A DNA stretch of 64,000 nucleotides, from NCBI RefSeq assembly GCF_041381155.1, contig NC_091137.1:18831655-18895654 (forward strand). Reading direction: 5' to 3'. The notes under the pieces were generated by a model that did no database searches, was not told the origin of the DNA, and saw only the letters and a program-made list of their open reading frames with translations. The position numbers and the translations under genes were made by a program. Shown here one piece after another: positions 1 to 64,000 of this stretch. How positions within the stretch are numbered: the stretch's first letter is position 1; each line of letters begins with the position of its first letter. The DNA is from Argopecten irradians. Its lineage: Eukaryota; Mollusca; Bivalvia; Pectinida; Pectinidae.

Positions 1-39
1 ACAATAACTCTTACAAACAATCTTTCATCGATTTGCGCT

Positions 40-190
40 TCCAATGAAAACTTACAACCGTCCTTTAACATTTGTATAACAGTGATCTATGATTACAAGA
101 AGTTTACAAGCGACCTTAACCTTTCATACAGCTGTAGTTTTGGTTTTCAATGAAAATAAAAACTTACAGTCGACCTTGACCTGGTTACTG
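40..190 (-). repeat. Degenerate tandem copies of an exon end plus splice donor
   Basis: Three related segments lie near 48-70, 100-128 and 160-189. Read on the minus strand each has the form GGTCGACT-GTAAG or a variant (GGTCGCTT-GTAAA, GGACGGTT-GTAAG), about 55-60 bp apart. The rightmost is the donor end of exon 7 of the CEMIP-like gene. The other two look like decayed tandem copies of that exon end and its donor within the following intron. Confidence 0.45.
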
Positions 191-3100
191 GTACAGTCAG
201 TGCAACTGACAATTGTGGCTATCTCGGCTTTCTCCATGTTATAATCGGTGGAAGTAAATAACAGCCGATCACCTATGGTAATGACAATGTGTATGAAGTA
301 AGAAACGATGTTCATTGGAAATGTGGATATCAATTATTATTTGTTAGAGTCGCAACTGTTTAAAAACCATTCATACTAAATAGTACTAAATATAAACCGA
401 AAAATATTTAAATACACAATATGGTGACTTTACTGATATTGTCGAATAGAGCGAGGATGACAGGACCACCTTCTTCGAAAAAGTAAGTGTTCTAGACCAC
501 ATACCAATGGGGAAAAGATGTGAATGAATAAAATACAAAAATATAATGTAGATTTTGCGTTTTAAAGATGCCCCACCGCCCACAGAGCATAAACGATACC
601 CATCATTTGAACAATAACTGAAGTTTAATCGTGTTTATATATACCTAACTAACACAAAAATGCATATAAAATAATTTATTTTGCTTTTGGTGCATGCGCA
701 ATCAGTACTTAATTTCATATAGAGCATTGTGTCATTGATTTTTTTCGGAACCTTATTAATTATTTTAATATTTTTATTTTGAATTGAATCATTAAGCTCA
801 AACTTTTCAATGATGGTAATGGTGTAATGTAAGTAACTTTTGTAACTGAAGAAAAACACCGATTCGTCTGCTCCTGATTTTAATAGAGGAAAAATACCAT
901 TCGTCAGCGGTGGAGCATCTTTAATCATGCAGGTCTCAATAGAGCCCAGGAAAATAAATAAAGGTTTCACAATGTAAATTAGATTAGATTATAGAAAAAT
1001 GTTTAAATGACTATAACGAGCACATATAATGGCATTACTGTCTGAATTCAAAATATTTTCAATTGAGCAAGCCATAGGTTTTGTAGTCTTATGCAAGGCA
1101 ATATTTATATTTGTCCCATGTGCTTAAAGTGGATATCTTTTAGCATATAACCCATGCAAATTTTGATAAAGTAACATTCTTAAAGAAGATAAAACGATTT
1201 CAGCAAATCAACTATCCATGCATATTACCAAGCACGTCTGACCCTGACCTTCTTGCCATGAGCTGACGTCATCCACAAGATCTATGAGGAGGATGCTGTC
1301 GTCTTTATTAACCACCCTAAACTCCACCCTGTGGTTCTGGTATACTGATATGTCCTTTGACGTGGTCTTACTCCTGGCTACCATCCTGAGGTCATTGATG
1401 GTCACACTGGCCTCAGCTGTCTGGTAGTAGTGGTGGACAGGGGTCAAAGTCTCCATGGTTTTTGATGGGTCACCTTCAACATCAAGTTTCAATTTTGATG
1501 ACCAACAAAGCTAATGATATACATGTATATATATAAAATGGACCATCTTATTGTATCCCTTTTGTATATAATGGATGATATTGATATCCATTCCCAATAA
1601 CAGATATAGCAATAACACCATCAATTTACCCCGTTTTTCTTTTACCTTTTATAGCAGCAAGAGCGTAAGCGTCGAACCTTCCAATGCGTCTTATATGACC
1701 TTGACCTTGAGCAATACCAGCCAATGTCTCAATGGCGTCAAAGACGACAGAGAAATCGGTCTGGAGTTGATCATCGATCATTGTGTATTGAACTCCAATC
1801 AGGACTACCTTGCCATTAGGTATAGCTGCAAAATAAAATGGACACGGTATGTTGTGTTTATTGGGGAATTTTTACCCTAATGTCTTGGCAAACTTTCTAG
1901 AAAATATAATGTATGTTGACATAGCAACGTACTACTTTGTAGATGTTACATAACAATTGTATATATTTTGTGCTAAAGCTTCATAACATAAAAATATATT
2001 TTAGTTGCTCTGTAAGTGACAAAACATCGGCTTTAGTTATCTCAAGAGACATAATTTTCTTGGGTACATTAATCCACCTGAAACAGGCCAATTATTATAA
2101 ATCTTCGCAAAAATTCTTTAACAAACTGTTTTATTTTAAAAGAGGAGCAACTGACTAGACAGATGGGATACGATGTCATTTATAGTTGTCGTCACTTCAG
2201 CTGACGTCACACCACTGGTAGCGTACATCTTGTTGCTGTAGAGGCGACCATTTGGATTGAATGTGTAAATACCCAGTCCCTCTGATTTCTGTCGAGGTGG
2301 CTTTTATAAGACAAAATGTCAGTTTGTATATCATAATGTTATATTTGTACTATTTTCTAGAATATTTGACTGTTAATCAAAGTTACTATTCATAATCGGA
2401 ACCGGGTGACGGCAACAAGCAATCACTAAATATGATTTTATAGCAATAAAACGGCCGTATCTGATTGTACTTACACGATTATCGGTGGAGAAAAAGACCA
2501 GGCCATTGGTGGTCTGTAACCGAGGGACGGTGTGGGTTAATTTGGTCCACGCCAGCTTCTTTTTACCATGTATTTCCAGTGTTCCACCATTGGCAACCCC
2601 CAGAAATTTCTGGCCAAAATTTGGTACCGAGTACCCTTGTCGATCACCTGAAAAATGATAGTGTCTCTGACTATTAAAATCACATTTATCAGGCATTTTT
2701 TAACTTGGAGTGTTACGGCAATAGAACGTTCACTTTATGTACAAACATCAAGCTAAATCTCGTTTTTACTGAACACAGCTCTTTTCCCGATGAAACAGTT
2801 CTAAAACCTTTTTCATAAATATACTATATAAGTATATTTATTTTATTGTTACCGATAACATACCTGTCAACGAAATCCGGGCGTTTGCCTCAAATGGACA
2901 GTCCTCAGAACCAATATGGAGTTCCCCTTTCAGAGTGATGAAGTTTGTAACCAATGTGTAATCTCCGTCAGGACTCCAGACCAGTTTACTATTGGCTTCC
3001 ACTGTCACCCCGAAGAGTTCGGGAGGGGACATGTCCAATAGTACATTACCAGTGATACTCACATTAGTACCAGCTTCTGGCAGCTAGAATATAGAATGGC

Positions 3101-4545
3101 GGATATACGATAAAATAAGAGATGTGCTTTATTTCGCTTTAGACACGCTTCTCACTGTAAATACACGATGAACAATTACATATCCATCCAAAATATGTTT
3201 GATGATATGGTGGACAAGAGAGTGCAAAGTGGTATTATTTATCCGCGAGCTATGTAGGTCATCGTGCAAACGCCTTACTATTACTCCGAATTAACAATGT
3301 GCTTTTAAGGATGTATTCCTCTGAGAAGTCAAAATTTTCTTGTATTAAACTTTTTTTCTCATATAAATTTTTGGAAAGAGGAGTTCATACCATGAAAGAA
3401 AATGGAAGAAAAAACATATGTCCGTGTGCTCGTTTTTGAGTTATTGTCACTCAAAGATACCAAAATGACAAAATAGTGGATTTTATTGGAATTTCGCCGT
3501 TTTGACCACATAAACTAGAATTTAAAGCCATAATTTCCTAATGAGGTGTTTGATATGTATGGATGTTTGTAGAATTTATTTTCCAGTAGTCTTCATTAAA
3601 AATATATCAGTTATGATTAATAAGAGTCATATTTTTTCTCAAAATAACAACATATGCTACCCCTACCCCTTAATTTTGAGCTCCAAAATGCACCATTTTC
3701 AGCCATTTTTGTCAAATTTAATACTTTATAGAAAAAGTTCTGGTATTAAACTTTTGTCAATAGTTTGCATATCAATAGGGAAAGGGTTGTTCTTTCTTAA
3801 TCAGGCAGAAAAATGGGGGGTCCGTGTGCTTACTTTTTTGCCCCATTTAAATATATGTTATTTTTCAATATTTTTGACTAAAAAATAAAAGTGCTCAAAT
3901 TACCATTAAATGTAAAAATAAAGTGACAAAAGTGTATCATTTCACACATTAATGTTCAATATTTTAATTAACATGTACCCAGTGAAGATTTACAGCAAAA
4001 ATTAACTCGATACAGCTGAAAATGCTGACGCTGTGATGATTTAAGTAAAAACAATTTAAGTAAAAAATGGGAAAACGATGGCTCTTCTCAAAGCCAAAAA
4101 AGACACAATTTCAAAATGGCCGCCGAATGGGTCATTTCTAAAAATCGCTGTGTAAAAAAATCTACTAAAAATAGAAATGTAATTTTTTGACAAAATTTGC
4201 TACAGACCACATGCTACAGATATTGATAAATCGTATTTGAAAATCTCATAACGTTTTTGATCTATGTCGAAACGAGACTTTAACGGGACTGAAACCACAG
4301 AAGAATACATCCTTAATATACAATAAAATGATAAACTGAGTACTAGTAATGACATATAGAAATTCATTTTTGATTAACTGTAAATCAATCAAACTCCTTT
4401 TTCAATATGTTACCTTATTGTCTGGCCAGGTTGTGATGTCACTCCAAAGGGAAAGGCTGACGTCACTGTGAGGACACGTGGTAACTGGCGTAACAAAGTA
4501 TAAAATGGCAATGGCATAGCATAACGGGATCAACGAAACCATCAT
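168..4545 (-). CDS. CEMIP: CEMIP-type hyaluronan-binding/hyaluronidase protein, N-terminal part (gene continues past position 1)
   Basis: Seven coding exons read on the minus strand: 4414-4545, 2864-3083, 2475-2647, 2156-2288, 1646-1825, 1249-1473 and 168-272, giving about 389 residues in one frame. The start (Met-Met at 4545) opens a hydrophobic signal peptide (MMVSLIPLCYAIAILYFV) ending near VTT-CPHSD. A G8 domain follows, with LLDMSPPELFGV, DGDYTLVTNFITLKGELHIG and CPFEAN, then GGTLEIHGKKKLAWTKL. Next comes an ILEI/FAM3-like segment (GLGIYTFNPNGRLYS, IPNGKVVLIGV) and the motif DDVSSWQEG-DRLLFTSTDY. These match the CEMIP/CEMIP2 family, which binds and degrades hyaluronan. A cleavable signal favours secreted CEMIP over membrane CEMIP2. 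A noncoding first exon probably ends at 5113 with donor CGG|GTAAGTG and joins an acceptor at 4585. The exon 6 acceptor (1474-1475) has a poor pyrimidine tract and is the least certain junction. The C-terminal two thirds lie outside the window. Confidence 0.88.
562..924. mobile_element. TTAA-flanked MITE, family A (about 360 bp)
   Basis: The element has TTAA at both edges and inverted ends AGATGCCCCACCG and, on the other strand, AGATGCTCCACCG. Its interior matches the elements at 50,712-51,075 and 63,111-63,480 in the opposite orientation, including the segment around TGATTGCGCA. TTAA duplications and lack of coding capacity suggest a non-autonomous piggyBac-like element. It lies in the intron between exons 6 and 7 of the CEMIP-like gene. 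Confidence 0.7.
3305..4316. mobile_element. TTAA-flanked MITE, family B (about 1.0 kb), full length
   Basis: It starts TTAAGGATGTATTCCTCTG and ends GAATACATCCTTAA, an inverted repeat of about 19 bp with three mismatches and TTAA at each edge. There is no convincing coding sequence. An inverted relative lies at 53,985-54,840 (shared GGCCATTTTGAAA and CTCATATA-ATTTTT blocks). I infer a non-autonomous piggyBac-like element. It lies in the first coding intron of the CEMIP-like gene. Confidence 0.72.
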
Positions 4546-5165
4546 GACGTCAACAGGAAATCCTATATAACACTATGTCGACATCTGTAAATAAAAATAT
4601 AAACTGTTCATTGTTGCGATCATACTAACGTTTGCTCAATGTCAATAGGTTTAACGAAAACATTCGGAAAAATCGTCCAAAACAATTTTTCCTTAATATT
4701 AAGCACTGAACATGGTAAAGAGATACAATGAGAAACAAAATGTTAGTATACTTCATAAAAATTATATGAACCAATGTAAGGAATCTTCATATTACGAGGT
4801 TATGACTGGTCAATGCATAGACTGTTCACTATATCTGTTTCCAAATCAATGACTCATTTTTTCGGTTGAAACTTTGTTATAGTTATTGAAATGCGAATGT
4901 TTAGTTAAAAAGTGAAGTATATACTGAAGAAACGTGTTTTCATTGGCTTATATTTATTATTATTCATTTTGTATCCATAACGTTTTCTAGTATTTTCATT
5001 TTTTCCTGATTTTAAAAATTAAAAAAAAGAATGTATTGTAAATTAAGAAAAACAATTAGCTGACAACGGGAATAGGAACGGGGAAAAGGGTCATAATAGA
5101 AATAACACTTACCCGTCCACGGCCGATTTCTGTCTCAACTGGAATGATGTCGCTTTGGGGGTATA

Positions 5166-7773
5166 TGTTGTACGAACTTTATCGATTTGCATGATTTCAC
5201 AATTACGGTAAGATCTTTTGTTTCCATTGTATTCCATTTCATCAACACGAATCAGTAACCAGGCAGAATCTGTGTACGTTAGTACAAGTGTACCGTGTCC
5301 AAAAGATTACATGGTCATTGGACCGTGTAACTTGTCTCGATGTGCACGAAGTGGATATATGGTCAGCAAGTTCATGATGTCAGAAAATAGATCGGTATGA
5401 TATCTATTGAAAATATATATTTGTTTATTTTGTCTTAGATGTATCTTTCCTATATAAACAACCATCCATTCACGTTTCTGTCTGGTAGGTCCATTTACGT
5501 GTCACAAAAATCCACTTCCAATATCATGTCTTGTTAGTATTTAAGAGAATATCCTACATGGCTGGTATCATGATTCGAGAGTAATGTTTTCTGTGTAGCT
5601 TTAAAATAATATCATTATTATGTCATTCCTGGTCGTCCTTGAAACGAGTTATTATTTATTTAGTAAAAAACAATAATTCAAGTAATATGTAAAAGTTAAC
5701 ATATAATTTAGAATAGAAAGAGAACATGATGGGTTTCTATGAAAGCGTATTTTTATTATGCGAAACTAACGCGTTAATAAGCAAAAGTTACGTGTTATTA
5801 CTTGAAAATAATAAATAAAATACAATATGTAAACAATAAGACCCACATTTTGATATTTATAAGCTAGAGCGTTCGAAGTTACTGGAGAGCCGGTGAGGAT
5901 TTCAATGCACCGAGGAAGGGTGAAGGGTTGAGTATTGTTTTAAACAATGTCCTTCAGACGAGGCTAGGATTTCAAAAAGGAGGATGTCTGATCGAAGTAT
6001 GGTGCATGCAGGTATGTACTAATAATGCTTTTGAAAGGATTTCACATGTACACGATGTACACCCGATTCATCCCATTCAAATTCATACCACTAGTTATGT
6101 TTCAGTGTAAAACCATTTTAATTGCTTACTTCATGTATAAAACAAAGAACTATTTGTTTGTTTGAAATTCAAAAGAAGTATTTATTTTGTTTTATTTTTT
6201 TTTTCCTAATATATATGAGGCAAAATTTTGACTGGTTCAAAAGGTTCATCTTTAGTACAAAAAGTTTGTCCTTTAAATGTTTATTTACCACGCTTCTATG
6301 TATTTGAGAAATGACCAGTGGCCAGTAATGTTTGCAAAGAGGTGAAGCGGAAATTTGAACTTATTCCAGACTGGACACTAACCGGTGAACAACGCTGTCA
6401 CAACACTACGGGCAAATTTAAGGAATGTGGGTCTACAATGTTCAAAACAAAGCATAGTTACTTGATAAGATCACCAAAACCATTGTAAAAACTAGAGTAA
6501 TAAAGAGAACAAAACTTAAAACAAAAAGGTGCCATCACAGTAGCGAAATCGAGTATGATGAAATATTAGTCCGCTAAACCTTTCTATATTATATTATTAG
6601 CCTGTTATATTTATCTATTCTTATTTATGTATATATTTATTTATTTTCACCTAATATATATGTTAGGCAAAAAAAAATAATTAAAAAAAACAATAGTGTA
6701 AATAGTATAGGCAGGTTAAGCGGGCTAAGAAGAAACATGTGTATAGTGTTTCCTTTTGGAAATGTTATCGATGAATTATAAAAGGTATTTTTCTAAAGAA
6801 GGCAATTAATTAGGTAAGATGTAGAGACAGTATTGATAGTTACATTATGTGTGTCAAGATTGGGGGATAACTACTACCAGTTATCTGATAATACATGGAC
6901 TTTTGGAAGTCTGTTGTGGAGAAAAGAGAAAAACTAGCTGAATGTTAATGTATCTATGATAAAGTATAGCAACTTAGTAGTTTGTCAGTTGGGTTTTTTG
7001 GCTGGAGGGTGGTTGGTTGGTTGGTTGGTTATGCGCTGAATTTTTGACATTTTCATTGCGACATAAAACGCGTATTTTGCACTTTGTATCTCGTGTATTG
7101 AAAAGTTTACACTCAAGCATCAAGTATCATTATAGTCCATACAACATTAAGTAACTGTTAGTGATAAAATCATGCAAAAATTCATTTTCGGCTCTTATTT
7201 GTGCGTGAAAAATTAAAACCTCTGCATTGCAAGTATTGTAATTTTCAAAACGTTGGTACTTTTTGGTGGTAAACATCGAAAGCTCCTCTGTATTCGTGAA
7301 AATTACAGCACATATAACTTTATAGGTAATAGTCTTGGCCGAGGGAGATTTATACTTGAAATAATAACTTTTACAAATTATCTAACCAGTTTAATTGTAT
7401 AAACAAAAACGTCCTGCTTCCATCTATAAGCAAATTTCTCTTCTTAAGAAAAGCGAAAATCAAGTTGCTCTATAGACCCGATTTTTTTATTACTGACTTG
7501 TTTCATTTTTATTCAAGATAAAACATATTTATATTTTTTTTATTTTTATTCATTATACACTTATAGATTCGTCTGTTTTATCAAGTCATTTAATCTTCAG
7601 TTATTTATTTTATTATTTACTTACATTTTTTAGTAATTTCATATTTATTTGTATCGGTGTAACTCAGTTTTAATATCATCTTCTTCTTTGGTTTGTCACT
7701 ATCCGTCAATAGTGACGATTATAGGTGAGGTGATACGGCTCAATGGCGTGAGGGAGGGGGTTATATAAAGTCC

Positions 7774-7775
<2 letters not shown>
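5166..7775. other. Intergenic, AT-rich, no gene recognised
   Basis: Only short open frames occur and none resembles a protein family I know. A GGTT tetranucleotide run lies near 7012-7029. This is the upstream side of the CEMIP-like gene, so its promoter should fall in the first few hundred bases, but I see no clear TATA or initiator. Confidence 0.6.

Positions 7776-7844
<69 letters not shown>
7776..7844. repeat. (TC)n microsatellite
   Basis: An uninterrupted CT/TC dinucleotide run of about 68 bp. Confidence 0.95.
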
Positions 7845-7848
<4 letters not shown>

Positions 7849-7920
7849 AGTGCGGGAATAGATAAAAGTAGATAGGTTAAAACATGATAAAAATGAGGTG
7901 TTTAGTTGTGGGTGGGGGCT

Positions 7921-8345
7921 TCAAGGACTACGTTGTTTATGTTTGCCTTGAAGCCCTCCAGTGTTGTGTTTTGTACTGTTGCCAGGGAGGAGATTCGAAT
8001 GTGTGATGGTGTATGGGAAGAAGGAATACTTAAATGTATCCTTTGTGGCTGCGATGTGTCTGTATGCATAGGGATGTGTGTGTCTAGTGCGGGTGTCTAC
8101 AGGTGTTAGGTATTGTTCTGGGTTGATGGCAACGAGATGGTGTGTGATTTTATATAGAAGGATGAGTCGTGATTGTAGACGGCGTGTTTGTAGTGTTGGC
8201 CATTGGAGTGTGTATAACATGTCTGAGACTGAAGAAGTGTTGTGATATATGTTGTGTACATATCGTGCTGCTCTGCGTTGAGTTTTTTCTATTTGTTGTA
8301 TTAAGCAATGTTCCTGTATAACAGCAGTGCAGAACCGAGCACGTC
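7921..8345 (-). mobile_element. LINE (CR1/Jockey-like) reverse-transcriptase C-terminal fragment
   Basis: An open minus-strand frame carries the typical tail of non-LTR retrotransposon ORF2. Visible blocks are IEKTQRRAARYV, SSVSDMLYTLQWPTL, RLILLYKITHHLVAI and YKYSFFPYTI-like text (KYSFFPYTITHSNLLP). The catalytic YxDD region is absent, so this is a 5'-truncated copy. LINE similarity fades just before the foldback-like element at 8367. Confidence 0.75.
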
Positions 8346-8825
8346 GGTATTTCCTCGGGGTAGGCCGGTGTAACGTTGAAAATGGACCCCCGTTGAAAAC
8401 TGACCTCGGGTCATTTTTCAACGTTGAAAAATGACATCAAAACCGTTGAAAACTGAACATTAAGCGTTGAAAATGGACCCCGTTGAAAGATGACCCTATA
8501 AGAACTCGTTTTTTTATTACGTAACCCAACTTTCCCGATGACTGGCCTCAGTCGACTCTATCTATTTTTTTCACTTTGGAAAAAACGAATGCCAAAATTC
8601 AAGGTCTTTATTTTATCAAAGTCAAAGTTGGGTTTTTTGTACATTTTTATCATTTTTTACAATATTATGAAGAAAATAAGTGAATAAATTAGCAAAGAGC
8701 TGTTGGACAAATGCATTTGTTAATTTGGTTTGGTTTATTTTTTTTTTATTATTTCCTATTAACAGTCAGGGTCATTTCAGGACGTGCCATGTTTAGGAGG
8801 TAGTGGAAAGCCAGTGTACCTATAG

Positions 8826-9452
8826 AGAAAACCACACCACACACCACACCACACCACACCACACAACACACAACACATCAACACTCAACACAACACAACA
8901 CCACACAACACACAACAACACCATACGACAATACAACACATCATCACACAACACAACTAAACATCATACAGCAACACCACGAAAACACATAACACAACAA
9001 CAAAACATCACACACACACACACACACACACGGCATACAACACCATACAACACACAACAACATCACACAACAACACACAACACAACATCACACAACACAA
9101 TAAAACATCACACAACACAACATCTAACACCACACAACAACACACAACACAATAAAACATCGCACAACATAACAAAACATCACACAACAACACAACACCA
9201 AACAACAACACACAACACAATACAACACCAGTCAACAACGCAAAATACGAAAACACAACACCACACAATCACACAACATCGCACAGTACAACTACACACA
9301 ACACAACAACACACCAAAAACACACAACAAAACACAACACAACAACACACAACACCATACAACAAAACATCACACAAAACCACACAACACAACACAACAC
9401 AACACAACACAACAACACTACACAATACAACAACACATCACACAACAAAAAA
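8826..9452. repeat. Low-complexity ACACAAC/ACACCAC block
   Basis: Irregular repeats of CACAACA and CACCACA units with almost no G over about 630 bp, inside the foldback-like element. The long His/Thr/Gln-rich frames and their Cys/Val-rich complements are by-products of composition, not genes. Confidence 0.9.
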
Positions 9453-9482
9453 ACAATAAAACTTTGTTTATAAATATTAAAC

Positions 9483-9523
9483 ATCTCCTGAAGAGCAGCG
9501 ATAGCTGCGAAAGTGCTAGAGAT
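9483..9523 (+). ncRNA. Minimal type I hammerhead-ribozyme-like motif
   Basis: The motif reads in order: ATCTC (9483-9487), CTGAAGA (9488-9494), hairpin GCAGC-GATA-GCTGC (9495-9508), GAAA (9509-9512), GTG, CTA (9516-9518), GAGAT (9519-9523). ATCTC and GAGAT form a 5-bp stem I, GCAGC/GCTGC forms stem II, and stem III is only A-U and G-C around a 2-nt loop, with NUH = CUA. Such minimal hammerheads are known in Penelope-like elements and retrozymes. Self-cleavage is inferred from layout alone. Confidence 0.5.
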
Positions 9524-10304
9524 TGTAGACTTGTTTTTATTTATGTTTTTGTTTTAATGCCTACAAATTGTGTTCCTGTACGCCACCCTCATAAGGCGAG
9601 TTCAGTTGTTTGTCAGATATAATTTGTGACGTAAAATAAATCGTCGTCGAAAATATAATCATAAAACAAACATTAATAATCAAATTAATAATACTCCATA
9701 ATTATAGTTTTGTAACACTATCCACTGGTACTAGGAAGTGAACATCACATAGTACAAACTTTGCATGCATTTTATAACAACATTCCTTTTTATTTATTGT
9801 GTTACCTCAGTGCTATATAGCAATTCCTCAGTTTGAGAACACTTAACAGTATCTACACGGACTAACGGACAAAATGACTATAGAAAAATGAAAGTTTTGA
9901 AGTGCCGTATTCTTCGCAATAAACACACAAGCGCCTATAATATTTAAATGAGATATTTGTTACAATGATAACAATACAAAATTTCAATTCAAGCGCGGTG
10001 ATTACGTAATTCAAATACCAGCACAGAAGGATCGCTTATATAAGGAATGACGATAATAAAATTCGAGAATTATGTTTGTGCAACAGCTGTACTAATGTCA
10101 TTTTTCAACAGACCATCCGTTGAGAGTTTGCCATGGTCATTTTTCAACGGTCATTTTTTAACAGACCTGCCGTTGAGAATTGACCCTAGACACTGTCAAT
10201 TTTCAACGGTATGTTCCATTTTCAACGGCATTCGGGGTCCGTTTTCAACGTTGAAAATGACCGGAGGTCAATTTTCAACGGAGGTCCATTTTCAACGTTA
10301 CACC

Positions 10305-12841
10305 GGCCAGCCTGCATCTGTCCGCGGTCATACAGGAAACTTTCCGTGATGATTGGGGGTGTATTACCCATCATGGAGTTGGTACTGTTTGCTGTGTAAA
10401 TGGAACCATCAATTCACTAAAATATATTGAAATTTTGGAAGAGAATTTTTGGCCAGTTTTAGCGAGACACTTCGCAAACCAAAACTATATTTTTCAACAG
10501 GATAATGCTCCAGTTCACAAGGCTACAAAATACAAGAAGTTTTATTTAGTGTCGTATACATACAATGAAATAACATTAGCTCTGTAGAGCTATTCTTACG
10601 ACAAACAAAGGTATAAACATTTTATAACAAAAAAGGAGATTGTATTAATGTAAAAGATAGGATAGCAATAATAATGTCAAGTTATGAATAGTCTAAATTT
10701 ATCACAGCATGCAGATTAGTTTCAAAACAGAAAACACGCAATATATACATTGTAGTAGATACATTCTATGGGACATGTTAAAAAAGCAAAGCTAAACGAG
10801 ATGCTGTATGAGAAGTTCCATGCTACATTCTACCAACCAAGCTAAACAACAAGGTTCGTATATACATACAATACCAATATGGTATAGGTTAAAAATTGAC
10901 AGAATACATGCTAATATAACATAATCTAAAACAAATGGAGCACGTTTGTAAATACATACAATGTGGATAGTAAGAAGAAAAAATAAAAGCGCAGATTATA
11001 AAATAAGACAAACAAGTAGAGACAGGACAATAAATAAAAAAAATCATCTTAGTAGTGAGCACTATAAAAGGATTTCAGACATAGCAAGTTTACATATGCA
11101 TGTGATATATGAAAAAGCACTAAGAGTAGAAAATTATGTTTTCTCTCAGATGCGCAAGAACACAGCTGGCTGTCCCAGGTGTGCAACATTCTGCGAAACG
11201 TCTGATAGTTATCGACCTTCCGGAGTTCATTCGGCAGACTGTTCCACACCTGGGCAGCCTCAAAACGAAATGATTTTTTTCCATATGAGGTTGAGTTAAC
11301 TCTTGGTGTTCTGATTGTGTTCTCTTTTCTGAAATTATACATAGGGTCATTTTTAATAATTAGGTCACTTAAAAAATCTGGTGCTAAGCCATTTACAATT
11401 TTAAAAACCTCTGAAGCCATAGACTTTATTCTGATGACATGTAAAAATGAAGTTTGTTTCTGTGTAAAATATCTATCACAGGTGAGGTAAAACCATTTTC
11501 AATAAAACGCAGAGCTCTTTCTTGTATCTTTTCCATCTTTCTTATGTTGCTGAGGCTACAAAAATGCCATGCTAAGGGTCAATTATTAAAATTTGAAGCA
11601 ATAAAAGATTTATAAATAGTCATTTTGCCCATTTTGGTAAGGTTTCCTCCTATTCTTTTCAAAATAGCTAATTGTTTGGAGGCGTTTTTGCATAGTTGGA
11701 AAATGTGGTTGTCGAACTTCAAAAATGAATCAATTTTGATACCTAATAAGCTTACAAAGTCATCGCTTTCAATGTTCTGGTCTCCAATACAAAATGACTT
11801 TATGTTATCATACGGCTTCTTTCCGAAACATATTGCCTAGAATTTCTGGAGAACCAGTCAATCAAAAATATGCTTTCACTTTCCAGGGTACTTTTTAGTT
11901 GGAGTGGGCAGTTGCTGATGTAGGATAAAGTGTTGTCATCAGCATAGTTATACAATACACAGTTTGTTAAAAAGCTAAAAATGTCATTAAGGAATTTCAA
12001 AAATCAGTGGGCCGACTATGGACCCCTGAGGGACTCCTTTTCTGAGCAGCTTCCAGTCACTGACCCTGGAGCCGCGCCGAATCCGCTGCTTTCTGTCACT
12101 GATTCATGAGGTAGCTGCTAATGAGACTGATTGCAGCCTCGTCCAGCCCATTGGCTTGCAGCTTCCCCAGCAGCGGATTGTGGGGGATGCAGCCAAACGC
12201 CTTGGACAGATCCATCAGTATTGCACAAACACATTGATGGTTGTCTAAGGCCTGACGCCAATCCTCCAGAAGCCGCAGCAGAGTGGACTGGCACCCAAAG
12301 CCAGGCCTGAAAGCTGCCAAGTAATTATATAAGGGTTGAAATAAGAGTTGAAAAAGTCACTAAGCTGATTATGCATGACCTTCTCAAAATGGAGGCTTAT
12401 TAACATTCGGCTTCTTCTCTTTCACTGGTATATGTTCATCAATAACATCTTTAAGTAAACATTCATGAGCCCAGTAAACATCATCAGCATCATCAAAAGT
12501 GAAGGCCACATTGAAGGGTAGGCCTACATGTAGATTGCCTATGTGTCATAGTTAAATCTTAAAAGGCTCGTGTTGTGTCTGAATATTTTACAAACCATGG
12601 TATTCCCGTTTTAGAATGGCCCCCACAAAGTCCTGATTTATATATCGAAAATGTGTGGTTTCAACTGAAAATACGACCAATTACGGTGGTCAACAACATC
12701 ACTAATCAAACAGAACTTTTTGACGCAATACAAAACATCTGGCAAGGCATTGATGTAGAATACATTCAAGGTTTATACCAATCGATTCATGATCGTCTGA
12801 AGGAAGTACGAAAGTGCAAGGGTCATATCACCAAATATTAG
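10305..12841 (+). mobile_element. Tc1/mariner transposase remnant, split by a LINE
   Basis: Two pieces of a DDE transposase lie at 10,305-10,524 and 12,563-12,841. The first holds GCITHHGVGTV, YIEILEENFWPVLARHF and YIFQQDNAPVHKA, which contains the second catalytic Asp (QDNAPVH). The second holds YFTNHGIPVLEWPPQSPDL (region of the third acidic residue), IQNIWQGIDVEYIQGLYQSI and the end KGHITKY. They would join at HKA-R after removal of the insertion 10,525-12,562. The DNA-binding N terminus is missing and a one-base loss interrupts the frame near WGC, so the copy is dead. Confidence 0.85.
10525..12562 (-). mobile_element. LINE (Jockey/CR1-like), internally deleted, inserted in the Tc1 transposase
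   Basis: AAGGCT flanks both sides (10,519-10,524 and 12,563-12,568) as a target duplication. Reading the minus strand, the segment near 12,380-12,560 resembles the linker between endonuclease and reverse transcriptase (DVYWAHECLLKDVIDEHIPV). RT blocks follow: FRPGFGCQSTLLRLLEDW and ILMDLSKAFGCIPHN near 12,096-12,320, then the YADD catalytic motif (NYADDNTLSYI) near 11,800-12,000. The C-terminal block (FKIVNGLAPDFLSDLI, AAQVWNSLPNELRKV) is at 11,049-11,420. The N-terminal RT part between linker and FRPGFG is deleted and the frame is broken several times. Confidence 0.85.
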
Positions 12842-12950
12842 GTCAGTATCACAACACGTATATTTTTTATAAAGAGTTTTATTTTCCTATCGAGATGTTC
12901 ACATGACGTTACGACGGCCATTTTGTCCGAATAGTACGGTGGCTGATTTG

Positions 12951-14743
12951 TGCCATTTCGTCTTTTCGTCTTTTCGTCTTTTCGCCCCGAAAAGACGAGA
13001 ATTAAGAAACCTTAATTTTCGTCTTTTCGTCTTTTCGCCCCGAAAAGACGAAAATTAACAACTTTAAATTTCGTCTTTTCGCCGCGAAAAGACGAAAAGT
13101 CAAACACGAAAAGACGAAAGTGATACACGCTAATTAGCGACTTTGATTCTCGTCTTTTCGCCTTCAAAATTCTCGTCTTTTCGTCTTTTCGCCCCGAAAA
13201 GACGAAAATTAACAAACCTTAATTTTCGTCTTTTCGTCTTTTCGTCTTTTCGCCCCGAAAAGACGAAATTTAACAAACCTTAATTTTCGTCTTTTCGTCT
13301 TTTCGCCCCGAAAAGACGAAAATTAACAAACCTTAAATTTCGTCTTTTCGTCTTTTCGTCTTTTCGCCCCGAAAAGACGAAAATTAACAAACCTTAATTT
13401 TCGTCTTTTCGTCTTTTCGTCTTTTCGCCCCGAAAAGACGAAATTTAACAAACCTTAATTTTCGTCTTTTCGTCTTTTCGCCCCGAAAAGACGAAAATTA
13501 ACAAACCTTAAATTTCGTCTTTTCGTCTTTTCGCCCCGAAAAGACGAAAATTAACAAACCTTAATTTTCGTCTTTTCGTCTTTTCGCCTTCCGGTCTGGT
13601 GTGGAAGTCATTTTGAAATCTTTTTATCTTAATATTGACTTAATTGTTCAATATAGAAGCATCAAAGTAGTTTATGATAACAATCGATTTATTAAATTGA
13701 TAGTATTACAAGTATCTTCATCAATAACTAAGATTAGAAGTTTTAAAACAGAAGTCAACATGTTTGTTTACAGCAGTTACGTAGATTTCTCACACTTGTG
13801 CCACGTGCCACTAACAGATTCATCATTCCGCAAATCCTTTAGCGTGATTGATACATTTTTTAAAAATTCATTAATATCTTATTTTTTGTGTTCTAATCGC
13901 CCTCTTTAGCAATTACGCTTATCAAAACATTGCCGTGTAGATGCTAAACATAGCATTTACAGGAGTTGCCTCCCCTACACAACTTGGAAAAAAAAGTTGT
14001 CGGCGGGTATTATTTGAAAGCGTTTGAACCACGGATAAACTTGTTAACAAAATAATTTATGAAAGACAACTCGTGAAGACTTTGAGTTTAAAGGAAGGAC
14101 TTGTACCAAGAAATTGCTCAAATACAGTTAATTATAACAGTCAATCAGTAGGTACAATGTACTGTGTATTATTTGAAAAGACATTTTGACTACATACATG
14201 ACATGGTCTTCATCATAATTGTACATTAGAAATTACATTATAATCTCCGTCGTATATGATAGATGACAAAGTATATCTGTAATTTGTATTTTTTCGGGGC
14301 GAAAAGGCGAAAAGACGAAAATTAAGGTTTGTTAATTTTCGTCTTTTCGCCCCGAAAAGACGAAAAGACGAAATTTTAGGTTTGTTAATTTTCGTCTTTT
14401 CGCCCCGAAAAGACGAAAAGACGAAATTTAAGGTTTGTTAATTTTCGTCTTTTCGCCCCGAAAAGACGAAAAGACGAAAATTAAGGTTTGTTAATTTTCG
14501 TCTTTTCGGGGCGAAAAGACGAAATTTAAGGTTTGTAATTTTCGTCTTTTCGGGGCGAAAAGACGAAAAGACGAGATTTTTGAAGGCGAAAAGACGAAAA
14601 TTAAAGGCGCTAATTAGCGTGCTTCACTTTCGTCTTTTCGTGTTTGACTTTTCGTCTTTTCGTCGTTTCGCCGCGAAAAGACGAAATTTAAATTTGTTAA
14701 TTTTCGTCTTTTCGGGGCGAAAAGACGAAAAGACGAAATGGCA
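12951..14743. mobile_element. Foldback-like element with hairpin-repeat arms (CTTTTCGCCCCGAAAAG)
   Basis: The ends are inverted copies of TGCCATTTCGTCTTTTCG. The left arm (12,951-13,590) and right arm (about 14,287-14,743) are arrays of one unit in opposite orientations. Each unit carries the near-palindrome CTTTTCGCCCCGAAAAG flanked by TTAATTTTCGTC and its complement. Units are mostly 53 or 61 bp, differing by one 8-bp CGTCTTTT step. The 0.7-kb middle has no recognisable protein. No clear target duplication is visible. It sits about 170 bp upstream of the WW/CUE gene. Confidence 0.75.
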
Positions 14744-14911
14744 TAGAATAGCCTACTTCTGTCCGGTCTCTGTAATATGTAATGGAGAGCGTATCGAACG
14801 CACTCGATAACCCGTTCAAACCCAGTCGTAGATGTTGCTCTACTCTTTGGACGGACGATTTGTTATGTATCCAAAATCGTGTATCATTACAGTTTAGTAG
14901 TATTTTGCAAA

Positions 14912-17900
14912 ATGGCGTATAACGTCAATCCAAATACGACGAAGTGGATTCCACCCTTACCCCCGGGATGGGAAGGTCGTTGGGATGCCAATCAACGGGC
15001 ATAGTAAGTTTTATTCATTGCATGTTTAAATAAACAATTAAATCAGCAGTCATCGAACTGGAACGACACATATAAATATGTTATTTATGATTCACTGACA
15101 GATGCATATTTCACAATACTCTCATATTTGCAAAAGTGTGTAACCTGATAAGACCTAATAAACTAATGAAACTTCATGTGTTACTGTATTTCTCTGCATT
15201 AGGCCTAATTACGTTATCAAATACCAGATCTATACAGCTACTGTATAGTATTGAGATCTGCGTTTGAGTAACAGTTACACGTTTGAGTAATCAATAAGTT
15301 ACCCAAATGCAGGATTATCATCCTCGATACTCCAGGTGTTTCGATCACTTACGATCTCTACATCCCTGGACAATTTCATTGTAATTAAAACTGAAGGCAG
15401 CTCAGAGGGGAAAAAATCTGAACCAATCACAGGCCAGCAAAGATTTCCTTTGAAGATTAAAGAGAGAGACACCCAACTTCAAAGCCACACAGCTGTCAAC
15501 CACATCAAAGGACTAAATTACCTGTTCTGTTGCCTCCAGTTTTACTATGAGATAGTCCAGGTGTAATGAGATCCTAAGTGATCGGAACCCCTGCATGGCG
15601 AGGATTCAGGATTACATGAAAAAAAATGCAATGAAGTTGTTTCGAATATTCTATAAAAAATGGGAGTTTTCATTGCATAGAATCCTGCATTTGAGTAAAT
15701 AAATGATTACTCAAAATCAAATAGGTAACTTAAACTGTTACTCAAATAACTGGTCTATTTTAAATTTCCAGCCCCTTCTTAGCTTTTTGTCTTGCATGAA
15801 CATGGCCATTATTAAAGTTAGGACCACTGGTAGGAGACCAATTCTCACTAAGTACCCATTCTTCCCATCGTATGTGTATTTGTAAGCTTATTATTATAGA
15901 AGATGCTACCATGTAGGTTTCCACAAAATATTGCTTGAAAATTCATGTGTTATTTTAAAATACACATGTGATGGCGAGAATGGGTACTTTGGTAAGAAAT
16001 TGTCACAGACCACTTTATCTAATCTGAAACTATTATGTTGTGTCTACGATCAGCAAATGACGTCCAATAATTAAACCAAGTGACTGTAAGTGTAACAGCC
16101 ATGTGGCCATGGACTCTCATGGAGTACATGAGCAGGTACATGTCAACAGTTGGAATTTTCAGTCTTCCATTTTTGACAAAACTATAACTACAAAATACTG
16201 AAATATCTACAGAATTCAATTAAATACTGTCAGGCTTTTAATACGCCTAAAACAATTTACTAGTGACAGATTCAGGCAAGTATGCATACTAGGCCTTGCT
16301 TAGGATGCTAAATCTTTTGCTCAGCTAGTAGAGCCATAAAGTCTAAAGATAAATAATAACTTTAATTTATGATTCTTTTTTAGTTTCTTCATCGATCACT
16401 CAACAAAAAAGACAACATGGCAGGATCCTCGCTTCAACCCTCAGGTGACAAATCAACCGGCCTTCCCTCCCCAGAAGAACCAATTGCAACCCGAAAAGAT
16501 GCCCATACCAGGGTTATCACCAGAGCCAACTTTTGTTGTAAGTCCCTGTAGTGAATGTGTGATATATCATGGTCAGCTACTAGTTGACTAGTCAGTTCCT
16601 GAGAGTAGAGATTTCCATTTATTTTACCAGTTGATGCAATATTACCCTAATCATAACATCTGTTGACCTGTATTACATTGTCACCTTGATGAATGGTGCA
16701 TGCTTTTGACTTCAGTAATCAACATGTAACATTCAGTCAATTAAAATACAGTAATTGAATAATCTGAGAAAATACACACCTATTGTTGGCTTCCTAAGAT
16801 CACCTTTACATGCAGTTGCATGGATGTATCATATACTAATAAAACATATTTCTCAACAATGATGATATTTGAATATCAAAATACAATGCATCATACAATT
16901 TTGATATTGACTTACCATTTCATACTGAATACAAGGTGTCCAGTATATTATATATATATGGAGGTATTTATTTCCAGGATGACACTATGGCTGAAAACAT
17001 TCACAAAGACTACCCGCGAGTTCCTCTGGACACTATCAAGGACATTGTCAGCGCGTATGTATCATAGATCACAAATCAAGGTCATTAGACTCATCACACT
17101 CAACAGTCAGCAGGCATATATACATAATGATATACCTGTAAAATGATTTAGTACATCACGTGACAGAATACTGGATTCCGATTGGCTACACACATGGATA
17201 CTATTTGCAATAGTGCCCAGACAAGCGGGCACTATTGAAGTGGCGCGAAATTGAACTTGAATGTATTGTGACGTCACCATTACATGATACTTCGACCAAG
17301 ACGTCAAGATGGTGGACAGGCTGTTTTGTGCGGGGATGGAAAGATGGAAGCAAATGTTGCTTTTCTACAGAAGACAGTTCACTAATGTTCTATATTGATC
17401 TACTTTTAATTTTCATGAAGCTGAATACCGTTTTTATAGAATCCCATATTTCTGCCACAATTTATATGTTGTACTTTTAATGTAACAACGTGGTGTGGAA
17501 ATGAAGATAGCGTTGCGAGGTAGGCCTATCGCTTGACATGCTTCTATTGCGATGACATGGAAAACGGTCTCATGTCAGGGTGATGTACTAAACCCATTAT
17601 GGCCTGGTTGAGAGGGCACTATTGCCTCATAGTATTGTCTCATGATGGGATAGCGCCCTCGCCTTCGGCCCGGGCACTATTCCATCCCTCAACTTTGTTA
17701 TCTCAAATTTGAATTTGAAGGCCCTGTTTATTTTGAAGTTTTTAGTTGGTCTGACTTAAAAGATAAGCCTATAATCCAAACTAATCTTGTCAGGTTTTAA
17801 AGAGACTGACCAAAATCTTAACAGGTGTAATTTCAATGAGGAGGAATCAAGGGTGATGTTGACAAGGATGGGATACCAGAAAGGTCCAGCTGAGTCCCCT

Positions 17901-20900
17901 CATAGAACCAATGATATGCTATCTAAACCCAAGTCAGCCGGTAAAGGGAAGGCTAAGGCTAAATCACCCTCAAGGTCACCAGCAAGGTCACCAGCAAGGT
18001 CACCATCACCATCTCCATCTCCAGCTCCTGCTCCAGCGCCCCCAGTGTCAGAGGCAGATAAGAAGAGAAGTAAGATAGCTATGTAATTTTCTGACAGAAG
18101 TTGAATAGCACACATGATCCTGCTCTGTTAAAAAAGGAATGCTTAATCTTAACAGAATTATCACATTCACCATTACCAGTGCTGCAGATAATTTTTTTAA
18201 GGGGTGGATAATTGTACTCGCACTTTTGAGAGAGGTGTACAAACTTAAAAGAGATATTTTAATAAAAGTTATGTGGTTATAGTATAAAGTTATCAATGAT
18301 AAGCTAGCAATTGTGCAAATATCTATCTGAAACAAGAGCACAATTGATGAAGACTCTTGAAAATAACTGGAATTCATCTGATTTTACTAAATTTCTTCTG
18401 ATATTAGTTCTAGATGTAAGCGCTGACACTAATTGGGTTGAGTTATACAAATATTTGTAGGGGTAATTTGTAAATGTTCAAATAATTTTTAGGGGTAATT
18501 GACAGATTAACCCTTACACACATCTTAACTGGAGCACTGGCATTACCTTGTCAAAATATCAGATATTCATTTATCTCCCTTCAATTCTTCTGAAAAACAT
18601 TTGAAATTTTAATATAAAAAAAAATCTCAAATGCAGTAATTGTATTTATGAGTAGATTTGAAAGTTAACATTGACTTACAGTATGTATATATCTTCTTTT
18701 TAGTTTATGAACTTTTTATTTCGGATTACAGTTATAAAAAGATATTTTTGTCTTGTTCCAATAGTAACGTCTAATCTGAAGTCTGAGTTTCCCAATTTGG
18801 ACAATATGGTGGTGACAATGGCTCTAGATGTTTGTGAATTTAAGGAGGAACAGACCAGGATGTTACTAAAGAGCTGGGGTGAAGATAAAAAAAAAGGCAA
18901 TAAAGCACCTTCACGTCCAAAGTAAGAACATATGTAGACATATCAATTCTGTTCAGGTATTCTGTATAATGGTTTCATTTGCCAGGATAATTGGATTTGT
19001 CACAATAATAAGGTGACGGTATATACATAAAAGAGCTTAGAGCACAAAACAAGGTGTGAGTGGAGTCACTGTACTACAAGTTATGACTTTGTATGAATTG
19101 TATATCAGGTGCTCTATATTACAAGTCATTTGTTCCATTACTTTGAAATATGCCTTGTTATTTATAAACACGAATTGTTATTTTATCTGAGTGAAATATA
19201 GTTCTACTTGATTGTAGCAAATGTGATACTATTATAATATTAGATCAGTTGTAAGTGTCAACATGATTAAAATCAAGTTTGTTTTTTTCTTACAGGTCCA
19301 GTACTAGTACAACCACATCTTTCGCTTCTACATCTCTGGATCCTGTGTCCCTTGACAACGATGATCCACCTAGGCCTTCGTCATCGTTAGTATATAATAT
19401 GTATCTATTGTCAAAGTCTAAAGTGTAACCATGGAAACTAACGACCTTGTCCTTGGTCACCATTAGTATATATGTATCTATTGTCAAAGTCTAAAGTGTA
19501 ACCATGAAACTAACGACCTTGTCCTTGGTCATCATTAGTATATATGTATCTATTGTCATAGTCTAAGGCGTAACCATGGTAACTAACAACCTAGTCCTTG
19601 GTCATCATTAGTATGTATCTATTGTCAAAGTCTAAAGAGTAACCATGGAAACTAACGACCTTGTCCAAGGTCATCATTAGTATATATGTATCTATTGTCA
19701 TAGTCTAAAGTGTAACCATGGTAACCCAGGCTTTTATCATCATTAATATATATATATATATATGTACTTAAACTTTTAAAAAACGTTGTGCATCAGTGGA
19801 TAAGAATAAAAAATATCAACAAGGCATTCCTTTTCGCTAACATTTTCAGGCCTTTCAGGCCATCTTCAGGCGATTGTTTATTTATATATATTTAATTACT
19901 TTAGCTTAGATACAGGATGACGTCATAATAGACAATACCCGCAGGGGAGGTAACAGTATTGTCAGTAAATATAAATACAGGTATCACTACATAATTAAAT
20001 TATTATTACTAATCAATAATGAACATATTAATGACCATTCAATAATGGTTTAAATAATTTTGCAAACATATTTTCTTTGCAGAGTCTATTTGTAATCCCA
20101 GTATTTCCCATCATGTAAAATGGGAATATAGTAAATAGCCTTTACCATATACATATATATATATATATACAGTGGAACCTCCCGAAACCGAACCTTCTCA
20201 AAACCGATCACCTCTAGAAACCGAACATGGATGTCATGTACGGAATGAATTCCTCTTTATTAATAGTATATAAAACTTCCCAAAACCGATACCTCCCAAT
20301 TCCGAATACCGGACCGATTTTGAGATCGGAATAGTCAAATGTAACTAAAATACACTTCTGAAAACCGGCCTTAACCTGAGCGACACCGATAGATTGCATT
20401 GAGGTCTGATCAACCGACCGTGAAATACACACGTACCTGTACCATAGTTGTCGCATGCCATGTCCTGGGGCATGTATACAGATGTGAAGGCTATTAGGTA
20501 CATGGTAATTATACCCGAGATAGTGGTGAAATTATTTAATCATGTCTATTGTTTAGATATTTAACGAAAGTCTACCACGTGCACGCGGTTTGTTTACTGT
20601 ATGAAAACAAGCAGAGCTAGTAATAAAGATATAGTTTCGTATTCAAATCACACGGGTTTTTTTTTTATTTACATATGTCGTAAATTATCTGTATGAAGAA
20701 GCCGAAGCCACGTATTGTTTTAGAAAATGACTATGTCATATAATGACCGGCATCGACTGATCATCGTGTAATTAGACCATATAATTTGATTCTTGACGTA
20801 ACCGGAAGCGATCGGCCGTATGTAGGTTAGTGCAGACGAGAACATCCACAAGAACATTCACGCAACTAACTAAACTACGTTTATAAGCGGTAACAAAATC

Positions 20901-23900
20901 AAGATTGTTGTAATTCATTCCTTTTAAACGTATGATTCTCTCTTTTGTGATAACATTCACATTAACAATCAATATCGGTCGGTTTTAACGAACACTAGGC
21001 ATACATGCGGTACACTAGTGTAAAAAACGACTTCCGATCGATTAAATTCGGATCGTAATGATCGGTATTCGATTCACTTCTCAAAACCAAACCCTCTCTA
21101 AACCGGCCGAAATTATGTGCACCGACCATGAACGGTTTCGGGAGGTTCCACTGTATATATATGTATCTATGGTTATTGTCCAAAGTGTAACACCAGTAAC
21201 TAGGGCTGGATCTGTATACCAATATACTGATGTAAACCAGTTTCAAGCAGCTTCTAGATATGTAAACATGCTGTTTATCACTGTATCGGTTCAACAACTC
21301 AACCAAAGCTTTTGATATTAATATTAGTAAATTTTCTGGTACATTTGTTATAAAACACCATTTAAGAACAGTTATTTTTTATCTTATCAGTCAAAAGAAT
21401 TTGGTAACTTCTAGCTACAGTAAACTTCGCTTTACCTACAGTAAAACTCTTAAGCTAAAGAAAACTGCTTTCTAGCTGGATATATAATTGTATCTATAGT
21501 AAAACTCTCATCTAGGACAAATATCTCCTTATCTGGATACCAAGAGCTTGTTTTTGTCTCCCCTTTGAACGCTTATATTACAGTTTTAAGCTAGCTGAGA
21601 TATAATACATTCTTTATTAAAAAAAAAAAGAATCATCAGTATTGTAATAAAATTTTACTCTCAATAATGTTACCAAATAGGGGATTCATAACCGGGACAG
21701 TTTTGTAAAGTTAAAGATAAAACTAAAATTATTTTATCTGCTTTACTTATTTGTGTAGAAGCAAAAGAACTACTGTAAAGGCAAGTCAGCCCAAGAGTAC
21801 AAAATCTGTGGTAACCAGCCATCCCGGTCAGCGAAGGACCAAGCAACCAACTCACGTAACACAGTAAGTCTTACTTTTGTTATAGTTATCTGGGTAAATG
21901 AGCTGGATATTTTCTTTAAATTTAAGGGTTCTGATCTATTATAGACATTTTAAGAGTAATCCTGAATCAAGCTACACTTATTATGTGTTCAAGTGTGTTT
22001 GACTATTTGGTGATATATTCATATATGCAATGTTTACGATTTATTTTTGTATTTATGAAAATAAAAGAGAGGGAGAGAGGAAAAGCCTGATATAAGAACC
22101 ATTTTTTGTGTCGCCTGCAATGCAAGGGCGACACTTAGGTATCACTATGTAGGCATTGGCGTCCGGCAAATGGTTTCCATGTAATAACTTAATTATTTAT
22201 TGTCCGATTTCAACCAAATTTTATATATTGTTTTATATCAATGGCATCTCGAATGAGTTTGATAATGGTCAAAATCCGTTGTTATTTGCAAGAGTTACGG
22301 GACTTTAAAATTGTCAAAACAGATAAATCCATGGTTTCCGCTGGATAACTTAAAAATTTATTGATAACCTGATAACTTCACCTAATTATGAACAATATTT
22401 TCCATTGTAAATAACTATTTTTTGTGATGCTGTGCAGGTGACACATCCACTTCCGTGGAATTCTTGTGTAACATCTATCACCAAGTACTAGTCTACCATA
22501 TTTTTTTCTGGGTTGAGTGATTCTAATCGTATTCCCTATATTAGAATTTAGATTGGATATATCAAAGACACATCATTTCAAAATTTTCTTATAGTATCAG
22601 AATTTAAGATTTTTGATAAACATTTGGTTTTTTTGCCTCACTGATCAGATTGAGTGAGAAACTGTTAACAAGAGCGAGCATTATCCAAAACTTAGTGACG
22701 GTGTGCTGCCAGAATACCCCCAAAGCTAACACATCAAGGTTAGGGTGATGTTGTAAAGCTGGAAGCATGTGCTAATTCTGTAGTCTGCTTTTTGTCCATT
22801 TGTTTACATTTGTTTGGGGTCTGACTGAAAGCTCTGAAGTAAATTCACACATCTTTGATAAAGTCTTACACTCCAAATTACTCAAAAGCCAAATGGGACT
22901 CCATGTAAGGATTCATGTTAGTATAGGCAGTAAAACTATGTTAAATGTGTTATTTTCATGAATTTCGTCGTTTTGAATATTACAGAGTTATCTTCTCTTA
23001 CAGGTAGGTATTGATTGTGACATTATGTGTTTGTGAGCAACATCATACTTTTCATTACAAACTGCATGAGTTTTGCTCACAAAACAATGACATCACAATG
23101 GATACCTACCCGTAAGGAAGGTAAATGTAATATGCAAAGATGGAATAGTCGGCCCATGGTATCTTGGGACAAATAGGAAGGCAAAAACTGATAGATGTAT
23201 ACATAGACAAGGTGCTCATATACTCCGAACAAGGTTCACTGTGACCCACCCTAAATGACCTTAGTTGTCGATGGGCCGTAAATTTCAAACAAACAAATCA
23301 CTTTGACTGATACATTGTAGACGAAGGGAAGTTACACTGATAGATCATCAAAATGGAAATGTTTCAAGACAGAAGAAGAGACAATTTTTATGGACATTTG
23401 CTGAAGTAAAGAAATGAATATGTGAACATTATTTGCACCAACATCTTTTCAAATTGTTTGAAATGAATCAACTTCCATGTACCATCATCATTCATTGTGA
23501 TCCTGGTCACAACAAACTACACAAATCCTTATATTAAAGGTACCATCTATCATCATCTTTGGCCATGACAGGTTCTTAATGCAAATACTGACTGGAGCCT
23601 GATAGAATTTCTTCTTTTAATTTCTTTCAAAACATTACTATATTTAAAGTTACTATTAAGTTATTCAAGCATGAGTTTTTCTTTAATTTTAGGCCATATG
23701 ATATTTGTGCAATATCTCTCATTTCTTGTGGCAGTTTTAGTCTGTTCATTTTATCACTAATAATGCACTTATTGTTTTATGTCCCGATGGTGTAATTGGG
23801 GGAACATTTTGTGTCTTTTCTGTTCTGCCATGCTTTAATGTATGCATACAGACAGACATTTATGTCTTTAAAACATACATTTCTGGTCTTGTAGAGAATT

Positions 23901-26900
23901 AATATTACATGAACTTGCAAGTCCTTTATATGTGAATCACAACATAGGTAATGTGTCTCAAAAGGTTAAAAGGCATGTATATATTTACTGTAACAGATAA
24001 TGTGTCATGAGTACAGAAAGAGTTAAAATATCATCCACGACTTACATTTTGATTTTGATAAGCACCCCACTTTATTACAATTTTCAGTGCCCTGGGCGCT
24101 AATTAAGGCGAATACGGTATATGTTATAAATGTTTATACATGTATAACAATATGAAGAATTCAATGAAAATACAAATACATTGTCCTTTTCTTTGATCTT
24201 ACGTCTGAATACATTTTATACTGTATTCCTTCTAATATTTTTTTTTTCTTTTTCTTTTTTTCAGGAGACAACCTACACAAAGGCAGCCAGTCATCACCCA
24301 CCAGCCAAGGACAGAATCTGCAAACAGGACACAAACAACAGGTCCTAACCCAGACCTAAGGATGGGGCCAGATAAGTCACTCCTTCTGTAAGTAAAACCC
24401 AGTACACCACATTATACAGTGTATAACCAATGGTCCAAAACCTAAGGATGGGACCAGATAAGTCACTCCTTCTGTAAGTAAAACCCAGTATACCACATTA
24501 TACAGTATATAATCAATGGTCCTAACCCAGACCTAAGGATGGGACCAGATAAGTCACTCCTTCTGTAAGTTATACCCTGTACACCACATTATACAGTATT
24601 TAACCAATGGTCCTAACCCAGACCTTAGGATGGGACCAGATAAGTCACTCCTTCTGTAAGTTATACCCTGTACACCACATTATACAGTATTTAACCAATG
24701 GTCCTAACCCAGACCTTAGGATGGGACCAGATAAGTCACTCCTTCTGTAAGTTATACCCTGTACACCACATTATACAGTATATAACCAATGGTCCTAACC
24801 CAGACCTTAGGATGGGACCAGATGAGAGTGTACATAATCTTGGGGAGCAATTTTACTTATTAATTGTACTTGCACTGTAAGTAGAATTCCCCACGTTCCC
24901 CTATATTCAGTACGCTTTCTTTGTACTGAACGTAACCACGTAATTGATTTCAATTCAATCTACTGCATTTTTATATCATCTTCACAAACTATCGTCGTGG
25001 GCATTACTTTTTCAGCAGCTGCGGCGACGTTGTCGTCAACATTTCACTTTAAAGTTTCTCGTTTAGCTCTGTTTCTCAAAAACTAATAGTCTAATCCTAA
25101 ACAATCTAATTGTTGCATTGAAGGATTCGTTTCAGGATGTAGGATTCAGGGGCTGTGAAACTTAATTATAATTATGCTGCATTTTATTTTTAGGTCATTT
25201 GATCTATTGTCATCATGCACCGTCTGTCGTCGTGCGCCGTTTGCCGTGCGACGTGCATAAACTTTTTATTTGAACATTTTCTTCTCAATAACCGAAAGGC
25301 TCAGGATACTCATATTGAGCCTGCAGCATGGCGGAATCAAGGGCTACTAAGTTTGTTCAAATGCAAATACCTTGACCTTCATTCAAGGTCACGGGGGTCA
25401 AGTAGGCTAAAATTTTTAAACAAATCCTTCTCAAGAACGGAAAGGCCCAGGGTTCTCATATTAGGCCTGTGACATGCTGGGATAAAGCGCTACCAAGTTT
25501 GTACAAATGAATTTCCTTGACCTTCAATCAAGGTCACAGGGGACAAATAGGCTAAAATCTTTATAAAACTTCTTGTGAACAACTAAAAGGCATAGAGACC
25601 TTATATTATGCCTGTGACATGCTTGGACGAATGGCTACCAAGTTAGTTCAAATCAATGGCCTTGACCTTCATTCAAGGCTAAAATCTTTAAACAAGTCTT
25701 TGTAAATAACCAAGAGGCCGAGAGGTATGATATTGGATTTGTAGCATGGTTGGGATCAAGGGACCTTCATTCATGATCTAATTCATCAAATATATCAGAA
25801 CCTGAACTTCTTTAAGGTCCATGGGCCTCTTGTTCATATTTGGCTTTGAGCAGCAAAAAAATGTTTCCCAACACCAAACTCTTATTTCTAACCAGTTATT
25901 TGACCTCTTATTAATCAGTAAAAATAACAACAACAAACATATATAGAGATGCAAAAGTAATTATTGTTATACCATCATTTGTTTAATTACAAAACATCAC
26001 CGAGTGTGTATACTGGGTATATGATTGTGATTTTTCCAAACCGCTGACACTACAGTTTCCTGGTTTCTTAGAATTTACTGAATATAACATTGGCTATTGA
26101 TGATTTATATATTTACAAATTTGAATTTAAAGTTGGCTGAATATCTAAGTAGGTCTTCAAAATTTCCTAACATAATCCATTTTCATCTTCGAAATTTTGT
26201 AGACTAGTAGCATATCAAAATTAAAACTTAAGTAAGCCTGTGTTTTCGTTAATATCATAACACTTTCCGAAACGTTTTGTGTCATTTAGTATAAGCACAA
26301 CCATTGTTTATTTTCTGTGTGATAACGTAAGGAAATGTCACATGGTTACTACAGTGTCACATATTTCTTTCACTGGTTCTCAATGATAATCATTGTCATC
26401 GTGTGTGCCTTCTCGCCAGAGTGTCATCTTCGATGTCGATGAGCTGATGAGCTGATGTAACATAACATTACCGGTTTGCCACTGTGGTTCTTTCTTGTCA
26501 ACCGTCCATGGCCAGAATTAACATCAAGAACATTGGGTTTAGGGATATAGGAGCTCTTCCTGTTTCCAAACTAGTGATTCACATATCGTATATGATGTTC
26601 CAGACTTCCCAGGCATGATGGAAAAGACATCAGATCCACATTCTTCGAACGGTTGAGTTGGTTCTTCTTAATTCATATGAAGAACAATTTTTTCATTATT
26701 GTGAACCCTCAGCGACCATAGATGGCACAGGTGAATTCTTTGAGGTCTGAAGTGAAGTTTCACTCTTTCCCAAGTTTGGAATGCACTGCAGAGAACTTTT
26801 TTCTGGAGAGACTTCAATGGTGTCTCCACGTATAAACCAGATGTGACACCACCAACACCTTCAAGGGAGTGAAGTTAGACCAGTGAAGACTCTCCAGAAA

Positions 26901-28441
26901 ACTCAATAGTTCGCTGCAAGTGCTTTCTAGGCTTGGCGAAGAAAAATCATTAGACCTCGAAGATATCACCTGTGCCATCTATGGCCGCATGAGGGTCCAT
27001 AAGGTTGATGAATGGTGCTTGATACGAATTATGGAGCTATGTGCTAAGGAGAACTAATTCCACCATTCAAATAATGTGGATCTGGTGTAATTTCCATTAT
27101 GACGAAGAAGTCTGAAACAGCATTTACAATACTTTGGAATCTGAAAGAGCTCCCACATCTCTGAGCCTGTTGTTCCTGATATGAACTCTAGCCATGGATG
27201 GGTCATGGAAGATGACATGCTAGAACAACACTGGTAATATAGTGTCACATCAGCTCATCGGCATCGAAAATGACACTCTAGCTTTCGACGAATTGGATAC
27301 TGATATCTTGATTACTTTGTTTAGGACTGCATGTACCAGCTACCAGACATGCCGAGTGACTTCAGTGGTTAAAGTAGTGAAGGGAGAAAGCACGCATAAT
27401 AATAATGATTATCTTTGAGAACCAATGAAAGAAATATGTGACAGTGTAGTAACCATCTGACATTTTGCTTATGCTATGCATTGGAAATAAACAATGGATG
27501 TGCTCATTTTCAAACACAAACGTCTTGGAAACTGTTAGTGATATTAACGGAAACACATGCTTAGCTTAGGTTACATTTGCTACACTATTAGTAGGTGTTG
27601 TGCTGTAATAATTATTTTTAAGACGCTACTATTCTACAAAATTTCGAACATAAAAATGGATTATGAAGTTATGAAACTGACTTGTCCCACCTAGATATTC
27701 TGTCAACTAATTATAAACCGTCAATAGTCAATGATCTATTTATAGAAATTATAATATACCAGCAAACTATTGTCAGCAGTTTGGAGCTCGAAAAATAACA
27801 TATGCCCAGAATACGCACCTGATGGTGTTTTGTAAACCTAATGATGGTATAACCTCATTTGTCTAATTGGGTTGAAAAAGTGTCAATGTTATGACTATTT
27901 TACACTTTTAAGTGAAATTCGAGATGGCGGCCATCTTGATGACATCATCACCGGAAGTTCATCCCAACTTATACAATGTTAGAATTTTGATTTGTGAACA
28001 GTGGGTTCAGAAAAATGTTGGTTCGGAGGTTGGGGAGGGGTTGCATGTGGGACCCCCCCTAGCCCATGGCCAAATAAATACTTCGTCCAAAATGTATTGT
28101 TTTATTATGTATTGAACTGCATATAAGAATATAAATGAAAATTAACGTTAAAAATGGAAGCATGTTTAGCAATGAAAAAAATATATGGAATATGTACTTC
28201 TTAGGATGGAATTTGATTATAAATGTTGATAAATTCCTCACATAACTTCCTGTTTCAATTCAGTTCGGATTATACACTTGTCAGTGGTCCAAACCGTGCT
28301 AACCGCCAGGGACCGGATCTGTCACGAGTAGTGGGAGCTCAGGGAGCTACGGGTCCAGATCCAGCCAATCGGTGTGGGCCTCAGTCACTGGGACATATCC
28401 ACCAGGCCAATCGGCAGGAGTTTCTGGTCACAAACATTTAG
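14912..28441 (+). CDS. WW domain plus two CUE-like domains protein, 406 residues, nine coding exons
   Basis: Exons: 14912-15003, 16384-16537, 16978-17054, 17825-18069, 18765-18921, 19296-19385, 21759-21863, 24265-24387, 28264-28441. All junctions are GT-AG and the phases agree. The start has context CAAAATGG. Residues 17-48 are a WW domain (LPPGWEGRWD, YFFIDHSTKKTTWQDPR, with Trp20, Trp43 and Pro46), which binds proline-rich ligands. Residues about 85-126 (YPRVPLDTIKDIVSACNFNE) and 190-230 (FPNLDNMVVTMALDVCEFKE) look like CUE/UBA ubiquitin-binding folds. An SPARSPARSPSPSPSPAPAP linker separates them. The C terminus repeats GPN/GPD motifs (GPNPDLRMGPDKSLLL, SGPNRANRQGPDLS) and ends LVTNI. I do not recognise a named orthologue; a ubiquitin-linked adaptor is an inference. 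Exons 6 and 8 end at donors that also begin minisatellites. AATAAA at 29,200 could end the transcript. Confidence 0.82.
15263..15752. repeat. Nested inverted repeats (hairpin element with an inner MITE)
   Basis: An outer inverted repeat (TTTGAGTAACAG...CAAATGCAGGATT at 15,263-15,315; complement at about 15,680-15,752) encloses a second one at about 15,322-15,608. The inner ends are ATCCTCGATACTCCAGGTG and the complement of GATCGG...GCGAGGAT. The inner part resembles a MITE common in bivalve DNA as I recall it. Intron 1 of the WW/CUE gene. Confidence 0.55.
19374..19745. repeat. Minisatellite (about 80-bp unit) starting at the exon 6 donor
   Basis: Four to five units share TATGTATCTATTGTCA, AGTCTAAAGTGTAACCATG and CTTGGTCATCATTAGTATA. 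The first unit overlaps the end of exon 6: TCATC|GTTAGTATA is the donor, and later units carry TCATCATTAGTATA at the same place. A further diverged piece follows the Tigger-like element at 21,160-21,200. Confidence 0.75.
19832..19874 (-). ncRNA. Hammerhead-like motif, degenerate
   Basis: On the minus strand: TCGC, CTGAAGA, hairpin TGGCC-TGAA-AGGCC, one T, GAAA, ATGTTA, GCGA. TCGC/GCGA gives a 4-bp stem I. The extra T before GAAA and the very short stem III make activity doubtful. Its layout parallels the motif at 9483-9523. Confidence 0.3.
20170..21153. mobile_element. Tigger/pogo-like non-autonomous DNA transposon (984 bp)
   Basis: The ends are CAGTGGAACCTCCCGAAACCG and its complement, each flanked by TA. 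CAGTGGAACC-type ends with TA duplication are typical of pogo/Tigger elements. Inner subterminal copies of AAACCGA occur near both ends. No transposase frame is present. It sits in intron 6 of the WW/CUE gene, inside a TA-rich stretch continuing the minisatellite. Confidence 0.8.
22107..22475 (+). repeat. Dispersed repeat with TGTCGCCTGC...GGCGACA start
   Basis: It opens with TGTGTCGCCTGCAATGC followed by GGGCGACACTTAG and closes near GTGCAGGTGACACATCC and TTCCGTGGAATTCTTGT. I recall closely similar short repeats across bivalve genomes. No coding capacity. Intron 7 of the WW/CUE gene. Confidence 0.55.
22990..23121. repeat. Small hairpin MITE (about 130 bp)
   Basis: About 50 bp at each side are inverted: CTTACAGGTAGGTATTGATT...TTTGTGAGCAA on the left and TTTGCTCACAAAACAATGA...GGATACCTACCCGTAAG on the right, around a loop of about 25 bp. 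Confidence 0.65.
24334..24880 (+). repeat. 91-bp minisatellite containing the exon 8 end and its splice donor
   Basis: Six units begin with the last coding part of exon 8. GATGGG starts at 24,361, 24,447, 24,538, 24,629, 24,720 and 24,811, a period of 91 bp after one shorter step. Copies 2 to 5 repeat the GPNPDLRMGPDKSLLL-coding text (copy 2 altered at its start) and the donor CTTCT|GTAAGT. The last copy diverges before the donor. In-frame TAA and lack of a good acceptor upstream of each copy argue against extra coding exons. Confidence 0.88.
25190..25835 (-). repeat. Dispersed repeat ending ATGGGCCTCTTGTT, with internal 140-150 bp tandem units
   Basis: Three to four internal units share CCTTGACCTTCATTCAAGGTC, TAGGCTAAAATCTTTA and GCCTGTGACATGCT. 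The right edge reads AGGTCCATGGGCCTCTTGTT, a terminus I associate with an abundant bivalve repeat. Intron 8 of the WW/CUE gene. Confidence 0.55.
25966..27853. mobile_element. Element that is one long inverted repeat (about 1.9-kb foldback)
   Basis: The left end GTTATACCATCATT (25,966) is mirrored at 27,840-27,853. Matching inverted blocks run almost to the centre near 26,850: GTGCGTATTCTGGGCATATG-like ends; AAATTTTGTAG; CACTGTCACATATTTCTTTC-like text; CATCAGCTCATC; GGATCTGATG/GGATCTGGTG; and GATGGCACAGGTGA (26,721) against TCACCTGTGCCATC (26,966). No protein is evident. Arms appear 75-85 percent identical by eye. Intron 8 of the WW/CUE gene. A related short fragment lies at 40,655-40,720. Confidence 0.75.
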
Positions 28442-31400
28442 GATATCCAAGGGTAACGCTGCTTAAGCAGACCAAGGTATTACCCAGACTAGACATCTTC
28501 TGTAAATGTTACCCTTGTAGCAGTACTTTGAGTCCAGAGATTTCCCTGGTGCGAACTAATAACAATCTCTTACAAATTAAATTGTTAGTTTCGTTTTTAT
28601 AGAAATGATAACACAATATGAAAGATGCTGTTGCAATTGGTCATTATTGCATATACAATCCACGACGTAAATCTGATTAAACTAAAAAAATACATGTATG
28701 TGAACAGAAGTGAATTTGTCGTTCCTTTGGTTAATTATTTGATAGAGTACTCGACATAGATCAAGGGTGAGATGGAGAAATTGGGGAAAAAAACTTAACA
28801 ATTATTATTTAGTGAATTCTTACAGGGTAAGAGCTATAGACATATTAAGTTATTTCGTATTTAATTAAGGAAATAAGGAAAATAATGTGTGATAGTTGGA
28901 TAGAGATAAGGTGTTTTATCAATGGATTCGTATATTCCTCGTAACATTTTCATTTACTTTAGCCTTGCATTGTATACTTTCCCATAACTTGGACATAATC
29001 TTTATAATATCTGCGACATTTAAATATGTGTAAATCTTAACATATTTACATTTAGATATACAGAATCCATTGAATATTTTATGAATATACAATTAGTTCT
29101 ACGACAAAAATGGCCAATTTTCTCCGTTTAATCATGCATGCCTTTTCAAATTCTTCTGTGATATTCCTGTTTTTTTATTAAAACAAACTTTTTACCAGCA
29201 ATAAAATGTTTAGAAGAAAAGGACATAAAAAACATGGATTTAATTTTTGATGTTTAAAATAGATTGAAAATAAATTTTAAATTTGTCCTATTAATCTTTT
29301 TAGGTACTGCTCTTAATATAGAAACTGACCTAATTAAACACAACTTTGAATATATTTTACACTTCAGTGTGGTAAATATGTGAGTTGTACACTAATATTG
29401 CGTGTTACATAGAATCCATTTATTATATAATTGTACGAATCCATTTATTATATAATTGTACGTTGTCTATATGTTGTGTATCTGAATTTCTTGACATATA
29501 ATTGACTTCAGTTATCATTTCAATCTCTGTAATGTCTTATGTAATGTTTTACATAGCAAGACAATTTAAGTTTGATTTACTATTTTAGATACTTACTAAA
29601 TTATCTGTATATAATACATGTATATACCTGTATGTAATACATGTATATACTTTTATGTTAAATATGAGATAGATTTTTTTAGACTTTTACATAACTCTTA
29701 TTTGTGTCAAATACTTGTATTTCTACTCGATTTGCCTTAAATGTTTTTCTTTGACTGAAAATGGCTCTGTTTCCTTTCCACGATGTTTGTCAAAAGTAAT
29801 ACCTAACTAGTGGTTGTATTACTAGTAAAGTTCATTTTTACAGCAATACTTACTTACTTAATACTTGGTCATATTAGTTATACTATCATTCTTAATTCAT
29901 TTTAAATTAAATTGCTTAAGGTTTATATATATATATTCTCAAAATAGTCAACATAATTAATATCAGTAATATTAATTGACATTCTTAAAATGTGGTTACA
30001 ATCATATATAGTTGTACTTTTAAATAAATGTAATAAGTACTAGTTTTCATAGAAGGAAGTATCTACTCATGATGAAAATGGGGAAAAAACAAGCGTAGAT
30101 AAGATAACTGCAGGCATGAGAAGGTAACAATATATACATATATCAATATACAACAATTTACTTAAACATTCTACCTTCTTGATTGTTGCCTTTACTCTAG
30201 TGACATAGAGAAATTGTCGCCTCGTGTAGTTTTTGTTTCAGTTGTCTTTCATAGATTTTATTACAATAAAAACTAAATCTCGTGTTTGTTTGTCATTTTG
30301 TTTGTTTGAAAAATACTCATGGCATGATCACTGCCTTGGTACGCTTATTCAGATAATTTTATATCACCAACAGACTATTTGAATCAGATTATATATCGAA
30401 ATTCGATCAAATTCATCAGTTGTCATAAACGTCAGGAATGCTAAATCGTAATCTAACCACATATGTATGTTAAGTTTACAGTATAAATGCCCCTTTTCCC
30501 CACTCCCGTCAGAGACGTCTGACCGCATTCTATCCTATACTGTTTATGTTATGCCGTATCCGCCACTCGCATTATACACCACCATACTTTACAGTTAATA
30601 TACGTATTGAGAGCGGACTTTCACACATTATACATCCAATTTCCGGTGTAGCTAATACTGCTCGGAAACTATTATGAATGTATAGTTGGGTTTTAGCTCT
30701 AAGTTAGAAGTTCTATATGCTACAATGTATCTCAGTTTAAGTTCATGGACACGGTTTAAATCATCCGTTCTCTATGTCCGGAGATACGATGTGATGGGGT
30801 TATCGTAAGTGAAGAAACTCGTTGAGAAAAAATATTGACAATAATTTAGACTACTGTATAGTTGTTAATGCGGATGTTAATTTTCAAGAATCAACTCTGT
30901 AGCGTTAGAAAACTTGATTTATGTGACGGGGTGTTGGATTGAAACTGCACTATATTTATCTCAGTGAGCGATCGCTTAAATTATGTGGCTCGCCATCGAT
31001 AAATCGTCCTTCAAAATTTACATTTCTTTTGAAAAAAATAGTTATTGCTCCACACAATAAAAAAGATTAATCATAATATATTTTACCATTTCTTCCGTCC
31101 TCACGAAAATTAAATCCTTTCCATTGGTAGCTAGCCATGTCCTTGTTTCACTGACGTCAACTCGGAGGAACTCAGCTTTAGCTCCATCCGACTACGTCAG
31201 CCTTTTCGACCTTTTCCATGGTGCTAATATCTGTTCAAATAAAGAAGCACTTGATTACAATGAGGATAGAAACATTCTATAACTACTTTTTTTATTATCT
31301 CGGATGCAGGTAATATAATGTGCTTATATTTGTTGTCGTCCTAGTCACAGATACAATATCTATTGAACACTACAAAATGATATTTTAAAACATTCAAATG

Positions 31401-32387
31401 ATTACAGTTATTTTCCTAGTTTGTGATATATGGCTTGCAAGAGGTTTCGATTAAAACTATTCCTAAAATATGAGTGTGCAATATCATGACACTAAACAAA
31501 TAAGACTTACAATAGTACAGCCATCTGGAATAAAGGAAAGACAGTAAGCACTAACAATGTCAGTACCAACTAAAATATCAGCATTTTTTCGTAACAAAAG
31601 TGTCACTGTGGTACCAAACCAATTTGCATTCGAACTATTTAAGGAGAAAATGCCTTAAAAGTTCAACCTAAGAACATCTGTATAGTTATTCTCGTCCACT
31701 ACCCAGTTGAATATAAGAACTGGCGATCTTCCTATTATTCTAAACTGAATATAGGAAAGCTGTCCATGTAAAGTGACTTCTGCAGATATGTATCCATCTA
31801 AACACACAAGGCATAAAAAACGTGAATTTTACAGTGCATCAATTCTGTGTTGTAATGATTGTTAAAATGCATCATACTTGTCTGTCCATTTGAATGATTT
31901 TCACAGCTTAATTTATCAAAGCTAATAGTTTTTAATTGAATTGCCAAAGAAAATAACGTCAAAATTTTCGCCCAGTTATGGCACATATAACTTTCATATC
32001 GGTAAGGCTATTATACCGTACGTACGGTGTACGTATCCAGATGTTCAGGTACTTACAAATACATATGTATATTACATTTGTAGCTTGGCTTTAATAATAT
32101 ACTGTTTTTCATGTTGATGACATTATATATATATGTATGTTATATTAACTTTCGGAGATAATTGAAATAGTGTAATAGCATAACACAATTGCAAGGCAAC
32201 TCACGTCAAAAGGAAACCGGATGTCGTGTCAAAATTTTAGAATGACGTCAGGGGTTACGGTGACTTTTTTAACTTTGATATAATGGAGAGGCATGACGTA
32301 TAATTATAAATTAGCATACACCAACAGGAAATGATTCCATGCAAGGGTATATAAATAAAAAAATTGATAGATTTATACCAGCAATAT
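28442..32387. other. 3' region of the WW/CUE gene and intergenic DNA, no gene recognised
   Basis: AT-rich with only short frames. AATAAA motifs at 29,200 and near 30,264 are possible polyadenylation signals of the upstream gene. A perfect palindrome CCGTACGTACGG lies at about 32,017-32,028. I see no RNA gene and no protein-coding exon I can support. Confidence 0.6.
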
Positions 32388-33318
32388 TTTTATCCCCCGC
32401 CCAACGAAGTTGGCGGGGGATATACAAATGGGTTCCGTTCGGTCCGTCTGTCCGTCGTACGTACGCTAACTCTAAAAATGGTTTCCGGAACCTACACACA
32501 ACTCTATTTGTAAACGTAACCATGAAAACATGCTGAAATATTATTTTGTAGAGATAACTTTCCAGATATTTCCACGAAACTTCATACACACATTGGTCTT
32601 ATGGTCTAGTAGTTTCACCTTTTGCTATTGCTGAAATATATATTTTGTACAGGTTTTTCACTTTTTGACTCTAGCCATTACTTATGGTTTTTCTGTAATG
32701 TTTTCACTTTTGTACTTTTTCTGAACATGGAAACATTGCTGAAAATGGCAGATTTTTGTGTAAGAATCGTTTCCGGAGCACAACTCTAAAACTAGCAGAG
32801 ATATTTCCATGAAACTTCATAGACACATTGTTCTTAGGGTCTGGTAGTGCCTTTTGCTACTTTTAGGTTTTCACTTTTTGTGCTTTTTTCTGTAACCATA
32901 GAAACATTGCTGAAAATATCATATTTTTGTAGTAGGTTTATTTCCTGAACATAAGTCTAAAACCAGCAGAGATATTTCCACGAAACTTCATAGACACATT
33001 CTTTTTATGGTCTAGTAGTACCTTTTGCTATTTTTAGGTTTTCATTTTTTTGCACTTTTTCCATTACCATGGAAACATTGCTGAAAATATCATGGTAAAT
33101 GGTAAATGTTACTTTGCAAAACTCCACCCATCTTTGTGTATATAGTCTAATATGAATGTCAAGGCTGTATACTTGATTCAACAATTGCAGCCCCGCTCTA
33201 CTTGAATTATACTCCATCTTTCTTTAGCTCAACTTCCTTTTTCCTGGGGTTTTTTTTCATACACATAAGTCTCCACAATCAAACTTACTTCAGCTTTGAT
33301 ATCTCCATTGGCGGGGGA
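32388..33318. repeat. Dispersed repeat with CCCCCGCC / GGCGGGGG ends
   Basis: It begins TTTATCCCCCGCCCAACG, immediately answered by TTGGCGGGGGATATAC, and ends near CATTGGCGGGGGATC. Inside, two to three units of about 165-240 bp repeat ATTTCCACGAAACTTCATA and GGAAACATTGCTGAAAAT. I recall this kind of repeat from bivalves; its class is unknown to me. Confidence 0.5.
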
Positions 33319-33477
33319 TCTGAATGACTATGTCCTTGTTTCATCATTTATCGTACTGATGGATGGAAATGAAATAGCTAATAGATTAAATGTACAAGTG
33401 ATTGCTACGGAAGCAATATTCGTTTGTATATTTTCCATATGTTTATAATAAACTCCTTCATAATGTATGTTTAAAGA

Positions 33478-34345
33478 GCACCTATCTGAAACTAACCCAC
33501 CACCTATCTGAAAGTAAACCACAACTTATCTGAAACTAACCCAAAACCTATCTGAAAGTAACCCGCAACCTTTTTGAAAGTAATCCACTACCTATTTTAT
33601 GTAACCTACAACCTATCTGAAAGTAACCCACCACCTATCTGAAAGTAAACCACAACTTATCTGAAAGTAACCCACAACCTATCTGAAAGTAACCCGCAAC
33701 CTTTTTGAAAGTAATCCACTACCTATTTTAAGTAACCTACAGCCTATCTGCAAGTAACTCACCACCTATCTGAAAGTAACCAATCACCTATCTTAAAGTA
33801 ACCAATCACCTATTTGAAAGTAACCAATCACCTATTTGAAAGTAACCAATCACCTATTTGAAAGTAACCAATCACCTTTCATAAAGTAACCCACCGACTA
33901 ACTGCAATTTACCCACCACATATCTGAAATAACCCCCACCTATCTGAAAGTAACCCACCACCTATCTACAAGTAAAACCTATCTGAAGTAACCCACCACC
34001 TATCTACAAGTAACTCACCACCTATCTGAAAGTAACCAATCACCTATTTGAAAGTAACCAATCACCTTTCATAAAGTAACCCACCGACTAACTGCAATTT
34101 ACCCACCACATATCTGAAATAACCCCCACCTATCTGAAAGTAACCCACCACCTATCTACAAGTAAATCACCGCCTATCTGAAAGTAACCCAATACCACCA
34201 ATCTTGAAATAACCCACCACCTATCTAAAAGTAACCCACCACCTATCTGAAAGTAACCCGCCACCTATCTGAAAGTAACCCGCCACTTTTCTCAAAGTAA
34301 CCCACACCTATATCAAAGTAACCCACACCTATCTGATTATAACCA
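33478..34345. repeat. Minisatellite, about 23-bp unit (ACCTATCTGAAAGTAACCC)
   Basis: About 38 degenerate units of CACCTATCTGAAAGTAACCCAC. There is a higher-order step: the block around 33,880-33,975 (CATAAAGTAACCCACCGAC...CTACAAGTAAA) recurs about 184 bp later at 34,065-34,165. Noncoding. Confidence 0.9.
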
Positions 34346-36155
34346 TCCTCAATCCAGAGTGTTCATCAAGACTCAAAATCAAGTGCAGCGTAGCGTATTG
34401 CAATTAACCATGGGGTTCCGACGACGGTTTAATTCAATGGCAAAGCGTTTTGATTTTAAACTATGTATTTGGTAGAACTTCGCTAGTCAAGGGTATACAG
34501 TACGGTATACTCCCTTGAACAACTTCGCTAGCCAAAGCTATTCAAAACGATATTTTGCTAGTGAAATTGTGTATGTTACGTCTATTTTGGATTTGTTTGG
34601 AGACAAAAATTCATAAGCAATATACCAGACGAATTGTTCATGAAACTACTCATTAATCATGAATTTTGGAAATTGTCTATAGCTAGTACTTATAATTACT
34701 AATATATTTTTCTATGAACAAACGCGAACCATTCCATTTAAAAAATGGCGATCCTATCTTGATCATATATATTGTGGAGTCTGTTCATAGTTTCATCTTT
34801 CTCTCTCTGGAAAGTTTTGTTATGTTAAGTTGGAGTTAAAACATATGTTGTTTCATACCTAACCCAGATATCGAAACGGAAGCTGGTTGCAAGCGATGAT
34901 TTGTTTGCTTTATGCTTACTCATATTTAAGGCATTTCAAACGATTTAATATCGTCTCATTATAATGTACTAGATTACTTGACTGAGATTCTTAAAATTAT
35001 TCACGCTTTCATAAGTTCACTGTAGAATTTTTGGTGACCTTCCTATAAATATGTGGAATTCTTGCTAATCGGTACTTTCACCATGTGCAATAAACTGAAA
35101 ACGGAGAATTTAAAGGCAGAGAAGGATTAATTATATAGTGTTTTAGCAACCAACCAGTGATATTTGACAACATGAGCAATAAGAGACTTAGATCCGATTT
35201 CTTGAAACAAAACGAGACGACTTCAGTCTAAACTAAGTTACTTCATTGTGATAAGTAAAATTATTTAAGTCTGTTATTGACTTCGAAAGAGGACGGGGCC
35301 TAATCTTACAATAACATATAAGGTTGTTTGCCCTACATACATGTCATGAATTAGGTAATACAGTGATGTGACATGGTGTATTAGGGTATCTAGCCCGCTG
35401 TCGAATTTCCGTGACCACATCCAACTTCCTGAGTTGACGTACAGACGTGAAACCGCACACTTGTTTCTTCATCGTCAACGGCGAAATAAAATATCTGAAA
35501 GATAATCTGAGTACATAGTCCGACACAAACTTATGATGTTGTGAAGACTTTGTGATACAGAAATGTCAACACGTAAATACATCATGGCTGGCCTTAAGCC
35601 TGTGTACGAAGTGTAAAGACTATGGCAATGTTGTATTTGAGATAATCGTCTGGAAACATTTTTGAAGGGGAACATCTGTTGGATCAATCCTTATAACAAA
35701 AAGCGAATCAACATTGGCTGTTACATATTTGAAGTGTACACAAAGAGCGATACCATACCATCTCCAGCTGTACCAGAATTACAGGAACTTCTCGTCATAT
35801 CAGTTTTTGTTGCCGATGGCCGTATACCAAGCTATATAGTTACAGTGTTTACGATGCTGTACCCATGTAGGACTTATTATATAGTTCCATTGTAATGAGG
35901 ACAACGATCAGCTATGAGAAGTGAAACTTTAATTGGTGTGTCATTAGAATCATTACCACGTTTAATGATGATTACTTGACCATTACTTTGTAAAATGAAT
36001 GAGAGGTGGCGGTCAGCATGTCATCTGTATCATATTTGTAACAGAGAAAAGGAAACACGAAGTATAATCCAAACATCGATGTTTTAGTTATGAATATCTT
36101 TTGCAAAGCAGTTCATCACACTGTCTGAATTATTCTGCTTACGAAACCTGTTTCA
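34346..36155. other. Upstream region of the GPCR gene
   Basis: No coding exon recognised. A hairpin-like element lies near 34,475-34,540: two direct copies of AACTTCGCTAG surround CAAGGGTATAC and GTATACTCCCTTG in inverted orientation. The GPCR promoter or 5' UTR exons probably lie here, but I see no decisive motif. Confidence 0.5.
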
Positions 36156-37319
36156 GTGTGGATAATGCAAACTAATATGACAAAATTGTCAATTTTTGCC
36201 TGCCATAAATGGCTTCTTAATTTTAACTTCGATAACAATACAGGTCTCGAAGACATTAACAATGCGTTTATGCAGAGGAATATAGGAGGCATTGTTCTAA
36301 TTGGAATTCTGACTGTGTTCGGATTAATTGGGAATTCTCTTGTTCTGTGGATTTATTTAGTGAGATTCCGTCAGTCTAACTACAGGACCTACATTATATG
36401 GCTATCATCTCTAGATATGGTAAACTGCTTGGGAGTGATGCCCTTCTACTTTACTTATCTCTGCTTTCCACTGCTGTTGGGATCTAAGTACGCATGTAAG
36501 CTGGGACGCGCCGGAAGTTACGTCGTCACTCTGTCGTCTGCTCTGTTGCTGATTGTGATCGCTGTGGACAGATACCGTAAGATTTGCACTCCGAGCAAGA
36601 AACAACTTTCCGGAAAGCAGGCCAAGATCTGCTGTTCTCTTGGTCTAGTGTTGTCTATAGCATTGTCATGGCCGACATTCGTGATGTTTGGAAAAACTTC
36701 TGTTGAAATTGGTTTTAATGATCTAAGTGGATACAGGTGCTTAGTGGAAGATGAATATGCCGATTCCATATATATGAAAATGTTTCAAGTTACCATGTCC
36801 ACCATAGCTCTAGCGGTTACAATAACTCTAACGCTGATGTATAGTTTGATTGTGAAAGGGCTTTACACCCACAGGAAATACTTCATTGGTGCTCAGGGTT
36901 CTATCAAATCTAGAAAAGCATGTCCGATTCCGGCAGAAATGTTGGATCGTTCAACTAGAAAATCCACTATGACACTTTTGGCTGTCACACTTTGTTTTAT
37001 CCTCAGTTTTCTTCCTCATCACGTTCTCGCCATAGCATTCTTCATGAACAAGACCTTCGAATGTTCTCTGGGATTTTCGGGTGGTGCGGCCTACTACACG
37101 TTCGTTTGGATGGTGTTTTTTAATACGGTCGCAGATCCGGTTATCTACGGATTTTCGGATAAAAGATTCAGATTTGAGCTCAGACATATGTGTACACGTA
37201 TTCGGAGAGGGCAGTGGTCGTTCAGGTCTCGAAGATCCCTACGGTCAATGAGATCTCAGAGATCACCCCACTCTCCGAAATCAAACTCGAGTAAGCGCGT
37301 ACATTTTTCGTTTGATTGA
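36156..37319 (+). CDS. Class A (rhodopsin-like) G-protein-coupled receptor, single exon, 387 residues
   Basis: The frame is open from Met1 to a TGA with no intron. Seven hydrophobic segments lie at about 44-68, 79-101, 118-138, 157-177, 208-231, 269-292 and 311-333. Class A marks: GNSLVLW in TM1, LSSLD in TM2, Cys114 and Cys195 for the extracellular disulfide, DRY at 138-140, FILSFLP in TM6 and DPVIY at 327-331 (NPxxY position). The N terminus has possible N-glycosylation at NMT (7-9) and NNT (27-29). The C tail is rich in Arg-Ser (FRSRRSLRSMRSQRSPHS), likely phosphorylated. It resembles invertebrate peptide or amine receptors, but the ligand cannot be told. The second Met (residue 4) is a possible start. 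AATAAA at 38,405-38,410 could end a 1.1-kb 3' UTR. Confidence 0.9.
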   Translation: MWIMQTNMTKLSIFACHKWLLNFNFDNNTGLEDINNAFMQRNIGGIVLIGILTVFGLIGNSLVLWIYLVRFRQSNYRTYIIWLSSLDMVNCLGVMPFYFTYLCFPLLLGSKYACKLGRAGSYVVTLSSALLLIVIAVDRYRKICTPSKKQLSGKQAKICCSLGLVLSIALSWPTFVMFGKTSVEIGFNDLSGYRCLVEDEYADSIYMKMFQVTMSTIALAVTITLTLMYSLIVKGLYTHRKYFIGAQGSIKSRKACPIPAEMLDRSTRKSTMTLLAVTLCFILSFLPHHVLAIAFFMNKTFECSLGFSGGAAYYTFVWMVFFNTVADPVIYGFSDKRFRFELRHMCTRIRRGQWSFRSRRSLRSMRSQRSPHSPKSNSSKRVHFSFD

Positions 37320-40300
37320 TCTTTAGCAAACATGTGATAATAGATGATATCAATTGAAATGTGACATTTAATGAATCTAGAAATTTTTTTTTAAAATACT
37401 GGAGTATACTGAATGTTTGCTCTCGAATCAAGATTTTTCAGGTCTCATGAGTTAAGTCATGTTGTAAATACACGTGTAAGATGACGTTTAATGAACCTAT
37501 TTTACGTCCTGTTAAGTCAGGATCATTTAATGTTGTATCGGGTTATAGAGGTGGAGAAAAGCCGAAATACCCGGTGACAAATTAAGCTACCAACGGTTGG
37601 TACTTGGCAACTTAATCACTTAGATTTCGAACTCGCTCCGCAAGAGTCGAGACAATTCAACTTCATGTAAAGCATTCAGCTTATACAATTAGATTGTGTC
37701 GCATTTTGTAACCTTGTTGTTTGCTTTTACTTTTTATTGGATGATTTGGATGATTTTATGTACTCTTATTTAAAACAATTTACTCCGTTGTCGATGTTAA
37801 CTAACCTCACGCGAAAAGAGTTTATTATTGCTGATCATTGTTTTTGGCCTAGAATGTTCAAGTCTATCAATAGGCATCGTAATACAAATGCAGAATATCA
37901 GTGTTTACATTCCACGAAAACATTCTTAATATGGTCAATTCTGTGTTCTGTGTCAAAAGGTGTTGCCTATTTCCTCTTTTATTTAGAGTGTGGCGAAATT
38001 AATTGTCATGATTTTATAATATACGTTTTTATTTTACGCTATGCCTAAATTTGATTGAAAAATGATTTTTCGTAGGAGTATATCTATTCTTGCCACTTGC
38101 CGAAGGGTTAATTGCGCTGTTAAATGTTTGTCTTCTTTCATTGTCCCGTTTTACTGTTTGTGTCATATAATGTTATCGGGTTCGTTTTGTGTGTCTTGAT
38201 AAAGGGGCAGATCGCCTTGAAAAATTCACAATTTTTTTGTCCTTATGGTTGGAATAACTTCTTTGTTTCAAATTTACCATTTGAAGTAACCGTATCCTAC
38301 AGACTTATGTTTGATGGGATCCCGTGTCATCTAGAAAATCTGTTGATATTACTTCTTTGACCCTTATTCTTTATTCATTTATATATCATATTATTTTTAT
38401 TGATTAAATAAAACATTATGAATTACGTGTTGTGTCGGTTTTACATTAAATGACATTGAATTAATGCACTGTCAAGAAAATAGATTTATTTTCGGGTTAC
38501 TAAGTATCACCATCAACTGTAATCAAATAAGACTGCACTGATACTATCTTATCAAATCGCCAATTATATTAATTTTGTACACCGTTGATTTTATCGTTTG
38601 ATTAGTTATTGGTTGCATTTATTTGCTTGTGATTCGTAGATTAATGTCGTATGTAATTCGTTTCAATATATATCTATAATGAGTGTTTGTTTTATGTGTA
38701 TACTGAGTGATTGTTTTGAGTAATCCTGCGCTAGTCTCCTCCTATAATAATGATTATTTTAGACTTGATCACAAATAGTCAAAGCCATGTGTATACAACA
38801 AAACCTATGATGAAATAATTGAACGAATTTTAAAATTGTTTGACAGAGAAGTCCATTCATTCGTTAGTCTCTTGTTATATGAACAAAACGAGTTTATTGA
38901 CAGTTAAACGTCAAACAATTCAAATGTTTTAGTAGTTGAAATTCTTTAAAATCAAAGTTAATGGTAATTATTCACTTCTTAAAGAGACAATTTAGTCTAA
39001 GAGTACATTAAAATTTGCACGTCGGAAACAACCCAGTTCTAATAGAAATTAGATTAATTGGTTTTACTGTGATATGCCAGGAAAAACGGTAGTGAATTTT
39101 GGGTGAAATGTTCAAACTCGCTTACTATCCGCCCTTACACATAGTGGTCGGACGTCTTGTATGCCGAACCCTGGTCCTTGCCAGTGTAGTAAAGAATTTT
39201 TTGTCTAGAACTACTCAAATCGCTCTTACAGTAGTGTGTTTACCTTGTTAGATGTATGTTCGTGTCTAAAAATAATTTCAACAACTCCTGGGTACAGCGA
39301 ACATGCTGTACCTGCTTAATCGTATTGATCAACGATTTGGAATTTCAACGGTATCAAAATACATAACAATGTCGTGAATTTTTTAAATATTATACAATTA
39401 TCGACCTATTTTCAGGTGGATACGGTGAGTTATCAACCCGAGTAAGTGATATATCCCGAGGCCGGAGGCCGAGGGTTATATCATTTTCATAATGATTATT
39501 ATCTTGATGACGTCACAATAGATTATCCCGACGTCATTGAATGAGGGAAACTCCTGTTACGCTATATTTGGATACGGCTTGACGTCAAAAGTGATTATGA
39601 CGTCACATTTCAAGGGAGTTTTCCTCGATCTATTTTTGACACAGGTTACTGGACTCGCGAGAGGTATCTGGACTGAGTCCAGTAACCTCGCATGCTTTTT
39701 GCCGCCGATTTCGGGGTTGATATCGCAGTTGATGAATACTTCTGAGAAACGTATTGGCCAATCAAAATACAGCAAAAGCACCGGTCATATAATAATTCTT
39801 GTTATATGTCATGTTTTACTACGTGGTTATGTAACAGAATTAGCCTCACTGAATTGTCCCTTTAACATTTATAACAACAAAGTGATTCTTCGGCACAATT
39901 CAAAAATCCTAGAAAGATGTTAAATGGTGTGAATATAATTTGTATAATATCTAATATGCTTTTGTACCAACAAGTGTTGACATGAATCATGTGGAATCGA
40001 TATCAGTTCTCAAACATACACAAAAAATGTATGTATTTCTGTCCATTTAAATCAAAAGGGTTCTACAACATTCCTGAAGATAAGACGGAGATATTTACAC
40101 TTCAAATAAAGCTGCATGTTTTGTGGTTGATAAAGTATTCTTCATGCCATGCAATAGGAATATATCTTTCCGGGAGAAAGTAATTATAGAAGATAGGAAG
40201 TAGAGCACTTATTAATCTGATGAAGGATGTTATACACGTGATCTTATCCAATAAGCGTGAGGCTATCGACGTGATGAGGGCAGTGATAAAAACACATCTC

Positions 40301-40654
40301 GTGGACTGTTGATCTATGTTAGTTGTAATTATTAACCCAATTTTTCTTTACATACAAGATGATGGAAAACTTATCGTAGTGTTACATTAGGCGATGAATA
40401 ATTTAGAACTTACTGTATTAATGTATTAATGTGAAGCTTTCCATAAGCTGACTCAAAACTAAAGTAGAATATAGCAAAAATGTTATTTCAGATACGGTTT
40501 AAATTATCCAATATATGCAGTGATTTCTACGCAGGAAATGAAAAAAAAATCGGATATTAAGCTCAAAAATGGTAACTTTTTAGCAAAGTTTTCATATTTG
40601 ACTTGATGCAGCAAACTATTATTAGTAAACAGTTATTTATAAAAATGCAAAAGA
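37320..40654. other. GPCR 3' region and intergenic DNA
   Basis: Probable GPCR 3' UTR to about 38,430. Two open frames near 37,737-38,360 show no family resemblance and lie inside it. Around 39,420-39,830 is a probable dispersed repeat: CCCGAGGCCGGAGGCCGAGG and a perfect 11-bp stem GTTACTGGACT / AGTCCAGTAAC at 39,646-39,688. Nothing else supported. Confidence 0.5.
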
Positions 40655-40720
40655 GAATAATTGTTATACCTTCATTTGGTTTCCAAACATCACCGGGTGC
40701 GTATACTGGGCATAAAGCCC
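40655..40720. repeat. Fragment of the 25.9-kb foldback family
   Basis: TTGTTATACC-TCATTTGGTTT, AAACATCACCGGGTGCGTATAC and TGGGCATA match the terminal part of the element at 25,966-27,853. Only one arm end is present. Confidence 0.6.
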
Positions 40721-40726
40721 ATGGCC

Positions 40727-42795
40727 TAAATTAATATCACAGTTACGTTAAGGCTTTATGAAAGTCGTTAATAAATTACTTTAAACACATCGCCTTTGTA
40801 CAAGCATACAAGTTATGGGATCGTTTCTATAACAAACGTTAAATAAATATGAATACACTTTTATGTATATTATGTACTCATTATCCTACACCACATTAAA
40901 TGAACACACTCTCTGGTGCTCAAAGAAAATATCAGTAATATTAAACATGTTCAAAATTTGACTACGGTTCGAACAATCCTTGTCCCTTCTTAACCGTTTT
41001 AGAATGTACTGAACCGTGTTACTCCCTATCACAACCGTATTAACCCGAACTTAACAAGTATCCAAAGGTTTGTTACGTTTAACTAAGTGTTTATGCGATT
41101 CAGCTACGTAATTGATAAGGAACATTACGGTTTGGTGCGGATTGGTCACGGCGCAACACGACATACAGTAGTTGCATTTCTTAACAGATAGGTCAGAATC
41201 AACCAGGATTACCAAGGATGACAATGGTAAACTACGTAAAATCACGATAAAATAAGATAATATTATAAATATCTTTTCTAAAATTCTTTACATTTATAGC
41301 AGAAGAAACATACCTTTTTATACTTCGGTTGTTATAATTATTCAAGTGACTTCTCGGCTATGCATTGTTTTCAGTCAATGTTTCCTCCAATATGGTCAGC
41401 TATCGTTTCCTTTATGTATTGTATAGTCGCCTAGTAAAGTCTCCGTACCGTCGCGTTTTAATTAATTGTTATTCAGTTTAGAAGAGTATGTCTGTGTAGA
41501 TACATATTGGTGTATTTAAACACTTTGTGCACCAGAATAAGACAGTACCTGTGTGTCGTGTCAGTTATTCTATTGGTGATGTAGTAGGGAGACTGGGGTG
41601 TTCCTGATTGACCAAATCCCACTAAAATAATGAAATCTAGTGTTCTAATTGTTTGAAAAGAGTTAAGTAGGCGTGTCAAAGTATATGAATTTTGCGTATG
41701 ATTTATTTACGTTTTGTGTATATGACTATCTAGGGTAGTCATAACCCGAGAAGACCCAATCTAGTTAAATTGTCTCTAGTGTTGCGTCAGCTGTAAACAG
41801 GTTTGTCAAGATTATCTCCCTTTGGTCGCTGTAGAGTTGTAATAATATGTCGGACTAACAAGTTATAAACAATGATTATCAATAGTGTACTAAAATAATA
41901 ATTTATTCGAAACAATAGAAAACGCATAAAAAGGAACTGATATGAATTGCATGGATATATAGCACTGGCCGTAGGAACAATCTTGTATCAAAAGGAGTTA
42001 GATCTATACATAGGTTAATTTGAGCAACTTTAGTCCTTAAACAACGCCATGGATGTCTTGCAAAAAGGTAGGACGTTTTATATTACTGAAATGTTTGTTC
42101 ACATTAGATTATAAGAGTCTGTAATAACCCAACACAATATTCATTTATGATATCTGGTAACCAACATCATCTATACATAAGAAATACAGTGCAGAGTTTA
42201 TCCGAATAGATGTGTTTTGATCCTTAATTTATATACAGAAACCTAAGATATACATTTTGTACATGTACAACTATTAAGTAATGTCTAGATGAATGGAAGA
42301 ATGAGTCTTTATTTCCTGCATGATATATTATTTATTTATATATAATCATCAAATATTAAAAATCATCTAACACAAACATGCATACAAATCACATATATAT
42401 ACTTACACCTAAATCAATTTTCCCACACAAACATACTGGTATAAATGGACATCACCTATTTTTAGGCATCAGTGTAAGGTAAATTTTCACATTTGGACAT
42501 TGTACCTCATTTTTATTTTCATAGATTCTATTAATGTTGCTATATATAAAGTCATATCATTTAACCTAACCCTTCAGATAAAAATGGAGGTATTTCGTCA
42601 TCACTTAACTTTTTCCTCGGGTTGTAAAGTATGGTTTATGTAATGAATTAAAACTCATGATCAACAAGTGATTTTTATATGTGACGTTACCATGACTAAT
42701 ACACATTAGTGTATTTATGGTGCCTGGTTGATTAGTCTGATGAATGTGACAGGGTCGTACAAGTAATCGAATCGCTCCGTTACATAAAATTTGCA
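40727..42795 (-). pseudogene. Ghost BiP unit: 3' flank and promoter without a gene body
   Basis: 40,727-40,960 resembles the 3' flanks of the two BiP genes (ATATCACAGTTACGTTAAGG, CTCTCTGGTGCTCAAAGAAA; compare 42,985-43,200 and 55,090-55,340). 41,300-42,795 resembles the BiP promoter and upstream DNA (compare 47,630-49,170), including AGTCTCCGTACCGTCG, GGGAGACTGGGGTGTTCCTG and TGTGACAGGGTCGTAC. Between them are only about 330 bp with no Hsp70 sequence, where about 3.9 kb of gene would be expected. The CCAAT box reads TCAAT (41,607-41,611) and the TATA box TTTAAATA (41,512-41,519). I infer an old BiP copy whose body was deleted. Confidence 0.65.
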
Positions 42796-42839
42796 GTGGG
42801 TACCAAAAGAGAAAAAAGATCTTATTAAGATTTCGCTTT

Positions 42840-42845
42840 TTTATT
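42840..42845 (-). terminator. Polyadenylation signal AATAAA, BiP copy 1
   Basis: AATAAA on the minus strand about 575 bp after the stop codon. The same hexamer stands at the matching place of copy 2 (54,886-54,891), which supports it as the end of the transcript. Confidence 0.55.
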
Positions 42846-43208
42846 TCACATAAAAATACATGTATAACAAACATATTGGTAATACTTAAATATAAGAACA
42901 AATTCATATTTAAATGACAAATATATGCTTAATTAACTTTTCGTATCAAACACCAGATATAGTATATATAGTATCATATATAGACATTAATATCACAGTT
43001 ACATTGGGCTTTATGAAAGGCGTTAATAAATTAACCACACACTCAAACACATCGCATTTATACAATATATCCCCATTTATAAGACCACAAAGTTACGAGC
43101 TCGTTTCTATAACAAACGTTTAATTAAAATGAACACACTCTAATGTATCTCATATATTCTACTCCACATTAAATGAACATTCTTTGGTACTCAAATATCA
43201 GTAACCAG

Positions 43209-43368
43209 GGACCAGTTTCGCGAACATTCTTTAACTTAGGGAAATCCCTTAACGTAAATATCCTCTGGGAAAACATTACATAAGTGACGGAAAGTTCCTT
43301 AACTTATGTGATGTTTTCTATGGAGAATCTTATATCAAGGAATTTAAAAATGCTCTTGAAACTGGGCC
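43209..43368. mobile_element. Hairpin MITE in the 3' UTR of BiP copy 1
   Basis: The ends are GGACCAGTTTC and its partner GAAACTGGGCC. An inner stem pairs ACATTACATAAGT with ACTTATGTGATGT. The matching element in copy 2 is at 55,341-55,526, so insertion predates that duplication. Confidence 0.65.
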
Positions 43369-43420
43369 TAATCACAATGAAAAGAACACATTCTCGAGTA
43401 CTACTGAAACTATCTGTGAT

Positions 43421-47076
<3,656 letters not shown>

Positions 47077-47618
47077 AATTCTCGGCTCCTACGAGTAATT
47101 ATATGTATACAGTATAATTTAAGATATTCTTTATTAGTGAATATAAATGTGATAAATCGTTTTGTGTCAATTATTAATGGCATATTGATGTTCTATTGTC
47201 TAGCATTATTCTTATGCTATTCATTATAATTACTATTTATTTGAATAAAACACGAAAAAAATGCATATTCTTGAACACATATTAATGTTTCTATAGTACT
47301 GTTTTATAAGATTTTGAATGTGCAGTTGTAAGCCTAGGTCTTAAAATATATAATTTATGGGACAATCAATATACCAATGTATTCGCTATATGAAATGACC
47401 GTATCATATAGTCATACATATTTTAGTCAATGAATGTTGTTAAATCCCATAAATTACATTTATAACAGTTTGTTTTCATTGTTCAACATAATTCTTGAAA
47501 TATAGTCCTATTTTTTCTATCGTTCTGTGCATATATATTTAACGGCAGGATAATTCAGACTAAGAGAAATATTTTATTCTTAAAAAAAATCCCTACATTT
47601 ATTACAATAGATACTTAC

Positions 47619-47884
47619 CCTTGTACTCCTTGTTGTTATTCAAGCGACTTCTGTATGTACTGTTTTCAGTCAATGTTTCTCCTATGCATTGTATGATAGT
47701 CGTCTAGTAAAGTCTCCGTACCGTCGTGTTTTAATTAATTGTTATTCTGTTTAGAAGAGTATGTCTGTGTAAATACATATTAGTGTATTTATACGCTATG
47801 TGTCCCAGAATAAGACAGTACCTGTGTGTCGTGTCAGTTAGTCTATGGGTGATGTTGTAGGGAGACTGGGGTGTTCCTGATTGG
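47619..47884 (-). promoter_or_regulatory. BiP copy 1 promoter and noncoding first exon
   Basis: A noncoding exon ends at 47,619 with donor AAGG|GTAAGTAT and splices to an acceptor at 47,089-47,090, 12 bases before the start codon. A TATA box TATAAATA lies at 47,786-47,793, which puts the start of transcription near 47,758. At 47,866-47,884 stands CCAAT-N9-CCCAG, one base pair swap from the ER-stress element CCAAT-N9-CCACG of BiP promoters. All three features recur in copy 2. Confidence 0.6.
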
Positions 47885-50199
47885 CCAAATCACACTAATA
47901 TGATGAAATCTAGTGTTCTAATTGTTTGATACGAGTTAAGTAGGCGGGTCAAAGTAGATAAGAATTCTGCGTATGACATTTTATTTACGTTTTGTGTATA
48001 TACCTCTCATGGTAGTTTAGTTACACGTTGCCTTTAGCAAAGTATAATCACTTTTCTCTAGTATTGCGTCAGCTGTAAACAGATTTGTCAGAATTATCTC
48101 CCTTTTGTCGTTGTAGGGTTGTAGTAATGTTATAAACAATGTTATCAAAATGATACTAAAATAATAATTTTCTCTAAACCATGAAAAAAACATGATAAAA
48201 TAAGGAGAGAGATGTGAATTTCATAGATATAAACCACTGGCTCGAAGTATATTATTGTTTATATAGACTAGTGTTAAATGAATTACATGAACGACATTTC
48301 AAGTGATTTCAAGTTAAATAACAACATGGACTCAATCGAAAGGGTTAATCAGTGGTATCTTGCAGAAGTAATATCGTTTTACATTAATGAAATGATACTT
48401 TAATAACTTATATGGATTAATTATTAAACCCATCTAAATTCATTTGTGATTTCTGTTGACCGTCAAATCATTATGGTCAATAAATTATAAATATAGTTAG
48501 AGTTCAGCCGAATAAATGGGTTTTGATCCTTGTATACAAAAACCTAAGATATACATTTCATATGTGTACAAGTTTTAAGCCCTTTCTATAATGAATAAAT
48601 GGGTGGATGGATGGTGGATGGATAGATAGATGGATAGATAATATTTTTTTTATTCCCTGCAAAAGACATGATTTATTTATTTATAATTATGAAATATTAA
48701 CACATTATATAACACAAAATTATTCACATATGACATACATACATATAAACATAAATCAAATTACCAACAACAAAAATACGTGTATACATGGACATTTGTA
48801 TGCTGTATGTTTTATACTTCTATTTGTTGACATCAGTTGAAGGTAAATTTACACATTTGGACATTTTATTTCACAGATTCATACTTTTTCTTCAGTTTTC
48901 ACAATACATATACAGTGTATAGAGAAATATAATTTGACCTAAACCTTCTGATAAAATGAGAGCCTTTCGTCATCACTAAACATTGTCAGCGGGATTGGAA
49001 AATATGGTTTATATAATGGTATTGTAATTCAGCAAGTGAAAAGTTAATGTGTGACGTATCAATGACTAATACATATTAGTTTGGGTACATATGCTGCATA
49101 GTTGGTAAGTCTGTTGAATGTGACAGGATCGTACCAGTAATCGAAACGTTCCGGTTCATAAGATTTGCACTGGAAGTTTCGGTTTAGTTTTGATTGAAAC
49201 GTTTAACAGATTCGTGACATTGCAATATCGCTTATCAAAACAAAACGTCTTCATTTTTTAATTATGTCAAGTAATTTGTAGCAGTTCATTATGAAATGTT
49301 TTATAATATCGACAGCTACAATTCGCCATAGACGCAAAAAGTGTTGTGACCATATCCCTAAGTTTAAGCATATATTGATTATTTTCTGAGATTATTATGG
49401 TTTGATACCAATGCAATTAAATAATGTCCACTTAAATCTGTGTTTATGAATTAAACACAAAACGTTCTGGGTCGATTGGCCTAGATAAAAAAAAGATGAG
49501 GCTTACGATGTTTTCGAATGGATATTTTGGGATTTACATAGTGTTTTCTGAATAAAAGTAAGAAAAATACAGAACTACTGGCAAGTTATGCAAAAATCCT
49601 GGATCTGCTGAACCGTGTCCAGTTTGTCAGCCGATCCCACGATAGGCCTATTATGAACAACTGACTGAAATGCTAAATCTGTTGTACATTTGAATCACTT
49701 CTTCTATATTTCATACATTGAAATTCATTATGTTCAACCCATTTACACTGTCAATGACATGCTTTCGTCGAGATCGTCATCTGAAAATATTGGAAGCCAT
49801 GTAACCATTTACTGTCTTCGACGTCGCCACAACAAGGTCATAAATTTCTATGAATCTAACGGGGATTAGATCATGAAAATAATCCAATCAAAACAGACGT
49901 TATATCAATATCATTTTAGCATGAATTTATTTTCATCTTTAATTTTCTATGTCTTCTCTTAAATACATGTATAGCATTGTTCACAATATTTTCTCCATAG
50001 ATATTTTATGGAAGTATCCATCTTTCTTTAATTGTTCTACGACAATTCAATTTTGTAGTTGATAGCAATATTAATTAGATTGTAATTTACTGATTTTAGT
50101 ATGTTTTATGGTCAATCAAACATACTTATAAAGATTTTTTCCGTGTAAATATGATAATATTACCTTGTCTCTGAAAAATGTGCTTATCTACTTTCTGCT
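47885..50199. other. Upstream DNA of BiP copy 1, no gene
   Basis: No coding exon recognised. An ATGG/ATAG tetranucleotide run lies at 48,600-48,640. The region to about 49,170 is shared with the ghost unit. All of it recurs almost unchanged at 60,270-62,598. Confidence 0.7.
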
Positions 50200-50539
50200 A
50201 AACTGACAAGAGACTGAATTTTTAGAATCTACTGGGGAAGTTGAAAACAGCAAGAGCTGCGAGTTGCTTTTGTCCAAAAAAAAGTCTTCTAAGTAGATTT
50301 TTATACAGGGATTTTAAGAACTGATCCATTTTGCGACCATTTTGAAAATGTGCCTTTTTTCGCTTTGAGTAGACCCAAAGTTTTACCATTTTTTGCTTAA
50401 ATTGTAGTGTGAAATGATACGGGTTTCTTTCACTATATTTTAACATTTAATGATATTTAGCGCTTTTATTTCTTACTCTAAACTATTGAAAAATAACAGA
50501 TATTGGGCAAAAAAGTAAGCACACGGACCCCCTATTTTT
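50200..50539 (-). mobile_element. MITE family B segment left of the LINE
   Basis: Runs from AAACTGACAAGAGACTGAA to CACACGGACCCCCTATTTTT. It recurs right of the LINE at 53,985-54,336 (about 93 percent by eye), and only the right copy continues into the rest of the MITE. Related to the family B element at 3305-4316. Confidence 0.65.
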
Positions 50540-50711
50540 GGAGATATTGTCTGGGATAATATAACAGTTGGACAAAGTAATCTTTTAGAAAACATTCAAC
50601 TTGAAGCAGCTAGGATCATTACCGGTGCCACCAAACTCACTAGTCATGATCGATTTTATACAGAATCTGGATTAGATACACTTATGAATAGAAGGCGAAA
50701 ACACAAAATCG

Positions 50712-51075
50712 TTAAAGAGGCTCCACCGATGACAAATGATATTTTTTCACTGTCAATAACAGGAGCAGACGATTTAGTATTTTTCTTCGGTTACGAAAGT
50801 TACTTACTTTATACCATTACCACCAGTGAAAAGTTTGAGCTTCTAATTTTATATCAAGATAGAAATATCAAAAAGAATTAATTACATCCTGAAAAAATCC
50901 CCTGGCACTATATCCTATATGGAATTAAGTACTGATTGCGCATTACTAAAGGCGAAATAAATTATTTTATATTATTTTTTTGTGTTAATTAGACATATAT
51001 ATACACGATTAAACACCAATTATTGTTCAAATGATGAATATCACTTATGCTCTGTCGGCGGTGGAGCATCTTTAA
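50712..51075. mobile_element. TTAA-flanked MITE, family A, in the LINE
   Basis: TTAA at 50,712-50,715 and 51,072-51,075. Inverted ends AGAGGCTCCACCG and AGATGCTCCACCG. Without it the LINE reads HKIVK-VHQIVHG in one frame, so the TTAA duplication is confirmed by the empty site. Confidence 0.85.
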
Positions 51076-51250
51076 AGTCCATCAGATTGTTCATGGTCAG
51101 TGCCCCCCTTACCTAACTAGCATGCTCCCAGCTCGTCGTCGTAATATTCATTCATACAACACAAGGGGAGCCGATCTTTCTATCAACCTCCATGCCGCAC
51201 AAACCTTTGCAAAGACTCCTTTCTGCCTTCTTCTGTGGACCTATGGAACT

Positions 51251-53180
51251 TACGGCGGCGTATTAGGGCCACTATATAATTTAATTTATCTTGTACGTAC
51301 AAGTTAGTATCTTGTACGTACAAGATAGTATCTTGTACGTACAAGTTAGTATCTTGTACGTACAAGATAGTATCTTGTACGTACAACTTAGTATCTTGTA
51401 CGTACAAGTTAGTATCTTGTACGTACAAGATAGTATCTTGTACGTACAACTTAGTATCTTGTACGTACAAGATAGTATCTTGTACGTACAACTTAGTATC
51501 TTGTACGTACAAGTTAGTATATTGTACGTACAACTTAGTATCTTGTACGTACAAGATAGTATCTTGTACGTACAAGATAGTATCTTGTACGTACAACTTA
51601 GTATCTTGTACGTACAACTTAGTATCTTGTACGTACAAGATAGTATCTTGTACGTACAAGTTACTATCTTGTACGTACAAGTTACTATCTTGTACGTACA
51701 ACTTATAGTATCTTGTACGTACAAGATAGTATCTTGTACGTACAACTTAGTATTTTGTACATACAAGTTGAGTTGAACTGCTGTTCATCACCGCAGAATT
51801 GAGTCACCCGCCTGATATTTTTCGTAATTAAAGATAGTCGGTCTAATTTGCATTGCTTCAAGTACGATCACAGGTTTATAAACTTATTTGACAATATTAA
51901 AAATATAGATATATATTAATGAGGACAATATCTTTTTCACAATCGTAATATGAAATTGCCGGATTATGAGTTGAAACTGTATAGTCACTTGCATTATTTT
52001 GAAACTGACACTGTATAGTTCCTTCCGAGGAAACTGTATAGTCGCTTGTTTTATAACAAGATACATTTAGTGATAAAATGGATATGATACATCTCCGATG
52101 AATGATAAGTTTTATCTATTAAAAAGAGGAGCAAACAAATACGTAATTTTCTTCAGTAATAAAAGTTAAATACTTCACACTTGTGCCATTATTGGAAAAG
52201 TTTGAGCATTTATTTTACTTCAGAATAGTAGTATTGAAAATAATTAACTGTCTCCGAAAACAATTTTAGGCATTATGCCCTAATTCGAATGATTTACTGA
52301 TTGCACAGACAACAAAAGCAAAACAAATTATTTCATATATGTTTTTGTGTTTATTAGACATATATACACACATCAATTATTGTCAAAATGATGATCATAG
52401 TTAATACTCTGTTATAAACATTTACATCTATATGTTCGGAAACTTATCACAGCATTACAACTCCACAACATGTCGCAAGGTATTCTTTTTTTCCCTTTGG
52501 CTTATACAAAGGGTACGTAATATACGTATAGCTTCATGCGATACCACGGTGACAGTAAATCAGCCACAGCCTTTAATACAGAGAGTTTCAACATTATACT
52601 ATCTTGTACGTACAAGATAGTAACTTGTACGTACAAGATACTATCTTGTACGTACAAGATACTAAGTTGTACGTACAAGATACTAACTTGTACGTACAAG
52701 ATACTAAGTTGTACGTACAAGATACTATCTTGTACGTACAAGATACTAACTTGTACGTACAAGATACTAAGTTGTACGTACAAGATACTATCTTGTACGT
52801 ACAAGATACTATCTTGTACGTACAAGATACTAAGTTGTACGTACAAGATACTATCTTGTACGTACAAGATACTAAGTTGTACGTACAAGATACTAACTTG
52901 TACGTACAAGATACTAACTTGTACGTACAAGATACTAACTTGTACGTACAAGATACTAAGTTGTACGTACAAGATACTAACTTGTACGTACAAGATACTA
53001 ACTTGTACGTACAAGATACTAACTTGTACGTACAAGATACTATCTTGTACGTACAATATACTATCTTGTACGTACAAGATACTAAGTTGTACGTACAAGA
53101 TACTAACTTGTACGTACAAGATACTAACTTGTACGTACAAGATAAATTAAATTATATAGTGGCCCTAATACGCCGCCGTA
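51251..53180. mobile_element. Foldback element with arms of 21-bp palindromic repeats
   Basis: Left end TACGGCGGCGTATTAGGGCC (51,251) and its exact complement ending at 53,180; GGAACT is duplicated at 51,245-51,250 and 53,181-53,186. After a shared 30-bp stretch (ACTATATAATTTAATTTATC) each arm becomes a tandem array of the 14-bp perfect palindrome CTTGTACGTACAAG plus a 7-bp spacer (TTAGTAT, ATAGTAT or complement). There are about 23 units at left (51,289-51,770) and about 26 at right (52,592-53,143). The 0.8-kb middle (51,771-52,591) has no protein; 52,120-52,425 looks like a decayed family A MITE. The layout resembles FB/Galileo foldback elements; superfamily uncertain. Confidence 0.85.
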
Positions 53181-53984
53181 GGAACTCGCTTCCGGACATT
53201 ATAAAATTTAATCCATCTATTACCTGTCTCAAACACTTCCTTAATACTGATATCCTAGCTGTCCCTCTCTATTATTATTATTGTAAAACAAGGCACGGCC
53301 AGATTCACCACTCCCGTCTTAGAATGCATTGCAGTTCTCTAAACTCTCATCTATATCATCGTAATCTTGAAGTTAGTCCTCGCTGCTCGTGTAACCAATC
53401 TGACGAAACTTCTGAACATTTCCTTCTCCATTGTCTAAATTACCAACAAACAAGAATGCTATGTTTCAGAAACCTACCCCATGACTATGATATTAACACT
53501 TTACTCTATGGTAACCCTAATATGCCCGATCATTACAATGTAAATATTTTTGTTAAGGTTCAAAATTTCATCAGTCCCTCAAACCGTTTCAAGTAGATAT
53601 AAATTATAAATACATATGTATCTATCAGAACTACTCTACTGTCCATTTTAAAACCAATCTGATCTTTTTCGTATATTGGTTATAAACTCATGGCCCGTGT
53701 TATTTTTACTAATGATCAAAAGTATATATGGCCGATTTATCAACAAATCTCTGGTTTTGTATGGCTGAAAAATAAACACCATTTCTCTTATCAATCCCTG
53801 CACCCTTCCCTTTCTCTACCAAAACACTGAACATTCTGAAATCAGTACTGTTCTATTGCTTATAATTTATATATATATGGAGACGAATTAACATAAGTAC
53901 AGTGTACTTGTTTCTGTATCCAACCTTTTTGACATGTATACTGTACTGTATCGTTATTGAATTGAATAAAATATTGTTTAAACC

Positions 53985-54840
53985 AAACTGACAAGAGACT
54001 GAAATTTTAGAATCTACTGGGGAAGTTGAATATATCAAGAGCTGCGAGTTGCTTTTGTCAAAAAAAAATATTTTTCTTTTAAGTAGATTTTTTCACAGGG
54101 ATTTTAAGAAATGGTCCATTTGGCGACCATTTTGAAAATGTGCCTTTTTTCGCTTCGAGTAGAGCCAAAGTTTTAGCATTTTTTGCTTAAATTGTTGTGT
54201 GAAATGATACGGGTTTCTTTCACTATATTTTAACATTTAATGATATTTAGCACTTTTATTTCTTACTCTAAAATATTGAAAAATAACAGATATTGAAATG
54301 GGGCAAAAAAGTAAGCACACGGATCCCCTATTTTTTGCCTGGCTAGAAAGAGCAACCTTTTCTCTATTGACATGAAAAATATTTTCAAAACATTAATATC
54401 AGAACTTTTTTTTTATAAAAGGTTAAATCTGGCCAAAAAAACTGAAAATGGTTCATTTTGTTGCTCAAAATTAAGAGGTAGAGGTAGCATTGGTCGTAAA
54501 CCTTAGAAAAAAAAAATACTATTCTTAATAATCATAACTGCTGTATTTTTAAAGAAGACCACTGGAAAATAAATTCTGCAAACATCCATGCATATCAAAC
54601 ACCTCATTAGGAAATTGTAGCTTTAATCTCCTGTGTAAATGTTCAAAACTGCAAAATTCCCATCAAATCCAATATTTTGTCAATGAAGTATCATTGAGTG
54701 ACAAAGGCTCAAAAACGAAAACGCGGACATGTTTTTCTTCCATTTTATTCTATGGTATGAAATCCTGTTTCGAAAAATCTATATGAGAAAAAAGTTTTGA
54801 TAACAGAAAATTTCGACTTCTAAGAGGTGTACAACCTTAT
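53985..54840 (-). mobile_element. MITE family B, right part
   Basis: Opposite in orientation to 3305-4316, sharing GGCGACCATTTTGAAAATG, AAGTAAGCACACGGATCCCC and CATTTTATTCTATGGTATGA-like text. Its far end (CTTCTAAGAGGTGTACAACC) corresponds to the family terminus CTTCTCAGAGGAATACATCC. The first 350 bp duplicate 50,200-50,539 across the LINE. Confidence 0.7.
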
Positions 54841-54885
54841 CAAATACGAAACAAAACAAAACAGATATTATGAAAATTTGGCTCT

Positions 54886-54891
54886 TTTATT
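54886..54891 (-). terminator. Polyadenylation signal AATAAA, BiP copy 2
   Basis: AATAAA on the minus strand, about 690 bp after the stop codon, at the position matching 42,840-42,845. Confidence 0.55.
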
Positions 54892-55340
54892 TAACATAAA
54901 AACAATCATATGTATATGTATTTTACAAATAAGTGAGAATAAATACTTTTACAACAATCATATTGATAACATATACATATAACAAAAAAATCATATTTGT
55001 ATGTATCAGTACAAATATATCATGAAATAACTTATCGTACAAAACATCAAATATAGTATCATATAAAAACATCACCCACCATTCATAGAAATTTATATCA
55101 CAGTAACTTTAAGGATTTATGGAAGCCGTATATAACTTTTCATCGTGTTAACCACACACTCAAACACATCGCATCAGTAAAATACATTCCAGTTTAAATA
55201 AGCATACAAATTATGAGCTCGATTCTAAAACAAGCGTTAAATTAAAAAGAACACACTCCCATGTATCTCATGTACTCATTATCTTACACTAAACTAAATT
55301 AACACACTCTCTGGTGCTCAAAGAAAATATCAGTTACTAT

Positions 55341-55526
55341 GGACCAGTTTTACGAACATTCCTCAACTTAACACAATTTCTGAACTTAAGTTTTCCATGT
55401 GAAAGCACATAGGATCACATAAGTGAAGGAAACTCCTTAACTTAGACGTTCTCTTTATTTTTTGTAATGCTTTCCTATGGAGAATGTTAACCTAAGGATT
55501 TAAAGAATGCACGTCAAACTGGGGCC
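55341..55526. mobile_element. Hairpin MITE in the 3' UTR of BiP copy 2
   Basis: Ends GGACCAGTTT and AAACTGGGGCC; counterpart of 43,209-43,368 but strongly diverged. Sequence becomes nearly identical between the two units just after its right end. Confidence 0.65.
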
Positions 55527-55578
55527 TAATCACAATGAAAAGAACACATTCTCGAGTACTACTGAAACTATCTATGAT

Positions 55579-59465
<3,887 letters not shown>

Positions 59466-60007
59466 AATTCTCGGTTCCTATGAGTAATTATATGTATACA
59501 GTATAATTTAAGATATTCTTTATTAGTGAATATAAATGTGATAAATCGTTTTGTGTCAATTGTTAATGGCATAGTGATGTTCTATTGTCTAGCATTATTC
59601 TTTTGTTATTCATTATAATTACTATTTATTTGAATAAAACACGAAAAAAATGCATATTCTTGAACACATATTAATGTTTCTATAGTACTGTTTTATAAGA
59701 TTTTGAATGTGCAGTTGTAAGCCTAGGTCTTAAATATATAATTAATGGGACAATCAATATACCAATGTATTCGCTATATGAAATGACCGTATCATATAGT
59801 CATACATATTTTAGTCAATGAATGTTGTTGATAACCCATAAATTACATTTATAACAGTTTGTTTTCATTGTTCAACATAATTCTTGAAATATAGTCCTAT
59901 TTTTTCTATCGTTCTGTGCATATATATTTAACGGCAGGATAATTCAGACTAAGAGAAATATTTTATTCTTAAAAAAAATCCCTACATTTATTACAATAGA
60001 TACTTAC

Positions 60008-60272
60008 CCTTGTACTCCTTGTTGTTATTCAAGCGACTTCTGTATGTACTGTTTTCAGTCAATGTTTCTCCTATGTATTGTATGATAGTCGTCTAGTAAA
60101 GTCTCCGTACCGTCGTGTTTTAATTAATTGTTATTCTGTTTAGAAGAGTATGTCTGTGTAAATACATATTAGTGTATTTATACGCTATGTGTCCCAGAAT
60201 AAGACAGTACCTGTGTGTCGTGTCAGTTAGTCTATGGTGATGTTGTAGGGAGACTGGGGTGTTCCTGATTGG
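60008..60272 (-). promoter_or_regulatory. BiP copy 2 promoter and noncoding first exon
   Basis: Same layout as copy 1: noncoding exon donor at 60,006-60,007 (AAGG|GTAAGTA), TATAAATA at 60,175-60,182 and CCAAT-N9-CCCAG at 60,254-60,272. The acceptor before the start codon is ACTCATAG|GAACC (exon edge about 59,477). Confidence 0.6.
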
Positions 60273-62598
60273 CCAAATCACACTAATATGATGAAATCTA
60301 GTGTTCTAATTGTTTGATACGAGTTAAGTAGGCGTGTCATAGTAGATAAGAATTCTGCGTATGACATTTTATTTACGTTTTGTGTATATTACTTTCATGG
60401 TAGTTTAGTTACACGTTGCCTTTAGCAAAGTATAATAACTTTTCTCTATTATTGCGTCAGCTGTAAACAGATTTGTCAGGATTATCTCCCTTTGGTCGTT
60501 GTAGGGTTGTAGTAATGTTATAAACAATGTTATCAAAATGATACTAAAATAATAATTTTCTCTAAACAATAAAAAAAACATGATAAAATAAGGAGACAGA
60601 TGTGAATTTCATAGATATAAACCACTGGCTCGAAGTATATTATTGTTTATATAGACTAGTGTTAAATGAATTACATGAACGACATTTCAAGTGATTTCAA
60701 GTTAAATAACAACATGGACTCAATCGAAAGGGTTAATCAGTGGTATCTTGCAGAAGTAATATCGTTTTACATTAATGAAATGATACTTTAATAACTTATA
60801 TGGATTAATTATTAAACCCATCTAAATTCATTTGTGATTTCTGTTGACCGTCAAATCATTATGGTCAATAAATTATAAATATAGTTAGAGTTCAGCCGAA
60901 TAAATGGGTTTTGATCCTTGTATACAAAAACCTAAGATATACATTTCATATGTGTACAAGTTTTAAGCCCTTTCTATAATGAATAAATGGGTGGATGGAT
61001 GGATGGATGGATGGATAGATAGATGGATAGATAGATAATTTTTTTTTTATTCCCTGCAAAAGACATGATTTATTTATTTATAATTATGAAATATTAACAC
61101 ATTATATAACACAAAATTATTCACATATGACATACATACATATAAACATAAATCAAATTACCAACAACAAAAATACGTGTATACATGGACATTTGTATGC
61201 TGTATGTTTTATACTTCTATTTGTTGACATCAGTTGAAGGTAAATTTACACATTTGGGACATTTTTATTTCACAGATTCATACTTTTTCTTCAGTTTTCA
61301 CAATACATATACAGTGTATAGAGAAATATAATTTGACCTAAACCTTCTGATAAAATGAGAGCCTTTCGTCATCACTAAACATTGTCAGCGGGATTGGAAA
61401 ATATGGTTTATATAATGGTATTGTAATTCAACAAGTGAAAAGTTAATGTGTGACGTATCAATGACTAATACATATTAGTTTGGGTACATATGCTGCATAG
61501 TTGGTAAGTCTGTTGAATGTGACAGGATCGTACCAGTAATCGAAACGTTCCGGTTCATAAGATTTGCACTGGAAGTTTCGGTTTAGTTTTGATTGAAACG
61601 TTTAACAGATTCGTGACATTGCAATATCGCTTATCAAAACAAAACGTCTTCATTTTTTAATTATGTCAAGTAATTTGTAGCAGTTCATTATGAAATGTTT
61701 TATAATATCGACAGCTACAATTCGCCATAGACGCAAAAAGTGTTGTGACCATACACCTAAGTTTAAGCATATATTGATTATTTTCTGAGATTATTATGGT
61801 TTGATACCAATGCAATTAAATAATGTCCACTTAAATCTGTGTTTATGAATTAAACACAAAACGTTCTGGGTCGATTGGCCTAGATAAAAAAAAGATGAGG
61901 CTTACGATGTTTTCGAATGGATATTTTGGGATTTACATAGTGTTTTCTGAATAAAAGTAAGAAAAATACAGAACTACTGGCAAGTTATGCAAAAATCCTG
62001 GATCTGCTGAACCGTGTCCAGTTTGTCAGCCGATCCCACGATAGGCCTATTATGAACAACTGACTGAAATGCTAAATCTGTTGTACATTTGAATCACTTC
62101 TTCTATATTTCATACATTGAAATTCATTATGTTCAACCCATTTACACTGTCAATGACATGCTTTCGTCGAGATCGGCATCTGAAAATATTGGAAGCCATG
62201 TAACCATTTACTGTCTTCGACGTCGCCACAACAAGGTCATAAATTTCTATGAATCTAACGGGGATTAGATCATGAAAATAATCCAATCAAAACAGACGTT
62301 ATATCAATATCATTTTAGCATGAATTTATTTTCATCTTTAATTTTCTATGTCTTCTCTTAAATACATGTATAGCATTGTTTACAATATTTTCTCCATAGA
62401 TATTTTATGGAAGTATCCATCTTTCTTTAATTGTTCTACGACAATTCAATTTTGTAGTTGATAGCAATATTAATTAGATTGTAATTTACTGATTTTAGTA
62501 TGTTTTATGGTCAATCAAACATACTTATAAAGATTTTTTCCGTGTAAATATGATAATATTACCTTGTCTCTGAAAAATGTGCTTATCTACTTTCTGCT
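60273..62598. other. Upstream DNA of BiP copy 2, no gene
   Basis: Near-identical copy of 47,885-50,199, with a few base changes and a slightly longer GGAT/ATAG run near 60,990-61,035. No coding exon recognised. Confidence 0.7.
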
Positions 62599-62938
62599 AA
62601 ACTGACAAGAGACTGAATTTTTAGAATCTACTGGGGAAGTTGAAAACAGCAAGAGCTGCGAGTTGCTTTTGTCCAAAAAAAAGTCTTCTAAGTAGATTTT
62701 TATACAGGGATTTTAAGAACTGATCCATTTTGCGACCATTTTGAAAATGTGCCTTTTTTCGCTTTGAGTAGACCCAAAGTTTTACCATTTTTTGCTTAAA
62801 TTGTAGTGTGAAATGATACGGGTTTCTTTCACTATATTTTAACATTTAATGATATTTAGCGCTTTTATTTCTTACTCTAAACTATTGAAAAATAACAGAT
62901 ATTGGGCAAAAAAGTAAGCACACGGACCCCCTATTTTT
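62599..62938 (-). mobile_element. MITE family B segment, unit 2 copy
   Basis: Copy of 50,200-50,539, virtually unchanged, ending CACACGGACCCCCTATTTTT at the LINE junction. Confidence 0.65.
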
Positions 62939-63654
62939 GGAGATATTGTCTGGGATAATATAACAGTTGGACAAAGTAATCTTTTAGAAAACATTCAACT
63001 TGAAGCAGCTAGGATCATTACCGGTGCCACCAAACTCACTAGTCATGATCGATTTTATACAGAATCTGGATTAGATACACTTATGAATAGAAGGCGAAAA
63101 CACAAAATCGTTAAAGAGGCTCCACCGATGACAAATGATATTTTTTCACTGTCAATAACAGGAGCAGACGATTTAGTATTTTTCTTCGGTTACGAAAGTT
63201 ACTTACTTTATACCCATTACCACACAGTGAAAAGTTTGAGCTTCTAATTTTATATCAAGATAGAAATATCAAAAAAAAGAATTAATTACATCCTGAAAAA
63301 ATCCCGTGGCACTATATTTCCTATATGGAATTAAGTAATGATTGCGCATTACTAAAGGCGAAATAAATTATTTTATATTATTTTTTTGTGTTAATTGACA
63401 TATATATACTCGATTAAACACCAATTATTGTTCAAATGATGAATATCACTTATGCTCTGTCGGCGGTGGAGCATCTTTAAAGTCCATCAGATTGTTCATG
63501 GTCAGTGCCCCCCTTACCTAACTAGCATGCTCCCAGCTCGTCGTCCGTAATATTCATTTCATACACACAATGGGGAGCCGATCTTTCTATCAACCTCCAT
63601 GCCGCACAAAACCTTTGCAAAGACTCCTTTCTGCCTTCTTCTGTCTATGGAACT
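62939..63654 (+). mobile_element. LINE C-terminal fragment, unit 2 copy
   Basis: Copy of the LINE part at 50,540-51,250 with the same abrupt start GDIVWDN and the same family A MITE inside. Several single-base insertions and deletions relative to unit 1 occur after about 63,200. It ends at the GGAACT target site (63,649-63,654). Confidence 0.8.
63111..63480. mobile_element. TTAA-flanked MITE, family A, unit 2 copy
   Basis: TTAA at 63,111-63,114 and 63,477-63,480, with the same ends as 50,712-51,075. Confidence 0.8.
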
Positions 63655-64000
63655 TGCGGCGTATTAGGGCCACTATATAATTTAATTTATCTTGTACGTA
63701 CAAGTTAGTATCTTGTACGTACAAGATAGTATCTTGTACGTACAACTTAGTATCTTGTACGTACAAGTTAGTATCTTGTACGTACAAGATAGTATCTTGT
63801 ACGTACAACTTAGTATCTTGTACGTACAAGATAGTATCTTGTACGTACAACTTAGTATCTTGTACGTACAAGATAGTATCTTGTACGTACAACTTAGTAT
63901 CTTGTACGTACAAGTTAGTATATTGTACGTACAAGTTAGTATCTTGTACGTACAACTTAGTATCTTGTACGTACAAGATAGAATCTTGTACGTACAAGAT
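63655..64000. mobile_element. 21-bp-palindrome foldback element, left arm only (cut by window end)
   Basis: Begins TGCGGCGTATTAGGGCC, three bases shorter than unit 1, then ACTATATAATTTAATTTATC and about 14 units of CTTGTACGTACAAG with 7-bp spacers up to the window edge. Confidence 0.85.

Follow-up and report, generated by a model that had tools for sequence, protein, structure and literature searches.

The window analyzed here, a stretch of 64,000 nucleotides from Argopecten irradians (contig NC_091137.1, positions 18,831,655–18,895,654 of the forward strand), carries a 1,930-bp foldback-shaped element at positions 51251–53180, with the hexanucleotide GGAACT read directly on both sides (51245–51250 and 53181–53186, no strand assigned). 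The element starts with the 20-mer TACGGCGGCGTATTAGGGCC (51251–51270), whose reverse complement lies at 53161–53180, and this core, with which the family was later searched, forms the outermost part of a perfect terminal inverted repeat of 74 bp (51251–51324 on the plus strand and 53107–53180 on the minus strand). An earlier note on this DNA had described exactly complementary ends of 20 bp between two copies of GGAACT; direct reading bears out both statements, and the perfect repeat is longer than was claimed. Beyond it, imperfect inverted arms extend up to 451 nt with 96% identity. Both arms are arrays of a 21-bp unit, TATCTTGTACGTACAAGTTAG, built round the palindrome CTTGTACGTACAAG, with 22.9 copies on the left (51287–51769, plus strand) and 26.1 copies on the right (52596–53144, minus strand), and 126 nt of the single strand have a folding energy of −50.2 kcal/mol, versus −13.7 kcal/mol for shuffled sequences. 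The arrays enclose a filler of about 820 bp (51770–52595, no strand assigned), which is common to many copies and contains no open frame of more than 72 codons. Adjoining the right array, a stretch of the filler (52432–52576, minus strand) is 74% like the beginning of the transposase gene in a coding copy described below, L094, and has the same placement relative to the array as in that copy. Even when up to three mismatches are allowed, the 20-mer has no further match in the window (chance expectation, 0.00). A dispersed repeat of about 330 bp, 68–72% alike between copies, is seen at 582–918, 50726–51055, 52095–52412 (inside the filler), and 63125–63460 (a duplicate of 50726–51055), and the self-comparison of the window revealed other local repeat clusters at 12956–14738, 24341–24823, and 33479–34336.

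The element is inserted into a LINE on the plus strand, whose parts used in the empty-site query are 51095–51250 on the 5′ side and 53181–53396 on the 3′ side. On the 3′ side, the LINE frame continues to a stop at 53596 and gives a zf-RVT match with an E value of 0.0045, below the cut-off. Removal of the element and one GGAACT leaves flanks that join in a single frame as ...FLPSSVDLWNSLPDIIKFNPS.... We searched the genome with these joined flanks, scoring the best 40 of 56 candidates, and 33 of the 41 matches listed cross the site uninterrupted, the best with 97% identity over 366/366 bp. The window copy splits the query into segments 1–156 and 151–366, which overlap by 6 bp; the remaining eight listed matches comprise four one-sided ones and two halves each of this copy and of its duplicate, the left half of the latter nominally extending to query position 188. 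The earlier note had taken the LINE frame as proof of the boundaries; these uninterrupted genome matches are stronger evidence.

A second element starts in the same LINE at 63655 (plus strand) and runs through the last position, 64000, past the window to about 65667. It is flanked by the same GGAACT, lacks 3 bp at its left end, and is a segmental duplicate, not a second insertion. Two self-matches of the window, 43031–45567 with 55148–57738 at 93% and 45571–51596 with 57960–63997 at 98%, the latter continuing further, represent this tandem segmental duplication. Both units carry the LINE with the foldback element as well as a partial BiP-like Hsp70 gene, its C-terminal part (43421–44227 and 55579–56385, minus strand), one of the two parts having been checked against the PDB.

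The earlier note proposed a genome search for the paired 20-bp terminus, and in the 846-Mb genome the exact 20-mer occurs 332 times, 167 forward and 165 reverse, whereas the reversed 20-mer used as a control occurs 0 times. The 319 termini that were placed comprise 97 inward-facing neighbor pairs and 125 unpaired ends, with a pair spacing of 156–3,121 bp (median 1,803, 97 pairs), 3,121 bp being the longest exact pair in the family; the constancy of the terminus across copies follows by construction from gathering the family with the exact 20-mer. An apparent 20-kb pair was rejected, its right end really pairing with a nearer end that has one mismatch. The 20-mer was found 0 times in viral contigs and once in prokaryote genomes, which is about the chance level by estimate. 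Termini that diverge after 12 bp were found at 10 places versus 4 for the control, and two of these adjoin known ends.

We compared 37 elements. They come from the window and from 34 loci, of which two supply both an outer and an inner pair. All 37 have perfect terminal repeats, of 22–115 bp. The 20-mer is followed in most copies by ACT and then by one of a few subterminal types, while ACT is not kept in some unpaired ends; oriented by the filler, the end types are A/A in 7 elements, B/B in 8, A/B in 4, B/A in 3, A/C in 5, and other in 1. The filler is present, whole or in part, in 28 of the 37 elements and absent from nine. A genome search with the filler, in which the best 40 of 4,132 candidates were scored, listed 42 matches, 40 of them nearly full length at 91–100% identity, the window and its duplicate included. 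Of the three longest pairs, which were fetched, two have a split filler and the third holds two filler copies. Three other loci were noted in passing. At L078 (C2:48884507), both termini are kept in a remnant of 47 bp that is flanked by CACGAC/CACAAC and lies beside an unknown coding repeat, and the best profile match of the neighboring frame is MMS21_N with an E value of only 0.13; at L052 (C16:33223318–33231900), 8 kb between two foldback ends on the same strand hold Gypsy-like frames; at L093, a tRNA-like sequence was seen by eye close behind a truncated terminus.

Target duplications were examined in 38 pairs, of which 34 come from the first 100 places listed, three were picked for length, and one is the window element. 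An exact duplication of 6 bp is found in 26 pairs, of 7 bp in two, and of 5 bp in one, while nine have none, three of these agreeing at 5/6 positions; with shuffled right flanks, 1.1 pairs with 6 bp are expected versus 25/37 observed. Seven of the 38 pairs (L012, L017, L019, L025, L029, L031, and L049) form a group with shared flanks and the hexamer CTACCG, six by flank alignment and L049 by the 6-mer, CTACCG being intact in six. Since all 40 listed matches to the host repeat of this group, among 820 candidates, run through the site uninterrupted, we counted the group as a single insertion that was multiplied along with its host repeat. Outside it, 20 pairs have exact 6-bp duplications, which are G/C-rich at the outer positions and A/T-rich within (GC by position, 0.75, 0.20, 0.10, 0.00, 0.15, and 0.70). 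The exact boundaries and the 6-bp duplication, recurrent in 26 of 38 pairs, 20 of them outside the group, bear out the foldback-shaped mobile element that the earlier note had recognized.

A transposase-like gene was found behind one of the 57 unpaired ends that were read 1.4 kb inward. This copy, L094 (C5:8412290–8413719), was read from one end and displays the exact terminus and 34 array units. A gene on the minus strand follows; its ATG, at C5:8412904, comes 70 bp after the last unit's core. With 450 bp more (L124), the frame reaches 276 residues up to a GTAAGT that resembles a splice donor. Its product matches the Pfam integrase core rva_4, which we take to be the core of IS3EU transposases, with 94.3 bits (cut-off 26) and an E value of 1e-26, and gives matches under the cut-offs to rve of Pfam (E 0.0028) and to the IS481 (E 1.1e-6) and IS3 (E 0.0014) models of NCBIfam. 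Asp131, Asp190, and Glu230, with 39 residues between the last two, are the likely catalytic residues predicted from this frame. No CxxC pair precedes the integrase core, and a PDB search with the first 218 residues returned 0 matches at E 1. The gene is tied to the element by its position and by a shared 141-bp stretch only: this stretch, which begins 32 bp before the ATG, is matched at 72–77% in 22 of the 37 gene-less elements, with 0 hits in 20 shuffles, and in three gene-less elements 30–32 residues match the L094 product at 59–63%. Because these 22 elements have, next to the array, filler sequence similar to the beginning of the L094 gene, the gene-less elements look like deletion derivatives of an L094-like copy, which has since diverged. 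The long copy with a transposase between the same ends that the earlier note envisaged is therefore seen in part, as a gene behind the same terminus, the second end lying outside the sequence read.

No second coding copy was recognized, mostly by eye, in the 97 pairs, of which 38 were read, nor in 56 other unpaired ends; of 106 unpaired ends that have no listed filler match nearby, 42 lie outside the loci read. The frame check covered the 57 ends read inward and four earlier ones and gave 36 frames of at least 95 codons in 24 of the 61 ends, array frames excluded; three were submitted to Pfam and the others judged by eye, some being runs of X over N stretches. A genome search with the IS481 profile listed 63 matches, and the 12 loci read were all Gypsy-like by eye; a GingerRoot-like query listed 150 matches, at no more than 36% identity, and yielded no loci. 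Of the 213 places found in these integrase searches, 141 were compared with the map of exact termini, and none of these lies inside an element, while five lie within 20 kb versus about one to two expected; such lists are insensitive to L094, whose IS481 score is 28 bits versus 86 for the lowest match listed.

These features point to a known lineage. According to the description in PMC10045372, the termini of complete IS3EU families are TA..TA and their target duplications usually 6 bp long, GingerRoot belongs to the same lineage, the enzymes of both are without HHCC, and the first Asp of IS3EU lies 100–300 residues from the N-terminus; fungal IS3EU families are described as ending in TAYGG..CCRTA (PMC12730594). 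The window element likewise ends in TA..TA, as TACGG..CCGTA, its family has mostly 6-bp duplications, and L094 contains an integrase-like DDE gene with D131 in the same range and without a CxxC pair before the core. We therefore regard the window element, IS3EU being compared by description, as very probably a DNA transposon of the IS3EU/GingerRoot superfamily, foldback-shaped and non-autonomous, that inserted into the LINE and most likely derives by deletion from an autonomous element with an integrase-like DDE enzyme. L094/L124, read from one end, is a candidate for the autonomous relative in the same genome. In the proposed scheme, the autonomous element would encode the integrase-like DDE transposase, and internal deletion would give rise to the gene-less foldback copies, on whose terminal repeat the enzyme would act in trans; a cut staggered by 6 bp in the coding end of the LINE would then lead to insertion with duplication of GGAACT. 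As a guess, the 21-bp palindromes could be repeated binding sites, and the number of array units might shift by slippage or unequal exchange.

It is also conceivable, although we advance it only tentatively, that an IS3EU/GingerRoot lineage acquired the full foldback architecture, autonomous copy included, the arms of dozens of 21-bp palindromes being multiplied transposase-binding sites; this reading gains weight because the coding copy, too, has 34 array units. The long arrays of 21-bp palindromes may set the arms apart from the IS3EU/GingerRoot families described so far, and no foldback IS3EU was among the papers listed in the literature searches. In another bivalve, the oyster Crassostrea gigas, the tandem repeats CgiSat35 and CgiSat47, with units of 690 and 129 bp, are annotated as IS3EU in a table of PMC8268682 and resemble the present arrays, by description, in tying tandem repeats to this superfamily.

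An origin from another superfamily with 6-bp duplications, as a derivative of Polinton, hAT6, or Dada, is very unlikely. Polinton termini are AG..CT and hAT termini CA..TG, neither of which fits the TA..TA found here. Dada elements have no terminal inverted repeats and insert into small RNA genes, whereas perfect repeats are present here in all 37 elements and, as far as the window copy is concerned, the target is a LINE and a search of the element region against Rfam and for tRNAs gave no match. Moreover, the L094 gene matches IS481/IS3 models, although an integrase is also found in Polinton. Duplications of 6 bp are nonetheless reported for Dada-U6, for Polinton (in the account of PMC10045372), and for hAT6, by the title of a reference cited in PMC12730594. 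HHCC is said to be missing from Polinton, too (same account in PMC10045372), so that the lack of a CxxC pair in L094 does not separate it from IS3EU. Polinton/Maverick is a large element with a polymerase and other genes; the longest exact pair here measures 3,121 bp, and the coding copy was read from one end.

The long inverted arms of tandem repeats, their variable length, and the non-coding middle recall the classical foldback elements, those related to Mutator (FB, Tetris) or to P (Galileo), with which 6-bp duplications would have to arise by happenstance. Tetris, a Mutator foldback of Drosophila virilis, is described in PMC4079207 as sharing this architecture, but with units of about 220 bp, versus 21 bp here, and duplications of 8–10 bp, a length found in none of the 38 pairs; Galileo of Drosophila, as described, shares long, internally repetitive inverted arms and belongs to the P superfamily. 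As the coding copy L094 has an integrase core, such an affiliation is extremely improbable. We give just as little credence to a superfamily whose transposase is still undescribed: there is but one coding copy, incompletely read, yet a curated integrase core model recognizes its gene, and the ends agree with those of a superfamily already described. That the copies were only ever carried along with larger repeats or duplications has a negligible probability and is refuted as an overall explanation: flank sequence or its 6-mer is shared by a minority of 7/38 pairs and the neighbor at 63655 is a duplicate of the window copy, and to these applies the refuting condition of the earlier note, that the same flanks always occur together, but the 31 other pairs stand outside the group, 20 of them with exact 6-bp duplications of their own.

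The suggestion of the earlier note that the element may belong to an undescribed family is partly right. A new non-autonomous family, probably of IS3EU/GingerRoot with foldback arms, is what we describe, and a 17-mer of the terminus has no occurrence in the literature text searched; the kind itself was already known, 6-bp duplications and TA..TA termini having been published for IS3EU/GingerRoot. IS3EU is nowhere named in the main text of a survey that searched bivalves for DDE transposons with 17 superfamily profiles (PMC10294476). The family is well delimited, has readable empty sites, and, for a superfamily that is seldom annotated, supplies a candidate for the autonomous partner. If an IS3EU/GingerRoot lineage did acquire the full foldback architecture, this shape would have arisen not only in Mutator and P but also in a superfamily with integrase-like enzymes, and, should the coding copy be confirmed, foldback architecture would reach the integrase-like transposons.
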